Of a stretch of 64,000 bases of DNA, positions 1 to 64,000 are shown one piece after another. How positions within the stretch are numbered: position 1 is the stretch's first letter; each line of letters starts with the position of its first letter. The notes under the pieces are model-generated. The model had not been told where the DNA came from. It searched no databases and was given only the letters and a program-made list of their open reading frames with translations. The translations under genes and the position numbers were made by a program. The DNA lies in assembly GCF_030064675.1 (NCBI RefSeq), contig NZ_CP116413.1:1521001-1585000 (forward strand), read 5' to 3'. The DNA comes from Crossiella sp. CA-258035. Lineage in GTDB: Bacteria > Actinomycetota > Actinomycetes > Mycobacteriales > Pseudonocardiaceae.

Positions 1-77
1 CGATCGACCAGCTGCGGGAGATCGAGGGTATTGGAGAGTCCCGCCTCGCCCGGCTCCGCGAGCTGGTGAGCCTCTGA
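1..77 (+). CDS. comEA: ComEA C-terminal end (partial)
   Basis: The window opens inside a reading frame whose first full codon is at position 3 and which stops at TGA 75-77. The last residues, including IEGIGESRLARLREL, form a helix-hairpin-helix DNA-binding motif of the type that ends ComEA, the DNA receptor of competence systems. The gene lies 64 bp upstream of comEC on the same strand, the usual comEA-comEC order. Only 24 residues are visible, so the call rests on the HhH motif and the neighbour. Confidence 0.8.
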   Translation, partial: IDQLREIEGIGESRLARLRELVSL

Positions 78-141
78 CCCAGGGCGCCGGTCCCGAGCAG
101 GGACCAAGCCACCGGGACCGAGCACCGAGGCAGGAACACAC

Positions 142-3012
142 ATGCGGAGAACGAGTCGTCCGACGCGGCAGATCGCCGTGGCCGACGCACGAGAAAGGGG
201 AGAGCGTGCACCCGTACCCACGGCGACAAGGCGCGGAAAGGGGGGAAGCAGCAGCGCACCGCGCGAACGACTTGTTCTCCGCGACCCACCAGCCCCGGAG
301 CCACCACATCCCGTGACCCCGGGCCCAGCCGAGAGCCCGGCCCCGGAGTCGCCCGAGGTGTCACCTCCGAGTTCACCCATGCCCTCAGCTCCGGAGCTTC
401 CGGGCACACCCATGCCCTCAGCCCCGAAGCCGCCCGAAGCGTCACCTCCGGTGCCACCCGCGTCCCCAGCTCCGGAGCCACCTGAAATGTCACCTCCGGT
501 GCCACCCGAGCCGCCAGCCTCCGAGCCGCCAGCCTCCGAGCCGCCCCCACCCTCCGGCCCGGACCTACGCCTGGTCCCCGCCGCCCTGGCCACCTGGGCG
601 GTAACCCTGCTCGGCCTCCACACCGGCTGGCTCCCCGCCACCCTGACCGCGATCCTGCTCACCGCGACCGCGGTCACCGCCGCCTGCCTCCTACCCCGCC
701 CCCGCAAACCCACCCACCCCGCAACCCCCGCCCCCGCCTCGACACCTCACGCCCCCACCCCGCCCCGCCGCTCCCACTCCCGCCGACTCCTCCGCCACCG
801 CCTGGCCGCCGCAACCCTCACTACCTGCGCCCTGGCCGGAGCCGCCGCCATCGGCATCGCCCTCAGAACCCACGCCACCGCCACCCACCCCCTGCACGCC
901 CTCGCCGAACGAGGCGCCACCGCGACCCTCACCGGCACCGTCACCGGCGACCCCCGCCCCATGCGCACCCCGGCCTACGGCGGCCGCCCCACCAACAGCA
1001 ACGGCACCGTCCTCACCCTCGACCTCGAATCCGCGCACGCCACCGGCGACCAGCTGTCCACCGGCGGCACCGTCCTCCTGCTCGCCCTGCACGACTCCTG
1101 GTCCGCGGTCTCGCCCGGCCAACGCCTGCGCACCACCGGAAAGCTGGCCCCAGCCCGCCCCGGCGACCTGACAGCCGCCGTGCTCCGAGTGCACAACGCG
1201 CCAGAACTCCTTGGCACACCACCGTTCTGGCAACGCGCCGCCACCCACATCCGCACCGGCCTCCGTCAGGCCAGCGCCGTCCTCCCCAGCGACCAGGCGG
1301 GCCTGCTGCCCTCCCTCGTGGTCGGCGACACCACAACCCTCGCCCCCAGAGTCGTCGCCGACTTCCGCGCCGCGGGCTTGTCGCACCTGCTGGCCGTCAG
1401 CGGCACCAACCTGGCGATCGTCTGCGGCGCGGTTCTCCTGCTGTGCCAAGCCCTCCGTGCCGGTCCCCGCACGGCGACAGCGGCAGCGGCATTGGCGCTA
1501 CTGGGATTCGTGATCCTGGCCCGGCCCCAGCCGAGCGTCCTCCGCGCCGCGGTCATGGCCGCCATTGGCCTCTACGCCCTGACCTCCGGCCGGGAACGAG
1601 CCGCGATTCCCGCCCTGGCCGGCACCATCACGATCCTGCTGCTTGCCGATCCCGAACTCGCCGGCGACCTGGGTTTCCTGCTGTCCGTACTGGCCACCAC
1701 GGCCCTGGTCCTGCTGGCCCCACGCTGGTCGGACAACCTGCGTCAACGCGGCGTCCCCGGCGGTCTGGCCGAAGCGCTGGCCATCCCCGCCGCGGCCCAC
1801 CTGTTCACCGCCCCGGTGGTGGTCGGCATGACCGGCGAGCTCAGCCTCACCGCCATCCTGGCCAACCTGCTCGCCGCACCGGTGGTCGCCCTGGCCACGG
1901 TTCTCGGTGTGCTGGCCGCTGTCCTGTCGGTGATCCATCCCGGCGCCGCCGAACTCCTGGTCCACGTCACCGGCCCGGCGATGTGGTGGCTGGTCACCGT
2001 CGCCCACCACGCGGCCGCCGTGCCCATGTCCACCCTGCCCTGGCCCAGCGGTGCCGGCGGCGCCTTCCTCCTCATCGGTGTCCTGCTCGTGCTCGCCCTG
2101 CTGCTAAGGCGACGCCGGTTCCGCGTCCTGTTCCTGGCAGCGGCCCTGCTCGCGATCCTGGTCCTGGTGCCCATCCGCGTGCTGCGCCCCGGCTGGCCGC
2201 TACCCGGCTGGGCCGTGGTGGCCTGTGACGTCGGCCAGGGTGACGCCATCGTCCTGGCCACCGCCGATCCGGGCCGCGCGGTGCTGATCGACACCGGCCC
2301 CGACCCGATCGCCATCACCGCCTGCCTCCGCGACCTGGACATCGACCGGATCCCGCTGCTGGTCCTCACCCACCTGCACGCCGACCACATCGGCGGCCTG
2401 GCCGAGGTCCTCGCCGAGCACGCGGTGGGCGCGGTCGGCATCAGCTCCGTCCAGCAACCACCTTGGGCCGTCAAGGAAATCCGCCGCGTCACCGGGGCCG
2501 CCGGGGTGCCCCTGGTCGAGCTCCACCCAGGCACCAGCACCACCTGGCCCGCACTGACCGTCGACATCCTCGGCCCCCGCAGCCCCACGGCGCTGGGCGC
2601 CACCGGCGAACGCGCCAGCGGCACCGCCCTCAACGACGCCTCACTGGTCATCCGCGCGCACACCACCGCGGGCCGGGTCCTGCTCACCGGCGACATCGAA
2701 CTAGCCGGTCAAGCAGACCTGTTGGCGGACAAGGGATCCGAGCTGTCCGCCGACATCCTCAAGGTCCCGCACCACGGCTCCCGCTACAGCCTGCCCAGGT
2801 TCCTGGCCACCGTCCGGCCCCGGGTCGCGCTGATCAGCGTCGGCGCGGACAACGACTACGGCCACCCCAGCCCGCTGATCCTGGACACCCTCCACACCCA
2901 GGGCACCCAGGTGCTGCGCACCGACCAAGACGGCGACCTGGCCATCGCCCCCAGCCCGCAAGGCCCGGTGATCTCCCGCCACGGCAAAGAAAAATCCCGG
3001 ACACCCAGATGA
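142..3012 (+). CDS. comEC: ComEC/Rec2 family DNA-uptake channel protein
   Basis: A 956-residue polytopic membrane protein of the ComEC/Rec2 family, which forms the channel for single-stranded DNA in transformation. After the N-terminus there is a DUF4131-like region (about 225-330), a many-helix competence domain (about 360-620) and a C-terminal metallo-beta-lactamase-like domain. That domain carries CDVGQGDA near residue 695 and the metal-binding motif THLHADH at 743-749. The first ~140 residues are unusual: a basic start, then a Pro/Ser/Glu-rich low-complexity stretch before the usual beginning (DLRLVPAAL) at about 141. A later start is possible, but the reading frame is open and no better start with a ribosome site is evident. 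Natural transformation is unproven in most actinobacteria, so the function in this organism is inferred. Confidence 0.93.
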   Translation: MRRTSRPTRQIAVADARERGERAPVPTATRRGKGGSSSAPRERLVLRDPPAPEPPHPVTPGPAESPAPESPEVSPPSSPMPSAPELPGTPMPSAPKPPEASPPVPPASPAPEPPEMSPPVPPEPPASEPPASEPPPPSGPDLRLVPAALATWAVTLLGLHTGWLPATLTAILLTATAVTAACLLPRPRKPTHPATPAPASTPHAPTPPRRSHSRRLLRHRLAAATLTTCALAGAAAIGIALRTHATATHPLHALAERGATATLTGTVTGDPRPMRTPAYGGRPTNSNGTVLTLDLESAHATGDQLSTGGTVLLLALHDSWSAVSPGQRLRTTGKLAPARPGDLTAAVLRVHNAPELLGTPPFWQRAATHIRTGLRQASAVLPSDQAGLLPSLVVGDTTTLAPRVVADFRAAGLSHLLAVSGTNLAIVCGAVLLLCQALRAGPRTATAAAALALLGFVILARPQPSVLRAAVMAAIGLYALTSGRERAAIPALAGTITILLLADPELAGDLGFLLSVLATTALVLLAPRWSDNLRQRGVPGGLAEALAIPAAAHLFTAPVVVGMTGELSLTAILANLLAAPVVALATVLGVLAAVLSVIHPGAAELLVHVTGPAMWWLVTVAHHAAAVPMSTLPWPSGAGGAFLLIGVLLVLALLLRRRRFRVLFLAAALLAILVLVPIRVLRPGWPLPGWAVVACDVGQGDAIVLATADPGRAVLIDTGPDPIAITACLRDLDIDRIPLLVLTHLHADHIGGLAEVLAEHAVGAVGISSVQQPPWAVKEIRRVTGAAGVPLVELHPGTSTTWPALTVDILGPRSPTALGATGERASGTALNDASLVIRAHTTAGRVLLTGDIELAGQADLLADKGSELSADILKVPHHGSRYSLPRFLATVRPRVALISVGADNDYGHPSPLILDTLHTQGTQVLRTDQDGDLAIAPSPQGPVISRHGKEKSRTPR
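511..545 (+). repeat. 15-bp tandem repeat inside proline-rich comEC leader
   Basis: Two perfect tandem copies of CCGCCAGCCTCCGAG lie at 511-525 and 526-540, followed by a partial third copy. They encode repeated ASEPP units. Looser repeats (MPSAP, SPPVPP) occupy about 370-510. The period is a multiple of three, so slippage would change the linker length without breaking the frame. Confidence 0.85.
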
Positions 3013-3055
3013 CCCAGCCGACCCGCGACGCCCACACGCCACCCGCCACGAACAC

Positions 3056-3100
3056 GCACGGCGTGCCACCCAGTCACCAGAACCGGTTGGCACGCCGTGC
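3056..3100. terminator. Bidirectional terminator between comEC and thrC
   Basis: Perfect 13-bp inverted repeat (arms 3056-3068 and 3088-3100) with a 19-nt loop, placed between the convergent stop codons of comEC (3012) and thrC (3115). It has no long T-tract, which is normal in high-GC actinobacteria. Confidence 0.75.
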
Positions 3101-3114
3101 GGCGAAGCGTGGGA

Positions 3115-4380
3115 TCAGAGGCCGAGGGCCTCGCGGACCGCCGCGGCCGACGGCGGGACAGTGGCGCGGGGGCCGATCCGGTCCTGCACCGCGTCCAGGG
3201 TCTTCAGGCCGTCGCCGGTGATCAGCAGGACGGTCTCGGCGTCCGGGTCGAGCTGGCCGGTCTCGATGAGCTTCTTGGCCGTCGCGACGGTCACGCCGCC
3301 CGCGGTCTCGGCGAAGATGCCCTCGGTGCGGGCGAGCAGCCGGATGCCCTCGACCACCTCTTCATCGGAGACGTTCTCGATGGCGCCGTTGGTGCGGCGG
3401 ACCGTGTCGAGTACGTACGGGCCGTCGGCCGGGGCGCCGATGGCCAGGGAGCGGGCGATGGTGTCCGGCTTGACCGGGGTCACCACGTCGTGGCCTGCCT
3501 TGAAGGCGGCGGCGACGGGGGAGCAGCCGGTGGCCTGGGCGCCGAAGACGCGGTAGGGGCTCTGCTCGACCAGGCCGAGCTCGCCCAGTTCGCGGAAGCC
3601 CTTGTCGACCTTGGTCAGCTGGGAGCCGGAGGCGATGGGCACCACGATCTGGTCCGGCAGCCGCCAGCCGAGCTGCTCGGCGACCTCGTAGCCCAGGGTC
3701 TTGGAGCCCTCGGCGTAGTAGGGCCGGACGTTGACGTTGACGAACGCCCAGTCCTCGTGGTCCGCGGCCAGCTCAGTGGCCAGGCGGTTCACGTCGTCGT
3801 AGTTGCCGTCGACGGCGATCAGGGCGCCGTCGTACACGGCGGTGGTGAGGATCTTGGCCCGTTCCAGCGAGGACGGGATCAGCACCACCGACTCCCAGCC
3901 GGCGCGGGCGGCGGCCGCGGCCACGGCGTTGGCCAGGTTGCCGGTGGAGGGGCAGGCCAGGACCTTGAAGCCCAGTTCGCGGGCGGCGGCCAGGGCCACC
4001 GCGACCACGCGGTCCTTGAACGAGTGGGTGGGGTTGCCGGTGTCGTCCTTCACCCAGATCCGGCGGACACCCAGCGCCTTGGCCAGGCGGTCCGCGCGGA
4101 CCAGCCTGGTACAGCCGGGGTCGGTGTTCGGGTGGGCGTCCACAGTGGACGGCACGGGGAGCAGGTTGCGGTAGCGCCAGATCGACTGCGGGCCCGCCTC
4201 GATGTCCTCCCGGCGGACGGTCCCGAAGTCGTAGCCGACCTCAAGGGGACCAAAACACTCGGCACAGGCGAACTCGGCGGCAAGTGGGACCTGGTGGCCG
4301 CACTCCCGGCAGACCAGGCTGCGCGCCGGGCCGAGGTCAAGGATCTGCTGGGCGCTGCTGGGCGCCTCGATGGTCGTCAT
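3115..4380 (-). CDS. thrC: Threonine synthase
   Basis: PLP-dependent enzyme converting O-phospho-L-homoserine to L-threonine. The 421-residue protein starts with a rubredoxin-like zinc-ribbon segment (Cys24, Cys27, Cys39, Cys42), followed by the fold-type II PLP domain. The Schiff-base lysine lies in PTHSFKDR (Lys122) and a phosphate-binding loop in CPSTGNLANA. I chose ATG 4380 rather than the in-frame ATG 4398, because the Shine-Dalgarno GAGGAG (4391-4396) overlaps the upstream candidate and sits correctly for 4380. The gene is not linked to hom or thrB here. A SAM-I riboswitch directly precedes it, and its 3' P1 strand runs into the Shine-Dalgarno. Confidence 0.95.
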   Translation of the reverse strand: MTTIEAPSSAQQILDLGPARSLVCRECGHQVPLAAEFACAECFGPLEVGYDFGTVRREDIEAGPQSIWRYRNLLPVPSTVDAHPNTDPGCTRLVRADRLAKALGVRRIWVKDDTGNPTHSFKDRVVAVALAAARELGFKVLACPSTGNLANAVAAAAARAGWESVVLIPSSLERAKILTTAVYDGALIAVDGNYDDVNRLATELAADHEDWAFVNVNVRPYYAEGSKTLGYEVAEQLGWRLPDQIVVPIASGSQLTKVDKGFRELGELGLVEQSPYRVFGAQATGCSPVAAAFKAGHDVVTPVKPDTIARSLAIGAPADGPYVLDTVRRTNGAIENVSDEEVVEGIRLLARTEGIFAETAGGVTVATAKKLIETGQLDPDAETVLLITGDGLKTLDAVQDRIGPRATVPPSAAAVREALGL

Positions 4381-4393
4381 CGCGAGGTATCTC

Positions 4394-4520
4394 CTCATCT
4401 TTCCCGCTGCCGCGGGGCGGATTTGGCACCGTGTTCACCTGCTCCCTCGCGGAGTTCGCGTCGAGCCTGTGCCGGTTGCCGGGGTGTCGTAGGGCCGATC
4501 CCTCTACCCCTCTGGATGAG
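4394..4520 (-). promoter_or_regulatory. SAM-I (S-box) riboswitch upstream of thrC
   Basis: Read on the minus strand, the leader has the S-box order. The P1 5' strand CTCATC (4520-4515) is followed by an AGAGG-type internal loop with AGGGATCGGCCC, then CCCCGGCAACC. Next come the P3-type arm, the conserved GGTGCCAAATCC, and a P4 hairpin CCCGC-GGCA-GCGGG. The closing GAAAGATGAG contains the P1 3' strand GATGAG (4399-4394). The thrC Shine-Dalgarno GAGGAG overlaps this last strand, so SAM binding that stabilises P1 would be expected to hide the ribosome site. No expression-platform terminator is obvious, which favours translational control. The family call is from recognised consensus; SAM repression of thrC is inference. 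Confidence 0.92.
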
Positions 4521-4634
4521 CTGTATTCAGTTGTCTGTGGCTCACCGTACGGCACGGTCGCCACTGAGAGCTACCGCCAGCCCAGTATGCGGGAGGCCGC
4601 AGGGCTGTCAGACCCCCGTGAAAGGATTGCCGGT

Positions 4635-5615
4635 GTGAGCGCCCCAGCCGTCACCCCCGAGCCGCTGCACCTGGTGATCGGGGAAGAGGAACTGCTGGTC
4701 GAGCGGGCCGTGAAGGCGTCATTCGACGCGGCGCGGCTGGCCGATCCGCAGGCCGAGCTGACCAAGGTCCGGGTGACCGACCTCACGCCGCCGGAGCTGA
4801 TCGAGCTGGTGAGTCCCTCCCTGTTCGCCGAGGGCCGGGTCATCGTCCTGGAGGCCGCGCAGGAGGCGGGCAAGGAGATCGCGGAGGCGATCGGCTCCTA
4901 CTGCAAGGCGCCCAGCGAGGGCGTGGTGCTGGTGGTCGTGCACAGCGGCGGCGGGCGGGGCAAGCTCGCCAAGGAGCTGCCGGACGCCCTGCGCAAGGCG
5001 GGCGCCAAGATCACCACCTGCGCGAAGCTGACCAAGCCCGCCGACCGCGAGGCCTTCGTCAAGGAGGAGTTCCGCCGGGCGGGTGGCCGGGTCGACCCGG
5101 CCGGGCTGGCCGCGCTGATCGAGACCGTGGGATCGGACCTGCGGGAGCTGGCCGCGGCCGCCTCCCAGCTGGTGGCCGACACCGGCGGCTCGGTCGACGA
5201 GCAGGCGGTGCGCCGCTACCACCGGGGCCGGGCCGAGGTGACCGGGTTCGTGGTCGCGGAGAAGGCGGTGACCGGCGACCGGGCCGGGGCGCTGGAGGCG
5301 TTGCGCTGGGCGCTGCAGACCGGGGTGCCGCCGGTGTTGGTCGCGGACGCGCTGGCCGACGCGGTCCGGACCATCGCGCGGGTCTCGGCCGGCGGACGGG
5401 CCGATCCGTTCGCGCTGGCCGGTCAGCTGGGCATGCCGCCGTGGAAGGTCAAGAAGGCACTGGGCCAGTCCCGCGGTTGGGAGCCCGAGGGCCTGGCCGA
5501 GGCGATGAACCTGGTGGCCGGGCTGAACGCGGACGTGAAGGGTGTCGCCGCGGACGCGGGATACGCGCTGGAGCGGGCCGTGCTGCGGTTGATCTTGGCC
5601 CGACGGGGACGCTGA
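4635..5615 (+). CDS. holA: DNA polymerase III subunit delta
   Basis: Clamp-loader delta subunit, which opens the beta sliding clamp during chromosome replication. The product is 326 residues, the usual length, with the delta features LHLVIGEEELLVERA at the N-terminus, the AAA-like region VVLVVVHSGGGRGKL, and the C-terminal collar with RWALQTG and KKALGQSRGW. I chose GTG 4635, preceded by GAAAGGA (4620-4626). The frame is open further upstream, but that extension runs over the S-box on the other strand and lacks similarity. It sits in the conserved comEC-holA-rpsT order. Confidence 0.95.
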   Translation: MSAPAVTPEPLHLVIGEEELLVERAVKASFDAARLADPQAELTKVRVTDLTPPELIELVSPSLFAEGRVIVLEAAQEAGKEIAEAIGSYCKAPSEGVVLVVVHSGGGRGKLAKELPDALRKAGAKITTCAKLTKPADREAFVKEEFRRAGGRVDPAGLAALIETVGSDLRELAAAASQLVADTGGSVDEQAVRRYHRGRAEVTGFVVAEKAVTGDRAGALEALRWALQTGVPPVLVADALADAVRTIARVSAGGRADPFALAGQLGMPPWKVKKALGQSRGWEPEGLAEAMNLVAGLNADVKGVAADAGYALERAVLRLILARRGR

Positions 5616-5739
5616 GCCCAGGGCCGAGGATGGCAGCGGTCCGGGTGCCGCGGACGGCTGTCGCCGAGATGCCGAGACTGGCGCTGTCCCGGGCCGGGGC
5701 GCGAGGCGCGTGCCGGCCGGAATGCCTGGAGACGTGGCT

Positions 5740-5780
5740 GGCGAGGTTCCTCGGCTAGCGGCGTGCCGAGGAACCTCGCC
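5740..5780 (+). terminator. Strong hairpin terminator after holA
   Basis: Perfect 16-bp inverted repeat (arms 5740-5755 and 5765-5780) around a 9-nt loop, 125 bp downstream of the holA stop. A 42-codon frame beginning at ATG 5630 happens to stop inside this loop. I do not support it as a gene, because it has a poor ribosome site and low-complexity composition. Confidence 0.75.
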
Positions 5781-6152
5781 GGGGCCTGCCGGGTGGCAGG
5801 CGGTTGGTGGTGGGTCAGGCCTGAGCTGGAGTCAGTCGGCCGTCACCCGTCGGATCTCTAGGTAACTTGCGGATGGTTTTACTGGAGTTGGCCGCCATGA
5901 CCTGTGTGGGTGGCGGCGGCTGAGGATGCGTTTGGTGCCCCGATCTATTGGGGTTGTGGGAAGTGTTTGTCACCGGGGGTACGAGTGTTGTTTGTCATTG
6001 TTCTGCCGCCTGGGTGAGTGGGATGCGGAGAACGCTGGTGAGTATTGCAGAACGGGGATTGCGTGATGCTGTGCCTGGCAATCGGTTGCCCGCCTCGAAA
6101 GGATCTGTACGGCGGGCAGCGCTCGGTTCTTCTATTCCTGTCAATACGACGA
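5781..6152. other. Intergenic region, lower GC, no gene recognised
   Basis: About 370 bp between the holA terminator and the 3' side of the protease-inhibitor gene. It is clearly less GC-rich and more T-rich than its surroundings. Short frames exist (for example 5948-6160) but show neither actinobacterial codon bias nor a recognisable product. I see no tRNA, riboswitch or insertion sequence in it. Confidence 0.5.
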
Positions 6153-6167
6153 CCGGGTGATACCCGG
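6153..6167 (-). terminator. Short hairpin after the SSI-like gene
   Basis: CCGGGT-GAT-ACCCGG is a perfect 6-bp stem with a 3-nt loop, 9 bp beyond the stop codon of the minus-strand inhibitor gene. The position fits a terminator, but the stem is short. Confidence 0.4.
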
Positions 6168-6175
6168 CGGCGGAA

Positions 6176-6595
6176 TCAGAAACGGAAGAGCGGACCCTTT
6201 TCCAGGTACAGCACGCAATCGTTGGGGAACGTTTCCTGATAGCTGATGGCGCGTCCGTTCCAGGCGCCGCGGGCCGTGACCGTGATCGGTGCGTAGATCA
6301 GGTAACACGGTTCCTCGCGGCCGGTGTCCACGCGGCGGGGGTCGCCGCCCGCCTTCTTCAGCTCGCGGCAGGACCAGTTGGGCGTTGGGTGGCTGCCGCC
6401 AATGGGGTCGCAGGTCAGCGTGCTGGAGCGGGCGTCCCTGGTGGGAGCCTCGCCGGGGTTGACGGTCAGCACCAGCCAGCTTGCAGCTCGCGGAGTCGCC
6501 GTGGTGGCGGCCGCGGTCGGCGCGGCGGCCACGGCAAGGGGCAGCAGGGTCGCTGCCAGCCCGAGTGCCAACGGCAGAAGTCGCTTGCGAGACAT
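6176..6595 (-). CDS. Subtilisin inhibitor-like (SSI family) secreted protease inhibitor
   Basis: A 139-residue precursor with a Sec signal peptide (MSRKRLLPLALG..., cleavage probably after about residue 25-35), then an SSI-family domain. All four SSI cysteines are present (62, 76, 97, 127), fitting the two disulfides of the family. The reactive-site region reads EPCYLIYAP; by alignment to SSI, P1 is Leu99 and P1' is Ile100. Leu at P1 predicts inhibition of subtilisin/chymotrypsin-like serine proteases. The start ATG 6595 follows GAAAGG at a good distance; the longer upstream frame lacks a signal peptide. The gene is divergent from a sigma factor whose GTG start carries a very similar ribosome site. 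Confidence 0.9.
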   Translation of the reverse strand: MSRKRLLPLALGLAATLLPLAVAAAPTAAATTATPRAASWLVLTVNPGEAPTRDARSSTLTCDPIGGSHPTPNWSCRELKKAGGDPRRVDTGREEPCYLIYAPITVTARGAWNGRAISYQETFPNDCVLYLEKGPLFRF

Positions 6596-6880
6596 TGTTC
6601 GCCTTTCAAGGGATGAGTCCGTTTGTGGCGACCTGTTCCGGCCGCCATGATGAATACGAATGCAGCCATTGCGGCGCACGGTGACTGTGGTCACATGACT
6701 GCCGGGTAACACCCATTCCTGTCCCACGAATGGCGGTACGCAGCAGGCCCGGAACATACGAAGCTTGTCCCTGAAAGCAACGAAGCTTGCCAACGCGCCG
6801 GTTCTGCGGTGTCATCAGGGAGTAACGCACTTCCGGATGACCGCCCCCATGGCCGGGCCGCGCCTCGAAAGGAAACACCG
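6596..6880. promoter_or_regulatory. Divergent promoter region, SSI-like gene / sigma factor
   Basis: This 285-bp gap must hold the promoters of both the minus-strand inhibitor gene and the plus-strand sigma gene. At 6812-6840 there is an imperfect inverted repeat of the form TCATCnGGnAGT ... ACTnCCnGATGA, 40 bp before the sigma start. It is a candidate operator. No clear -35/-10 pair could be assigned. Confidence 0.45.
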
Positions 6881-7492
6881 GTGATTACCCCAGGATCTAC
6901 CGGGTTGATTTCTGACGGGGCGAAGGGGCAGTTGGTGAAGGACAAAGGTGGTTTGGATGGTGATACGTCTGCCGTGGCGACGCGGCAGAACTTCTGGCGG
7001 GAGTGCCTGCGGCTGCGGCCATCGCTGATCCGGGTGGCCCGGCGGCAGGGGGTGAGCCCGGCCGAGGCGGAGGACGTGGTGCACGACGCGTTCCTTCGTG
7101 CCGCTCAGTACACGCAGCTCGACCCCGGAAGGCTGATGCCCTTCCTGGTCGCGGTGGTCAAACGCCTGTGCGTGGACGAGTTGCGGCGGCGGGCATCAGC
7201 ACAGCAAGTGTGCACCCACCCCAGACTTTTGCCCATGCAGGTGATCGATCCCGCCGATGTGGTGACGGATCGCCATGAGGCTCGCTGGTTGCTGGCCAGG
7301 TGTGGGAAATTGAGTCAGCGCGAATGGCTCGTCCTGCTGTGGCTCGACCAGGGACTTCCACATGAGGAGATCTCTCGTCTGCTCGGCACCACCCGCAGGG
7401 CGACCGAGTGCATCGCGAGCAGGGCGCGATGCCGGGTTCGCCGGTGGATGGCTCGTCGGCTCCGCTCAGCAGGGGAGCGAGCCGGCTACTAA
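6881..7492 (+). CDS. RNA polymerase sigma factor, ECF/sigma-70 family
   Basis: A 203-residue protein with a sigma region 2 (LRPSLIRVARRQG ... AEDVVHDAFLRAA ... RLCVDELRRRA) and a sigma region 4 helix-turn-helix (LSQREWLVLLWLDQGL ... EEISRLLGTTRRA). It would direct RNA polymerase to a small regulon. I chose GTG 6881 because GAAAGGA (6867-6873) sits 7 bp upstream; an earlier in-frame start at 6809 has no such site. No anti-sigma gene is adjacent. Divergence from the SSI-like gene suggests, but does not show, that this gene is in its regulon. Confidence 0.85.
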   Translation: MITPGSTGLISDGAKGQLVKDKGGLDGDTSAVATRQNFWRECLRLRPSLIRVARRQGVSPAEAEDVVHDAFLRAAQYTQLDPGRLMPFLVAVVKRLCVDELRRRASAQQVCTHPRLLPMQVIDPADVVTDRHEARWLLARCGKLSQREWLVLLWLDQGLPHEEISRLLGTTRRATECIASRARCRVRRWMARRLRSAGERAGY

Positions 7493-7495
7493 ATA

Positions 7496-7532
7496 GGGAC
7501 CCCGGTGCGGTGTGCAGGGCACCGCACCGGGG
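7496..7532. terminator. Terminator after the sigma factor gene
   Basis: Perfect 13-bp inverted repeat with arms 7500-7512 and 7520-7532, starting 7 bp after the sigma-factor stop codon. Flanking GGGA/ACCC extends the stem with one mismatch. Confidence 0.75.
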
Positions 7533-7540
7533 ACCCGATA

Positions 7541-7586
7541 CGACGAAGGCGCCGCCTCACCTTTCGGTGGGGCGGCGCCCTCGTCG
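7541..7586. terminator. Second hairpin, terminator of rpsT
   Basis: A 21-bp stem (arms 7541-7561 and 7566-7586) with only two wobble-type mismatches, 43 bp beyond the rpsT stop on the minus strand. Together with the hairpin at 7496-7532 it separates two convergent genes. Confidence 0.7.
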
Positions 7587-7629
7587 TTCAGCGTTGCGGC
7601 CCTGCTCGCTCCGCGGGGGAGCGGCGAGG

Positions 7630-7890
7630 TCAGATCTTATTGGCGCGCAGCGCGAGGGCCGACTTCTTGTTCGCGGCCTGGTTGGCGTGGATGACGCCCT
7701 TGCTCGCGGCCTTGTCCAGCTTGCGGTTGGCCACGCGGAGCAGCTCAAGCGCCTTGTCCTTGTCCCCGGCCTCGGCGGCCTCGCGGAACTTGCGGACGGC
7801 GGTCTTGACCTCCGACTTGACGGACTTGTTGCGCAGGCGCGCCTTCTCGTTGGTCAGGATGCGCTTCATCTGCGACTTGATGTTGGCCAT
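7630..7890 (-). CDS. rpsT: 30S ribosomal protein S20
   Basis: An 86-residue, lysine/arginine-rich primary 16S rRNA-binding protein of the small subunit. The start [22 protein letters not shown] is the S20 signature and the length is standard. The ATG at 7890 follows GAGGT. Its position between holA and lepA is conserved in actinobacteria, although about 13 kb of other genes now lie between it and lepA. Confidence 0.98.
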
Positions 7891-7978
7891 GGTGCTACCT
7901 CGGTCTCATCTGATCGGAAGTCGTGCCGCGCTTGATGGCGCTGCCAGACGTGCGCAGCCTTCCTCCAGGGCGGAAATG

Positions 7979-8020
7979 CCGCACGGCACGGCTGGAGATG
8001 CTAGCAGCCGTGCCGTGCGG
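7979..8020 (-). terminator. Hairpin terminator after the beta-glucosidase gene
   Basis: Perfect 15-bp inverted repeat (arms 7979-7993 and 8006-8020, 12-nt loop) just beyond the minus-strand stop at 8051 and upstream of rpsT. It separates the two co-directional genes. Confidence 0.75.
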
Positions 8021-8050
8021 ACTCCCAATCGAGGCAGGTCAAGCCGGGGT

Positions 8051-10336
8051 TCAGCGCAGGGTCAGCGGCGTGGTCTTGCCGCCCACCTCCACCAGGTAAC
8101 TGCCCTTGGGCACCTCGCGACGGCCCGCGCCGTCCACATCGCCCGCGGTCAGCGCCAGCTGGTCGGTGTCGAAGGTCACCTCCGCCGACTTCTGCTCGCC
8201 GGGGTTCAGCGTGACCTTGGTGAACCCGACCAGGCGCCGCTCCGGCACCTGCACCGCGCTCACCGGCTGCTGGACGTAGACCGGCACGATCTCTGTGCCC
8301 GCCCGGGACCCGGTGTTGCGCACGGTGACCGAGACCTTCACGTTGTCCCTGGCCTTGACGATGCCCGGCGCGGCAGGCGCGCCCATCTCGAAGCTGGTGT
8401 ACGACAGACCGAAGCCGAACGGGTAGGCCGGGTCGTACTTCGAGCTGACGCCCGCGTTGGCGCCCGGCAGCTGGTCGTAGGACATCGGCTGGTCACCGAC
8501 GGTCTTGGGCCAGGACACCGGCAGCTTGCCGCTGGGGTTGGCCTTGCCGAAGAGCACGTCCGCCACCGCGTGCCCGCCCTCGGTGCCCGGCAGCCAGCCG
8601 GAGAGCAGCGCGTCCGCGTCGGCCACCGACCCCAGCACCCGGCCCCGGCCGGTCAGCAGCACCACCACGACCGGCTTGCCGGTCGCCTGCACCGCGTCCA
8701 CCAGCTGCTGCTGCGCGGGTCTCAACGACGGGTCCTCGGTGTCGGCGGTGCCCTCCGCGCCCTCCTTCTCACCCAGCACGACCACGACCGCGTCCGCCGT
8801 CTTCGCCTCCGCGACCGCGGTGGCCTGGTCCTGGGCGTGGCTGATCTCGGTCTGCGGGGCCGCGGCCTTCAACCCCTCCAGCACCGTGGTGGTCTCCGGG
8901 AACGGGCCGTTCGGCGGCACGCCCTGCCACTCCACGGTCCAGCCGCCGAGCTGACGGCGCGCGTCGTCCGCGGTGTCGCCGGTGATCACCAGCTTCTTGG
9001 CCGAACTCGACAGCGGCAGCGTGGACTTCTCGTTGCGCAGCAGCACCATCGACTCGGTCGCGGCCTTGCGGGAGAGCTCGGCGCCATTGCCGCGCACCGC
9101 CTGCTCCGCCTTCGCCGGGTCCACGAACGGCTTCTCGAACAGCCCCAGCTCGAACTTCAGCTTGAGGATCCGCCGCACCGCCTCGTCGATCCGGCGCTGG
9201 CTGACCCGTCCGTCGCGGACCACGGTGACCAGGCCCTGGGTGAAGGCCTGCGCGTCGGACGGCTCCATCGCCATGTCCACGCCCGCGTTCACCGACATGG
9301 CGATCGCGCTCGGGTAGTCGGCCGCGACCTTGTGGTCGGTGACCAGCTTCTTCATGTCCTCCCAGTCGCTGACCGCGACGCCCTGGAAGCCCATCCGCTC
9401 CCGCAGCTGCTCCACCAGCATGTACCGCGAGGCGTGCACCGGGATGCCGTTGATCGCACCCGAGTTGATCATCACCGTCTTCACGCCCGCGTCGAACTGC
9501 GCCTGGAACGGCGGCAGCACGGAGTCCTGCAGCTGGCGCACCGGGATGAACGCGTTGGCCCGGTCGTGCCCGTTGAACGGCTGGGAGTACCCGGCGAAGT
9601 GCTTGGCCGTGGCGGTCAGCTGCGCGGTGTCCGAGGCCGGGGTCTGCATGCCCTTGACCGCCGCGGCGGCCAGCGAACCGGCCAGGAACGGGTCCTCGCT
9701 GTAGGTCTCGTAGTAGCGGCCCCACCGGGTGTCCCGCGCGAGGTCGGAGACCGGGGCGAAGTTCCAGAACACGCCGGTGGCCCGCATCGCCTCGCCGGTG
9801 ACCTTGCCCGCCTGCCGGATCAGCTCCGGGTTCCAGGTCGCGCCGAGGCCGATCTGGTGCGGGAACATCACCGCGGCCGGCAGGTTGCTGTGCCCGTGCA
9901 CGCCGTCGGCGCCGTAGATGACCGGGATCCGCAGCCGCTGGTTCTCCAGCGCGAACTTCTGGATCGCGTTGGTCATCTCCGCCCACGCCTTGGGGCCGGG
10001 GTCCGGCGCCGGGTTGTCGCCGCCGCCGGAGAGGATCGAGCCGACCTTGGCATCGCCCAGCACGGCCTTCATGCAGGACTCGACCAGCGGTCCTGGCCCG
10101 TAGTCGCAGTTGCCGCGCAGCTTGCCGACGCGGATCTGGGCCATCTGCCCGGCCTTCTCCTCCAGCGTCATCCGCCGGAGCAGGTCGCTGACCCGCCGCT
10201 CCACCGGCGCGGCGGCGTCCAGGTAGACCGCGGGGCCGCGGTCCGCACCCGGTTCCTGGGCCGTGCTGGCGTGGGCGGAGCCGAGCATCAAGGCCGCGAC
10301 GGCCGTTAACGCGAGGGTGGGACGTGTCCGCAGCAC
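8051..10336 (-). CDS. Secreted GH3 beta-glucosidase (BglX type)
   Basis: A 761-residue glycoside hydrolase family 3 enzyme that should release glucose or related sugars from beta-linked oligosaccharides outside the cell. It has an N-terminal signal peptide (cleavage near residue 25), a GH3 TIM-barrel with the KHFAGY motif (245-250), and the catalytic nucleophile Asp324 in VAVSDWEDM. A GH3 C-terminal alpha/beta sandwich and a terminal fibronectin-III-like domain follow. The start is GTG 10336, with GGAGG 5-6 bp upstream. A LacI-type CebR-like box lies 86 bp upstream of the start, which would link the gene to cellobiose/cello-oligosaccharide induction. Exact substrate is not known. Confidence 0.93.
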   Translation of the reverse strand: MLRTRPTLALTAVAALMLGSAHASTAQEPGADRGPAVYLDAAAPVERRVSDLLRRMTLEEKAGQMAQIRVGKLRGNCDYGPGPLVESCMKAVLGDAKVGSILSGGGDNPAPDPGPKAWAEMTNAIQKFALENQRLRIPVIYGADGVHGHSNLPAAVMFPHQIGLGATWNPELIRQAGKVTGEAMRATGVFWNFAPVSDLARDTRWGRYYETYSEDPFLAGSLAAAAVKGMQTPASDTAQLTATAKHFAGYSQPFNGHDRANAFIPVRQLQDSVLPPFQAQFDAGVKTVMINSGAINGIPVHASRYMLVEQLRERMGFQGVAVSDWEDMKKLVTDHKVAADYPSAIAMSVNAGVDMAMEPSDAQAFTQGLVTVVRDGRVSQRRIDEAVRRILKLKFELGLFEKPFVDPAKAEQAVRGNGAELSRKAATESMVLLRNEKSTLPLSSSAKKLVITGDTADDARRQLGGWTVEWQGVPPNGPFPETTTVLEGLKAAAPQTEISHAQDQATAVAEAKTADAVVVVLGEKEGAEGTADTEDPSLRPAQQQLVDAVQATGKPVVVVLLTGRGRVLGSVADADALLSGWLPGTEGGHAVADVLFGKANPSGKLPVSWPKTVGDQPMSYDQLPGANAGVSSKYDPAYPFGFGLSYTSFEMGAPAAPGIVKARDNVKVSVTVRNTGSRAGTEIVPVYVQQPVSAVQVPERRLVGFTKVTLNPGEQKSAEVTFDTDQLALTAGDVDGAGRREVPKGSYLVEVGGKTTPLTLR

Positions 10337-10421
10337 AAAGCCTCCATTGGCGTGGGACCGGTGTCAGACAACGACCCTGATGCCCGGTCGCGGCCACGTC
10401 CAGCGGCTGAACGGCGGAATG

Positions 10422-10435
10422 TGGGAGCGCTTTCA
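10422..10435 (-). promoter_or_regulatory. CebR-like operator of the beta-glucosidase gene
   Basis: TGGGAGCGCTTTCA matches the CebR cellulose-utilisation operator of Streptomyces (TGGGAGCGCTCCCA) at 12 of 14 positions. It lies in the 148-bp gap upstream of the GH3 gene. The match to the known box is seen in the sequence; that a LacI/GalR repressor binds here is inference. Confidence 0.6.
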
Positions 10436-10484
10436 TACAGATGAAGCACAGCCATTATTTTTGGCTTGAACTAAGCCCTCGAAC

Positions 10485-11264
10485 TCAGCCGCAGGGCCGG
10501 TAGCGCGGATCGGCCAGGCCGCCGCGGCCGAGGGCGTTGAGCACCCACTTGATGGTGGCCGAGGAGTGCGGGATGTAGAGGTGCTCGCTCAGGTTGGCCG
10601 GGCAGGCGTCCTGCAGCACCACGTTGGTCACCCGGTTCGCCGGACCGGCCAGGTGCTGGCTGGCGAAGGGGGTGACCACCTCGTCGTAGCGGGTGGTGAT
10701 CGTCGTGTACCTCACCGCGCCCGCCAGGTCGCCGCCCTCGTTGAGCCGCCGGATGAAGGCCGAGTTCGCCGCCTGGTCGCCGCAGGCCGGGCAGAAGGTG
10801 GCGCCGAGCAGCTTGGCCAGCGGCTGGGTGGTGCCGTGGTTGGACGGCGCGATCCCGATCAGCGCGTTGACCTTCGCCGCGCCGCCGAGGAACTTCAGGT
10901 AGTACCGGGGCATCATCCCGCCCTGGCTGTACCCGACGATGTCCACAGTGGACCAGCCGCTGCTCGCCCTGACCTGGTCCACGTAGCGGGCCAGCTCGGC
11001 GGCGGAGTCCGCGACCGGGTTCAGTCCGCCGTTGCCGTAGTCCAGCGTGTAGCTGCAGTAGCCGGTGCGGGCCAGTTCCGGCGCGAGGTTGCCCCAGCTC
11101 CAGCCGGACTTCTTGAACGTGCCGTGCAGCAGCACCACCGGCCGCTTGTTCGACTGGCAGCCCGCGACGTCGGCCAGTGACCGCGCGGGCGCGGCGGTGG
11201 CCGAGAGTTGGCAGGCGAGCAGCGCCGACAGCGTGGCGACCAGCAGGGCGAGAGTCCGGCGCAT
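10485..11264 (-). CDS. Secreted lipase/esterase, class 2 lipase family
   Basis: A 259-residue alpha/beta hydrolase with a signal peptide (first ~25 residues). The oxyanion-hole motif VVLLHGTF is near residue 45 and the nucleophile elbow GYSQGG gives Ser113. Probable acid Asp194 lies in RYDEVVTP and His228 in SEHL, where EstA/LipA class 2 lipases have the catalytic histidine. Several cysteines (36, 70, 158, 161, 221, 258) suggest disulfides. It would hydrolyse triacylglycerols or esters outside the cell. Confidence 0.88.
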   Translation of the reverse strand: MRRTLALLVATLSALLACQLSATAAPARSLADVAGCQSNKRPVVLLHGTFKKSGWSWGNLAPELARTGYCSYTLDYGNGGLNPVADSAAELARYVDQVRASSGWSTVDIVGYSQGGMMPRYYLKFLGGAAKVNALIGIAPSNHGTTQPLAKLLGATFCPACGDQAANSAFIRRLNEGGDLAGAVRYTTITTRYDEVVTPFASQHLAGPANRVTNVVLQDACPANLSEHLYIPHSSATIKWVLNALGRGGLADPRYRPCG

Positions 11265-11277
11265 GGGTTCCTCCGCT

Positions 11278-11307
11278 ATTACCTGGCGGTAACCTGGGGG
11301 AATCCAA
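11278..11307 (-). promoter_or_regulatory. Possible lipase promoter with TTACC-GGTAA dyad
   Basis: On the minus strand TTGGAT (11307-11302) and GGTAAT (11283-11278) are separated by 18 bp and resemble -35 and -10 elements. A dyad TTACC-N4-GGTAA (11279-11292) overlaps the -10 and could bind a regulator. The lipase ATG is 14 bp further on, after a GGAGG ribosome site. Confidence 0.45.
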
Positions 11308-11330
11308 TGTAAGCTGCGTCACAACGGTGG

Positions 11331-11576
11331 TCACTCCGCTGAACGGTCGCCCTGCTGATCTTCCGTTTGGTCCTCCGCGGGGGCCGGCTTGCGTGGGCGG
11401 CCCCGCTTGGCCGGTTTCCCGGCCTCGCTGGGCATCCGCCCCTGCTCGCTCAGCGCCCGGCGCAACAGGAACTCGATCTGCGCGTTGACGCTGCGCAGCT
11501 CGTCCCCGGCCCACCTGGTCAGCGCGTCGTGCACGGCCGGGTCCAGGCGGAGCAGGAAGCTCTTGCGTTCAGCCAC
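11331..11576 (-). CDS. Ribbon-helix-helix (Arc-type) DNA-binding protein
   Basis: An 81-residue protein whose first ~45 residues (SFLLRLDPAVHDALTRWA ... SVNAQIEFLLRRAL) have the pattern of an Arc/MetJ-type ribbon-helix-helix domain. A basic, low-complexity tail follows. GTG start. It is 12 bp downstream of the SPFH gene and so in the same operon, a pairing widespread in actinobacteria. A likely role is autoregulation at the perfect palindrome upstream of the operon (12542-12555), which is inference. Confidence 0.75.
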   Translation of the reverse strand: MAERKSFLLRLDPAVHDALTRWAGDELRSVNAQIEFLLRRALSEQGRMPSEAGKPAKRGRPRKPAPAEDQTEDQQGDRSAE

Positions 11577-11588
11577 GACGGCGTTCCG

Positions 11589-12494
11589 CTAGTGGTACAG
11601 CGAACCCGCGTTGACGACCGGCTGGGTCGCACGATCCCCGCACAGCACCACCAGGAGGTTGCTCACCATCGCCGCCTTCCGCTCCTCGTCCAGTTCCACC
11701 ACGTCGTGCTCGGCCAGCCGGTCCAGGGCCAGCTCGACCATGCCGACCGCGCCCTCCACGATCCGCTGCCGGGCCGCGACCATCGCGCTGGCCTGCTGCC
11801 GCTGCAACATCGCGTGCGCGATCTCCGGAGCGTAGGCCAGGTGCGTGATCCGGGACTCGATCACGTGCACGCCGGCGGAGGTGATCCGGGCCGAGATCTC
11901 CGCGCTGAGCTTCTCGGTGATCTCATCGGCGTTCTCGCGCAGGGACAAGCCGGTCTCGCCGTGGTTGTCATAGGCGTAGCTGGTGGCGATGTGCCGCACC
12001 GCGGTCTCGGTCTGGATGCCGACGAAGCCGACGAAGTTGTCCACGTCGAAGACCGCCTTCGCGGTGTCCGCGACCTGCCACACCACCACGGCGGCGATCT
12101 CGATCGGGTTGCCCTCGGCGTCGTTGACCTTGAGCACCGCGGACTCGTGGTTGCGGATCCTGGTCGACACGGCGGTGCGCTCGGTGAACGGGTTCACCCA
12201 GCTCAGGCCGTCCTGGCGGAGCGTGCCGCTGTACCGGCCGAGGAACTGCAGCACCCGCGCCTCGCCCGGCGAGACCATGATCAACCCGCGGGACAGGGTG
12301 AGCACGAGCACCAGCAGCACCGCGCTGACCACGATCAGCCACACCTGGTAGGTCAGCACGCCCAGCGCGATCCCGCCGAGCGAGCCGAGGCCCAGCAGCA
12401 GGCCGATGAGGGCGGACGGGACCCCCGGCAGGGTGAAGGGCACCCGTTCCCGAACGCCCGCGACGGGCGGTTTGACAAGCGTCGACGTAGTCAT
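11589..12494 (-). CDS. SPFH/Band 7 domain membrane protein
   Basis: A 301-residue protein with two hydrophobic stretches near the N-terminus (about 22-70), followed by an SPFH/Band 7 domain (about 75-255; [20 protein letters not shown] to [17 protein letters not shown]) and a short helical tail. SPFH proteins form membrane microdomain assemblies; the bacterial function is poorly defined. I chose ATG 12494, because the longer frame overlaps the divergent ABC gene. It forms an operon with the RHH protein. Confidence 0.88.
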
Positions 12495-12541
12495 CTCTGG
12501 TCCACTCTCCCCTGGGCGCCGCTCTTCCGCGGTGCCTAGCA

Positions 12542-12555
12542 AAGTGATATCACTT
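12542..12555. promoter_or_regulatory. Perfect 14-bp palindrome upstream of the SPFH-RHH operon
   Basis: AAGTGATATCACTT is fully self-complementary and markedly AT-rich for this genome. It lies 47 bp before the SPFH start and 42 bp before the divergent ABC ATPase start. It is a good operator candidate, most simply for the RHH protein encoded in the operon. Confidence 0.7.
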
Positions 12556-12597
12556 AAATGCGGAACCGGCAACGCGCCGGGCCGGAAGGGGGAACCG

Positions 12598-13362
12598 GTG
12601 GAGACCGAGGGACCGGCGCTGCGGCTGTCCGGGTTGTGCAAGCGGTTCGGCGAGACGGTCGCGGTGGACCACGTGGACCTCGCGGTGCCGCGCGGCTCCT
12701 TCTTCGGGCTGGTCGGGCCGAACGGGGCGGGCAAGACCACCTCGCTGTCCATGGCGGTGGGCCTGCTGCGGCCGGACGCGGGCACCGCGCGCGTCTTCGG
12801 CGTGGAGGTGTGGGAGGACCCGGTGCGCGCCAAGGCTTTGGTCGGCGTGCTACCGGACGGGCTGTCCCTGCCCGAGCGGCTCACCGGCCGGGAACTGTTG
12901 ACCTACATGGGACTGCTGCGTGGCCTGGACGAGGCCACCGTCGCGGCCAGGGTGGCCGAGCTGCTCGGCGTGCTGGAGCTCATCGGAGCCGAGCGCACCC
13001 TGGTGGTGGACTACTCGGCAGGCATGCGCAAGAAGATCGCGCTGGCCACCGCGCTGCTGCACGGGCCGCGGCTGCTGGTGCTGGACGAGCCGTTCGAGGC
13101 GGTGGACCCGGTCTCGGCCAGCACCATCCGGGTCATCCTGCAGCGCTTCGTGGCCGCCGGTGGCGCGGTGGTGCTCTCCAGCCACGTGATGGACCTGGTG
13201 GAACGGCTCTGCGACCACGTCGTGGTGATCGCCGGGGGCCGGGTGGTCGCGGCCGGTCCGCTGGCGCAGGTGCGCGGCGAGGGCAGCCTGGAGGAGCGGT
13301 TCGTGCACCTGGTCGGCGGGCGCACCGGCGGCGGGGAGGGGCTGTCGTGGTTGGCGTCCTGA
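12598..13362 (+). CDS. ABC transporter ATP-binding protein
   Basis: A 254-residue ATPase of an ABC-2-type exporter. Walker A GPNGAGKTT is near residue 42, the signature region reads YSAGMRKKIALA (a variant of LSGGQ), Walker B is LLVLDEPFEAVD, and the switch histidine lies in LSSHVMD. The GTG start at 12598 follows a GGAAGGGGGAA ribosome site. The gene overlaps the permease gene by 16 bp. Substrate unknown. Confidence 0.92.
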   Translation: METEGPALRLSGLCKRFGETVAVDHVDLAVPRGSFFGLVGPNGAGKTTSLSMAVGLLRPDAGTARVFGVEVWEDPVRAKALVGVLPDGLSLPERLTGRELLTYMGLLRGLDEATVAARVAELLGVLELIGAERTLVVDYSAGMRKKIALATALLHGPRLLVLDEPFEAVDPVSASTIRVILQRFVAAGGAVVLSSHVMDLVERLCDHVVVIAGGRVVAAGPLAQVRGEGSLEERFVHLVGGRTGGGEGLSWLAS

Positions 13363-14924
13363 TCCGGATGAAGCTGCGCCTGCTCAGCCACGGGCTGCGC
13401 GGCGCGGCGCGGGCCGCCACGCTCATCGGCGGGGCGGTGGTCGGGCTGGTCGCGGCCGGGATGTCGGTGTTCCTGATGAACATCGACCGGCTCGGCGCGC
13501 CGGTGCCCGGCTACGACCTGACCGCGGGGCTGTTCGCGGTGTGGACGCTGGGCTGGGTGATCGGGCCGGTGTTCGTGGCCGGCAGCGATGAAACCCTGCA
13601 ACCCGAACACTTCCGGCTGCTGCCGGTGAGCTCGCGCAAGCTGGCCGCCGGGCTGCTGCTCGCCGCCGCGGTCGGCGTGCCACCAGTGGTCAGCCTGCTG
13701 GCCTTCGGCGGGCTGGTGCTGCGCGCCACCGCGGACGGGGCCGGGCCGGTGCTGGTCGCGGTCGTCGGCGCGCTGTTGCAGCTGGCGGTGGTGATCACGT
13801 TGTCCCGCGTGGTGATCGGCGCGCTCGGTGATGTGCTGCGCTCGCGTCGCGGGCAGGACCTGGGGGTGCTGCTCGCGGCCTGTGTCGGTCTGCTGGTGCT
13901 GCCGTTCCAGTACCTGATGAACTCGGTCTCCGCCGGGCTGGTGCTGGGTTTCCCGCCGGAGCTGGGCGAGTTCCTGCGCTGGCTGCCCACGGGCTGGGCG
14001 CCGGTCGCGGTCGCCGCCGCGGCCAGGGGGGAGTGGGCCACGGTGGCCGCGGCGCTGACCGGGCTGGTGCTGCTGATCGTGCTGCTGGCGCAGTGGTGGG
14101 CGATCCTGTTGCGCCGCAGGATGACCAGGCCCAGCGCGGGACTGCGCGGCGCGGACGTGCGGGCCGGCGGCGGTGCGCTGGAACGGTTCCTGCCCGCCGG
14201 GCCGGTGGGCGCGGTGGCCGCCAAGGAGGTGCGCACCTGGTGGCGCGACCCTCGGCGGCGGGCGGTGTTGTTGCCCGCCTTGGTGATCGGGCTGGTGCTG
14301 CCACTGGTGATCTCCGGCTTCAACCCGGTGGCCGCGGCGCTGGCCCCGGCGGGCGGACTGCTGGTGGTGGCCTTCGGCGCGCTCAACGCGGGCAACCTGT
14401 ACGGCTTCGACGGCACCGCGCTGTGGCACACCCTGGTGCAGCCCACGGCCGCCCGCGCTGACATCCGGGGCAGGCAGCTCGGCTGGCTGGTCTACGTGGC
14501 GCCGGTGTCCCTGCTCGCGGTGCTGGTGCTGCCGGGGGTGACCGGGCGGCCGGAGACCTATCCGTACGTGCTCGCGCTGCTGCCCGCGCTGCTCGGCGGC
14601 GGGGCCGGGCTGCTGGTGGTCCTGTCGGTGTTCGCGCCGTTCCCGGTGCCCGCCCAGCGCGGGAACCCGTTCTCCGGCAGCGGAAATCCCGGTTGTGCCA
14701 AGGCCCTGCTGCAACTGGTGATCGGGCTGCTGCTGGTGCTCGCCGCGCTGCCGCCGGGGTTGCTGCTGCTCGGCGGCTACCTGACCGGGAACGCGGTGCT
14801 GACCTGGCTGGCGCTGCCGGTGGGCATCGGTTCGGGCGTGCTGTGCGGCTGGTGGTGGGGGATGCTGGCGGCCCGGCGGCTGAGCGAGCGCGGACCCGAG
14901 CTGCTCGCCGCCGTCCGAACTTGA
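13347..14924 (+). CDS. ABC-2-type transporter permease
   Basis: A 525-residue polytopic membrane protein with about ten to twelve hydrophobic segments, translated from GTG 13347 inside the end of the ATPase gene (ribosome site GGGGAGGG). No recognisable substrate-specific motif. With the preceding ATPase it would form a complete exporter. An ArsR regulator follows after 33 bp. Confidence 0.85.
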   Translation: MVGVLIRMKLRLLSHGLRGAARAATLIGGAVVGLVAAGMSVFLMNIDRLGAPVPGYDLTAGLFAVWTLGWVIGPVFVAGSDETLQPEHFRLLPVSSRKLAAGLLLAAAVGVPPVVSLLAFGGLVLRATADGAGPVLVAVVGALLQLAVVITLSRVVIGALGDVLRSRRGQDLGVLLAACVGLLVLPFQYLMNSVSAGLVLGFPPELGEFLRWLPTGWAPVAVAAAARGEWATVAAALTGLVLLIVLLAQWWAILLRRRMTRPSAGLRGADVRAGGGALERFLPAGPVGAVAAKEVRTWWRDPRRRAVLLPALVIGLVLPLVISGFNPVAAALAPAGGLLVVAFGALNAGNLYGFDGTALWHTLVQPTAARADIRGRQLGWLVYVAPVSLLAVLVLPGVTGRPETYPYVLALLPALLGGGAGLLVVLSVFAPFPVPAQRGNPFSGSGNPGCAKALLQLVIGLLLVLAALPPGLLLLGGYLTGNAVLTWLALPVGIGSGVLCGWWWGMLAARRLSERGPELLAAVRT

Positions 14925-14957
14925 CGCGTAGGAGATTTCCTACCTATTCTCCCCCGC

Positions 14958-15266
14958 ATGGATGTGTTCGCTGCGTTGGCCAACCCGACCCGCCGGGAGC
15001 TCTTGGGGTTGCTCCTGACCGGGCCGCGGCCGGTGCAGTCCCTCGCGGAGCATTTCGACATGAGCCGCCCGAGCGTCTCCGAGCACCTGCGCGTGCTCAA
15101 GGACGCGGGGCTGGTCGCGGAGGCCAGGCGCGGCCGGGAACGGCACTACCAGCTCGAACCCGAGCCCCTGCAGGAGCTCCGGGACTGGCTCACACCGTAC
15201 GAGCGGTTCTGGCGGGAGCGGTTGTCCGCGCTGTCCGACCTGCTCGACGAGGAGGAAGACGAATGA
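14958..15266 (+). CDS. ArsR/SmtB-family transcriptional regulator
   Basis: A 102-residue winged-helix protein (MDVFAALANPTRRELLGLL ... RPSVSEHLRVLKDAGLV ... GRERHYQL). It lacks the ELCVCDL metal motif of metal sensors and belongs to the subtype usually paired with AHSA1/SRPBCC proteins. A -10-like element TACCTATTCT lies just upstream. Its stop overlaps the next start (ATGA). Confidence 0.9.
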   Translation: MDVFAALANPTRRELLGLLLTGPRPVQSLAEHFDMSRPSVSEHLRVLKDAGLVAEARRGRERHYQLEPEPLQELRDWLTPYERFWRERLSALSDLLDEEEDE

Positions 15267-15715
15267 CCACCGAGTTCACCACCGTCAAGGTGGACCAGTT
15301 CCTGGCCCACCCGCCCGCCAAGGTCTGGCGGGCGCTCACCGACCCGGCCAGGCTGGCCCGCTGGCTGATGCCCAACGACTTCCAGCCCGTGGTCGGCCAC
15401 CGCTTCACCTTCAACCGGGGTGAACCGCTGCCCGCGGTCCGCACCGACGGCATCGCGCACTGCGAGGTGCTGGAGATCCAGCCGGAACGCCTGCTGCGCA
15501 TCAGCTTCAACGACAACGGTCCGGACAACGGCATGCACACCACCATCACCTGGACCCTGGCACCCGAGGGCCGCGGCACCCGGCTGTTCCTGGTGCACGA
15601 CGGCTTCGACCCGGACAACGAGTTCCAGCAGCTGTCCCGCAAGTTCATGGCCAGCGGCTGGAGCTCCGGCGTGGCCGCCGCGCTGGCGAAGTTACTCGAC
15701 GAGGAAACTGACTAG
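15263..15715 (+). CDS. SRPBCC/AHSA1-type protein
   Basis: A 150-residue START-like domain protein (VDQFLAHPPAKVWRALTDP ... WLMPNDFQPVVGHRFTF ... FLVHDGFD) of the activator-of-Hsp90 homologue 1 family. These cup-shaped proteins bind hydrophobic ligands. The start overlaps the ArsR stop by 4 bp, so the two are translationally coupled. The ligand is unknown. Confidence 0.88.
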   Translation: MTTEFTTVKVDQFLAHPPAKVWRALTDPARLARWLMPNDFQPVVGHRFTFNRGEPLPAVRTDGIAHCEVLEIQPERLLRISFNDNGPDNGMHTTITWTLAPEGRGTRLFLVHDGFDPDNEFQQLSRKFMASGWSSGVAAALAKLLDEETD

Positions 15716-15721
15716 ACCCGG

Positions 15722-17296
15722 TCAGCGGGCGTCGCTGTCGATCTTCAGTCCGCCGCCGGACCGGGTCACCCGCACCGTGCGCTGCTCGGTCTTCGTGCCG
15801 TAGATGACGGTGAGGGTGACGTCCACCGCCACGTCCTGGGTCTTCTTGGCGGTCGCCTTCTGGCTGTACACCTGCTTGTACTGCGACCAGTACTCGTTGA
15901 ACCCGGACTCGCCGCCCATCAGCGCCTTGGCGTTGTCGGTCAGCATGGCGAAGGCTTGGGACCGCTCGCCTGCCCGGCCCGCCGCGCTGTAGTAGTCGAC
16001 GACGTACTGCCCGGCCTCGCGGAAGCCGATCGGGGCCGAGTCGTCCGCCGGTGTCGGCTTGTCCACCACTGAGGAGGACGGCGGGGCGGCGGCGGAGCTG
16101 GTCGGCTGGTTGCCTGCGGAGGAGGGCTTGGGCACCTCGCGCAATCCGAGGTAGACGCCGACGCCGACGACCAGCGCCAGGGCGGCCAGCATGCCGATCA
16201 TCAGGCCGCGCTTGGACTTCTTGCGCGGCGGCCGGCTCGGGTCGCGGACGTAGGCCGCTGGCCGGGGGTCGGCCATGGTCGGGGTCGGTGTCGCGGCCGG
16301 CCGGTTCAGGTGTGGCTGGGTCGGCGGGCGGTACGGCGGCAGCGGTGTGTTGCCGCCGAGCACCTGGGTGGCCGGCGCGGGCCGCAGCGGCGTGGGCTTT
16401 GCGTTGGCCAGGTTCGGATCGTTGGCGAGGGAGGTGAGAGTGGCAGCGGCCTGGGACATGCTGGGCCGGTCGGAGGGCTCCTCGCGGAGCAGGCTCATCA
16501 GCACCGCGGTCATCGGGCCCGCCTGCCGGGGTGGCTCGACCTTGCCCGCGGCGACCAGGTGCAGCAGCGCCAGCGGGTTCGGGTTGTTGCCGAAGGGCGG
16601 CCTGCCCTCGATCGCGGTGTAGAGCGTCGCGCCGAGGGAGAAGACGTCCGAGGGCGGCGCCGGGTCGTGGCCCTTGGCGATCTCCGGGGACAGGTAGGCC
16701 GGAGTGCCCGCCATCATGCCGGTCTGGGTGACGGTGACGTCGCCCGCGGCCCTGGAGATGCCGAAGTCGGTGATCTTGGCGATGCCGGAGTCGCTGACCA
16801 GGATGTTGGCCGGCTTGATGTCCCGGTGCACGATCCCGGCCTGGTGCGCGGCGGCCAGCGCGCCCGCCACCTGGCCGCCGATCGCGGCGACCTCGCGGAT
16901 CGGCAGCGTGCCGCGCTCGTCCAGCAGGTCGGCCAGGCTGCGCGAGCGCAGGAACTCCATGACCAGGCAGGGGTCCCCGTGGTGCTGCACCACGTCGAAG
17001 ATGGTGATCGCGTTGGGGTGGGACAGCCGGGCGGCGATCCGCGCCTCCCGCATCGCCCTGCGCCGCGCGTCCAAGGTCTGTTCCTCGGACTGGCCTGGCT
17101 GTAGGAGCAGCTGCTTGATGGCGACGGGGCGCTGGAGGCGCTCGTCGTATGCCTGCCACACCGCGCCCATGCCGCCGCTGCCGATGTGCTCGACCAGCCG
17201 GTAGTTCCCGGCGATCACCTGGCCCCTGTCGATGGCCGATCGCTCCTCGTCCTGATGAGTGGTGACGGCCCCTCGCCGTCTGCCAGACGCGTCCAC
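15722..17296 (-). CDS. Transmembrane serine/threonine protein kinase
   Basis: A 524-residue Hanks-type kinase. The catalytic domain (about 32-290) has the glycine loop [10 protein letters not shown], Lys61 in [15 protein letters not shown] with Asp159, DFG at 177-179 and the APE-region [10 protein letters not shown] proline-rich juxtamembrane linker (about 300-355), one transmembrane helix (about 364-385) and a C-terminal extracellular domain without PASTA repeats follow. The extracellular part resembles NTF2/SnoaL-like sensor folds in length, but I cannot assign it. The start GTG 17296 has no clear ribosome site. It may phosphorylate many targets; none is shown here. Confidence 0.92.
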
Positions 17297-17733
17297 CCTA
17301 ATTGACGCGCCGGAGGGGGTTGGTGAGCGTTAGGTCGGCGAAAATAGTGCCTTAGGACTCGTTGGCGTTACGCCGAACAGAGCATTCCTGGCAACTTTCG
17401 GGCGCAGCCAGCGCGGCACCGGTCACGTTCAGTGCCGATGAGGGGTTCGCGGCGTTCGTGCCGGTTCCCGCTTTCACCGCAGCCCAGGGGCACGCCGGAC
17501 CGGTGTCCGGTGACGCCGACGACGCGGGACCGGGGCGCGGCGGGGGTGGATGCCTGGTCAGAGGGTTGCGGGTGGTTGGACGCGGCTCGGGCGAGGTAAC
17601 GATCTGGTCCGCGTGGTCTTGGTCACTCCGTGGCCGCTGTGGCCTCGCGGGCAGCGGCGGCGGGGCGTTTGGAGCGGCGCACCGCGCGCGAGGTGGAGCC
17701 GTCGCGCGCGGTGCGTTCGTGCCGGTGTGCCGG
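17297..17733. other. Intergenic region without a recognised gene
   Basis: A 437-bp gap between the kinase start and the end of the FAD-monooxygenase gene. Long open frames cross it only as overruns of frames antisense to neighbouring genes. No hairpin terminator as strong as others in this window and no RNA motif was recognised. The part next to the kinase (17300-17350) is AT-richer and probably carries its promoter. Confidence 0.5.
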
Positions 17734-19305
17734 TCAGGGGTGCAGCAGGCGGCGCAGGGCGTCGTGGAGCTGCTGGTGGGGGTTGGCGCCGGTTTCGGTG
17801 CGCCAGGCGATGTAGCCGTCTGGGCGGAGCAGGACCGCGCCTTCGGGGAGGGCGTAGCGGGTTGGCCACTGGTTTTCCGGGTCGAGCAGGTCGGTGCCGA
17901 TGCGGTGTGCGGTGATCGGGACGTTGAGTTCCGCGGCGACTTCCTTGGCGGCTTGCGGCCATGCCTCGCCGTCGGGGCCGGTGAGGAGGGTGAAGCCGGT
18001 GCTGGGGAGGTCGTGCAGGGCGATGCGGGCGCCGTCGCGGTCCAGCCACAGGTGCGGGGCGCGGTGGCCGGGGGTGGCCGGGGGCAGGTGGTCGTCGGCG
18101 AAGGGGGTGTCGAAGGGCCGGCCCAGGATGGCGGGGGAGGTGTAGCGCTGGCCGAACATCCAGCGCAGGTCGTCCTTGACCTCCTGCTCCGGGTTCGAGC
18201 TGGTGCGGTGGGCCTGGCGGGCGACCGTGATGTCCATGAACGCCTGGGCCAGGGGGCGGCGTTCCGGTTCGTAGCTGTCCAGCAGGGCGGGGCTGGCCCA
18301 GCCCTTGAGCACCGCGGCGAGCTTCCAGGCCAGGTTGTGCGAGTCCTGGACGCCGGTGTTCGCGCCGTAGGCGCCGGCCGGGGGCCACACGTGCGCGCTG
18401 TCCCCGGCCAGGAACACCCGGCCCTGGCGGAAACGCTCCGCCACGCCGATGAACTGCTGCCACGGAGTCACGTCGACGATGTCGAGCGGGATGTCCGCGC
18501 GGCCCAGCAGGGTGTGCACCATGGCCGTCAGCCGCTCCGGGGTGAACCCGGCCGGGTCCTGGGTGGCCGCGTCGTAGCTGAAGGCGGCCGCCCAGCGGTT
18601 CGGGTTCGCGGTGGTGGTCAGGAAGGCCGGTGGGGCCTCGGGGTTGACCACGAACCACAGGATGGCGCGTTCGGGGATCAGCTCGGACAGGTCGGCGTCG
18701 AAGAGCACGGCGAGGTAGTCGCCGGCCACCCCCGGGCCGTCGCGGTGGATGCCCAGCTGGCCGCGGACCGTGCTGCGGTTGCCGTCCGCGCCGATCAGGT
18801 AGTCCGCGTGGATCCGCCGTTCCACGCCGGTGGTCCGGTCCTTGGTCACCGCGTGCACGCCGTCGGCGGTCTCGGTGAAGGACAACAGCTCGGTGCTGAA
18901 CCGCTGGTCCGCGCCGCGGGCGCGGGCGGCCTCGATCAGCACCGGCTCCACCGAGCTCTGGTCGGCCAGGCACAGCCTGCCCGCGCTCAGCTCGTCGTAG
19001 CTCACCGCGGTGCCGCCGCGGAACAGCCAGTGCCACTCGCCCGCGATGGACTGGCAGTGCACCCCGCCCTCGTCCCGCTCGAACGGTCTGCCCGCCTCGT
19101 ACACCGCGTCCGCGATGCCGAAGGCGCGGTAGATCTCCGTGGTCCGCACGTTGATCCCGCGCGCCCTGCCCTGTAGCGACGGGCCGGGGTGCTTGTCCAC
19201 CAGGATCGAGTCGATTCCTTGGGAGGACAGGAAAAGCGAGGCGGTCAGGCCGGCCAGGCCACCACCGGTGATGAGCACCGGCGTCCGTTCTTCGTTGCTG
19301 CTCAT
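17734..19305 (-). CDS. FAD-dependent aromatic monooxygenase
   Basis: A 523-residue group A flavoprotein hydroxylase of the PheA/TfdB (RdmE-like) type. The N-terminal Rossmann motif is ITGGGLAGLTAS and the second FAD motif is FLAGDSAHVWPPAGAYGANT (GD box). The C-terminal thioredoxin-like extension is typical of the family. Likely reaction: NAD(P)H- and O2-dependent hydroxylation of an aromatic or polyketide-like compound. The start ATG 19305 overlaps the padR stop by 4 bp (ATGA). The partner suggests inducible detoxification or tailoring; the substrate is unknown. Confidence 0.9.
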   Translation of the reverse strand: MSSNEERTPVLITGGGLAGLTASLFLSSQGIDSILVDKHPGPSLQGRARGINVRTTEIYRAFGIADAVYEAGRPFERDEGGVHCQSIAGEWHWLFRGGTAVSYDELSAGRLCLADQSSVEPVLIEAARARGADQRFSTELLSFTETADGVHAVTKDRTTGVERRIHADYLIGADGNRSTVRGQLGIHRDGPGVAGDYLAVLFDADLSELIPERAILWFVVNPEAPPAFLTTTANPNRWAAAFSYDAATQDPAGFTPERLTAMVHTLLGRADIPLDIVDVTPWQQFIGVAERFRQGRVFLAGDSAHVWPPAGAYGANTGVQDSHNLAWKLAAVLKGWASPALLDSYEPERRPLAQAFMDITVARQAHRTSSNPEQEVKDDLRWMFGQRYTSPAILGRPFDTPFADDHLPPATPGHRAPHLWLDRDGARIALHDLPSTGFTLLTGPDGEAWPQAAKEVAAELNVPITAHRIGTDLLDPENQWPTRYALPEGAVLLRPDGYIAWRTETGANPHQQLHDALRRLLHP

Positions 19306-19940
19306 GACGATTCCCCCTCGTCGGGTGCTGAGATGAAGTTCGCGCCGATCTCGCGCAGCCAGTCCTCGCTCCAGGTGATCCGGCCGGCCGCCAGTTCGGC
19401 GACCGTGGCCCGGCACCAGTCGAGCTGGGCGCCCAGGGTGGCCCGCTGGTACTCCTCCTCCAGCAGGAACAGCCGGGGCAGGCCACCGGCCGATGCCTCC
19501 GCCACCACCGTGTCGATCTCCTGGACCGCCTCGGCGAGCTTGGCCGCGCGCACCTCCAGCAGCGCGCGGATCTCTTCCGGTTCCAGCAGCGGCATGAAGG
19601 CCACCGCGGCCGGGAACTCCGGGAACTCGGTGCCGGTGGCGGTGAACATCTCGCGCAGCCAGGTGCGGGCCGTCTCCAGCCCGTGCGGGCCGATCTCGTA
19701 GACGGTGCGCTCCGGCCGGTTGTCGGCGCGTTCGGTCTCCTTGACCTTGATCAGTCCGGCCTTCAGCAGGCGCTCGATCGTCTGGTAGACGCTGGCCCGC
19801 TGACGGACGTTGACAACCCGGTCCTTGCCGCGCTCCTTGATCAGCTGCTGCATCCGGTACGCGTGCAGCGGAGCCTCGATGACCAAGCACAACACGGTCA
19901 GCGCGAGCGGAGAACGGCGAATCGGGGTTGTCATAGTCAT
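19302..19940 (-). CDS. PadR-family transcriptional regulator
   Basis: A 212-residue protein with the N-terminal PadR winged helix (SPLALTVLCLVIEAPLHAYRM ... RASVYQTIERLLKAGLI) and the C-terminal helical dimerisation region. First gene of an operon with the FAD monooxygenase, which it probably represses. Two in-frame ATGs (19940 and 19934) open the gene. Its first codons are part of a perfect 18-bp inverted repeat described separately. There is no strong ribosome site. Confidence 0.9.
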   Translation of the reverse strand: MTMTTPIRRSPLALTVLCLVIEAPLHAYRMQQLIKERGKDRVVNVRQRASVYQTIERLLKAGLIKVKETERADNRPERTVYEIGPHGLETARTWLREMFTATGTEFPEFPAAVAFMPLLEPEEIRALLEVRAAKLAEAVQEIDTVVAEASAGGLPRLFLLEEEYQRATLGAQLDWCRATVAELAAGRITWSEDWLREIGANFISAPDEGESS

Positions 19941-19976
19941 AAACCTACTAGTTAGGTCATGACTATGACAACCCCG
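19923..19976. repeat. Inverted duplication of the padR 5' end
   Basis: Perfect 18-bp arms at 19923-19940 and 19959-19976 with an 18-bp spacer. The left arm is the first six codons of padR (minus strand, MTMTTP). The right arm is the same six codons on the plus strand, followed by Arg and a stop at 19980-19982. Confidence 0.9.
19943..19957. promoter_or_regulatory. Candidate PadR operator ACCTA-N5-TAGGT
   Basis: The spacer of the large inverted repeat carries a second, inner dyad: ACCTA (19943-19947), CTAGT, TAGGT (19953-19957). It lies immediately before the padR start and is the AT-richest part of the region. The position fits autorepression by PadR. Confidence 0.55.
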
Positions 19977-19997
19977 AGGTGACGTCAGGGAGGGTGG

Positions 19998-20606
19998 CTA
20001 CCGGTTCTCGGGGCGGCAGGCGGTCAGCTCGTAACTGGGGCCGAGCAGGCCGCGGCGGTCGTTGAGCCGCAGCAGCACCCTGGCGAACCCGGCGCACTCC
20101 ACGTCCAGCCGCAGCGTGGCCGGTCTGCCGTCGAGCAGCATCCGGTGCGTGGACATGATCAACCGGCCGCCCGGCCGCAGCACCCGGTACAGCTCGGCCA
20201 GCGCCCTGGTCCGGTCCCGCCACAGGTGCACCGTGTTCACCGTCAGCAGCACGTCCACGCTCGCCTCCGGCTGCCCGGTGTCCTCGGCGTCGCCCCGGTG
20301 CAGCCGCACGTGTCCGGTGCTGGCCTGTTCGGCGCAGCGCTGACGGCACTGGCGCAGCATCTCCTCGGCCGGGTCGACCCCGATCACCCGCCCGGCCGCG
20401 GCCACCCTGGCCGCCTCGGCCAGCCCGACACCCGGTCCTGGGCCGAGCACGAGCACCGTGTCAGTGGGCCGTAACCCCGCCTCGGCCACCAGCTCCCGCT
20501 CGGTGGCGGCGCCGGCGCGCACCATGATCGCGCCACCGATCCGGCCGGCGAGGCCGCGGGGATGCCCGAACGCGGAGTCCACGATCCGCGGGAAGGAAGT
20601 AGCCAT
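19998..20606 (-). CDS. Class I SAM-dependent methyltransferase
   Basis: A 202-residue methyltransferase with motif I VLVLGPGPGVGLAEAA (near 52-67), the acidic residue in VIGVDPAEEM, motif II-like DVLLTVNTVHLW and motif III LRPGGRLIMS. UbiE/COQ5-like small-molecule type. Its 3' end is 22 bp from the inverted repeat upstream of padR. Substrate not predictable. Confidence 0.88.
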   Translation of the reverse strand: MATSFPRIVDSAFGHPRGLAGRIGGAIMVRAGAATERELVAEAGLRPTDTVLVLGPGPGVGLAEAARVAAAGRVIGVDPAEEMLRQCRQRCAEQASTGHVRLHRGDAEDTGQPEASVDVLLTVNTVHLWRDRTRALAELYRVLRPGGRLIMSTHRMLLDGRPATLRLDVECAGFARVLLRLNDRRGLLGPSYELTACRPENR

Positions 20607-20723
20607 GACTCCAGAACAGCTCGCATCCTCGCTGTTCGCATCGGGGTCATCCCTGAAATTCCTTCACAACGCCCCGGCCGGTTCCCGCCGGATCCCGGAG
20701 GCGCCCCTTGGTTGGCTGGGCCG

Positions 20724-21133
20724 GTGACCGACACCGCGCTGATCCTGGACCGCTTCTATGCCGCCGAGCTGGCCTACCTGCCGGGGAGACCGGCTTCGAG
20801 CCGGTGCAGGAGTTCCTCGACCCGGACATCGTGCTGCACCAGGCCGAGGGCCTGCCCTACGGCGGGCAGTGGCGCGGGCCGGCCGGACTCGCCCGGTTCA
20901 TGGCGGTGATGGCGCGGACCTGGGCCTCGTTCGAGATCCTGGCCCAGGAACGGCTGGTCGACGGGGACCGGGTGGTCGTGCTCAGTCAGGTCAGGGCACG
21001 TGGCCGGGCCACCGGGGTCGAGCTGGAGTTCCCGATCCTGCAGTTCATCCGGCTGCGGGAGGGGCGGCTGGCGGAGGTCAGGCCGTTCTACTGGGACACC
21101 GCCGCGGTAGCCGCTGCGTGCACTGGCCGCTAG
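20724..21133 (+). pseudogene. SnoaL/NTF2-like protein, apparent frameshift
   Basis: From GTG 20724 the frame reads [20 protein letters not shown], a normal SnoaL-like N-terminus. After about 20783 the family sequence continues in another frame ([19 protein letters not shown] through [16 protein letters not shown], stop 21131-21133). The break falls in a run of four G (20783-20786); one more G would join both parts into a protein of about 136 residues. This is either a real one-base deletion or a homopolymer sequencing error. NTF2-like proteins of this size bind or isomerise small hydrophobic ligands. Confidence 0.75.
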
Positions 21134-21234
21134 GTCCGTGCGGTGTCGAGACGCAGATCACCGGGACTTGTACGGGGCACTCCCTCCGGCATGGGACGAT
21201 AGGTCGTCACCCGTCCGTTTCAGCGAGGGAATCA

Positions 21235-23076
<1,842 letters not shown>

Positions 23077-23083
23077 TCGCGGC

Positions 23084-23111
23084 GGTGACCGGACTGGGTG
23101 GTCTGGTCACC
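23084..23111 (+). terminator. Hairpin terminator after lepA
   Basis: An 11-bp stem with one wobble pair (arms 23084-23094 and 23101-23111, 6-nt loop), 8 bp beyond the lepA stop codon. Confidence 0.7.
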
Positions 23112-23151
23112 AAGCCGTGCGGTGGGTCATTTTTGGCGGTAGCCTGGTGAC

Positions 23152-23505
23152 ATGGGAAAGCGGAAGGAATACCCGCTGCTGGTCAGCGCGCCCGCCGCGG
23201 TGACCAGCCAGGTCCCCGTGGGCACCCTTCTGCATGACTGGCCCAGCGTGCTCGGCCGGATCACCGAGGGCGAGCGGGTCCAGGTCACCCGCAACGGCAA
23301 GGTGGTCGCGGTGCTCACCGCCCCCGACCCGGACGAGGTCGCCCTGGACGAGCTGGCCGCCTCGGGCCAGGTCGCCGCCGACTGGCGGGACCGCCAGCAC
23401 ACCCTGCGCGGCCTGCTCCGCACCCTGCCCGCCCGCACCGCGCGGGCCGGGGACGACCGCGGCTCGGCGGCGGTGCTCGCCGACCGCGAGGACACCGATC
23501 GGTGA
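23152..23505 (+). CDS. Phd/YefM-type antitoxin
   Basis: A 117-residue protein with a Phd/YefM-like DNA-binding N-terminal half (VPVGTLLHDWPSVLGRITEG ... VQVTRNGKVVAVLTAP) and a variable C-terminal half that would bind the toxin. It directly precedes a PIN-domain toxin gene and overlaps it by 4 bp. A TAGCCT element (23140-23145) lies 6 nt before the ATG and there is no ribosome site, which suggests a leaderless transcript. Probably autoregulated. Confidence 0.85.
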   Translation: MGKRKEYPLLVSAPAAVTSQVPVGTLLHDWPSVLGRITEGERVQVTRNGKVVAVLTAPDPDEVALDELAASGQVAADWRDRQHTLRGLLRTLPARTARAGDDRGSAAVLADREDTDR

Positions 23506-23906
23506 TCTACCTCGACAGCTGCGCCCTGATCAAGCTGATCCTGCCGGAACCCCTGTCCGAGGACCTGTTCACCTACCTGGACAGCCGCACCGAACCCCTG
23601 GTCAGCTCCGAGCTGGCCGTGGTCGAGGTGCACCGCGCGCTCACCCGCGTCGAAGCCGGCGACGAGGCCCGCACCCTGGCGGACGAGATCCTGGACAACA
23701 TCACCCAGCTGCCACTGGCCCCGGTGGTCCGCGCCGCCGCGGCCCTGCCCGACCGCTACCTGCGCAGCCTGGACGCCCTGCACCTGGCCACCGCGCTGCG
23801 CGTGCCGACCACCCGGTTCGTCAGCTACGACCGGCGGCTGAACGAGGCGGCGGCCAAGGCAGGCCTGACCGTGCGCGCACCCGGCGCGGCCAAGCGCCCG
23901 GCCTGA
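23502..23906 (+). CDS. VapC-type PIN-domain toxin (RNase)
   Basis: A 134-residue PIN-domain ribonuclease. The four acidic metal-binding positions of the family are present: Asp5 (IYLDSCALIKL), Glu42 (VVEVHRAL), Asp91 (SLDALHLATAL) and Asp110 (SYDRRL). GTG start overlaps the antitoxin stop (GTGA). Known VapC toxins cut tRNA or rRNA; the target here is unknown. Confidence 0.92.
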   Translation: MIYLDSCALIKLILPEPLSEDLFTYLDSRTEPLVSSELAVVEVHRALTRVEAGDEARTLADEILDNITQLPLAPVVRAAAALPDRYLRSLDALHLATALRVPTTRFVSYDRRLNEAAAKAGLTVRAPGAAKRPA

Positions 23907-23910
23907 GCCG

Positions 23911-25146
23911 CTACCTCGCCGCGTTCCGCAGTGGTGAGCAGATCAGCCACAGCGCTGACAGCAGCGCTCCCGCCGCGGACACCCACAGCGTCCCGCGCAA
24001 CCCGATCGTCTCCCCCAGCACCCCGCCCAGCAGGCTCCCCAGCGGGATCGCGCCCCACACCAGGAACAGCATCGTGGCGTTCATCCGCCCCAGCAGCTCC
24101 GGCGGGCAGACCGCCTGCTGACGGCTGGTCATCGACACCGTGAGCACGATCAGGCTGAACGCGCTGCCGAAGGCGCCCGCCGCCCACCAGAACAGGCCGT
24201 AGCCGGGGGTGGTCAGCGGGAAGCCGAGGAACAGGACGCCGAGGGTGAGGCCGGACAGCAGCACGGTGCGGTCCTGGCCGAGGTGGGTGGCGATGCGGCG
24301 GGCCACCAGGGCGGCGGCCAGGGCTCCGGTGAGGCCGAGGCTGCTGAGCAGGCCGATGGCGGTGGGGGAGAGGTGGATCTCGCGGAGCAGGAAGAGCACG
24401 CCGAGGGCGGTTTGCATGGACTGGAACAGCACGAAGGTGGCGCCGTGCAGGCCGAAGGCGCGCAGCAGGGGGTGGCCGAAGACCAGGCGCAGGCCCTCGG
24501 CGATCTCGCGGCCGAGGTGGCGGTTCTCCGGGCGGGGTGGCTGGGGTTCGCGGTGCCGGATGCCGCGTAGCCAGAGGGCGGACCAGAGGTAGCCGACGGC
24601 GTTGACCAGGACGGTGGCAGGGGCGCCGATGAACTGGAAGCACAGGCCGGCGACCGTGGGGGCGGCGGTGGCGGCGACGGCGTGGTTGCCGCGCAGCTTG
24701 GCGTTGGCCTCCACCAGGTCCGGGGCGGCGACCAGGCGGGGCAGGTAGGTCTGGTGGGCGACCTCGAAGAAGACCGAGAAGACCCCGGCCACCAGCACCG
24801 CCAGGTAGACCTGGGTCAGGGTGAGCAGGCCGAAGGCCGCGGCCAGCGGGATGGAGCAGAACGCCGCCGCGCGCACCAGGTCGGCCACCACCAGCACCGG
24901 CAGCGCGCGCAACCGGTCGCACCAGGCGCCGACCAGCAGGCCGAGCACCAGGAAGGCGGCGGTCTGCACGGTCTGGATCGCGGCGACCTCGAAGGTGCTG
25001 GCGCGCAGGGTCTCGGCCGCGAGCAGGGGTAGGGCCAGGTGGCTGACCCGGGTGCCGAGCTGGCTGAGCACGTCAGCGGCCCACAGGTGCCGGAAGTCAC
25101 GTTGCCGGAGCAGGCCGCCGGGCCGCCGGGCGGTGTCCTTGGTCAC
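23911..25146 (-). CDS. MFS transporter
   Basis: A 411-residue major facilitator with about 12 transmembrane helices, of the drug/macrolide-efflux type (RDFRHLWAADVLSQLGTRVSHLALPLLA). I chose GTG 25146 (VTKDTARRPGG); the frame extends to a TTG at 25182 but adds only polar residues. The 3' end lies 4 bp from the convergent toxin gene. Upstream, CTTGAG (25187-25192) and CTCAAG (25202-25207) form a small dyad and AGCTTGAG recurs at 25161. This could be regulatory, but it overlaps the end of the upstream gene. Confidence 0.87.
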   Translation of the reverse strand: MTKDTARRPGGLLRQRDFRHLWAADVLSQLGTRVSHLALPLLAAETLRASTFEVAAIQTVQTAAFLVLGLLVGAWCDRLRALPVLVVADLVRAAAFCSIPLAAAFGLLTLTQVYLAVLVAGVFSVFFEVAHQTYLPRLVAAPDLVEANAKLRGNHAVAATAAPTVAGLCFQFIGAPATVLVNAVGYLWSALWLRGIRHREPQPPRPENRHLGREIAEGLRLVFGHPLLRAFGLHGATFVLFQSMQTALGVLFLLREIHLSPTAIGLLSSLGLTGALAAALVARRIATHLGQDRTVLLSGLTLGVLFLGFPLTTPGYGLFWWAAGAFGSAFSLIVLTVSMTSRQQAVCPPELLGRMNATMLFLVWGAIPLGSLLGGVLGETIGLRGTLWVSAAGALLSALWLICSPLRNAAR

Positions 25147-25202
25147 CAGGGCACTCTGGCAGCTTGAGTGTGGCTGGCGCAACTAGCTTGAGTTGATGAG
25201 GC

Positions 25203-25661
25203 TCAAGTTTGTTCGGCGCGGTACTTGGTCAGCAGGGACAGGGCGCGGGCGTACTTGGCGCGCAGGCGGTCCTGGGTGGCCTGGTCGAGGCGGCCCAGTC
25301 GCTCGGGGCCGCTGTTGTCGGCGATGTCGGCGTGCTTGACCACGATCGCGATCTCGTCCTCGGCGGCTCGGCGCAGGTAGCTCTCCATCGGCTCGTCCGG
25401 GCCCTTGCTCAGCGCCAGCACCGCGGTCACCACGCGCTCCGGGCAGCCGGCCGCGCGCAGGTCCTCGGCGGTCACCCCGGTGTCCTCGACCACGTCGTGC
25501 AGCACCGCGGCCATCTTGTGCCACTCGCCCTCGACCTGGTCCATCACCCGCAGCGGGTGCCGGATGTAGGGCAGGCCCGCCTTGTCCAGCTGGCCTTCGT
25601 GCGCTCGGGTGGCGATCTCCACCGCGTCCGCGAGCGAGAAACTCTCCGGGCTGCTCGGCAT
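25203..25661 (-). CDS. HD-domain protein, small alarmone hydrolase-like
   Basis: A 152-residue protein with the metal-dependent HD pattern of RelA/SpoT-type (p)ppGpp hydrolases. It has RHPLRV (His35), LHDVVED with His55/Asp56 and Glu59/Asp60, and KHADIADN near 109-116. There is no synthetase or TGS/ACT domain, so it resembles MESH1-type small alarmone hydrolases. I chose ATG 25661. It is divergent from the nitronate monooxygenase gene with only 16 bp between start codons. Confidence 0.8.
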   Translation of the reverse strand: MPSSPESFSLADAVEIATRAHEGQLDKAGLPYIRHPLRVMDQVEGEWHKMAAVLHDVVEDTGVTAEDLRAAGCPERVVTAVLALSKGPDEPMESYLRRAAEDEIAIVVKHADIADNSGPERLGRLDQATQDRLRAKYARALSLLTKYRAEQT

Positions 25662-25677
25662 GGCTAGATTCGAGCAC

Positions 25678-26739
25678 ATGAAGCTTGTCTCGCGGGTGCC
25701 GCTGATCGTCGCGCCGATGGCCGGTGGGCCGTCCACCCCGGAACTGCTCGCCGCCGCCGCGACGGCCGGGGCGTCCGGGTTCCTGGGCGCCGGTTACCTC
25801 AGCACCGAGGCGCTGGACGGGCAGATCGAGCGGACCAGGGCGCTGGGCGTGGAGTCCTTCGGGGTCAACCTGTTCGTGCCGACCGCCGACTCCGGCGCGC
25901 CGGTGGCCGGGTACGCCGAGCGGCTGGCGGCGGAGGCGCGGCGGTACGGGGCCGAGCTGGGGCAGCCGCGCTGGGAGGACGACGAGTACCAGGCCAAGGC
26001 CGAGCTGTTGCTGGCCCGGCGGGTGCCGGTGGTGTCGTTCACCTTCGGTCACCCGGCGGCGGAGCTGGTCACCAGGTTCAAGGACGTGGGCACCGAGGTG
26101 TGGGTCACGGTCACCACGCCGGAGGAGGCCCGGATCGCGGCGGATGTGGGCGTGGACGTGCTGGTGGTGCAGGGCATGGAGGCCGGTGGGCACCGCGGGG
26201 CCTTCGCCAACGATCCGGCGCAACCCGGGGCCGCGCCGCTGTACGGGCTGCTGGCCGCGCTGCGGCTGATCGGCGCGGTCACCGAGCTGCCGCTGGTGGC
26301 CACCGGCGGGCTGGTGCACGGCGCGGACATCGCCGCGGTGCTCACCGCGGGCGCGGCCGCCGCGCAGCTGGGCACCGCGTTCCTGCGCTGCCCGGAGGCA
26401 GGCACCCAGCCCGCCCAGCGGGCCGCGCTGGCTGCTGGGGATCGGGAGACCGCGCTGACCCGCGCCTTCACCGGCCGACCCGCGCGCGGGCTGGTCAACC
26501 GGGTGCTCACCGAGCACAGCGCGGCCGCCCCGGCCGCCTATCCGCAGCTGCACCACCTGACCAGGCCGCTGCGCGCGGCCGCGGCCAAGGCGGGCGATCC
26601 GGAGGCGATGTCGCTGTGGGCCGGGCAGACCTACCCGCTGGCCCCTGAGCTGCCCGCGGCCGAGCTGGTGGCGCTGCTCATGGCACAGGCCCGGGACGCG
26701 TGGTCCCGGGCCTGCGGCAGGTGGCTCGATCAGTCCTGA
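25678..26739 (+). CDS. Nitronate monooxygenase (2-nitropropane dioxygenase family)
   Basis: A 353-residue FMN-dependent TIM-barrel enzyme. It has the N-terminal VPLIVAPMAGGPSTPELLAA, the HPAAELV region, the glycine-rich QGMEAGGHRGAF loop and the FMN-phosphate site region TGGLVHGADIAAVL. It would oxidise alkyl nitronates such as propionate-3-nitronate. No ribosome site: TAGATT (25665-25670) sits 7 nt before ATG 25678, the leaderless arrangement. The end overlaps the convergent permease gene by 10 bp. Confidence 0.9.
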   Translation: MKLVSRVPLIVAPMAGGPSTPELLAAAATAGASGFLGAGYLSTEALDGQIERTRALGVESFGVNLFVPTADSGAPVAGYAERLAAEARRYGAELGQPRWEDDEYQAKAELLLARRVPVVSFTFGHPAAELVTRFKDVGTEVWVTVTTPEEARIAADVGVDVLVVQGMEAGGHRGAFANDPAQPGAAPLYGLLAALRLIGAVTELPLVATGGLVHGADIAAVLTAGAAAAQLGTAFLRCPEAGTQPAQRAALAAGDRETALTRAFTGRPARGLVNRVLTEHSAAAPAAYPQLHHLTRPLRAAAAKAGDPEAMSLWAGQTYPLAPELPAAELVALLMAQARDAWSRACGRWLDQS

Positions 26740-28184
26740 GTGGACTGACCGGCGGGCTGGTTGAGCTTGGACTTGCGGTAGGAGTAGGCGAAGTAGACGG
26801 CCAGGCCGACGCCGAACCAGATCGCGAACCGCAGCCAGGTCTCCGGCTGCAGGAAGGTGATCAGCCAGATGGAGAACACCACGCCGATGATCGGCACCAC
26901 CGGCATGCCGGGGGTGCGGAAGGTCCGCGGCAGGTCCGGCCGCCGGTAGCGCAGCACGATGACCGCCACGCAGACCACCACGAAGGCCAGCAGGATGCCG
27001 ATGTTGGTCAGCTCGGCCGCCGCGCTGATGTCCAGGAACCCGGCGATGAAGGCCGAGCAGACGCCGACGATCCAGGTGATCCGGCTGGGCACCTGGTGCT
27101 TCTTGCTGGTCTTGGCCAGGAACTGGGGCAGCAGGCCGTCCCGGCTCATCGCGAAGCCGACCCTGGTCACGCCGAGCATGAAGGTGAACATCACGGTGAG
27201 GATGCCCAGGATCGCGCCGACGGAGATGATCATGCCCAGGGCGGGCAGGCCGATGTCGGCGAACGCGCTGGCGAAGGCCGCCTCGCCGTCGATCTTGGTG
27301 TAGTGCACCATGCCGGTCAGCACCAGGCAGGCCAGCACGTAGAGCACCATCGAGATGGCCAGCGAGTAGATGATCGCCTTGGGCATGTGCTTCTGCGAGT
27401 CCTTGGACTCCTCGGCCGCGGTGCTCATCGCGTCGTAGCCGAACACCGCGAAGAACACCGTGGCCGCGCCGGTGACCGCGCCGCCGAAGCCGAAGGGGAA
27501 GAAGTTGCTGTAGTTGCCGGTGTTGATGTGGAAGACGCCGACCACGATCACCAGCAGCACCACGCCGACCTTGAGCCAGACCAGCGCGCTCTCGAACCGG
27601 GCCGCGTTCTTCATGCCCAGGTTGAGCACGTAGGCGATCAGCAGGCACAGCAGCGCGGCGAAGAGGTTCACGCTGTAGCTGCCCGGCGCCACGCCCTCGC
27701 CCTCGGTGCCCGGCGCGCCGAGCATCCAGGCGGGCAGCTCGATGCCGAGCATGCCGAGCAGGTTGTTGAAGTAGCCGGAGATGCCGATGGCCACCACCGC
27801 CACGATCGCGGTGTACTCCAGCAGCAGGTCCCAGCCGATCAGCCAGCCGGCCAGCTCGCCGAGCACCACGTAGCCGTAGGTGTAGGCGGACCCGGCCTTG
27901 GGGATCAGCCCGGCGAACTCGGCGTAGGAGAAGGCCGCGGCCGCGCTGGCGATGCCCGCGATCAGGAAGGAGATCAGCACCGCGGGGCCCGCGGTCTTGT
28001 TGGCCACCGCGCCGGCCAGGGAGAAGATGCCGGCGCCGATGATGCCGCCGACGCCGATCGCGGTCAGCTGCCACAGCCCCAGCGACTTGGCCAGTCCGCC
28101 GCTCTCGGACTCCCCGGTCACCTGCTCGATCGGTTTGCGCCGGAACACGCTCCGGCCGCCGGACGGACTCTGCGCCCTTGTCAT
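26730..28184 (-). CDS. Amino acid permease (APC superfamily)
   Basis: A 484-residue transporter with about 12-14 transmembrane helices. The family motif is LTAIGVGGIIGAGIFSLAG in the first helix, and FAELAG-type features follow. Resembles cationic amino acid transporter-like permeases (CAT group). ATG 28184 directly follows a GGAGCAGGAG ribosome site. Substrate probably a cationic or neutral amino acid; not certain. Confidence 0.9.
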   Translation of the reverse strand: MTRAQSPSGGRSVFRRKPIEQVTGESESGGLAKSLGLWQLTAIGVGGIIGAGIFSLAGAVANKTAGPAVLISFLIAGIASAAAAFSYAEFAGLIPKAGSAYTYGYVVLGELAGWLIGWDLLLEYTAIVAVVAIGISGYFNNLLGMLGIELPAWMLGAPGTEGEGVAPGSYSVNLFAALLCLLIAYVLNLGMKNAARFESALVWLKVGVVLLVIVVGVFHINTGNYSNFFPFGFGGAVTGAATVFFAVFGYDAMSTAAEESKDSQKHMPKAIIYSLAISMVLYVLACLVLTGMVHYTKIDGEAAFASAFADIGLPALGMIISVGAILGILTVMFTFMLGVTRVGFAMSRDGLLPQFLAKTSKKHQVPSRITWIVGVCSAFIAGFLDISAAAELTNIGILLAFVVVCVAVIVLRYRRPDLPRTFRTPGMPVVPIIGVVFSIWLITFLQPETWLRFAIWFGVGLAVYFAYSYRKSKLNQPAGQSTQD

Positions 28185-28324
28185 CTCCTGCTCCCTCCAC
28201 CCGCGGCACGCCGCTGTGCCGCGGTCACCGTAGACGACCGGCGGGGGACCCGGCAGCGTCAGTACACCGTCCAAGACCAGAAAATCGCCAGCCCCGGGAG
28301 ATCCGCGCCGACTAGGTTGGTGCC

Positions 28325-28957
28325 ATGGGTGCAGGGAGTGTCGTGTCGGTCAATGTCGGAGCCATCCAGCCCGCCGAGTGGGCCGGGCGCAAGGGCAAGA
28401 CCGCGATCGACAAACGGCCGGTGGCCGAGGCGAAGATCGGCAAGCTCGGCCTGTCCGGGGACGAGATCAGCGACCTGGAGCACCACGGCGGCGAGTTCCA
28501 GGCCGTCTACGCCTACGCGGTGGAGGACCTGGCGTTCTGGTCCGCCGAGCTGGGCCGGACGCTGGAGCCGGGCAACGCGGGGGAGAACCTGTCGGTGTCC
28601 GGAGTGGACACCCAGGCGCTGGTGATCGGCCAGCGGCTGCGGGTCGGCGGCGCCGTGCTGCGGGTGACCGCGCCACGGGTGCCCTGCCAGGTCTTCGCCG
28701 GGTTCTGGGACGTGCGCGGGCTGGTGAAGAAGTTCACCGTCATCGGCCGCACCGGCGCCTACTTCGCGGTGGAGGAGGAGGGCGAGGTGCGGGCGGGCGA
28801 TCCGATCGAGACGCTGTCCACGCCGGCGCACGGGGTGACCATCGCGGACGTCTTCGACTTCGTCGGCCGCAACAGCCGCGAGCGGGCGCCCCTGCTGCTG
28901 ACCGCCATCGCCGACCTGCCGCCCAAGGTGCAGGGCTGGGTGCGCGAGCACGCCTGA
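28325..28957 (+). CDS. MOSC domain-containing protein (YiiM type)
   Basis: A 210-residue MOSC-domain protein with LEHHGGEFQAVYAYAVEDLAFW, NAGENLSVSG and the conserved cysteine in PRVPCQVF. These match YiiM-type proteins that bind a molybdenum cofactor in reductases of N-hydroxylated compounds. TAGGTT lies 6 nt before the ATG, suggesting a leaderless mRNA. Its stop codon is the first base triplet of a perfect bidirectional terminator. Confidence 0.88.
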   Translation: MGAGSVVSVNVGAIQPAEWAGRKGKTAIDKRPVAEAKIGKLGLSGDEISDLEHHGGEFQAVYAYAVEDLAFWSAELGRTLEPGNAGENLSVSGVDTQALVIGQRLRVGGAVLRVTAPRVPCQVFAGFWDVRGLVKKFTVIGRTGAYFAVEEEGEVRAGDPIETLSTPAHGVTIADVFDFVGRNSRERAPLLLTAIADLPPKVQGWVREHA

Positions 28958-29003
28958 CAACTGTGTGCGGGGACCGTCCGGCGGTCCCCGCACACAGTTG
29001 TCA
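28955..29003. terminator. Bidirectional terminator containing both stop codons
   Basis: Perfect 22-bp inverted repeat (arms 28955-28976 and 28982-29003) with a 5-nt loop. The first three bases of each arm are the TGA stop codons of the two convergent genes, so both genes end exactly at the hairpin edge. Confidence 0.9.
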
Positions 29004-29966
29004 GCGGGTGAAGACGATCTTCCCTGCGGTCTCGCCGCCGAGCATGGCGCGGAAGCCCTCCTCGGCCCGCTCCAGCGGCAGCTCCAGGCCGATCTGCGGG
29101 CGCAGGCCGGTGAGGTCCAGGAAGGACACCAGGTCGGCCAGCTCGTCCCGGGTGCCCATCATCGAGCCGACCACGTGCAGCTGGAAGAAGAACAGGCGCT
29201 GCAGCTCGGCAGGCGGGTTGCCGCCGGTGGTGGCGCCGGAGCAGACCACCACGCCGCCGGGCTTGAGGCTGCGCATGGAGTGCGACCAGCTGGCCTCGCC
29301 CACGGTCTCGAACACCGCGTCCACCTTGCCGGGCAGCCGGGCGCCGGGCTCGAAGACCCCGTGCGCGCCAAGGCGTTCGGCCAGCGCGCGCTTGTCAGCC
29401 GAGCGGCCGGTGGCCCACACCCGCAGGCCCGCGGCCCGGCCCAGCTGCACCAGGGCGGTGGCCACCCCGCCGGAAGCGCCCTGCACCAGGATGGTCTGAC
29501 CGGGGCGGGCGGCGGCCTTGGTGAACAGCATCCGGTAGGCGGTCAGCCAGGCGGTGCCCAGGCAGGCCGCGTCGGCGAAGGACAGCCCGGCCGGCTTGGG
29601 CAGCACGTTGCGCCTGGGCAGCACGATGGTCTCGGCGAAGGAGCCCTGCAGCTTCTCGGTCAGCAGGGTGCGCTTGGGGTCCATGGTCTCGTCCCCGCGC
29701 CAGTCCTCGTCGTTGATCACCCCGTGGATGACCACCTCGGACCCGTCGGCCAGGGTGCCCGCGCCGTCGCAGCCCAGGATCATCGGGAACTGCTCGGCCT
29801 TGATGCCGACCCCGCGCAGCGTCCACAGGTCGTGCATGTTCAGGCTGGCGGCCTTGACGCTGACCGCGACCCAGCCCGCGGGCACCTCGGGCTCGGGGCG
29901 TTCGCCGACCACCAGGCCGGCCAGGGGATCCTCGGGATTCGGCTTGTCGGCGTATACGGCGAACAT
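29001..29966 (-). CDS. Zinc-binding dehydrogenase/quinone oxidoreductase (MDR family)
   Basis: A 321-residue medium-chain dehydrogenase/reductase with an N-terminal GroES-like domain (MILGCDGAGTLADGSEVV) and a Rossmann domain with ILVQGASGGVATALVQLGRAAGL. It lacks the catalytic and structural zinc cysteines of alcohol dehydrogenases, so a quinone-oxidoreductase or enoyl-reductase-like activity with NADPH is more likely. ATG 29966. Confidence 0.88.
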   Translation of the reverse strand: MFAVYADKPNPEDPLAGLVVGERPEPEVPAGWVAVSVKAASLNMHDLWTLRGVGIKAEQFPMILGCDGAGTLADGSEVVIHGVINDEDWRGDETMDPKRTLLTEKLQGSFAETIVLPRRNVLPKPAGLSFADAACLGTAWLTAYRMLFTKAAARPGQTILVQGASGGVATALVQLGRAAGLRVWATGRSADKRALAERLGAHGVFEPGARLPGKVDAVFETVGEASWSHSMRSLKPGGVVVCSGATTGGNPPAELQRLFFFQLHVVGSMMGTRDELADLVSFLDLTGLRPQIGLELPLERAEEGFRAMLGGETAGKIVFTR

Positions 29967-30044
29967 GACCGGAAACCTATCGCCTGTCCCTCTCACCCGC
30001 CCGTGATGCCGGTCACGGCGGCCCTCCGGCGTAGGCTCGGGGCC

Positions 30045-30239
30045 GTGCAGTGGTTGGCGGACTCCTGGGACGCGGTCGGGCTGTGGCTCGCCCAGCAGTG
30101 GTTCCCGTTCCAGTTCTTGCTCGTGATGGCCGTGCTGCTGCCCGTGTGCTGGGCGCTGGCCTGGGGTATCGACCGGGGCGTCGACCAGGTCTCCGCTGGA
30201 CTCTCCAAGATCCGGGGCCGCAACAGTGACCTCTCGTAA
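30045..30239 (+). CDS. Small single-pass membrane protein
   Basis: A 64-residue protein with one hydrophobic segment (about residues 20-42, FQFLLVMAVLLPVCWALAWG) and a polar C-terminus. The GTG start has no ribosome site, but TAGGCT (30032-30037) sits exactly 7 nt upstream. Its last 14 bp overlap the start of a guanyl-specific ribonuclease gene, so it is the first gene of a three-gene operon. No known family recognised. Confidence 0.6.
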   Translation: MQWLADSWDAVGLWLAQQWFPFQFLLVMAVLLPVCWALAWGIDRGVDQVSAGLSKIRGRNSDLS

Positions 30240-30678
30240 GCGCATCACCCTGGCCCTGGCCGGACTGATCGCCCTGGTGCTCGTCGGCTGGCTCGGCCGC
30301 GACCTGCTCGGCGGGAACTCGGCCGCGCCGCCGTCCTCTAGCACGGGCGCGGCGGTCTCCACCAGCGCCGGAAAGGCCACCCGCGCCGGCGGGGACGTCA
30401 CCGAGGCGCTGTCCAAGCTGCCCGCGGAGGCGGCCAAGACCTGGAAGCTGATCCAGAGCAACGGGCCGTTCCCGTACCCGGACCGGGACGGGGTGGAGTT
30501 CCAGAACCGGGAGAAGCGGCTGCCCGCGCAGGGCAAGGGCTACTACCGCGAGTACACCGTGCCCACGCCGGGCGAGCGCACCCGGGGCGCGCGGCGGCTG
30601 GTAACCGGGTCCGGCAAGGAGCTGTACTACACCGGCGACCACTACGAGACCTTCGTGAAGGTGGATCCGAACCGATGA
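30226..30678 (+). CDS. Guanyl-specific ribonuclease, RNase Sa/T1 family (exported)
   Basis: A 150-residue protein with an N-terminal hydrophobic segment (about 8-24), a Ser/Thr/Ala-rich linker, and an RNase Sa-like domain (about 55-150). The domain matches RNase Sa closely through GPFPYPDRDGVEFQNRE, YYREYTV, RTRGARR and YYTGDHYETF. The predicted catalytic residues are Glu109, Arg124 and His139, with Arg120 as a supporting residue. Unlike RNase Sa, the domain has no cysteines and so no disulfide. GTG start lies inside the preceding gene. It is followed, with a 4-bp overlap, by its probable barstar-type inhibitor. Confidence 0.9.
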   Translation: MTSRKRITLALAGLIALVLVGWLGRDLLGGNSAAPPSSSTGAAVSTSAGKATRAGGDVTEALSKLPAEAAKTWKLIQSNGPFPYPDRDGVEFQNREKRLPAQGKGYYREYTVPTPGERTRGARRLVTGSGKELYYTGDHYETFVKVDPNR

Positions 30679-30965
30679 CAGCGGTGGAGCACGTGGTCGA
30701 CGGCAGCGAGCTGCGCACCAAGCGGGCCGTCCTGCAGGCCTTCGCGCGGGCGCTGTCCTTCCCGGACTACTTCGGCGCCAACCTGGACGCCCTCTACGAC
30801 TGCCTCACCGACCTGTCCTGGCTGCCGGACGGTGCGCACCGGCTGCACTGGACGCACGCGGAAGTGTTGCGGCGCAGCGATCCGGCCGCCTTCGCCGGGA
30901 TCAGCGAGGTGCTCGCGGACGCGGTCGCGGCCAACCCCCGGCTCACCGTCCAGGTCAGCGCCTAG
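30675..30965 (+). CDS. Barstar-family ribonuclease inhibitor
   Basis: A 96-residue barstar-like protein. The core YFGANLDALYDCLTDL matches the barstar helix 2 region whose two aspartates contact the RNase active site. It overlaps the RNase gene (ATGA), as expected for cytoplasmic protection against its own secreted RNase. Its stop codon overlaps that of the convergent downstream gene. Confidence 0.92.
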   Translation: MTAVEHVVDGSELRTKRAVLQAFARALSFPDYFGANLDALYDCLTDLSWLPDGAHRLHWTHAEVLRRSDPAAFAGISEVLADAVAANPRLTVQVSA

Positions 30966-31888
30966 ACCAGGCCAGAGCGCCGCCTGCCGCGCAGGTAGGC
31001 GCGCAAGAAATCGGCGCGCAGGTAGGACCACGGGTACCGGTCCGCGTGCCCCCTGGTGGCCTCGAAGTGCGGGCGGGCCGGCTGGTGCTCGCCGCAGAGC
31101 GAGAGCCAGAACGCGACCAGGTTGTGCCCGCTGATCTTGGCCCTGGGGTCCACGCCGTGCGGGTGCTGCCAGCGCGCCACCGCGGCCAGCGCCTGCTCGC
31201 GCACGTCGGCGCGGTCGAGGTACCGGCGGCGCGCGCGGCCGGGTAACTCCGCCCACTGCTCGATGTGGCCGCGTAAGACCAGCAGGTTCAGCGCGGAGCC
31301 GACCGGCGCGGTGGCCGCGGCCTCGGTGACGAAGGCGATCCTGGCCTCCGGCGGGCGGCCCCACTTCGGCGAGAGCGAGGCGAGCAGCTGCTCGTGCCCG
31401 CGCAGGTGCTGCGGGGCCAGCGCGCGCAGCCGGTGCCAGCGCCGCGCGGTCTCCGCCGGGCCGAGCCGCTGGCCGCGGGCCAGCTGCACCAGCCACACCC
31501 ACGGCGTCGGGTCAGCCGGGTCCAGCTCGGCTGCGTGGGCGCACATGGCCTCGGCCGGGGCCAGCGCGCTCGGCAGCGTCTCGGCCCGCAGCACCTCCAC
31601 CGCACCGCGCACGATCCACCCGATCGGGTCGCCCGGTTCGCTGGTCACCCACTCCAGCAGCCAGTACGGGACCGAGGTCCCGTGCCCGGCGCGCACCGTG
31701 GCCGCGGCGACCAGCACGGCGTCGGAGCGGTCGTCGGAGTCGTGTGCGCAGGCGATCAGCGCGGCCACCGCGGTCCGGTCCCCGGCGCGGGTCGCCGCGC
31801 GGACCGCCTCCAGCTCCGGGCTGCCGTAGGTCAGGCCCTCGCGCGCCTCGGGCAGCGAGCACAACCGCCTGGCGAAGATCTTCGGCAC
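30962..31888 (-). CDS. Hypothetical protein, helical-repeat-like
   Basis: A 308-residue protein with a high content of Ala, Leu and Trp. Spaced motifs such as [17 protein letters not shown] and [17 protein letters not shown] look like a TPR-type helical scaffold. I do not recognise the family. GTG 31888 (VPKIFARRL) is chosen because TAGGCT lies 8 nt upstream on the minus strand; the longer frame crosses the divergent gene. It converges on the barstar gene with a 4-bp overlap. Confidence 0.7.
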
Positions 31889-31896
31889 GGAGGTCG

Positions 31897-31906
31897 AGCC
31901 TATGGT
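31897..31906. promoter_or_regulatory. Overlapping divergent -10 elements
   Basis: On the plus strand TATGGT (31901-31906) is 7 nt before ATG 31914. On the minus strand TAGGCT (31902-31897) is 8 nt before GTG 31888. The two hexamers share 2 bp. Both spacings are those of leaderless actinobacterial transcripts. Confidence 0.6.
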
Positions 31907-31913
31907 GTGGAAC

Positions 31914-32672
31914 ATGGAGTCGCTGGACCAGATGGAGGCCAATCTCGCCCGGCACGCGAGCCTATTGCACGACCCGGCGCGGGTCGTCCAGGCCGCGGAC
32001 CTGTTCTACGCCGACAGCGGCCTGGCCGATGACACCTTCAACATCATCGCCGGGGCCCGGTTCACCGAGGCGACCGCGGACCGGCGGATCGCCGAGACCG
32101 TCGAGGCGCTGCGCCGCACCGGCCGCCCGTTCTCCTGGTGGGTCGGCCCGGCCGCGACGCCGGGCGACCTGTCCGCGCGGCTGAGCGCGGCCGGGCTGCC
32201 CGCCACCGAGTCCGAGACCGCGATGTGGGCCAGCCTGGACGAGCTGGCCGCGCCGCGCGGGGCGCAGGGCCTGGACGTGGTGGTGGCGCGCACGCCGGCG
32301 CAGCTGGCCGACTACGCCGAGGTGCTGGCCGCGCTCTGGGACCCGCCCTCGCCGGCGGTCCGCGCCTACTACGCCCAGCCCGCCGCACTGGACTGCGCGG
32401 CGAAGTTCCTGGTGGGCTACGCCGACGGGCAGCCGGTGTGCACCGCCGAGGTGACCCTGCACGCCGGGGTCGCCGGGCTCTACAACGTCTGCACCGCGAG
32501 CACCCACCGCCGCCGCGGCTTCGGCGGCGCGATCACCGACGCGGCCCTGCACCTGGCCAGGAACGCCGGTTACCGGACCGCGGTGCTTCAGGCCTCGGCC
32601 GAGGGCGAGCCGGTGTACCGGCGGCTGGGCTTCCAGGTCTGCGGGCAGTTCACCGAGCACGCGCTGCGGTAG
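31914..32672 (+). CDS. GNAT-family N-acetyltransferase
   Basis: A 252-residue protein with a C-terminal GNAT domain. The acetyl-CoA-binding motif A is [17 protein letters not shown] (about 192-208), followed by the typical [16 protein letters not shown] ending. The N-terminal ~110 residues form a second, degenerate domain. ATG 31914 is preferred to the earlier ATG at 31902, which lies inside the -10 element. Substrate unknown. Confidence 0.85.
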
Positions 32673-32731
32673 CGGCACCACAGAGACACCCGGTTTGGCG
32701 AATCCCTGGCGCAGGGCCAGAATCGGCTGAC

Positions 32732-33340
32732 ATGCGACGAATGACCCCGGCCGTGCTGACCGCGGTGGCGATCCTCGGTCTCACGGCGTGCTCGTCCGGC
32801 GGGACCGGCTCCCCACAGACCTCCAGCGCGACCAGCAGCGCGGCCCCGGCCCCGCTGGTGTCGGCGACCTTCGCCCCACCCGCGGCCACCGGCGCCCAGC
32901 CGCCCGGCGTGGTCTACAACACCGAGCTTGTGCCCGCGGGCGCCGCGGGCAAGGTCACCGGCGCCGCCGCCGACGGCCGCACCACGGTGGCCCTGGAGGT
33001 CACCGGCCTGCGCCCCAACCGCAAGTACGGCTCGCACGTGCACACCAAGGTGTGCGGTCCGAAGCCCGCGGACTCCGGACCGCACTACCAGGACAAGCTG
33101 GACCCGGTGCAGCCCTCGGTGGACCCGGCCTTCGCCAACCCGAAGAACGAGGTCTGGCTGGACTTCGAGACCGACGCCGCGGGCGCGGCCAAGGTCTCGG
33201 CCACGGTGGAGTGGAAGTGGCGGCCGAACGAGGCCAACTCGGTGGTGCTGCACATCGACCAGACCAACCACCACGACCACGGCAAGGCCGGCACCGCCGG
33301 TGAGCGCCTGGCCTGCCTGACCGCCCCGTTCAAGTCCTAG
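32732..33340 (+). CDS. SodC-like (Cu/Zn superoxide dismutase family) lipoprotein
   Basis: A 202-residue lipoprotein with lipobox LTAC (Cys20) and a Ser/Ala/Thr-rich linker. The SodC-like beta-barrel is recognised by GSHVHTKVCG, GPHYQD, LHIDQ and GTAGERLACL. The HVH copper ligands and the disulfide cysteines are present. The canonical zinc-loop HxGDL segment is not evident, so dismutase activity is uncertain. It may bind copper or be a degenerate SodC. ATG 32732. Confidence 0.75.
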   Translation: MRRMTPAVLTAVAILGLTACSSGGTGSPQTSSATSSAAPAPLVSATFAPPAATGAQPPGVVYNTELVPAGAAGKVTGAAADGRTTVALEVTGLRPNRKYGSHVHTKVCGPKPADSGPHYQDKLDPVQPSVDPAFANPKNEVWLDFETDAAGAAKVSATVEWKWRPNEANSVVLHIDQTNHHDHGKAGTAGERLACLTAPFKS

Positions 33341-33359
33341 CCGGGCCGGGTGCCCGTGG

Positions 33360-34136
33360 TCAGTCGGCCGCGGGCACCCAGGAAGCCGGGCGCTTCTCGG
33401 CGAAGGCGCGGATGCCCTCCTGGCCCTCGGCGCTGGCGAAGTGCCCAGCGGAGAGCTCCAGCATGTCCGCGAAGTCCTCGCCGAGACCCGCGGCCGGGGG
33501 GCGGCGGAGCATGGCCTTGGTGGCGGCCAGCGCGTTCGGGCCGCCCAGGGCGAGCATGTCGGTGTAGCGGCGGACCTCGGTGTCCAGGTCCTCGGGGGCG
33601 GCCGCGGAGTTGATCAGGCCGATGGCCGCGGCGCGCTCGGCGTCGAACTTCTCGCCGGTGAGGAACAGCTCGTGCGCGGCGCGCGGCAGCAGCCGGGGCA
33701 GCACGGTGACCGAGATGACCGCCGGGACCACGCCGATGCGGACCTCGGTGAAGGCGAAGCTGGCCGCGTGTGTGGCCACCGCGATGTCACAGGCGGCCAC
33801 GATGCCGACGCCACCGGCGCGGGCCGGGCCGGCCACCTTGGCCACCACCGGTTTGGGGCTGGTCCAGATCTGTTCCAGGATCGCCGGGAACTCGTTCACG
33901 CCCTGGTCGCCCGCGCCGGCGCCGCGGGACTCCTTGAGGTCCATGCCGGAGCAGAACACGGTGCCGGTGTGGCCCAGCACGACTACCCGCACCGCCTCGT
34001 CGGCGATGGCGGTGCTCAGGTGCGCGCGCAGCTCGCGGCGGAGCTGGGCGGAGAGGGCGTTGCGGTTGTGCGGGGAGTCGAGGGTGATCTCGGCGATGCC
34101 ACGGTCGACCGCGTAGTGGACGAGTTCGTCAGCCAT
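33360..34136 (-). CDS. Enoyl-CoA hydratase/isomerase family protein
   Basis: A 258-residue crotonase-fold protein (HNRNALSAQLRRELRAHL ... VFCSGMDLKES ... AGPARAGGVGIVAACDIAVA). The oxyanion-hole segments are present. The first catalytic glutamate of true hydratases (GGGxEL) is replaced (GGVGIV), so another crotonase activity on an acyl-CoA is likely. A monocistronic unit. Confidence 0.88.
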   Translation of the reverse strand: MADELVHYAVDRGIAEITLDSPHNRNALSAQLRRELRAHLSTAIADEAVRVVVLGHTGTVFCSGMDLKESRGAGAGDQGVNEFPAILEQIWTSPKPVVAKVAGPARAGGVGIVAACDIAVATHAASFAFTEVRIGVVPAVISVTVLPRLLPRAAHELFLTGEKFDAERAAAIGLINSAAAPEDLDTEVRRYTDMLALGGPNALAATKAMLRRPPAAGLGEDFADMLELSAGHFASAEGQEGIRAFAEKRPASWVPAAD

Positions 34137-34159
34137 GCACGCACCCTAAACATAGAAGT

Positions 34160-34199
34160 GACCGCATCGGGGAGACGGGCGGTTCTCCCCGATGCGGTC
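34160..34199 (-). terminator. Terminator of the secreted-protein gene
   Basis: Perfect 16-bp inverted repeat (arms 34160-34175 and 34184-34199, 8-nt loop), 24 bp beyond the stop codon at 34224 on the minus strand. Confidence 0.8.
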
Positions 34200-34223
34200 T
34201 GGAACCGGCTGAAAGGAGGCAGT

Positions 34224-34859
34224 TCAGCCGATCGTCGTGGTGGTCAACGCCGGGTTGGGGCTGGGGTAGCACTTGGTGGGGGCGTCGACCGGGAACCCGA
34301 GCGCTACCGCGGTGGCGGTGAAGGTCAGGCCGGGGTTGGTGAAGCTGGAGCCGCCGAGCTTGGTCTCGATGGTGCCGCTGGCGCCTGCGGTGAGCTTGAG
34401 GGTGATGGTGGGGATCTCGAAGGCCGCGCCGCCCGCGAGCGCCGCGCTCAACTTGACCTCCAGGTTGTCGCCGACCTTGGTGATGGTCGGCGTGCCCACG
34501 CCGGAGCCGCCGGAGAGGGTGGCCGAGACGTAGGTGGAGTTCGCCGGGACCGGCACGGTCAGCAGGAAGTTCTTGATCTCACGCAGGGTGTAGTTGCCGA
34601 CCTTGTCCGGCACCTTGTTCGGCGCGGGGTCGAACACCGCGGTGACCTCGCCGCCGGGGGCGACGGTGGCCGGTGCGGTGGCGGTCAGGTCCTGGCTGAA
34701 GGTGGCGTCAACCGGACCGAGCGGGCTGCTGGCCTGACAGGCGAAGTTCACCGCGGCCGCAGGGGTGGCCACGGCGGGACCGGCAAGGGTGAGCAGGGGG
34801 GCGACGACCGCGGTCACGGCTAGCAACAGTCGAGCGGTGGAGCGTCGTGCAGGGGACAT
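34224..34859 (-). CDS. Secreted protein of unknown function
   Basis: A 211-residue protein with a clear signal peptide (LLLAVTAVVAPLLTLAGPAVATPA, cut about residue 32-36 in the precursor) and a Thr/Ala/Val-rich, beta-strand-like mature part. It has only two cysteines, near each end (FACQ and TKCYP), which may form a disulfide. Repeated dehydratase- or cadherin-like motifs are absent. I do not recognise the family. ATG 34859 follows GAGGTGG. Flanked by its own terminator, so monocistronic. Confidence 0.75.
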   Translation of the reverse strand: MSPARRSTARLLLAVTAVVAPLLTLAGPAVATPAAAVNFACQASSPLGPVDATFSQDLTATAPATVAPGGEVTAVFDPAPNKVPDKVGNYTLREIKNFLLTVPVPANSTYVSATLSGGSGVGTPTITKVGDNLEVKLSAALAGGAAFEIPTITLKLTAGASGTIETKLGGSSFTNPGLTFTATAVALGFPVDAPTKCYPSPNPALTTTTIG

Positions 34860-34935
34860 ATCCCACCTCGCTGTAGAAAATTCCTCCCGACACGGCGGCG
34901 GTAGAGGTGAGTCTCACACGACGATCATTCTGTTG

Positions 34936-35703
34936 TTAACCCACTAAAGTCGTGATGTTGCGCCGTTCGGCCGCACACGCCTCGGCATAGCGGTGCAGCA
35001 CCAGCTCGGCCACCTCGGGGTCGTCACCGAGCGGCCGCGCCACTACGGTGTCCAGCCCGCAGGCCCGCGCCGCGGCGATCACCCGGTCCGGCAGCAGGCC
35101 GGGGGCCAGGAACCAGGAGGCCAGCGCGATCCGTTGCGCGCCAAGGGCTTTCAGCCGCTCGACCACGGTGGCCACATCCGGTCGCGCGCTGGCGGCGAAG
35201 GCGGCCTCCACCCCGGCCCAGCCCGCGCCCGCCGACCAGCGGCGGGCCAGCGCGCGCACGGTGGCGTTGGCCGGTTCGTGCGAGGAGCCCGCACCGGCCA
35301 GCACCACGCCGAGTTCCCGGTCGCCGGGCGCCGCGCCGGCCTCGGCCAGCCTGCGCAGCGCGGCCGACTCCAGCCGAGGGTCGGGACCGAGCACGTCGGC
35401 GATCCGCACCGACAGCCTGGGCAGCCGGGTGACCACCTCGGACACCGCGCCGGGCAGGTCCACCTTGGCGTGGTAGGCCCGGCCCAGCAGCAGCGGGGCC
35501 ACCACCACCTCGCGGTGGCCCTGCTCGTACAGGCCGGTCAGCACCTCACCCAGGCGCGGCGCGGACAGCTCCAGGAAGGCCGAGCGCACGTCCAGGCCGG
35601 GGGCCAGCGCGCGGACCACGGTGAGCAACTCGTGCACGGTGGCCGCCGAACGCGGGTCGCGGCTGCCGTGCGCCACCGCGACCAGCGGGATTCCGTGGTC
35701 CAT
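34936..35703 (-). CDS. Sirohydrochlorin chelatase, CbiX/SirB type
   Basis: A 255-residue two-lobed chelatase of the CbiX/SirB family. It has the active-site histidine motif VAVAHGSRDPRS at the N-terminus, VAPLLLGRAYHAKVDLPGAV, and a second related half (GVVLAGAGSSHEPAN). Insertion of iron into sirohydrochlorin gives siroheme, the cofactor of the sulfite reductase encoded first in this operon; cobalt insertion is the alternative. Last gene of the sulfur operon, overlapping the permease stop by 1 bp (TGATG). Confidence 0.88.
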   Translation of the reverse strand: MDHGIPLVAVAHGSRDPRSAATVHELLTVVRALAPGLDVRSAFLELSAPRLGEVLTGLYEQGHREVVVAPLLLGRAYHAKVDLPGAVSEVVTRLPRLSVRIADVLGPDPRLESAALRRLAEAGAAPGDRELGVVLAGAGSSHEPANATVRALARRWSAGAGWAGVEAAFAASARPDVATVVERLKALGAQRIALASWFLAPGLLPDRVIAAARACGLDTVVARPLGDDPEVAELVLHRYAEACAAERRNITTLVG

Positions 35704-36587
35704 CACACCGCCGTGGCCAGGCCGCGGGCGCGCAGCACCACGCGCTCCAAGGGACGGAAGAACAGCAGCTCCACGCCGATGCCGACCAGCAGGATCAACA
35801 GGATCGCCGCGATCACCAGCGACATGTCGGTGAGCTGGCGGCCCTCCTCCAGCATCTGTCCGAGGCCGATGCCCAGGTCCGGCGAGCGGGCGATGATCTC
35901 CGCGGCCATCAGCGAACGCCAGGAGAACGCCCAGCCCTGCTTGAGTCCGGCCAGGTAGCCGGGCAGTGCGGCGGGCAGCAGCACGTGCCGGGCGGACTGC
36001 AACCGGCCCGCGCCCAGCACCGTGCCCACCCGCAGCAGCAGCGGCGGCACCTGCTCGATCCCGGCGACCAGGCCGTTGGCGATGGAGGGCACCGCGCCCA
36101 GCAGCACCACGGCGTAGATCATCGAGTCGTTGAGGCCCAGCCACAGCAGCGCGGCCGGCACCCAGGCCACCGAGGGCAGGCTCTGCAACCCGCTCAGCAG
36201 CGGCCCGATCGCCGCGCGCACCAACGAGATCCGGGCCACCACCAGGCCCAGCGGGGTGCCGATGGCCACCGCGGCCAGGAAGCCCAGCACCGCGCGGTGG
36301 GTGGAGACCCACAGCGTCTCCCAGGCCTGGCCGTCCAGCATCCGCTCCCACAGCACCCCGGCCACGGTGAGCGGGGCGGGCAGCTTGTACTCCGGCTCGA
36401 TCGCCGAGGCCCACAACACCTGCCACACCACCACGATCAGCACCAGCGCCACCAGTGGCGGCAGCACCGTGCGGGCGAACCGGAGCCAGCCGCCACGGGA
36501 GCGGGTGGCGGTCGGCGCGTCGAGGGCGTCCAGGCCGGCTTCCAGCGCGGCCAGGTCCTCGCCGGATTTGGCCTCAGGAGCGGCCAT
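35703..36587 (-). CDS. ssuC: ABC transporter permease, sulfonate/nitrate type
   Basis: A 294-residue inner-membrane permease with six transmembrane segments and the BPD_transp_1 EAA-like loop (PAALPGYLAGLKQGWAFSWRSLMAAE). Member of the SsuC/TauC/NrtB group. Together with the next two genes it forms a complete importer for sulfonates, taurine or another sulfur source; the sulfur operon context favours this. It overlaps ssuB by 14 bp. Confidence 0.85.
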   Translation of the reverse strand: MAAPEAKSGEDLAALEAGLDALDAPTATRSRGGWLRFARTVLPPLVALVLIVVVWQVLWASAIEPEYKLPAPLTVAGVLWERMLDGQAWETLWVSTHRAVLGFLAAVAIGTPLGLVVARISLVRAAIGPLLSGLQSLPSVAWVPAALLWLGLNDSMIYAVVLLGAVPSIANGLVAGIEQVPPLLLRVGTVLGAGRLQSARHVLLPAALPGYLAGLKQGWAFSWRSLMAAEIIARSPDLGIGLGQMLEEGRQLTDMSLVIAAILLILLVGIGVELLFFRPLERVVLRARGLATAV

Positions 36588-37362
36588 GGCTGGAGATCAC
36601 CTCCCGGAGGTGGCCGGTGATCTCCTCGGTCAGCTTGCCGGTGTCCTGCTCGGTGATCGTCCACTCGCGCACCACCCGGCCCGGCCGGGAGGACAGCAGC
36701 ACCACCCGCTGGCCGAGCCGGACCGCCTCGCGCACGTCGTGGGTGACGAAGAGCACCGCGGTGCCGGTGCGCTCCCAGATCCGGCGCAGCTCGCCCTGCA
36801 GCGCGTCCCTGGTGATCGCGTCCAGCGCGGCGAAGGGCTCGTCCATGAGCAGCAACGGGTTGCCGCCCTCGGCCTCGTCCAGGGTGGTGGCCAGCGCGCG
36901 GGCCAGCGCGACCCGCTGGCGCATGCCGCCGGAGAGCTCGTGCGGGCGCTTGCGGCCGACCTCGGCCAGCCGCACCAGGTCCAGCAGCTTGGTCGCGGTG
37001 GCCGCACGCTCGGCCCGGCCGAGGCCGCGCAGCCGCAGCGGCAGCTCGACGTTGCGGGCCGCGGTGAGCCAGGGCATCAGCGCGGGCTCCTGGAAGACCA
37101 CCGCGGGTCGTCCACTGTGGACAGAGACCTTGCCGCTGGTCGGCTTGTCCAGTCCGGCCACCAGGTTGAGCAGGGTGGACTTGCCGCAGCCGGAGGCGCC
37201 GAGCAGGCAGACGAACTCGCCCGGCCGCACGGTCAGCTCGACCCCGTCCAGGGCCACCACGGTGTTCGCGCCGCGGCCGAAGGACTTGGTCACGTTGTCC
37301 AGGTGCACCACCGCGTCGGCGAGGTGGCCGGACGGGCGGGTGTGTTCCAGAGTCGCGGTCAT
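36574..37362 (-). CDS. ssuB: ABC transporter ATP-binding protein, sulfonate type
   Basis: A 262-residue ATPase with Walker A GASGCGKST, Q-loop VFQEPALMPW (typical of the SsuB/TauB group), signature ELSGGMRQRVALARAL, Walker B LLLMDEPFAALD and switch FVTHDVREAV. ATG 37362 follows GAGGG; an in-frame TTG at 37386 is less likely. Confidence 0.9.
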   Translation of the reverse strand: MTATLEHTRPSGHLADAVVHLDNVTKSFGRGANTVVALDGVELTVRPGEFVCLLGASGCGKSTLLNLVAGLDKPTSGKVSVHSGRPAVVFQEPALMPWLTAARNVELPLRLRGLGRAERAATATKLLDLVRLAEVGRKRPHELSGGMRQRVALARALATTLDEAEGGNPLLLMDEPFAALDAITRDALQGELRRIWERTGTAVLFVTHDVREAVRLGQRVVLLSSRPGRVVREWTITEQDTGKLTEEITGHLREVISSHGRS

Positions 37363-37372
37363 GACCGTGCCC

Positions 37373-38464
37373 TCACTTTCCGTCAAGTCCGGATGCGTCA
37401 GCGGTGGGCTGTCCGGCGGCCCGCAGCGCCTCGTTCAGCGCGGTCAGGTCGACGAGTCCCTTGAGGTCGAACTCCTGCTTGGCCACCCCGGCGGCCACGG
37501 CGTCCTTGGACAGCTTGGGGAAGGTGCTCGCGGCCGGGTCGGTGCTGAAGGCGATCTGGCTGAAGGAGCGCTCCAGCACCGGTTCCGGCAGCGGCTTGCC
37601 CGCGTACCTGCCCAGCGCGGCGTTGACCGTCTTCTTGGCCTCGGCCGGGTTGTCGTTGAGGAACTTGGTCGCGGCGACGTGGCCGCGCAGCAGCGCCTTG
37701 ACCGTGGCCGGGTGCTTCTGCGCGAACTCGGTGCGCACGATCAGCACCGTGGTGGGGAACTTGCCGCCCGGCCACAGGTCCCGCTCGTCCACCAGCACCT
37801 TGCCGCCTGCCTCCAGCACCAGGCGGGAGGCCCAGGGCTCGGGCAGCCAGCCGCCGTCGAGCTGGCCGGTGCGGAAGGCGTCGAAGGTCTGCGGGTTCTC
37901 CGTGTTGGCGATCTTGACGTCCTTGCCGCCGGTGGTCTCCACCTTCAGCCCCTGCTGGGCCAGGTAGGCCCGCAGCGCCACGTCCTGGGTGCCGCCCAGC
38001 TGCGGGGTGGCGATGGTCTTGTCCTTGAGCTGTTGCGGGCCGGTGATCTCCTTGCGCACCACCAGTTGCGCGCCGCCGGTGGCCGCGCCCGCGATCAGCC
38101 GGACCGCCTGGCCGTTGGACTTGGTGAAGGCGTTGATGGTCGGGTTGGGCCCGATGAAGGTCGCGTCCAGCGACCCGGCCAGCAGCGCCTCCACCGCCGA
38201 GGGTCCGGCGTTGAACGCCTGGGTGCTGAGCTTGGTGCCGCCCAGCTCCTTGGCGATGAACTTGCGGTCCTCGTCGATGCCGACCAGGGCCGGCGCGTGC
38301 GTGACGTTGGGGAAGAAACCGAGTCGCAGTTCCACCGCCGGCCCCGAGTCGCTCGACTGGGTGGTCGACTCGGCGGCCCTGGAGCAGCCGCTGACCGCGG
38401 CGACCAGCGCGGTGGCGGCGAGCACTGCGGGCAGGACGCGATGGCGGCGTCGCGGGGTGCGCAC
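37373..38464 (-). CDS. ssuA: ABC transporter substrate-binding lipoprotein, sulfonate type
   Basis: A 363-residue lipoprotein (lipobox VSGC, Cys27) of the SsuA/THI5-like NMT1 family (LRLGFFPNVTHAPALVG, FIGPNPTINAF, ITGPQQLKDKTIATPQLGG). It would capture sulfonates or a similar sulfur source for SsuBC. GTG 38464 has an excellent ribosome site AGGAGGA; the open frame extends upstream without coding character. Confidence 0.88.
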   Translation of the reverse strand: MRTPRRRHRVLPAVLAATALVAAVSGCSRAAESTTQSSDSGPAVELRLGFFPNVTHAPALVGIDEDRKFIAKELGGTKLSTQAFNAGPSAVEALLAGSLDATFIGPNPTINAFTKSNGQAVRLIAGAATGGAQLVVRKEITGPQQLKDKTIATPQLGGTQDVALRAYLAQQGLKVETTGGKDVKIANTENPQTFDAFRTGQLDGGWLPEPWASRLVLEAGGKVLVDERDLWPGGKFPTTVLIVRTEFAQKHPATVKALLRGHVAATKFLNDNPAEAKKTVNAALGRYAGKPLPEPVLERSFSQIAFSTDPAASTFPKLSKDAVAAGVAKQEFDLKGLVDLTALNEALRAAGQPTADASGLDGK

Positions 38465-38495
38465 GGGATTCCTCCTGGAAGACAAGGGAAAAAGC

Positions 38496-39833
38496 CTATG
38501 GGCCGGGGGAGACGAGGGCTCGGTCGTCGGCGGTCGCGCCGCCGAGTCCGGTGTCCTCGTTGACATCCGGGATGGGCAGGGGAGCGCCGATGAGTCCGGC
38601 GGCCAGGGTGCCGCCGTCGTTCGGGTCGATCACCAGGAAGGACCCGGTGCGCCTGCTGCTGGTGTACTCGTCAACCGGGAGCGGCTCTGCTGTCCGGATG
38701 AGAACTCGGCCGATCTGGTTGAGCTGCAACGACTCCGGCGCGTCCACAGTGGACAGGCGCTGTTCGTCGAAGCGATCGGACAACTCGGTGACGATGGCGG
38801 GTACGGTGCGGGTGCCGTGTTTGATGAGCACCCTGGCGTTGGCGTGCAACGGTTTCTCGGCCAGCCAGCAGACGGTGGCGTTGAGCTCGTCGCTCACTGA
38901 GGGAGAGTGTTCCGCACTCGCGATCAGGTCGCCACGGGAGATGTCCAAATCGTTGTCCAGCAACAGGGTCACCGACTGGCCGGCCCCTGCTTCGGTCAGT
39001 TCGCCGTCCGCGGTGTCGATGCGCACCACAGTGCTGCGCAGCCCGGCGGGCAGCACCACGACCTCATCACCCGGCCGCACCACCCCGGCCGCCACCTGAC
39101 CCGCGTAGCCCCGGTAGTCGGGGTACTCGGGCGTGCGCGGCCGGATCACGTACTGCACCGGGAAGCGGAACGGCGCGTCGTGCGGATCCGGTTGCACCGG
39201 AACGGTTTCCAGGTGCTCCAGCAGGGTCGGCCCGGCGTACCAGGGGGTGCGCTCGGAGCGGTCCACCACGTTGTCGCCGACCAGCGCGGAGACCGGCACG
39301 GACAGCACCGCCTCCTCGGGATAGCCCAAGGCGTTGGCGTGCGCCAGGAACTCCTTGGCGATCAGCCCGAACTTGGCCTCGTCGTAGTCGATGAGGTCGA
39401 TCTTGTTGACCGCCAGCACCAGCTGCGGCACGCCGAGCATGGCCAGCACGGCCGCGTGCCGCCTGGTCTGCTCGATCACGCCCTTGCGCGCGTCCACCAG
39501 CAGGATGGCCAGCTGCGCGGTGGACGCGCCGGTGACCGTGTTGCGGGTGTACTGCACGTGTCCAGGGGTGTCGGCGAGCACGTAGCTGCGCCGGGGGGTG
39601 GCGAAGTAGCGGTAGGCCACGTCGATGGTGATGCCCTGCTCGCGTTCCGAGCGCAGGCCGTCCACCAGCAGCGACAGGTCCGGTGTGGACAGTCCACGGT
39701 CGACGCTGGCCCGCTGCACGGCTTCCAGCTGGTCGGCGAGCACGGACTTGGTGTCGTACAACAGCCGGCCGACCAGCGTGGACTTGCCGTCGTCGACGGA
39801 TCCGGCGGTGGCCAGCCTCAGCAGGTCGGTCAT
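38496..39833 (-). CDS. cysN: Sulfate adenylyltransferase subunit 1 (GTPase)
   Basis: A 445-residue translation-factor-type GTPase (G1 AGSVDDGKST, G2 GITIDVAYRYF, G3 DTPGH, G4 NKIDL) that stimulates ATP sulfurylase CysD. It ends after the beta-barrel domains and lacks the fused APS kinase (CysC) domain seen in mycobacterial CysNC. This fits a pathway that reduces APS directly. Start overlaps the cysD stop by 1 bp. Confidence 0.95.
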   Translation of the reverse strand: MTDLLRLATAGSVDDGKSTLVGRLLYDTKSVLADQLEAVQRASVDRGLSTPDLSLLVDGLRSEREQGITIDVAYRYFATPRRSYVLADTPGHVQYTRNTVTGASTAQLAILLVDARKGVIEQTRRHAAVLAMLGVPQLVLAVNKIDLIDYDEAKFGLIAKEFLAHANALGYPEEAVLSVPVSALVGDNVVDRSERTPWYAGPTLLEHLETVPVQPDPHDAPFRFPVQYVIRPRTPEYPDYRGYAGQVAAGVVRPGDEVVVLPAGLRSTVVRIDTADGELTEAGAGQSVTLLLDNDLDISRGDLIASAEHSPSVSDELNATVCWLAEKPLHANARVLIKHGTRTVPAIVTELSDRFDEQRLSTVDAPESLQLNQIGRVLIRTAEPLPVDEYTSSRRTGSFLVIDPNDGGTLAAGLIGAPLPIPDVNEDTGLGGATADDRALVSPGP

Positions 39834-40744
39834 CAGAAGTAACCCTCTCGCTTCCGGTCTTCCATGGCCGCTTCGCTGAGCCGGTCGTCGGCGCGGGTGG
39901 CGCCGCGTTCGGTGAGCCGGGAGGCGGAGACCTCGGCGATCACCGCGGCGAGGTCGCTGGCTTCGGACTCCACCGCTCCGGTGCACGAGCCGTCGCCGAC
40001 CGTGCGGTACCGGATGGTCTTGTGCAGCACGGTCTCCCCGGGTTGTGGCCCGCCCCACGGGCCTTCGGTGAGCCACATGCCGTCGCGCAGGTAGACATCG
40101 CGCTGGTGCGCGAAGTAGATCGAGGGCAGCTCGATGTTCTCCCGTTCGATGTAGCGCCAGATGTCCAGCTCGGTCCAGTTGGACAGCGGGAACACCCGGA
40201 CGTGCTCGCCGGGCCGGTGCCGCCCGTTGTAGAGGTTCCACAGCTCGGGCCGCTGCCGCTTGGGCTCCCACTGGCCGAAGGCGTTGCGCAGGCTGAAGAT
40301 GCGCTCCTTGGCGCGGGCCCGCTCCTCGTCCCGGCGGCCGCCGCCGAAGACCGCGTCGAACTTGTGCGCGGTGATGGAGTCCAGCAGTGGCACGGTCTGC
40401 AACGGGTTGCGGGTGCCGTCGGGGCGTTCCTGCAGGCGGCCGTCGTCGATCCAGTCCTGCACGTGCGCGACCTCCAGCCGCAGCCCGTGCCTGGCGACGA
40501 GCTCGTCCCGGAAGGTGATGACCTCCTCGAAGTTGTGGCCGGTGTCCACGTGCAGCAGGGTGAACGGCACCGGCGCGGGCCAGAATGCCTTGAGCGCCAG
40601 GTGCACCAGCACCGTGGAGTCCTTGCCGCCGGAGAACAGGACCACCGGCCGGTCGAACTCCCCGGCCACCTCCCGGAAGATGTGGATCGCTTCGGACTCC
40701 AGGGCAGTCAGGTTGTCCTGGACCGGTCGCAGCGTGCTCGTCAT
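39833..40744 (-). CDS. cysD: Sulfate adenylyltransferase subunit 2
   Basis: A 303-residue ATP sulfurylase small subunit (PP-loop FSGGKDSTVLVHLALKAF) that makes adenosine 5'-phosphosulfate from sulfate and ATP. It has the family FGGGRRDEERARAKER and RVFPLSNWTELDIWRYI motifs. Ten bp separate it from cysH. Confidence 0.96.
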   Translation of the reverse strand: MTSTLRPVQDNLTALESEAIHIFREVAGEFDRPVVLFSGGKDSTVLVHLALKAFWPAPVPFTLLHVDTGHNFEEVITFRDELVARHGLRLEVAHVQDWIDDGRLQERPDGTRNPLQTVPLLDSITAHKFDAVFGGGRRDEERARAKERIFSLRNAFGQWEPKRQRPELWNLYNGRHRPGEHVRVFPLSNWTELDIWRYIERENIELPSIYFAHQRDVYLRDGMWLTEGPWGGPQPGETVLHKTIRYRTVGDGSCTGAVESEASDLAAVIAEVSASRLTERGATRADDRLSEAAMEDRKREGYF

Positions 40745-40754
40745 TCCCCCGCCC

Positions 40755-41450
40755 TCACCCGTGCAGTCCGCACTCGGTCTTGGCCTTGCCCGCCCAGCGA
40801 CCGCTGCGCGGGTCCGCGCCCGGCAGCGGCTTGGCCGTGCAGGGCGCGCAGCCGATGGACGGATATCCCGCGCCCACCAACGGGTTCTCCAGGATGCCGT
40901 GCTCGGTGATGTAGGCGTTGAACTCCTCGTCGGTCCAGGCCGCGATCGGGTTGATCTTGACCAGCCCGTTGCGCTCGTCCCAGCCCACGATCGGCGTGTT
41001 CGCCCGCGTCGGCGCGTCCACCCTGCGCACGCCGGTGACCCAGGCGTCGTAGCGGGACAGCGTGCGCCGCAACGGGATCACCTTGCGCATCGCGCAGCAG
41101 CGGTCGGCCGCGCGCTCGAACAGCTTCGGCCCGTGCTCGGCGTCCTGCTCGGCCACGGTGAGGTCCGGCAGCGCGTTGACGATGTTCACCGGGTACACCG
41201 TCGCCACCGCGTCCCTGGTGCCGATGGTCTCCGGGAAGTGGTAGCCCGTCTCCAGGAACAGCACGTCGAAACCGCTGGTCACCTTGGCCGCCAGGTCGAT
41301 CAGCACCGCGTCCTGCATGTTCGAGGCCAGGATCCAGCGCTCCAGCGGGAAGGTCTCCGCGACCCAGGTCAGCGCCTCGGTCGCGGTGGCCCCGGCCAGT
41401 TCCTGGCCCGCCCGCTCGGCGAGGGACTGGAGATCGGTCGTGGTGCTCAC
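40755..41450 (-). CDS. cysH: Adenylylsulfate (APS) reductase, 4Fe-4S type
   Basis: A 231-residue reductase of the PAPS/APS family. The paired cysteines in RCCAMRKV and GCAPC are the 4Fe-4S ligands that mark APS reductases, and the catalytic C-terminal KTECGLHG is present. It reduces APS to sulfite. GTG 41450 overlaps the stop of the zinc-ribbon gene (GTGA). Absence of cysC in the operon agrees with APS as substrate. Confidence 0.95.
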   Translation of the reverse strand: MSTTTDLQSLAERAGQELAGATATEALTWVAETFPLERWILASNMQDAVLIDLAAKVTSGFDVLFLETGYHFPETIGTRDAVATVYPVNIVNALPDLTVAEQDAEHGPKLFERAADRCCAMRKVIPLRRTLSRYDAWVTGVRRVDAPTRANTPIVGWDERNGLVKINPIAAWTDEEFNAYITEHGILENPLVGAGYPSIGCAPCTAKPLPGADPRSGRWAGKAKTECGLHG

Positions 41451-41605
41451 CGGGTCACCTCCACCGGGCGTCGCAGGCCGACGAACTTCAGCGAGAACAC
41501 CCGCTGGCACCCGGTGCAGCCCCACGCGCCGTGCGGCTCCTCCTCCGGTCGCAGGTCCTCGTCCCCGCAGTAGGGGCAGTAGAACGGCGTCGCTCGTTCG
41601 CTCAT
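41447..41605 (-). CDS. Small zinc-ribbon protein of the sulfite/APS reductase operon
   Basis: A 52-residue protein with two CxxC pairs (FYCPYCGDED and WGCTGCQRVF), a rubredoxin-like zinc ribbon. It overlaps sirA upstream (ATGA) and cysH downstream (GTGA), so it is translated together with both reductases. Similar small proteins occur in this place in other actinobacteria. A role as metal-binding accessory or redox partner is inference. Confidence 0.8.
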   Translation of the reverse strand: MSERATPFYCPYCGDEDLRPEEEPHGAWGCTGCQRVFSLKFVGLRRPVEVTR

Positions 41606-43290
41606 CGCAGATCGGCCTCCTCGGCGCGGGCCGCCCACTGGGCGAACCGCTCTCCTTCGGTGCGCTGGGCCACGAAGTTGCGCGCGACCCGCGCCACGTA
41701 CTCACCCAGCTCGGCCGCGGTCACCTTGTGCCCGCGCAGCTTCCGGCCGAACCCGGCGTCCAGGCCGAGCCCGCCGCCCAGGTGCACCTGGTAGCCCTCG
41801 ACCTGCTGGCCCTCCCCGTTGGTCACGATCTGGCCCTTGAGTCCGATGTCCGCGGTCTGGATCCGGGCGCAGGAGTTGGGGCAGCCGTTGATGTGCACGC
41901 TGATCGCCGCCTCGGCCAGGGTGTCCTGGACGTCGGCGAGCTGCTGCTCCAGCTCCTCGACCAGGCGCGCGGCGCGGGCCTTGGTCTCCACGATGGCCAG
42001 CTTGCAGAACTCGATGCCGGTGCAGGCCATCGTGGTGCGCCGCCACGGCGAAGGCTTGGCGTGCAGGCCCAGCGCGGCCAGCTCGTCCACCAGACTGTCC
42101 ACTTCGGACTCGGCCACGTCCAGCACGACCAGCTTCTGCTGCGCGGTCAGCCGGACCCGGCGGGACCCGGCCCGCTCCACCGCCTTGGCCACGTCGAGCA
42201 GGATCGAGCCGGACACCCGCCCGGCGACCGGCGCGACCCCGATGTAGAACTTGCCGTCCTTCTGCCGGTGCACGCCGACGTGGTCGATCGGCGCGGTGGC
42301 CTCAGGCGCGACCCCGTCGAGCAGCTTCCGCTTGAGGTACTCGGTCTCCAGCACCTCGCGGAACTTCTCCACGCCCCAGTCGGCGACCAGGAACTTGATC
42401 CGCGCCCGGTGCCGCAGCCGCCGGTAGCCGTAGTCGCGGAAGACGCTGATCACGCCTTCCCAGACGTCGGGCACCTCGTCCAGGGGCACCCACACGCCGA
42501 GCCGCTTGGCCAGCATCGGGTTGGTGGACAGGCCGCCGCCGACGAACAGGTCGAAGCCGGGCCCGTGCTCGGGGTGGTCGACGCCGACGAAGGAGATGTC
42601 GTTGACCTCGTGCGCCACGTCCTGCAACCCGGAGATGGCGCTCTTGAACTTGCGCGGCAGGTTCGAGTAGGCCGGGTCGCCGATGTAGCGCTTGACGATC
42701 TCCTGGATGGCCGGGGTGCCGTCGATGACCTCCTCGGCGGAGATCCCGGCGACCGGCGAGCCGAGCACGACGCGCGGGCTGTCGCCGCAGGCCTCGGTGG
42801 TGCTCAGGCCGACCGCCTCGATCTTCTCCCAGATCGTGGGCACGTCCTCGATCTGGATCCAGTGGTACTGGATGTTCTGCCGGTCGGTGATGTCGGCGGT
42901 GTCGCGGGCGTAGGTCTGGGAGATCTCGCCCAGCACCCGCAGCTGCTCGGTGCTCAGCGCGCCGCCGTCGACGCGCACACGCAGCATGAAGTACTCGTCG
43001 TCGAGCTCCTCCGGTTCCAGCACGGCCGTGCGGCCGCCGTCGATACCGGGCTTGCGTTGGGTGTAGAGGCCGTACCAGCGGAAACGTCCGCGCAGATCGG
43101 CCGGGTCAATGGAGTCGAAGCCACCGCGGGCGTAGATGTTCTCGATCCGGGCCCGCACGTTGAGCGGGTTGTCGTCCTTCTTCGAGCGCTCGTTCGGGTT
43201 CAGCGGCTCGCGGTAGCCCAGCGCCCACTGCCCTTCGCCGCGGCGCTGTTTCACGGCCCGCGCCGGGGGAGAAGAGGTTGGGGGGACCAT
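41602..43290 (-). CDS. sirA: Ferredoxin-dependent sulfite reductase
   Basis: A 562-residue nitrite/sulfite reductase with duplicated ferredoxin-like and catalytic repeats. The siroheme/4Fe-4S cysteines lie in ACTGIEFCKLA and NGCPNSCARIQ. Operon context makes sulfite to sulfide the likely reaction. ATG 43290 follows GGAGG; the longer frame begins in the leader region. The mycobacterial homologue also sits next to cysH and a sirohydrochlorin chelatase. Confidence 0.95.
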   Translation of the reverse strand: MVPPTSSPPARAVKQRRGEGQWALGYREPLNPNERSKKDDNPLNVRARIENIYARGGFDSIDPADLRGRFRWYGLYTQRKPGIDGGRTAVLEPEELDDEYFMLRVRVDGGALSTEQLRVLGEISQTYARDTADITDRQNIQYHWIQIEDVPTIWEKIEAVGLSTTEACGDSPRVVLGSPVAGISAEEVIDGTPAIQEIVKRYIGDPAYSNLPRKFKSAISGLQDVAHEVNDISFVGVDHPEHGPGFDLFVGGGLSTNPMLAKRLGVWVPLDEVPDVWEGVISVFRDYGYRRLRHRARIKFLVADWGVEKFREVLETEYLKRKLLDGVAPEATAPIDHVGVHRQKDGKFYIGVAPVAGRVSGSILLDVAKAVERAGSRRVRLTAQQKLVVLDVAESEVDSLVDELAALGLHAKPSPWRRTTMACTGIEFCKLAIVETKARAARLVEELEQQLADVQDTLAEAAISVHINGCPNSCARIQTADIGLKGQIVTNGEGQQVEGYQVHLGGGLGLDAGFGRKLRGHKVTAAELGEYVARVARNFVAQRTEGERFAQWAARAEEADLR

Positions 43291-43414
43291 GGTCCGACCT
43301 CCGGGATTCGAGGCGGCCGTGCGCACCGTCGAAGCCCCAGGGTTCACATGGTGGGATGGGGATCTTCAGCCGGGACGCCCGTCGCCGGCTGGCAAAGAGA
43401 AATGCAGCGGCCGA
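43291..43414 (-). promoter_or_regulatory. Leader between the leader peptide and sirA
   Basis: This 124-nt stretch contains a hairpin CAGCCGG / CCGGCTG (43367-43391, 11-nt loop) 23 nt after the leader-peptide stop. It could act in attenuation or translational coupling. I cannot resolve alternative pairings by eye. Confidence 0.4.
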
Positions 43415-43507
43415 CTAGACGTACCGTCGGCAGAGCGCGCTGGAGACACGCAGGTAGTCCACGTGGCGGCGGGCCACGAGGAACAGGCGTCGTCCAGGCG
43501 AGGTCAT
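43415..43507 (-). CDS. Leader peptide of the sulfur-assimilation operon
   Basis: A 30-codon frame, ATG 43507 to TAG 43415. It ends LVARRHVDYLRVSSALCRRYV, fitting the conserved actinobacterial putative-leader-peptide pattern R-H-V-D-x-x-R-V-x-x-x-x-C found upstream of sulfur genes. The Cys codon is near the end (codon 26). It precedes sirA by 124 nt on the same strand. A cysteine-responsive attenuation role is inference from the family and the operon content. Confidence 0.82.
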   Translation of the reverse strand: MTSPGRRLFLVARRHVDYLRVSSALCRRYV

Positions 43508-43591
43508 GTCGACCAGCGTGCCACGCGTCCCCGGATGGGTCTACCGCCATCCGCATAGTGGGATGGTGAGACGGATTGAGACACTGCTGTT

Positions 43592-44809
43592 ATGCCTTCC
43601 GTACTTCCCGACGGCGACCCGGCGCCCCAGGACGGCGCGCTGCCCGCCACCGCCCTGACCGGCCTTGGCACCCGACCGTTCGGGCTGTACGTGCACGTGC
43701 CGTTCTGCGCGACCCGCTGCGGCTACTGCGACTTCAACACCTACACCCCCGGTGAGCTGGGCAGCTCCGCCTCCCCGCAGTCCTGGCTGACCGGGCTGCG
43801 CCAGGAGCTGGAGCTGGCCGCGCGGGTGCTGGGCAGCCCACCGGCCGCGGACACCGTCTTCGTCGGCGGCGGCACCCCGTCCCTGCTCGGCGCGGACGGC
43901 CTGGCCGCGGTGCTCGGCGCGGTCCGGGACACCTTCGGCCTGGCCCCCGGCGCCGAGGTGACCACCGAGTCCAACCCGGAGTCCACCTCCCCGGAGTTCT
44001 TCGCCGGCATCCTGGCCGCCGGGTACACCAGGGTCTCCCTGGGCATGCAGTCCGCCGCCCCGCACGTGCTGGCGATCCTGGACCGCACGCACACTCCCGG
44101 CCGCGCCCGCGCCGCCGCGAAGGAAGCCCGCGCCGCCGGGTTCGAGCACGTGAACCTGGACCTGATCTACGGCACCCCCGGCGAACGCCCGCAGGACCTG
44201 GCCGAGTCCCTGGACGTGGTCCTGGCCGGCGGCGTCGACCACGTCTCGGCCTACGCCCTGATCGTCGAGGAGGGCACCGCCCTGGCCCGCCGGATCAACC
44301 GGGGCGAGTTGCCCACCCCGGACGACGACGTGCTCGCCGAACGCTACGAACAGGTCGACCAGACCCTCCGGCGCGCCGGCCTGACCTGGTACGAGGTCTC
44401 CAACTGGGCCACCGGCGAGGCCGCCCGCTGCCGCCACAACCTGGGCTACTGGCTCGGCGGCGACTGGTGGGGCGCGGGACCCGGCGCGCATAGCCACGTC
44501 GGCGGGGTCCGCTGGTGGAACGTCAAGCACCCCAGCCGCTACGCCGCCCTGCTCGCCGAGGGTCACTCACCGGCGGCGGGCCGGGAGACGCTGACCGCGC
44601 AGGACCGGGACGTGGAGCGCATCCTGCTGGAGCTGCGGCTGGTCGAGGGCCTGCCGGTGACGGTGCTGGACGAGGCGGGCCGCCGCGAGGCCGGGGTGGC
44701 CGCCGCGGACGGGCTGCTCGACGCGGCGAGCCTGGCGGGCGGGCGCTGCGTGCTCACCGACCAGGGCCGGTTGCTGGCCGACGCGGTGGTCCGGCGACTG
44801 GTGCCGTGA
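43592..44809 (+). CDS. hemW: HemW-like radical SAM protein (heme chaperone)
   Basis: A 405-residue radical SAM protein. The cluster motif CATRCGYC (Cys39, Cys43, Cys46) is followed by F, as in HemW/HemN. The GGGTPSLL and C-terminal HemN domain are present. It lacks features of true oxygen-independent coproporphyrinogen oxidase; HemW proteins deliver heme. Position between lepA and hrcA is conserved. Confidence 0.92.
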   Translation: MPSVLPDGDPAPQDGALPATALTGLGTRPFGLYVHVPFCATRCGYCDFNTYTPGELGSSASPQSWLTGLRQELELAARVLGSPPAADTVFVGGGTPSLLGADGLAAVLGAVRDTFGLAPGAEVTTESNPESTSPEFFAGILAAGYTRVSLGMQSAAPHVLAILDRTHTPGRARAAAKEARAAGFEHVNLDLIYGTPGERPQDLAESLDVVLAGGVDHVSAYALIVEEGTALARRINRGELPTPDDDVLAERYEQVDQTLRRAGLTWYEVSNWATGEAARCRHNLGYWLGGDWWGAGPGAHSHVGGVRWWNVKHPSRYAALLAEGHSPAAGRETLTAQDRDVERILLELRLVEGLPVTVLDEAGRREAGVAAADGLLDAASLAGGRCVLTDQGRLLADAVVRRLVP

Positions 44810-44846
44810 GCTGGCGCGGCCACGAGTTTTAAAGTAGTTTGCAGCT

Positions 44847-45335
44847 ATGACCACAAGCGCGCCGGAGGTCAACTTCTCCGACCTGTCCAACAAGCCGGTC
44901 GACACCGTGCGCAAGCTGCAGGAGTCGCCGAGCCGGTCGGTGCGCGTCCACCGCAGGGGCGGTGAGGAAGACCTGGTGCTGGTCACCGCCAGCCGGGCCG
45001 CCGAGGTGCGGGAGGTCGTCTCCACCACCACCGCCCTGTTCGTCGCGCTCATGCAGCACAGCGCCGAGGTCAGGGACCTGGTCACCGAGGTGATGCCGAC
45101 CGCCTTCCCGTGGGTGCGCTTCCTGCCGAGGGAGGACGTGCGGGCCTTCGTGGTCGAGCTGGTCGACATCCTGGAAGCGGCGAACTCCCTCGGCAATCCC
45201 GCCCCGGTGGTGCAGCTGATCACCGAATGGCGGCACACCGCCGAGGTGCACGCCGATCCCGAACTGCTGGCCACCCTGCGCAAGGACGGCGAGGACCTCG
45301 GCGAGGTCCCGGCGCCGGAGGCGACGCAGGCGTGA
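44847..45335 (+). CDS. Antitoxin-like protein of a putative type II TA pair
   Basis: A 162-residue protein with a Phd-like N-terminal part (NFSDLSNKPVDTVRKLQESP ... DLVLVTASRA) and a helical C-terminal half. It overlaps a RelE-like gene by 4 bp. TAGTTT (44835-44840) lies 6 nt before the ATG with no ribosome site, consistent with a leaderless mRNA. The antitoxin role is inferred from the N-terminal pattern and the partner. Confidence 0.7.
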   Translation: MTTSAPEVNFSDLSNKPVDTVRKLQESPSRSVRVHRRGGEEDLVLVTASRAAEVREVVSTTTALFVALMQHSAEVRDLVTEVMPTAFPWVRFLPREDVRAFVVELVDILEAANSLGNPAPVVQLITEWRHTAEVHADPELLATLRKDGEDLGEVPAPEATQA

Positions 45336-45691
45336 GTCCGAAGAAAGGCGATCCGGTCGCACCCCCGGCGATCGGCGCGGAGTGGCAGATCCGGTTCAGC
45401 ACCACCGAGGCGGTCAAGGGTTGGCAGGACCTGGAGAACACCGCCCCCGGCAACCTGCGCAAGGCATGGGAGACGATGCGCGCGGAACCCGGTCCTGGAC
45501 CGGGCAAGCCGACCAGCAGGCACCACCAGCTCCGCCGCTCGCTGGCCACCGGCAGCCACGGCGGCCGCACCCTGCCGCAGTGGCAGATCGAGGTCACCGG
45601 AGGCGGCCGGATCTGGTACCTGCTCGACGAGGACCGGCACACCGTCTGGGTGCAGGCAGCCTGCGCCGGGCACCCCAAGGCCACGGACTAA
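45332..45691 (+). CDS. RelE/ParE-like toxin of a putative TA pair
   Basis: A 119-residue protein with a RelE-superfamily-like C-terminal core (WQIEVTGGGRIWYLLDED ... VWVQAACAGHPKATD) and basic residues (RHHQLRRSLATG) suited to RNA contact. GTG start overlaps the preceding stop (GTGA). Such pairs are annotated as translational-repressor toxins in actinobacteria; activity is unproven. Confidence 0.7.
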   Translation: MSPKKGDPVAPPAIGAEWQIRFSTTEAVKGWQDLENTAPGNLRKAWETMRAEPGPGPGKPTSRHHQLRRSLATGSHGGRTLPQWQIEVTGGGRIWYLLDEDRHTVWVQAACAGHPKATD

Positions 45692-45981
45692 CCCAGCGCC
45701 AGCACCCGGACGTGGATGAAGTTGCGCTGCTGGAGCGCCGCCCGCACCGCCCGGTGCAGCCCGTCCTCCAGGAACATCTCCCCGCGCCACTGGACCGCGT
45801 GGGCGAACAGGTCGCCGAAGAAGGTCGAGTCGGAGCTGAGCAGGCGGTCCAGCTCCAGCACCTTCTTCGTGGTCACCAGCTCGTCCAGCCGGACCGGCCG
45901 GGGCGGGATCTTCGCCCACTCCCTGGTACTCAGCCCATGGTCCGGGTACGGCCGCCCGTCCCGGACGTCCTTGAAGATCAC
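45688..45981 (-). CDS. Conserved actinobacterial protein next to hrcA (Rv2375-like)
   Basis: A 97-residue protein (VIFKDVRDGRPYPDHGLSTREW ... LVTTKKVLELDRLLSSDSTFFGDLF ... VQWRGEMFLEDGLHRAVRAALQQRN). The mycobacterial counterpart also lies divergent from hrcA. GTG 45981 has the ribosome site GGAGG. The LEDGLHRA segment hints at a ParB/Srx-like fold, but no function is established. Confidence 0.8.
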   Translation of the reverse strand: MIFKDVRDGRPYPDHGLSTREWAKIPPRPVRLDELVTTKKVLELDRLLSSDSTFFGDLFAHAVQWRGEMFLEDGLHRAVRAALQQRNFIHVRVLALG

Positions 45982-46060
45982 CCCGGCCTCCCTGCCAGCA
46001 CTCGCGCGTAGCACCCCACACCAGACCCTAGACTTGCAAGCGACAGGGAGGTGACGCGCG

Positions 46061-47095
46061 GTGAACACAGGGTCGCCGGACGACCGCCGCTTCGAGGTGT
46101 TGCGGGCGATCGTCGCCGACTACGTCAACACCCAGGAGCCGGTCGGGTCCAAGGCGCTGGTCGACCGGCACAACCTCGGGGTGTCCAGCGCGACGGTGCG
46201 CAACGACATGGCGGTGCTGGAGGAGGACGGCTACATCACCCAGCCGCACACCAGCGCCGGCCGGGTGCCCACGGACAAGGGCTACCGGGTCTTCGTGGAC
46301 CGGCTGACCGAGGTCAAGCCGCTGTCCACGGCCGAGCGCAGGGCGATCCAGGCGTTCCTGGACGGGGCGATGGACCTGGACGACGTGCTCCGGCGCAGTG
46401 TGCGGCTGCTGGCGCAGCTGACCAGGCAGGTGGCCGTGGTGCAGTACCCGACGCTGACCCGGTCCTCGGTCCGGCACATCGAGGTGGTGCCGATCACGCA
46501 GGCCAGGCTGATGCTGGTGACCATCACCGACACCGGCCGGGTCGAGCAGCGCATGGTCGACCTGGGCGATGTGATCAGCACCGAGGACGTGGCCAGGGTG
46601 CGCTCCGTGCTCAACTCCACCCTGGTCGGGCGCAGGCTCGCCGATGCCTCCGCGCGGGTGGCCGAGCTGCCGGAGTCGGCGCCGAGTGAGCTGCGCGACA
46701 TCATGATCCGGGTGTGCACCGCGCTGATCGAGTCGCTGGTGGAGCATCCGGAGGAGCGGCTGCTGCTCGGCGGCACCGCGAACCTGACCCGCAACGTGGC
46801 CGACTTCCCCAACTCCCTGCGCAGTGTGCTGGAAGCCTTGGAGGAGCAGGTCGTCGTGCTCAAGCTGCTGCAGGCGGCGCACGACCAGTCGACGATCACG
46901 GTGCGGATCGGGGAGGAGAACGAGGCCGAGGAGATGCGCAGCACCTCCGTGGTCTCCATCGGCTACGGCTCCTCCGCGGGCACCGTGCTCGGCGGCATGG
47001 GTGTGGTGGGGCCGACAAGAATGGACTACCCGGGAACGATGGCGGCTGTCCGCGCCGTTGCCGCATATGTGGGAGACATCCTGGCCGGCCGCTGA
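46061..47095 (+). CDS. hrcA: Heat-inducible transcription repressor HrcA
   Basis: A 344-residue repressor with an N-terminal winged helix ([14 protein letters not shown] ... [19 protein letters not shown]), a GAF-like middle and the C-terminal [34 protein letters not shown]. It normally binds CIRCE operators of groE/dnaK genes. No CIRCE is seen in this window. GTG 46061 follows GGGAGGTG. Confidence 0.96.
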
Positions 47096-47131
47096 GCGGC
47101 GGCTGGCTGAGGGAAGAAGGACTGGGAGACG

Positions 47132-48298
47132 GTGGCAAGGGACTACTACGGCACTCTCGGCGTGCGTTCGGACGCGTCGCAAGAGGAGATCAAGCGGGCG
47201 TACCGCAAGCTCGCCCGCGAGCTGCACCCGGACGTGAACCCGGAGGAGAGTGCCCAGCAGCGTTTCCGTGAGGTGACCGCGGTCTACGAGGTGCTCTCCG
47301 ACCCGGAGAAGCGCAAGATCGTCGACCTCGGCGGTGACCCGCTCTCGCCCGGTGGCGGCGGGGGTGGCGGACGCGGCGGCATGGGCGACCCGTTCGCCGG
47401 GTTCGGCCTCGGCGACATCATGGACGCCTTCTTCGGCGGCGGCCCGGCCAGCCGGGGTCCGCGCAGCCGGACCCAGCCCGGCTCGGACGCGCTGATCCGG
47501 CTGGAGGCCACCCTGGAGGAGTGCGCCAGCGGCATCACCCGCGAGCTGACCGTGGACACCGCGATCCTGTGCGACCTGTGCGAGGGCTCCGGCTGCGCCA
47601 AGGGCAGCTCGCCGATCCGCTGCGACACCTGCGGCGGGCGCGGCGAGGTGCAGTCCGTGCAGCGCTCCTTCCTCGGCCAGGTGGTCACCGCCCGGCCGTG
47701 CCCGGTCTGCCGCGGCTTCGGCGAGGTCATCCCCGACCCCTGCCAGCAGTGCGCGGGCGAGGGCAGGGTGCGCTCGCGGCGCACCATCAACGTCAAGATC
47801 CCGCCGGGCGTGGCCGACGGCATGCGGGTCCGGCTGGCCAGCCAGGGCGAGGTCGGCCCCGGCGGCGGACCGGCCGGTGACCTCTACGTCGAGGTCGAGG
47901 AACTGCCGCACGACACCTTCACCCGCGAGGGCACCGAGCTGCACTGCACGATCCGGGTGCCGATGACCGCGGCCGCACTGGGCGCGACCATCCCGATGCA
48001 GACCCTGGACGGCGTGGAGGAGCTGCCGCTGGACCCGGGCACCCAGCCGGACACCGAGCTGCTGCTGCCCGGCAAGGGCATGCCCCGGCTGCGGTCCTCC
48101 GGCCGGGTGGACGGGCGCGGCGACCTGCACGTGCACGTCGAGGTCGTGGTGCCGACCAAGCTGGACGAGGAACAGACCGCGCTGCTGCGCCAGCTCGCCG
48201 AGCTGCGCGGTGAGGAAGCCTCCGAGCTGGCCACCAACGCCAACGGGCGCGGCGGCGGCCTGTTCTCCAGGCTGCGGCACTCCTTCGGCCAGCGTTGA
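47132..48298 (+). CDS. dnaJ: Chaperone protein DnaJ (second copy type)
   Basis: A 388-residue class A J-protein. It has a J domain with HPD ([10 protein letters not shown]), a Gly-rich linker, four CxxCxGxG-type zinc repeats ([33 protein letters not shown]) and the C-terminal substrate-binding domain. hrcA-linked copies are DnaJ2 in actinobacteria. GTG start; it ends overlapping rsmE. Confidence 0.96.
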
Positions 48299-49065
48299 TC
48301 CACGGCGACGCGGTCTTCCACGTCGACGAGCTCCCGAGCGGGGACTCAGCGCGGCTGGACGGACCGGAAGGCAGGCACGCGGCCACGGTGCGCCGGATGC
48401 GCGTCGGGGAGCACCTGGTGCTCTCCGACGGCGCGGGCGGCCTGGCCCGGTGCGCGGTGACCGAGGTCGGCAAGGACTCGGTCGGCCTCGACGTGCTGGC
48501 GCGCTGGCTCGAACCCGCGCCCAGCCCCCGGGTCACCCTGGTGCAGGCGCTGGTCAAGGGCGATCGCGGGGAGCTGGCGGTCGAGCTGGCCACCGAGGCC
48601 GGGATCGACGCGGTGCACCCGTGGCGCGCGGCCCGCTGTGTGGCCCGCTGGGAGGACGGACCGCGCGGGGCCAAGGCACTGGCCCGGTGGCGCTCCACGG
48701 CCCTCCAGGCGGCCAAACAGGCCCGCCGGGCCTGGGTCCCCGAGGTCGGCGAGCCGCTCGGCACCGGGCAGCTCGCCGAGCTGGTCCGGGACAGCGCGCG
48801 CACCCTGGTGCTGCACGAGGCCGCCGAGGTGGGCTTGGCCGAGGTGGAGCTGCCTGCGGAGGGGGACCTGCTGATCGTGGTCGGCCCGGAGGGTGGCATC
48901 ACGGAGAGCGAGATCGCGCGACTCACTGAATCGGGAGCGATCCCAGTCCGGCTGGGGCACACCGTGCTGCGCGCCTCCACCGCCGCGGCGGTCGCCCTGG
49001 GTGCGCTGGGCGTGCTGACCGGCCGCTGGGGAGCTGCCGGCGGCACTGGCGAAAGTGCTCGTTAG
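48295..49065 (+). CDS. rsmE: 16S rRNA (uracil-1498-N3)-methyltransferase
   Basis: A 256-residue SPOUT methyltransferase of the RsmE family ([22 protein letters not shown] ... [13 protein letters not shown] ... [16 protein letters not shown]). The deep trefoil-knot motif GPEGG is intact. The start is a TTG that overlaps the dnaJ stop (TTGA), implying coupling. Confidence 0.94.
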
Positions 49066-49517
49066 CAACCACTTGCGCGCAGTTCTGCTACCTCGTCCAC
49101 GGGAAATGGCGACCGGCCCAGCGATCGATCGCCAAACGGCAGCTTTCGCGCGCCGAGCGGCGTGATCCATTCGGTCGAGGTGTAGCGCGAGGGGCCGGAT
49201 AGGAGCTACGCTCTGTCGCCGACGGGCAAGAAAGTTCTGGGGCAGCCTTCGTCGGCCCACCTCAGAGCACTTGCCGGAAACTGGCCTCGGGTGACGGGCA
49301 CCCGAAGGATCGCCGGACACCTCCCCCCTCGGTCCGGCGCGGTTGCGTCGCGACGGAGTGACCCCCAGGCTCCGTCGCGACGCAACCACCCCCATCACCC
49401 ACCCTGTGGTAAGTCCGGGGTTGTGGCTCGGTGGGCTCTGTGTCGAGGTTCGTATCCACTCTGCCGGTGGAATCGCGCTGGAGAATTTTTATAACACGCC
49501 TGTGCTAGAAAAGTACA
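49066..49517. other. Intergenic region between rsmE and a TetR gene
   Basis: A 452-bp region without a supported gene. Its main feature is a long perfect hairpin (49341-49387). The last 60 bp are AT-rich (AATTTTTATAACAC around 49484), with a TATAAC element about 27 bp before the TetR start, a likely promoter. Confidence 0.55.
49341..49387. terminator. Perfect 18-bp hairpin upstream of the TetR gene
   Basis: Arms 49341-49358 and 49370-49387 are fully complementary, with an 11-nt loop. It is 276 bp beyond rsmE and 130 bp before the TetR gene. The arm core GTCGCGAC is itself palindromic. A terminator is the simplest reading; a regulator-binding site is possible. Confidence 0.6.
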
Positions 49518-50144
49518 GTGCCCAAACTCGTCGACCACGAGGCCCGTCGCCGGGAGCTGGCCCAGGCCGTGTGGCGGGTCGTCCAGCGCGACGGCGTGGA
49601 ACGCGCCTCGGTGCGCGCGGTGGCCGCCGAGTCCGGCTGGTCGGCTGGCGCGCTGCGGCACTACTTCCCGACCCAGGACGCGCTGCTGCACTTCGCGATG
49701 GACCTGGCCGCGGAGAAGTTCACCGAACGGGCCCGCGCCGCCGACGAGCACGGCCGCCTGCCGCAGGACCACTCCGCGCCGTGGCGGGTGCGCAACCTGA
49801 TGCGCACGCTGCTGCCGCTGGACGCCGAGAGCAAGGTCTCCGCCGAGGTCTGGATGGCCTTCGTCAGCCGCGCCAGGGTCGACCCGGTGCTGCGCGCCGC
49901 GGGCCGCAAGGGCGATGAGGAGGTGGCCTACTGGCTGCTGGACCGGCTGCGCGAGGCCAGGGCCGAGGGCATCCTGCGGCCGGGCGCCGACCCCGAACGC
50001 GAGGCGCTGCGGCTGCTCGCGCTCACCGACGGCCTGGTGCTGCACGGCCTGATCGCGCCGGAGGCGATGACGCCGGAGCTGATGTCCCAGCTGCTGGACG
50101 ACCACATCCGGGAGCTGTTCCCGGGCAGCGACCTGAGCACCTGA
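49518..50144 (+). CDS. TetR-family transcriptional regulator
   Basis: A 208-residue TetR regulator. The N-terminal helix-turn-helix reads RRRELAQAVWRVVQRDG ... ASVRAVAAESGWSAGALRHYFPTQDALL, and the C-terminal domain is all-helical with LLDRLREARAEGILRPG, typical of the BetI-like TetR_C_6 group. GTG 49518. Its target is not evident; the gene stands alone. Confidence 0.88.
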   Translation: MPKLVDHEARRRELAQAVWRVVQRDGVERASVRAVAAESGWSAGALRHYFPTQDALLHFAMDLAAEKFTERARAADEHGRLPQDHSAPWRVRNLMRTLLPLDAESKVSAEVWMAFVSRARVDPVLRAAGRKGDEEVAYWLLDRLREARAEGILRPGADPEREALRLLALTDGLVLHGLIAPEAMTPELMSQLLDDHIRELFPGSDLST

Positions 50145-50250
50145 GCGGCCAAGGGCCTATTGCGGTGGGGCTCGTCAGGGGCTGGCGTTAGCATCAATCC
50201 CGACAGAGACCCATTGACGCAAGCACCGCAGAAAGCAGGCCCGAGGCCAC

Positions 50251-51284
<1,034 letters not shown>

Positions 51285-51288
<4 letters not shown>

Positions 51289-51887
51289 GCATCGAGATCG
51301 CCAACGAGTCCGGGGTCGGGGTCGAGGAGACCTCGATCGTCGACGCGGCGAGGTTCGCGCTGGACCGCATGGGCGTGAGCCCGCTGGCCGAGTTGTCCGT
51401 GCTGCTGGTCGAGCTGGACGTGATGTCCGACCTGCACGAGCGGTGGATGGACCTGCCGGGCCCCACCGACGTGATGGCCTTCCCGATGGACGAGCTGGAC
51501 TCCGCCCGCCGCCCCGACGCGGCCGGGGTCGGTCCCGCGCTGCTCGGCGACATCGTGCTCTGCCCGGCCTTCGCCAAGGACCAGGCGCGCAAGGCGGGGC
51601 ACAGCCTCACCGACGAGCTGCACCTGCTCACCGTGCACGGCGTGCTGCACCTGCTCGGCTACGACCACGCCGAGCCGGAGGAGGAGCGGGAGATGTTCTC
51701 CCTGCAGAACCGCATCCTCGCCGACTTCCGCACCGCGCGGGCGCAGGAGCAGCAGCGCGCGGCCGATGACAAGGTGCTCGGCGCGGTCGGCCTGCACGAC
51801 GAGGCCGGGGAGCCGGCGGCGGAACCGGCCACCGGGGCGCCTGCCGCGGCGCCGGAGCGGCGCGCGGACGCCGACCCCGCGGGCTGA
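51285..51887 (+). CDS. ybeY: Endoribonuclease YbeY
   Basis: A 200-residue rRNA-maturation endoribonuclease. The metal-binding motif [11 protein letters not shown] (H-x3-H-x5-H) is intact. After about residue 165 there is a non-conserved acidic/Ala-Pro extension. TTG start at 51285 overlapping the phoH stop, preceded by GAAAGG. Confidence 0.95.
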
Positions 51888-51900
51888 GGCGGCGACGGCG

Positions 51901-53232
51901 ATGTCCGACCCCGTGACGCTGGTCGTCATCGCGGTCCTGCTGGTGCTCGCCGCCGGGGTCTTCGGCGCCGCCGACGCGGCGCTGGGCACGGTCTCCAGGG
52001 CCAGGGTGGACGCGCTGGTCCGGCAGGGCAGGGCAGGCGCCCGTCAGCTCGCGCTGGTGGTGGCCGACCGGCCCCGGCACATCAACCTGCTGCTGTTGCT
52101 GCGGCTGGGCTGCGAGCTGGCCGCCACCGTGCTGGTCACCTTCGCCTGCCTGTTCTGGATCGACACCGCCTGGCTGGCCGCGCTGGTGGCCATGCTGAGC
52201 ATGCTGGTGACCAGCTACGTGCTGGTCGGCGTCGGCCCGCGCACCATCGGCCGCCAGCACCCCTACGGCGTGGGCATCCTGGTCGCCGGGCCGGTGCGCG
52301 CGCTGGTCACCGTGCTCGGGCCGCTGGCCAGGCTGCTGATCCTGATCGGTAACGCGATCACCCCCGGCCGCGGTTTCCGGGAGGGCCCGTTCTCCTCCGA
52401 GGTCGAGCTGCGCGAGCTGGTCGACCTGGCCCAGGAGCGCGGCGTGGTGGCCGCCGGCGAGCGCGAGATGATCCACTCGGTTTTCGAGCTGCGCGCCACC
52501 ATCGCCCGCGAGGTCATGGTGCCGCGCACCGAGATCGTCTGGATCGAGCAGGACAAGTCGGTCCGGCAGGCCCTCGCGCTGTGCCTGCGCACCGGGTTCT
52601 CCCGCATCCCGGTGATCGGGGAGAGCGTGGACGACGTGGTCGGCGTGGTGAACCTCAAGGACCTGGTCCGCTCCTCGGTGGAGGGCGCGGCCGAGGCCGA
52701 CCGCACGGTCGAGGTGCGCGAGCTGATGCGCCCGGCCAGCTTCGTGCCCGACTCCAAGCGGCTGGCCGAGCTGCTCAAGGAGATGCAGCTCTCCCGCAAC
52801 CACCTGGCCATCGCGGTGGACGAGTACGGCGGCACCGCGGGGCTGCTCACCATCGAGGACATCATCGAGGAGATCGTCGGCGAGATCACCGACGAGCACG
52901 ACGCGGACGAGCGCCCGCCGATCGAGGTGCTCGGCGACGGCACCCCCGCGGTCCGGGTGGTCTCCCGGCTGCCGGTGGAGGACCTGGGCGCCTACTTCGG
53001 CGTGGAGCTGGACGACTCCGAGGTGGAGACCGTGGGCGGCCTGCTGGCCCAGCGGCTGGGCCGGGTCCCGCTGCCGGGCGCGGAGGCCGAGATCGAGGGC
53101 CTGCGGCTGCGCGCCGAGGGCGGCAAGGACAACCGCGGCCGGATGCGGATCACCACCGTGCTGGTGTGCCCGGTCAGCACACTCACCCCGGCCGCCCCGG
53201 CCGAAGCCGACGGAAAGGACTCCCGTGCCTGA
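51901..53232 (+). CDS. CNNM/CorC-type membrane protein (hemolysin family)
   Basis: A 443-residue protein with an N-terminal DUF21 transmembrane domain (about 1-150), two CBS domains (MVPRTEIVWIEQDKSV to VDEYGGTAGLLTIEDIIEEI) and a C-terminal CorC_HlyC domain. Likely Mg2+ efflux or homeostasis. ATG 51901. The CBS pair would bind adenine nucleotides. Confidence 0.93.
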   Translation: MSDPVTLVVIAVLLVLAAGVFGAADAALGTVSRARVDALVRQGRAGARQLALVVADRPRHINLLLLLRLGCELAATVLVTFACLFWIDTAWLAALVAMLSMLVTSYVLVGVGPRTIGRQHPYGVGILVAGPVRALVTVLGPLARLLILIGNAITPGRGFREGPFSSEVELRELVDLAQERGVVAAGEREMIHSVFELRATIAREVMVPRTEIVWIEQDKSVRQALALCLRTGFSRIPVIGESVDDVVGVVNLKDLVRSSVEGAAEADRTVEVRELMRPASFVPDSKRLAELLKEMQLSRNHLAIAVDEYGGTAGLLTIEDIIEEIVGEITDEHDADERPPIEVLGDGTPAVRVVSRLPVEDLGAYFGVELDDSEVETVGGLLAQRLGRVPLPGAEAEIEGLRLRAEGGKDNRGRMRITTVLVCPVSTLTPAAPAEADGKDSRA

Positions 53233-53557
53233 GCTCGACCCCGAGGACAACAAGCTCGTCGTGCTGGCCCGCGCCTCCCGCGCCCGCACCGCCGCCGCCG
53301 AGGGCGCCGCGGTCCGCGACACCGACGGCCGCACCTACGCCGCCACCACGGTCGCCCTGCCCTCGCTGAAGCTGACCGCCCTGCAGGCCGCGGTCGCGGC
53401 GGCGGTGTCCAGCGGGGCGGAGGGCCTGGAGGCGGCGGCGGTGGTCACCGCGGCGGCGGAGGCCGACGAGGCGTCCCGGTCCGCCCTGCGCGACCTGGCC
53501 CCCAACGCTCCCCTCCACATCGCAGGCCCCAACGGCGAGGTCCACACCACCCACTGA
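53225..53557 (+). CDS. Cytidine deaminase-fold protein lacking zinc ligands
   Basis: A 110-residue protein with the cytidine-deaminase-like order of strands and helices (LVVLARASRARTAAAEGAAVRD ... TYAATTVALPSLKLTALQAAVAAAV), but without the H/C-A-E and PCxxC zinc motifs. It is therefore probably not an active deaminase. It overlaps the CNNM gene by 8 bp and occupies the position that in Mycobacterium lies between CorC and era. Confidence 0.82.
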   Translation: MPELDPEDNKLVVLARASRARTAAAEGAAVRDTDGRTYAATTVALPSLKLTALQAAVAAAVSSGAEGLEAAAVVTAAAEADEASRSALRDLAPNAPLHIAGPNGEVHTTH

Positions 53558-53569
53558 CCAACCGCCCGA

Positions 53570-53603
53570 GTGTTGGCCGATCTCGTACGGAGTGTTGGCC
53601 GTT
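53570..53603 (+). repeat. Intergenic direct-repeat element, copy 1
   Basis: A 34-bp element made of two GTGTTGGCCG copies flanking a central TCGTACGG. A second copy at 59786-59819 matches at 30 of 34 positions. Both lie just after a gene end, in otherwise unrelated intergenic regions. Confidence 0.75.
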
Positions 53604-53620
53604 CTGGCCGCGGGGTGGGG

Positions 53621-54595
53621 TCAGCCGGTGCGGCGGAACGTCCGGCGGTAGCTGCTGGGCGCGGTGCCGAGCTGGGCGCGCAGGTGTGCCCGGAGTGAGG
53701 CCGCGGTGCCAAAACCGGCCTGGGCGGCGATCCGGTCCACCGGCAGGTCGGTCTCCTCCAGCAGCCGCCTGGCCAGCTCCACCCGCTGCCGCACCAGCCA
53801 CTGCCCTGGGCTCAGGCCGGTCTCCTCGCGGAAGCGGCGGGTGAAGGTGCGCACGCTCATCCGCGCCCGGGTGGCCAGCTCGCGCAGGTCCAGCGGGCGT
53901 TCCAGGTTGCCCAGCATCCACTCGCGGACCTCGGTGGTGCCCGAGTCCGGCTCCACCGGCAGCGGGCGCTCGATGAACTGGGCCTGCCCGCCGTCCCGCC
54001 AGGGCGCGACCACGCAGCGCCGGGCGCTGCGGTTGGCCACCCCGCTGCCGTGGTCCAGGCGCACCACGTGCAGGCACAGGTCCAGGCCCGCGGCCACGCC
54101 CGCGGAGGTGAGCACCTGGCCGTCGTCGACGAAGAGCACCTCCGGCCGCAGGTCCACCTCGGGGAACAGCCGCCGGAACCGCTTGACCCAGCGCCAGTGC
54201 GTGGCCGCGGGCCGTCCGTCCAGCAGCCCGGCCGCGGCCAGCGCGAAGGACCCGGTGCAGATGGAGAGCACCCGCTTCCCCGCCGCCAGCGCGGCCTGGA
54301 ACGCCTCGCCGACGCCCTCCGGCAGCACCCCCTCGGTCACGATCGGGCCGTCGTGCACGCCGGTGGCCACCACCGTGTCCGCCCACTCGAAGGCCTCCAG
54401 GCCGTGCTCGGGCAGCACCCGGTACCCGGCCGCGGCCCGCACCGGCCCGCCGTCGGAGGAGCACACCCGCACCTCGTAGAGCGGCTCGCCCCGGTCGCCG
54501 CGGGCGGCGGTGCCGAAGACCTGTGGCGGCACGCCGAGGTCGACCCCGGCGGCGTGGTCGAAGGTCAGCACGGCGACCCGGTGCGGACGGTCCAT
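53621..54595 (-). CDS. GlxA-type AraC-family regulator with DJ-1/PfpI domain
   Basis: A 324-residue regulator. The N-terminal DJ-1/PfpI-like domain contains the nucleophile-elbow SICTGSFALAAAGLL, and the C-terminal AraC domain has two helix-turn-helix motifs (LRELATRARMSVRTFTRRF and VDRIAAQAGFGTAASLRAHL). I chose ATG 54595. Divergent from an MFS gene 70 bp away, its likely target. Confidence 0.9.
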   Translation of the reverse strand: MDRPHRVAVLTFDHAAGVDLGVPPQVFGTAARGDRGEPLYEVRVCSSDGGPVRAAAGYRVLPEHGLEAFEWADTVVATGVHDGPIVTEGVLPEGVGEAFQAALAAGKRVLSICTGSFALAAAGLLDGRPAATHWRWVKRFRRLFPEVDLRPEVLFVDDGQVLTSAGVAAGLDLCLHVVRLDHGSGVANRSARRCVVAPWRDGGQAQFIERPLPVEPDSGTTEVREWMLGNLERPLDLRELATRARMSVRTFTRRFREETGLSPGQWLVRQRVELARRLLEETDLPVDRIAAQAGFGTAASLRAHLRAQLGTAPSSYRRTFRRTG

Positions 54596-54665
54596 GGCCC
54601 GATCCTTGCACATGTTGGCCTTCGGGCCACTCGTCCGCGGCGACCGGCGCATCGAGGCTGGCTCG

Positions 54666-55952
54666 GTGACCCAGACTCAGCTCACCCGTCCCCGCCTGCA
54701 CCGGGCCTGGCTGGTCGCCGCCGTGGCCTTCGTCGCGCTGGTCGGCGCCGCCGGTTTCCGCGCCACCCCCGGCGTGCTGATCAACCCCCTGCAACAGGAG
54801 TTCGGCTGGCCGCTGGGCACCATCTCGCTGGCCGTCTCGATCAACCTGCTGCTCTTCGGCCTGACCTCGCCGTTCGCCGCGGCCCTGATGGAGCGCTTCG
54901 GCGTGCGCAAGGTGGTGGCCTGCGCGCTGGCGCTGGTCGCCGCGGGCAGCGGGCTGACCGTGTTCATGACCGCCACCTGGCAGCTGGTGCTGCTGTGGGG
55001 CGTGCTGGTCGGGCTGGGCACCGGGTCGATGGCGCTGGCCTTCGTGGCCACCATCACCACCCGCTGGTTCGTCAAGCAGCGCGGCCTGGTCACCGGCGTG
55101 CTCACCGCGGGCAGCGCGGCCGGTCAGCTGGTGTTCCTGCCGTTGCAGGCGCTGCTGGTGGAGCAGTACGGCTGGCGCTGGGCCTCGCTGGCGGTCGCCC
55201 TCGGCGCGCTCGCGGTGGTGCCGCTGGTGCTGGGGCTGCTGCGGGACCACCCGGCCGAGGTGGGCCTGACCGCCTACGGCGCCACCGGCGCGCCCGAACT
55301 GCCACCCCGGCCTGCCGGTGGCGCGGCCAAGCGCGCCCTGTCCGTGCTGGCCACCGCCGCGCGCACCAAGGCGTTCTGGTTCCTGGCCATCGGCTTCGCG
55401 ATCTGCGGCATGAGCACCAACGGCCTGGTCGGCACGCACTTCATCCCGGCCGCGCATGACCACGGCATGCCCACCACCACCGCGGCCGGGCTGCTCGCCC
55501 TGGTCGGCATCTTCGACATCGTGGGCACCGTGCTCTCCGGCTGGCTGACCGACCGGGTCGACTCCAGGCTGCTGCTCGGCGCCTACTACCTGCTGCGCGG
55601 GGTGTCGCTGTTCGTCCTGCCCAGCCTCTTCGACGCCAGCGCCGGGCCCAGCATGCTGGTCTTCATCATCTTCTACGGCCTGGACTGGGTGGCCACCGTG
55701 CCACCCACGGTCGCACTGTGCCGGGAGCACTTCGGCCAGGACGGGCCGGTGGTCTTCGGCTGGGTCTTCGCCGCGCACCAGGTCGGCGCGGCCATCGCGG
55801 CCACCGGCGCCGGCCTGCTGCGCGAGCACCTCGGCAACTACACCGCGTCCTGGTACCTGGCCGCCGGACTGTGCATGATCGCGGCGGTGGCCTCCATGAT
55901 GATCACCACGTTGCGCGCCAAGCGCTCGGTCCCGGTGCCGGTGGCCCCGTAG
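54666..55952 (+). CDS. MFS transporter, OxlT/monocarboxylate-like
   Basis: A 428-residue transporter with 12 transmembrane helices (GVLINPLQQEFGWPLGTISLAVSINLLLFGL split over helices 1-2; ALMERFGVRKVVACAL motif A). Resembles the oxalate:formate antiporter/monocarboxylate group. GTG 54666 chosen. Divergent from and probably controlled by the GlxA-type regulator. Confidence 0.87.
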   Translation: MTQTQLTRPRLHRAWLVAAVAFVALVGAAGFRATPGVLINPLQQEFGWPLGTISLAVSINLLLFGLTSPFAAALMERFGVRKVVACALALVAAGSGLTVFMTATWQLVLLWGVLVGLGTGSMALAFVATITTRWFVKQRGLVTGVLTAGSAAGQLVFLPLQALLVEQYGWRWASLAVALGALAVVPLVLGLLRDHPAEVGLTAYGATGAPELPPRPAGGAAKRALSVLATAARTKAFWFLAIGFAICGMSTNGLVGTHFIPAAHDHGMPTTTAAGLLALVGIFDIVGTVLSGWLTDRVDSRLLLGAYYLLRGVSLFVLPSLFDASAGPSMLVFIIFYGLDWVATVPPTVALCREHFGQDGPVVFGWVFAAHQVGAAIAATGAGLLREHLGNYTASWYLAAGLCMIAAVASMMITTLRAKRSVPVPVAP

Positions 55953-55963
55953 CGTGAACGCCT

Positions 55964-56302
55964 GTGCGCCTGACCGTGTGCCGTGACTGCTGCTGCGGGA
56001 CCACCCGCAAGCACCCCGAGCTCGACCACGACGAGCAGCTGCGCAGGCTGCGCGAGATCGCCGAGCGGCACGGGGCCAGGGTGACCGTCTCGGACTGCCT
56101 CGACGTGTGCGCGCAGTCCAACGTGGTCGTGGTGCAGCGGCCCGGCGGCGGCAAACCGGTCTGGCTCGGCTTCGTGCTCGGCGAGGCCGTGCTCGGCGAC
56201 CTGGCCAGGTGGCTGGCCGCCGGTGGGCCGGGCCGGGCGCCGCTGCCGGACACCCTGGAGCTGCACCGGATCAGCCCGCCGGTCCGGGAGGGCTCCCCGT
56301 AG
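55964..56302 (+). CDS. Thioredoxin-like (2Fe-2S) ferredoxin-type protein
   Basis: A 112-residue protein with a CRDCCCGT segment at the N-terminus and SDCLDVCAQSNVVVVQ further on. The spacing fits the thioredoxin-fold 2Fe-2S ferredoxin family. GTG start; TAGCGT lies 8 nt upstream, and its TAG is also the stop codon of the MFS gene. Electron partner unknown. Confidence 0.78.
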   Translation: MRLTVCRDCCCGTTRKHPELDHDEQLRRLREIAERHGARVTVSDCLDVCAQSNVVVVQRPGGGKPVWLGFVLGEAVLGDLARWLAAGGPGRAPLPDTLELHRISPPVREGSP

Positions 56303-56323
56303 TCCTGCCCTACAACAGGCGGC

Positions 56324-56752
56324 ATGCCGAAACCGCTGCGCGTCACCCGAGTAGTGATCATCATCCAAGCCGTGCTGAACCTGGCCCTCGGCGGGTTCGC
56401 CCTCGTCCTGCTCGCCCAGGAGAGCGACCGCGCGTGGGCCAGGGGGAACCTGGACGTGCAGGCCCTGCTGCTGGTGGTCTCGCTGCTGGCCATGGTGCTG
56501 CTGCTGGTGTGCGCGACGCGGTTCGGCCACCGCGAGCCGTGGGTGCGCTTCACCGCGCTGGGGGTGGAGTGGGTCGTGCTGGCGGGCGCGGTGCTCAACA
56601 TCGTCGGCGGGCTGATGATGGGCGCGCTCCTGCCGCAGGCGGTGATCCCGTTGGTCTTCGCGGTGCTCGTGCTGCAGGCCCTGCTCAGGTCGGAGTCCAG
56701 GGAGTGGTTCACCGGGGAGCTGCGAGAATGGTCGGGTGACCAGCGTCAGTGA
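56324..56752 (+). CDS. Small four-helix membrane protein
   Basis: A 142-residue protein with four hydrophobic segments (about 10-30, 47-65, 78-95, 102-122). No family recognised beyond an integral membrane protein. Its last 17 bp overlap era, so it is probably co-transcribed with it. Confidence 0.7.
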   Translation: MPKPLRVTRVVIIIQAVLNLALGGFALVLLAQESDRAWARGNLDVQALLLVVSLLAMVLLLVCATRFGHREPWVRFTALGVEWVVLAGAVLNIVGGLMMGALLPQAVIPLVFAVLVLQALLRSESREWFTGELREWSGDQRQ

Positions 56753-57644
56753 CACCCACCGCTCCGGCTTCGCCTGCTTCGTCGGCAGGCCGAACGCAGG
56801 CAAGTCCACCCTCACCAACGCACTGGTCGGCACCAAGGTCGCCATCACCTCCAGCCGCCCGCAGACCACCCGGCACACCATCCGCGGTGTGGTGCACCGG
56901 CCGGACGCGCAGCTGGTCATCGTGGACACCCCCGGCCTGCACCGGCCACGCACCCTGCTCGGCCAGCGGCTCAACGACCTGGTCAGGGAGACCTGGTCGG
57001 AGGTGGACGTGGTCGGTCTGTGCGTGCCAGCCGACCAGCCGGTGGGCCCCGGTGACAAGTTCATCGCCGCGGAGCTGAAGAAGATCGCCAAGAGCACCCC
57101 GGTGATCGGCATCGTGACCAAGACCGACCTGGTCAGCCAGGAGCTGGTGGCCCAGCAGCTGCTCGCGCTGCAGGAGATCATGGAGTTCACCGAGCTGATC
57201 CCGGTCTCCGCGGTGGACGGCTTCCAGGTGGAGGCGCTGACCGAGCTGCTGGTCGGCCGCCTGCCGCGCGGGCCGCAGCTCTACCCCGACGGCGAGCTGA
57301 CCGACGAGCCGGAGGCCACCCTGGTCGCCGAGCTGATCAGGGAGGCCGCCCTGGAGGGGGTGCGGGACGAGCTGCCGCACTCCATCGCGGTCACCGTGGA
57401 GGAGATGGTGCCGCACCCCGGCCGCACCGACATGATCGACGTGCACGCGGTGATCTACCTGGAGCGGGACAGCCAGAAGGGGATCATGATCGGGCACAAG
57501 GGCTCCCGGCTCAAGCAGGTCGGCTCCACCGCGCGCGGGCACATCGAGAGCCTGCTCGGCACCAAGGTCTACCTGGACCTGCACGTCAAGATCGCCAAGG
57601 ACTGGCAGCGGGACCCCAAGCAGCTGCGCCGCCTCGGGTTCTGA
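56736..57644 (+). CDS. era: GTPase Era
   Basis: A 302-residue GTPase for 16S rRNA maturation and 30S assembly. G1 GRPNAGKST, G3 DTPGLHRP and G4 TKTDL are present. The C-terminal KH domain has GIMIGHKGSRLKQVGSTARG. GTG start inside the preceding gene. Confidence 0.97.
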   Translation: MTSVSDTHRSGFACFVGRPNAGKSTLTNALVGTKVAITSSRPQTTRHTIRGVVHRPDAQLVIVDTPGLHRPRTLLGQRLNDLVRETWSEVDVVGLCVPADQPVGPGDKFIAAELKKIAKSTPVIGIVTKTDLVSQELVAQQLLALQEIMEFTELIPVSAVDGFQVEALTELLVGRLPRGPQLYPDGELTDEPEATLVAELIREAALEGVRDELPHSIAVTVEEMVPHPGRTDMIDVHAVIYLERDSQKGIMIGHKGSRLKQVGSTARGHIESLLGTKVYLDLHVKIAKDWQRDPKQLRRLGF

Positions 57645-57675
57645 GCCTGTCGTCCCGGCATGCGACGATGACCGG

Positions 57676-58437
57676 GTGAGTCTCTACCGCGACACCGGCG
57701 TGGTGCTGCGGGTGCAGAAGCTGGGCGAGGCGGACCGCATCGTCACGCTGCTGTCCCGGCGGCACGGCAAGGTGCGCGCGGTGGCCAAGGGCGTGCGGCG
57801 GATGACCTCCCGCTTCGGCGCCAGGGTGGAGCCGTTCTGCCACGTCGACGTGCAGCTCTACACCGGCCGCACGCTGGATGTGATCACCCAGGTGCAGACC
57901 CTGGACGCCTTCGGCGCCGGGATCGTCGGCGACTACCCGCGCTACACCGCGGGCTGCGCGGTGCTGGAGACCGCCGACCGGCTCACCGCCGAGGAGAACG
58001 CGCCGGCGCTGCGGCTGTACATGCTGGTCGTGGGCGCCTTGCGGGCGCTGGCTGACGACAGCCGGGAGGCGCCGCTGGTGCTGGACGCCTTCCTGCTCAG
58101 GGCCATGGGCTACGCCGGGTGGGCGCCCGCGCTCAGCGAGTGCGCCCGGTGCGGGGAGCCCGGCCCGCACCAGTCCTTCAGCGTGCAGGCCGGTGGCGCG
58201 GTCTGCCACCGGTGCCGCCCGCCGGGGTCGACCAAACCGACCCAGGAGACCCTGGGACTGCTGGAGGCGCTGCTGCACGGTGACTGGCCGGTCGCCGAGC
58301 AGGCCAGCCACTCCGCGCGGCGGGAGGGCAGCGGCCTGGTGGCCGCGCACCTGCAGTGGCATCTGGAGCGCCAGCTGCGTTCGCTACCGTTGGTGGAACG
58401 CAAGCGCTCGGCAGTGGTGCCCGAGCCGCAGGCCTAG
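57676..58437 (+). CDS. recO: DNA repair protein RecO
   Basis: A 253-residue recombination mediator with the N-terminal OB fold ([30 protein letters not shown]) and a four-cysteine zinc finger (CARCGEPG ... VCHRCRP). It loads RecA with RecR. GTG start. It forms part of the era-recO-uppS run. Confidence 0.96.
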
Positions 58438-58466
58438 TTGTTCTCACGATGAGGAGGAAGCCGACG

Positions 58467-59324
58467 ATGCTGCGACGGCGGGGTGGACGCGCTGACAAGA
58501 GCGTCCGGCCACCGGATCCGCATCCCTCCGGCGCGCGCCCGCCGGCGATCCCCGCCGACCTGGTGCCCCAGCACATCGCCGTGGTGATGGACGGCAACGG
58601 CCGCTGGGCCAAGGAGCGCGGGCTGCCGCGCACCGAGGGGCACAAGCGGGGCGAGGCGGTCGTGGTCGAGGTGGTCAAGGGCGCGATCGAGCTGGGTGTG
58701 AAATGGCTCTCGCTGTACACCTTCTCCACCGAGAACTGGAAGCGCACCCCGGATGAGGTGCGGTTCCTGATGGGCTTCAGCCGGGACGTGATCCGGGACC
58801 GCACCGACGAGCTGGACGAGCTCGGGGTGAACATCCGCTGGGCCGGCCGCCGGCCGAAGCTGTGGCGCAGCGTGATCAAGGAGCTGGAGGTCGCGCAGGA
58901 GCGCACCAAGGACAACTCCGTGATCAACTTGGCCATGTGCCTGAACTACGGCGGCCGCGCCGAGATCGCCGACGCCGCCCGCGAGATCGCCCGGCTGGCC
59001 GCCGCCGGGAAGATCAACCCGGACAAGGTCGACGAGAAGATGCTCAGCCGGCACATGTACCAGCCGGAGATGCCGGACGTGGACCTGTTCATCCGCCCCA
59101 GCGGCGAGATGCGCACCAGCAACTTCCTGCCCTGGCAGTCCGCCTACGCCGAGATGGTGTTCCAGGACATCCTGTGGCCGGACTTCGACCGCACACACCT
59201 GTGGCGGGCCTGCGAGGAGTACGCGATGCGTGACCGCCGTTACGGTGGGGCCCTGCCCAACCCGGTGCCCGACAGCCCGGCCGGGATCGTCGGCATCGAA
59301 CCCGTGACCGGAGGCACCCGGTGA
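58467..59324 (+). CDS. uppS: Isoprenyl transferase (cis-prenyl / undecaprenyl diphosphate synthase)
   Basis: A 285-residue cis-prenyltransferase that extends allylic diphosphates with IPP to make the lipid carrier for the cell wall. The catalytic motif [17 protein letters not shown] places Asp42; NYGGRAEI and [15 protein letters not shown] are conserved. I chose ATG 58467, 8 bp after GAGGAGGA, over ATG 58449, which has no ribosome site. Confidence 0.95.
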
Positions 59325-59743
59325 CCGAGGCGCTGACCACCGCGACCCTGCTGACCTCGGCACGGGAAGCGCTGGAGATGTTCCACGACGTGCACGTCGA
59401 CGACGACGGCGCGCTGACCTTCCGGCACGGCGAGGTGCCGTGCGCGGTGCAGGCCATGCAGCTGTCGGAGGGCCTGACCGTGCTCAGCCTCACCTGCGTG
59501 GTCGCCTGGGACCTGCCCGACGACGAGAAGCTGGCCGCCTCGGCCGCCGAACGCGCTGGTCAGGGCCTGTTCGGCACGCTGGGCGTGATCCGCACCGGCA
59601 CCGGCATGGACGTCACCCTGCGCTACGCCTTCCCGGCCGAGGGCATGGGCGCGGCCCCGCTGAGCACGCTGCTGATGCTGGTCGTCTCCACCGCCTCCCA
59701 GCTCCGCGCCGAACTGCTGGAAGCGGCCGGCCAGACCGAGTGA
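59321..59743 (+). CDS. YbjN/CesT-like conserved protein
   Basis: A 140-residue acidic protein with one globular alpha/beta domain ([24 protein letters not shown] split in two; [24 protein letters not shown]). It resembles the YbjN or type III secretion chaperone-like fold. GTG start overlaps the uppS stop (GTGA). No known function. Confidence 0.75.
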
Positions 59744-59747
59744 CGCA

Positions 59748-59798
59748 CAACGGCCAACACGCCGCCGGGCGCAAACCCCTCGCGCGTGTTGGCCGTTG
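59748..59798. terminator. Terminator between the uppS unit and mtnC
   Basis: Perfect 15-bp inverted repeat (arms 59748-59762 and 59784-59798, 21-nt loop) between two convergent genes. Its right arm merges into copy 2 of the intergenic repeat element. Confidence 0.7.
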
Positions 59799-59819
59799 TC
59801 GTACGGGGTGTTGGCCGCT
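59786..59819 (+). repeat. Intergenic direct-repeat element, copy 2
   Basis: A 34-bp element with two GTGTTGGCCG-type copies flanking TCGTACGG, 30 of 34 positions identical to 53570-53603. Its right end touches the stop codon of mtnC. Confidence 0.75.
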
Positions 59820-60507
59820 ACAGCTCCAGCTCGCCGAACTCCGCGATCCAGCGGTGCCCACCGGCCGGGCCGTGCTGCTCGCCGGGCCGTCGCACGCCGA
59901 TCGCCCGCCAGCCCGCCTCGACCGCCGCGTCCAGCTCGGCGGCCACGTCGGAGAGGAACAGCGTCTGCGCCGCGGGCACGCCCAGCGCCGCGGTGATCCG
60001 CCGGTAGGACTCCGCCTCCCGCTTGGGACCGGCGGTGGCCAGGTCGAAGTGGCCGCTGAGGTAGCCGGAGAGGTCGCCGTGGTCGCTGTGCGCGAACCAG
60101 TCCCGCTGCGCGGCCACCGAACCGGAGGAGTAGACGTGCAGCCCGATGCCGGCGCCGTGCCAGGCTTTCAGCGCGACCGGCACGTCCGGGTAGACCTGTC
60201 CGCGCAGGTCACCGGCCAGGAACCCGCTGTGCCAGATCAGGCCCTGGAGCTGCTTGAGCGGCTTGGCCTTGACGTCGGCGTCGATCCAGCCGACCAGCGC
60301 CGCCACCACCTGCTGCTCGTCCGCCCCCGGTTCACCCAGCTCCGCGCGCACCCCGTCGAGGACCTCGGTCGCCGCCGGGGTGCCCCGGTGCTCGGCCAGC
60401 CAGTCCGCCACCCTGGCCCTGGCGTAGGGGAAGAGCTGTTCGTGCACGGCGGCCAGCGGACTCGTGGTGCCCTCGATGTCCAGGACCACCGCCTGCGGCT
60501 TGCTCAC
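59818..60507 (-). CDS. mtnC: Acireductone synthase (enolase-phosphatase E1)
   Basis: A 229-residue HAD-family enzyme (nucleophile motif AVVLDIEGTTSP; VYSSGSVAAQ; FLSDVAAELDAA). It catalyses enolisation and dephosphorylation of 2,3-diketo-5-methylthiopentyl-1-phosphate. Last gene of the methionine-salvage operon. GTG 60507 overlaps the mtnD stop (GTGA). Confidence 0.95.
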   Translation of the reverse strand: MSKPQAVVLDIEGTTSPLAAVHEQLFPYARARVADWLAEHRGTPAATEVLDGVRAELGEPGADEQQVVAALVGWIDADVKAKPLKQLQGLIWHSGFLAGDLRGQVYPDVPVALKAWHGAGIGLHVYSSGSVAAQRDWFAHSDHGDLSGYLSGHFDLATAGPKREAESYRRITAALGVPAAQTLFLSDVAAELDAAVEAGWRAIGVRRPGEQHGPAGGHRWIAEFGELEL

Positions 60508-61082
60508 GCGGGCTCCGCCACCAGCTCGTCCAGGCGAGGGAACTTGGCCGCGATCGGGTCGCCGGTGAAGTCGCCGACCCAGCCGTCCTCCTCCTCGAAG
60601 AACCGGATCGCCACGAAGTCCGGGGTCGGGCCCATGTCGAACCAGTGCGTGGTCCCGGCGGGCACCGAGAGCAGGTCGCCCGCCTCGCACACCACCGCGT
60701 ACACCCGCTGGTTCAGGTGCAGGTAGAAGCAGCCCTGACCGGCGACGAAGAAGCGCACCTCGTTCTCGCTGTGCCGGTGCTCGTCCAGGAAGGTGCCGCG
60801 GGCCTTGGCCGCGCGCTCGGGGTAGGTCTCGTCCTCGGGGTCGGGGCGCAGCGCGGCCACGTCGACCAGCCGGAACCCGCCCTTGGCCTTGAGGTCGGCG
60901 ACCTCCTCGGCGTAGGCGGCCAGCACGGCGTCCTGGCCGGCCTTGGCGTGCAGTTCCCTGGTCGCCCAGTTCTCGTACTCCACGCCCAGCTCGGCCAGCG
61001 TGGCGCGGATCTGCTCGGCGTCCCTGGTGCGCAGCTCGACGGTGGTGGGCTCGTCTTCCGGCATGACCTGCAAGAGCGTCAT
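60504..61082 (-). CDS. mtnD: Acireductone dioxygenase
   Basis: A 192-residue cupin with the metal ligands EHRHSENEVRFF (HxHxxxE) and, later, TTHWFD. With Fe2+ it yields the methionine precursor 4-methylthio-2-oxobutanoate; with Ni2+ an off-pathway reaction. ATG 61082 overlaps the mtnB stop (ATGA). Confidence 0.95.
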   Translation of the reverse strand: MTLLQVMPEDEPTTVELRTRDAEQIRATLAELGVEYENWATRELHAKAGQDAVLAAYAEEVADLKAKGGFRLVDVAALRPDPEDETYPERAAKARGTFLDEHRHSENEVRFFVAGQGCFYLHLNQRVYAVVCEAGDLLSVPAGTTHWFDMGPTPDFVAIRFFEEEDGWVGDFTGDPIAAKFPRLDELVAEPA

Positions 61083-61696
61083 GAGAACGCACGTCCTTTC
61101 AACAGCAGCAGCAACTGGCAGATCGACTCCACGCACTCCATGCGGTTGCGGGCCTGCGCGTAGTCCGCTCCCCAGGTGGTGAGGCCATGATGTTCGATCA
61201 GCACCACCGGCGGCGCGTCCGGGTGCTCGATCAGGTACCGCTCCACCTCGGCGGCGATCCGCGGCACGTCGGCGTGGTTGGGGAACACCGGCACCGTGGT
61301 CGCGCTGGGATCGCGCAACCCGAGTCCCTTCAACAGCTCGAAGTCCTGGATGTCCACTGTGGACAGTTCGGTGCGGTGGCCTTCGAGGGTGGCCACCGCG
61401 GTGGCGTACGGGGAGTGCGTGTGCACCACGGCCTCGGCCTTGGTGGCCCGGTAGATCGCGGTGTGGATGGTGGTCTCCGCCGAGGGCCTCGGCGCGTCCG
61501 GGGAGACCGCGGCCGAGGTGTCCACCGAGACCAGCACGGTGTCGGACTCGGTCAGCGCGCCCTTGTCCCGGCCGCTGGCGGTGATCAGCGCGGTCTCCGG
61601 GGACACCCGCACCGAGATGTTGCCCGCGGTGCCGGGCAGCCAACCCCGCTGGTACAGCTCGCGAGCGGCCGCGGCCAGGGTCGCACCCGCGCTCAC
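61079..61696 (-). CDS. mtnB: Methylthioribulose-1-phosphate dehydratase
   Basis: A 205-residue class II aldolase-fold protein (GTAGNISVRV; zinc ligands in VHTHSPYATAVA and EHHGLTTWG). It dehydrates methylthioribulose-1-phosphate. GTG 61696 overlaps the mtnA stop (GTGA). Confidence 0.95.
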   Translation of the reverse strand: MSAGATLAAAARELYQRGWLPGTAGNISVRVSPETALITASGRDKGALTESDTVLVSVDTSAAVSPDAPRPSAETTIHTAIYRATKAEAVVHTHSPYATAVATLEGHRTELSTVDIQDFELLKGLGLRDPSATTVPVFPNHADVPRIAAEVERYLIEHPDAPPVVLIEHHGLTTWGADYAQARNRMECVESICQLLLLLKGRAFS

Positions 61697-63081
61697 GAGG
61701 CCACCTCGGCCAGCGCGACCACCTTGTGCGGGGCCAGCTTCTCCGGATCCGTGCCCTGCTCGACCACCAGCACGCCGAACCCGGCCACCGTGCCGCCGCT
61801 GCCCCAGACCAGCTCGGCCGCGTCGCCGAGCCGGTCGCCGAGCACCTCGTCCACCACCAGCACCCTGGTGCCGGGCGCCACCGGGTTGCCCGGCAGCACC
61901 AGCGGCACCTCGGCGTGCCTGGCCAGCGCGGCGCCCAGCAGCAGCCCGCCGGAGGCCAGGCCGAGCACCGCGTCGAAGGAACCGCGGAACTCCTCGGCCA
62001 GCGCGCCCGCGGCCGCGCCGAACAGCGCGGGGTCGGTGTAGACCCCGGACAGGTCCAGGCCCTCGCCGATGGCCGAGGTGAGCCGCCCGGCCAGCGCCGT
62101 GCCGTGGTTGGGCCGCCACACCCGCCGCTCGGTGACCACCGCGCTGACCAGCTCGGCCGGGGTGACGTCGAAGGCCGGGTTGAACACCGCGACCCCGGCC
62201 GGGGCCACCGGCGTGCCACCGAAGGCGGTGACCTCCTCCGCGGCCCGCTCCTCGACCACGATCTGCGAGCCGTGCGCCAGCGTCTCGTCCACCGTCGACT
62301 CCGGCGCGACCACGATGAACGGGATCCGGTGCCGGGCCGCGGAGACCGCCAGCCCGTAGGTGCCGATCTTGTTGGCCACGTCACCGCGCGCGGTGATCCG
62401 GTCCGCGCCGACCAGGACCACGTCCACCTGGCCCAGCGACATGGCCGCGGCGGCGGCCGAGTCGACCAGCAGCCGGTGCGGGATGCCCTGCTCGGCCAGC
62501 TCCCACGCGGTCAGCCTGGCGCCCTGCAGCAGCGGCCTGGTCTCATCGACCAGCACCTCCTCGACCCGCCCGCGCCCGGCCAGGTCGCTGATCGCGCCCA
62601 GCGCGGTGCCCCAGGCCGCGGTGGCCAGCCGACCGGTGTTGCAGTGCGTGAGCACCCGCAGCGGCCGGTCCGGGGTCAGCGAGAGCACCAGGTCAGCGGC
62701 CTGCCGGGCGGCGGTCCGGTTGGTCGCCTCGTCCTCGGCGAGCATGGCCAGCGCCTCCGCCAGCACCGCCTGCTTGCCCTCGGGCAGCCGTTCCAGCGCC
62801 CGCCGCACGCCCCAGGCCAGGTTCACCGCGGTCGGCCTGGCCTGCGCCAGCCGCTCCGCGTCCGTCCTGACCACCGCGTGGTCGGTGTGCAGGTGCGCGG
62901 ACAGCGCCACGCCGAACGCCCCGGCCAGGCCGATCGCGGGCGCCCCGCGCACGGCCAGCGTGGCGATCGCCTCGATCACCTCCTCGACCGTGGCCAGCCG
63001 CAACCACCGCAGCTCATGCGGCAGCACCCGCTGGTCGATGGCCACCACCACGCCGTCGTCCCAGCCGAGTGTGTAGGTCAT
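61693..63081 (-). CDS. mtnA: Methylthioribose-1-phosphate isomerase fused to a PRTase-like domain
   Basis: A 462-residue protein, about 115 longer than usual MtnA. Residues 1 to about 345 are a complete isomerase (RGAPAIG, catalytic Cys147 in THCNTGRLAT, Asp227 in GADRI, GDVANKIGTYGLA). Residues about 348-462 resemble a type I phosphoribosyltransferase: DAVLGLASGGLLLGAALA, then GTRVLVVDEVLGDRLGDAAE and GGTVAGFGVLVVE. The PRPP loop is atypical (DE in place of DD or ED, DRLG in place of TGGT). Methylthioadenosine breakdown gives adenine plus methylthioribose-1-phosphate, so a linked PRTase domain would make sense. ATG 63081 follows AAGGGGTGG. First gene of the mtn operon; no mtnP or mtnK is in the window. 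Confidence 0.92.
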   Translation of the reverse strand: MTYTLGWDDGVVVAIDQRVLPHELRWLRLATVEEVIEAIATLAVRGAPAIGLAGAFGVALSAHLHTDHAVVRTDAERLAQARPTAVNLAWGVRRALERLPEGKQAVLAEALAMLAEDEATNRTAARQAADLVLSLTPDRPLRVLTHCNTGRLATAAWGTALGAISDLAGRGRVEEVLVDETRPLLQGARLTAWELAEQGIPHRLLVDSAAAAAMSLGQVDVVLVGADRITARGDVANKIGTYGLAVSAARHRIPFIVVAPESTVDETLAHGSQIVVEERAAEEVTAFGGTPVAPAGVAVFNPAFDVTPAELVSAVVTERRVWRPNHGTALAGRLTSAIGEGLDLSGVYTDPALFGAAAGALAEEFRGSFDAVLGLASGGLLLGAALARHAEVPLVLPGNPVAPGTRVLVVDEVLGDRLGDAAELVWGSGGTVAGFGVLVVEQGTDPEKLAPHKVVALAEVAS

Positions 63082-63247
63082 GCGCCACCCCTTCGTCGCC
63101 GTGGTCCAGGCTCGACCCCCCACGGTATTCACCCGCGCCAGGCCCCAGGGAGCCCGTCTCAGCCTCTGGGCCCCGATAGGCGCAGCGGACTAGCCCGATC
63201 GGCCCGCTCTCGGGAACGGTTATCGATTCGCCCAATCGCATGGCAGC

Positions 63248-64000
63248 ATGGCTCCCGTGAGCACCGCTGCGACCGAGACGGCCGAGCCCACCGGGCGCAA
63301 GCCACGGGGCCGGGGGATCACCTCGCTGGAAGTCCTCTGCGTGGTCCTGCTGCTGGCCATCCTCTTCCAGGGGCAGATCGCCTCCATGCTGACCGACGAG
63401 CGGATCCGCACCGCCTCCACGGTCTTCATCTCCGTGTGCATCCAGGCCATGCCGTTCCTGGTGCTCGGCGTGCTGATCAGCGGCGCGATCGCCGCGTTCG
63501 TCTCACCGGAGCGGCTGCGCAAGCTGCTGCCCGGCAACCAGGCGGTCGCGGTGCCGGTGGCCGGGCTGGCCGGGCTGGCGCTGCCGGGCTGCGAGTGCAG
63601 CGCGGTGCCGGTGTCCGGCCGGCTGATGCAGCAGGGCGTGCGGCCCGCGGTCGCGCTGACCTTCCTGCTGGCCGCGCCCGCGGTGAACCCGATCGTGCTC
63701 GGCTCCACCGCGGTCGCCTTCCAGGGCGAGCCGCTGATGGTGGTGGCCCGCTTCGCCGGATCGCTGGCCACCGCGGTGGTGATGGGCTGGCTGTGGGTGC
63801 GCTTCGGCAAGACCGAGTGGATCGCCGAGCGCGCGCTGCGCCGTTACGAGCGCCCGGCCGGGGTCTCCCGCTGGGGCGTCTTCGCCGAGACCGCCCGGCA
63901 CGACCTGGTCGAGGCCGGCGGATTCCTGGTGATCGGTGGCATCATCGCCGCGGTGCTCAAGGTGACCGCGAGCGACTTCTTCAGCTCGCTGTCCGGCCAG
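63248..64000 (+). CDS. Permease, DUF318/SO_0444-like family (partial)
   Basis: 251 codons are visible before the window ends. The protein has several transmembrane helices, an AMPFLVLGVLISG helix and the family motif LPGCECSAVPVSGRLMQQG, followed by LLAAPAVNPIVLGST. These permeases are often linked to metal or metalloid efflux; the substrate here is unknown. Start ATG 63248 or GTG 63257; neither has a clear ribosome site. Confidence 0.85.
   Translation, partial: MAPVSTAATETAEPTGRKPRGRGITSLEVLCVVLLLAILFQGQIASMLTDERIRTASTVFISVCIQAMPFLVLGVLISGAIAAFVSPERLRKLLPGNQAVAVPVAGLAGLALPGCECSAVPVSGRLMQQGVRPAVALTFLLAAPAVNPIVLGSTAVAFQGEPLMVVARFAGSLATAVVMGWLWVRFGKTEWIAERALRRYERPAGVSRWGVFAETARHDLVEAGGFLVIGGIIAAVLKVTASDFFSSLSGQ

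Follow-up and report, generated by a model that had tools for sequence, protein, structure and literature searches.

An APRT-like domain fused to the methionine-salvage enzyme MtnA in the genus Crossiella

In the window analysed here, a stretch of 64,000 nucleotides from Crossiella sp. CA-258035, the methionine-salvage gene mtnA encodes a protein that continues into a domain resembling adenine phosphoribosyltransferase (APRT), and we confirmed this fusion in Crossiella as real. It was confined to Crossiella within the genomes sampled and is a new combination of known families. Based on the comparisons described below, we consider it probable that an APRT-derived domain became joined to MtnA, lost its activity and has persisted as a folded appendage without catalysis. 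If so, the whole genus illustrates how a domain of a metabolic enzyme can be fused, be disabled in each of its active-site loops and nevertheless be retained.

The fused MtnA and its gene unit

The open frame at 61693-63081 had been proposed in a first-pass annotation that named no strand; it proved to lie on the minus strand and to encode one protein of 462 residues. Full-length copies were found in all five Crossiella genomes (its own, one further genome of the same species and three of other species) at 84-100% identity, and because frame and domain recur throughout these genomes, including the second one of the same species, a chance open frame is ruled out. The gene is the first of a tight unit, mtnA-mtnB-mtnD-mtnC, in which every neighbouring pair overlaps by 4 bases:

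61693-63081, minus strand: mtnA with C-terminal domain (mtnA-CTD fusion), 462 aa, uninterrupted frame
62104-63081, minus strand: MtnA core, residues 1-326, with C147 and D227 kept
61693-61696, minus strand: overlap of mtnA stop and mtnB start, GTGA, 4 bp (GTGA or ATGA in 5/5 Crossiella loci)
61079-61696, minus strand: mtnB, 205 aa (TIGR03328, 178.5 bits, cut-off 137.05, scanned with 4 extra upstream residues)
61079-61082, minus strand: mtnB-mtnD overlap, 4 bases, from the coordinates
60504-61082, minus strand: mtnD (acireductone dioxygenase), 192 aa (Pfam ARD, 97.6 bits, cut-off 27, scanned without the first 4 residues)
60504-60507, minus strand: mtnD-mtnC overlap, 4 bases, from the coordinates
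59818-60507, minus strand: mtnC (acireductone synthase), 229 aa (TIGR01691, 223.6 bits, cut-off 128.1)

The mtnD protein matched no model in the NCBIfam scan. In all five Crossiella loci mtnB is a frame separate from mtnA, and none of them is an MtnA-MtnB fusion.

The core matched two MtnA models above their cut-offs, NF004326 with 389 bits over residues 4-330 (cut-off 271) and TIGR00512 with 383 bits over residues 5-323 (cut-off 279), the latter covering profile positions 3-334 of 335. Residues C147 and D227 were invariant in 20/20 MtnA or MtnA-like rows of the alignment (A5, from which we omitted loci whose match contains internal stops, as well as L024-L027, L029, L030 and L083-L088), and they align with a Cys and an Asp in structure 2yrf. 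The catalytic Cys and Asp of MtnA are presumably Cys160 and Asp240 in the numbering of the B. subtilis enzyme. Judged by its sequence, the core is thus an ordinary, complete methylthioribose-1-phosphate isomerase, and the earlier description of a complete MtnA with Cys147 and Asp227 holds.

Origin and active-site loops of the C-terminal domain

The extension had been described as phosphoribosyltransferase-like from about residue 348 to 462. Its phosphoribosyltransferase character stood and could be narrowed to a derivation from APRT, while the start had to be moved forward, homology to APRT running from about residue 330 to 462. The features of the domain are as follows:

61696-62094, minus strand: APRT-derived C-terminal domain, residues 330-462 (alignment A4, structure model, Foldseek and tree)
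61939-61962, minus strand: degenerate PPi loop GLASGGLL, residues 374-381 (E-A/S-R-G-F in APRT; Gly378 replaces Arg)
61870-61905, minus strand: residues 393-404, PLVLPGNPVAPG, where about 27 APRT residues including the R-K catalytic loop are missing
61816-61863, minus strand: degenerate PRPP loop VLVVDEVLGDRLGDAA, residues 407-422 (VVDDVLATGGT..A in APRT), two residues shorter

Matches of the domain to profile models were weak, with 25.0 bits for Pribosyltran (below the cut-off of 26.3) and 30.2 bits (E 2.7e-7) for the APRT model PRK02304, short of its cut-off of 125. Identity over the aligned columns to an APRT from another genus of the family was strong, at 48%. For the alignment (A4) we combined the domain with 17 of 22 distinct APRT loci; the five omitted loci (L060, L061, L063, L066 and L068) are near-copies and also show RGF, R-K and ATGGT. 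A4 takes the place of an alignment with row L004 in the wrong frame (A2), and a third (A3) was dropped since MAFFT placed the APRTs on the N-terminus of MtnA.

A structure model of the domain reached a mean pLDDT of 93 and a pTM of 0.88, with the fold partly given by the APRT rows in its alignment. Foldseek searches with this model returned human APRT (6fci) first, with a probability of 1.00 and a query TM of 0.82. The comparison with APRT and OPRT structures proposed in the first-pass annotation thus yielded a phosphoribosyltransferase fold with human APRT on top, from a model whose alignment held APRT rows. In a full-length model made without these rows, the domain was poorly predicted, with ten-residue pLDDT means of 70 or less. 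A relationship to OPRT was rejected, being weaker than that to APRT both in model scores and in Foldseek.

In a tree of 22 rows the domain fell into a clade of 12 rows with what we call type-2 APRTs (support 100/98), and the 10 canonical rows, among them the host's own APRT, stood apart from it. With a branch of 0.82 for the domain and two further rows of its clade also flagged for long branches, the domain's closest partner among the type-2 APRTs can be placed only tentatively. Taken together, alignment, fold and tree indicate that the domain shares ancestry and fold with APRT and descends from a second, lineage-restricted APRT type. In two other genera this type is probably a working enzyme, since each of the four genomes tested there gave a match to no other APRT; in G241 it occurs alongside a canonical APRT. 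At two of the type-2 loci (L071:8022-8552 and L072:7902-8474) the gene adjoins an SRPBCC-like gene, named by eye.

Compared with the 17 intact APRTs, four elements are absent in all five Crossiella copies: the N-terminal adenine-site segment, the Arg of the PPi loop, the R-K loop and TGGT. The first of these is the segment PDFPxPG, which we take to be the adenine site of APRT. At the PPi-loop position all five copies carry Gly378 and all 17 reference APRTs an Arg. The flexible R-K loop, present in 17/17 references, is missing together with its flanks in 5/5 copies. In the PRPP loop, DE(V)(L/V)GDRLGD stands in every Crossiella copy and ATGGT in every reference: GDRLG, two residues shorter, replaces ATGGT and what comes after, with one Gly still aligned. 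The loop comparison across homologues therefore bears out the degenerate PRPP loop of the earlier description. Both VVDEV and the remodelled region GDRLGDAAELVWG are invariant in the five copies.

Of 57 columns with one residue in at least 14/17 APRTs, 24 have the same residue as the most frequent state in Crossiella, and the other 33 have a different residue or a gap. Those lost in 5/5 copies include P16, D17, F18, P19, P21, G22, V23 and F25 of the N-terminal segment, E60, R62 and F64 of the PPi loop, R82, K83, G85, L87 and P88 of the flexible loop, and A126, T127, G129 and T130 of the PRPP loop. Conserved columns that were kept include D27, V56, G63, G115, D122, G128, L137, G142 and G147; in the numbering of the fusion, structural positions such as D343, G379, G404, D411, G429 and G434 remain, and the acidic pair of the PRPP loop, D411 and E412, persists. 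We infer that the domain is no active phosphoribosyltransferase and that neither PRPP nor adenine is bound in the manner typical of APRT. There is precedent for APRT copies without activity: an excerpt of PMC8836349 describes an isoform of the enzyme in Trypanosoma brucei that is kinetically inactive.

Distribution of the fusion and constraint on the domain

Among 60 relatives, 33 gave a match to the fusion, comprising the four full-length copies within the genus, 27 MtnA or MtnA-like proteins ending by residue 349 and two APRT-like stretches only. When a profile of the domain was run against 297 genomes of the family, 119 matched at E <=0.001; in the five Crossiella genomes the match covered all 143 positions with 256-289 bits, and the runner-up reached 57 bits over positions 22-81. 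With at most 13 first-look candidates scored per genome, no comparable match to the domain profile was seen in the 292 other family genomes. The same was true of 393 other genomes of the class (394 with the own genome; E <=1e-7, at most 10 candidates per genome), where one partial match reached 34 bits over positions 22-71. At the level of the phylum (396 genomes, at most four candidates each), 202 genomes matched the full protein and, among the matches listed, only the own one passes residue 367. A collection search with the domain alignment returned three loci, two from Crossiella and one stand-alone APRT from Streptomyces. Two of the five Crossiella genomes appear to be those of Crossiella sp. 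S99.2 and SN42, whose loci (L076 and L077) equal L002 and L031 in open frames and scores. Scanning the 1.5-kb flanks of 44 loci, we found phosphoribosyltransferase matches only at nine Crossiella loci (four of them duplicates) and no phosphoribosyltransferase adjoining mtnA at the 35 loci outside the genus. The extension is accordingly not a common part of actinobacterial MtnA, the case that the first-pass annotation had named as refuting its reading; a universal extension is ruled out by the 27/33 matching relatives that end by residue 349, and the family, class and phylum searches agree. No report of an MtnA-APRT fusion was found in full-text literature searches that covered few subscription papers.

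Over all ten Crossiella pairs, dN/dS ranged from 0.03 to 0.45 for the domain and from 0.08 to 0.30 for the MtnA core. In four resampled pairs the values were 0.21-0.45 for the domain, 0.24-0.28 for the core and 0.22-0.32 for mtnB, and a ratio of 1 was reached in at most 1/300 draws. By this range and these resampled ratios, the domain is constrained and under purifying selection. In the four pairs that include the most distant genome (G003), the dN of the domain exceeded the core value by a factor of 2.2 to 2.7, with dN/dS of 0.41-0.45 against 0.24-0.30.

In the MtnA tree, Crossiella falls into a clade of eight rows with moderate support (83/90), and the other three rows (L006, L008 and L080) are MtnA-MtnB fusions. 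These three, all from outside the genus, encode MtnA and MtnB in one open frame of 517, 537 and 542 aa from the start of the match. The APRT-derived domain thus occupies the place that MtnB has in the nearest relatives, and in 5/5 Crossiella loci MtnB starts in the overlap with the mtnA stop. Insertion or replacement at an MtnA-MtnB junction would be one scenario for this arrangement; independent fusions would be another.

Possible roles of the domain and comparison with known systems

In the history that we favour, MtnA would have gained a C-terminal domain derived from the second, lineage-restricted APRT type, and this domain would have lost the adenine-site segment, the PPi-loop Arg, the R-K loop and TGGT before the sequenced Crossiella diverged. 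The APRT ancestry, the losses and the retention under purifying selection can be read from the sequences themselves, and the domain would have been kept as a folded appendage. That it acts on MtnA in a structural or docking capacity is a tentative proposal, which we infer with less confidence. It may help to hold MtnB, since the nearest relatives fuse MtnB at this place and the Crossiella MtnB is separate with its start overlapping the mtnA stop. A more specific version, to which we attach little probability, is that the inactivated APRT serves as a docking domain replacing the covalent MtnA-MtnB fusion of the sister lineages, keeping MtnB close for direct transfer of methylthioribulose-1-phosphate. 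Several observations speak against a retained appendage: the faster evolution of the domain in the pairs with G003 is the pattern expected of a decaying passenger, the acidic pair D411/E412 is kept, the fold of the confident model is partly given by its APRT rows and the model made without them predicts the domain poorly, the support of the MtnA clade is moderate and the branch of the domain is long.

It is rather unlikely that the domain is a passenger without a function, kept since a misfolded tail would harm MtnA and an early stop would halt ribosomes before the mtnB start. The loss of all four APRT active-site elements fits such a passenger, as do the faster rate relative to the core in the four G003 pairs and the 4-bp mtnA-mtnB overlap in 5/5 loci, which the mtnB-mtnD and mtnD-mtnC overlaps in the window repeat. 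In the two closer resampled pairs, however, the dN/dS of the domain (0.22 and 0.21) is similar to that of the core (0.24 and 0.25) and of mtnB (0.26 and 0.22), and the invariance of the remodelled GDRLGDAAELVWG goes beyond what folding alone obviously needs.

PurR, a regulator with the phosphoribosyltransferase fold, has an intact PRPP-binding loop as well as a DNA-binding domain. A comparable role here, raised as an alternative in the first-pass annotation, in which the domain binds a nucleotide or metabolite at its remodelled site and regulates MtnA allosterically, seems distinctly improbable. It would agree with the retained core and acidic pair D411/E412, with the invariant remodelled loop and with Foldseek matches that include PurR with cPRPP (1p4a; query TM 0.77-0.83), but neither the adenine-site segment nor the phosphate-binding motif TGGT is present, and the phosphate loop has D416, R417 and D420 within it and next to it.

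The genome content bears on the earlier suggestion that the fusion couples both salvage branches. The own genome carries a separate APRT with all motifs, and in each of the four other Crossiella genomes it has a counterpart of full length, free of stops and 83-98% identical. For PF01048, the family that includes MTA phosphorylase and MTA nucleosidase, eight matches were found in the five genomes. The one in the own genome is a purine nucleoside phosphorylase (TIGR01698, 334 bits, cut-off 302.6) that scored 73 bits against the MTAP model, below the cut-off of 274.85, and four further matches resemble it in score and length. The remaining three proteins (L090, L091 and L092, from three Crossiella genomes) are unlike the housekeeping phosphorylase and have a nucleosidase-type look, judged by eye only. 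Among these eight matches (one tested against models, three assessed by eye), neither an MTA phosphorylase nor MtnN was recognised, and MtnK (MTR kinase) had no match in the own genome.

We give hardly any credence to an active adenine (or other) phosphoribosyltransferase coupling both products of MTA phosphorolysis: the domain is specifically APRT-derived and MTA phosphorolysis would supply both substrates, MtnA's and APRT's (as stated in an excerpt of PMC6302742), but all four active-site elements are lost in 5/5 copies, each genome has a separate APRT, and the genus search recognised no MTA phosphorylase or MtnN, with MtnK unmatched in the own genome. The coupling suggested earlier is thus not borne out, and we reject active joint salvage of adenine and methylthioribose in view of the residue losses and the genome content.

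The own genome has mtnABDC without a recognised MTA phosphorylase, MTA nucleosidase or MTR kinase for the entry step of the pathway. Methylthioribose-1-phosphate could possibly come from a promiscuous phosphorylase or by way of prior deamination, a route that an excerpt of PMC6302742 describes for Pseudomonas.

These results are a warning not to label the protein a bifunctional enzyme of salvage. Close relatives, in which the enzyme of the following step is fused at this position, show the alternative, which makes the genus a testable natural experiment on retention after loss of catalysis.

Residues 5-326 of the fusion align along the solved MtnA structures (1t9k, 2yrf; TIGR00512), with C147 and D227 kept. 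Of 14 MtnA loci outside the genus, 11 end 317-350 aa past the match start and three run into MtnB, whereas the Crossiella MtnA extends by about 135 APRT-like residues. With APRT (TIGR01090, PRK02304; human 6fci) the extension shares the core alpha/beta fold and the 48% identity to a family member; unlike APRT, it is fused to MtnA and lacks the adenine-site segment, the PPi-loop Arg, the R-K loop and TGGT. The best PDB sequence match of the domain profile was adenine phosphopsicosyltransferase (7f06, 35.7 bits). Both have VVDEV and a PPi loop in which GG stands and Arg is lacking. In 7f06 the matched halves are about 30 residues apart and VVDEVI is followed by SSGGT, neither of which applies to the Crossiella domain. 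With PurR-type regulators (1p4a, 1o57) the likeness is a phosphoribosyltransferase fold, as matched in Foldseek, without catalysis; in contrast to PurR, the Crossiella domain has no TGGT and is attached to an enzyme.

The closest parallels are fusions of salvage enzymes. In L006, L008 and L080, MtnB takes the same C-terminal position, and MtnAK and MtnBD, likewise fused methionine-salvage enzymes, occur in Tetrahymena according to an excerpt of PMC6302742. In MtnA-MtnB, MtnAK and MtnBD the partner is an enzyme of the salvage pathway, whereas in Crossiella MtnA is joined to an APRT that has lost its active-site elements.
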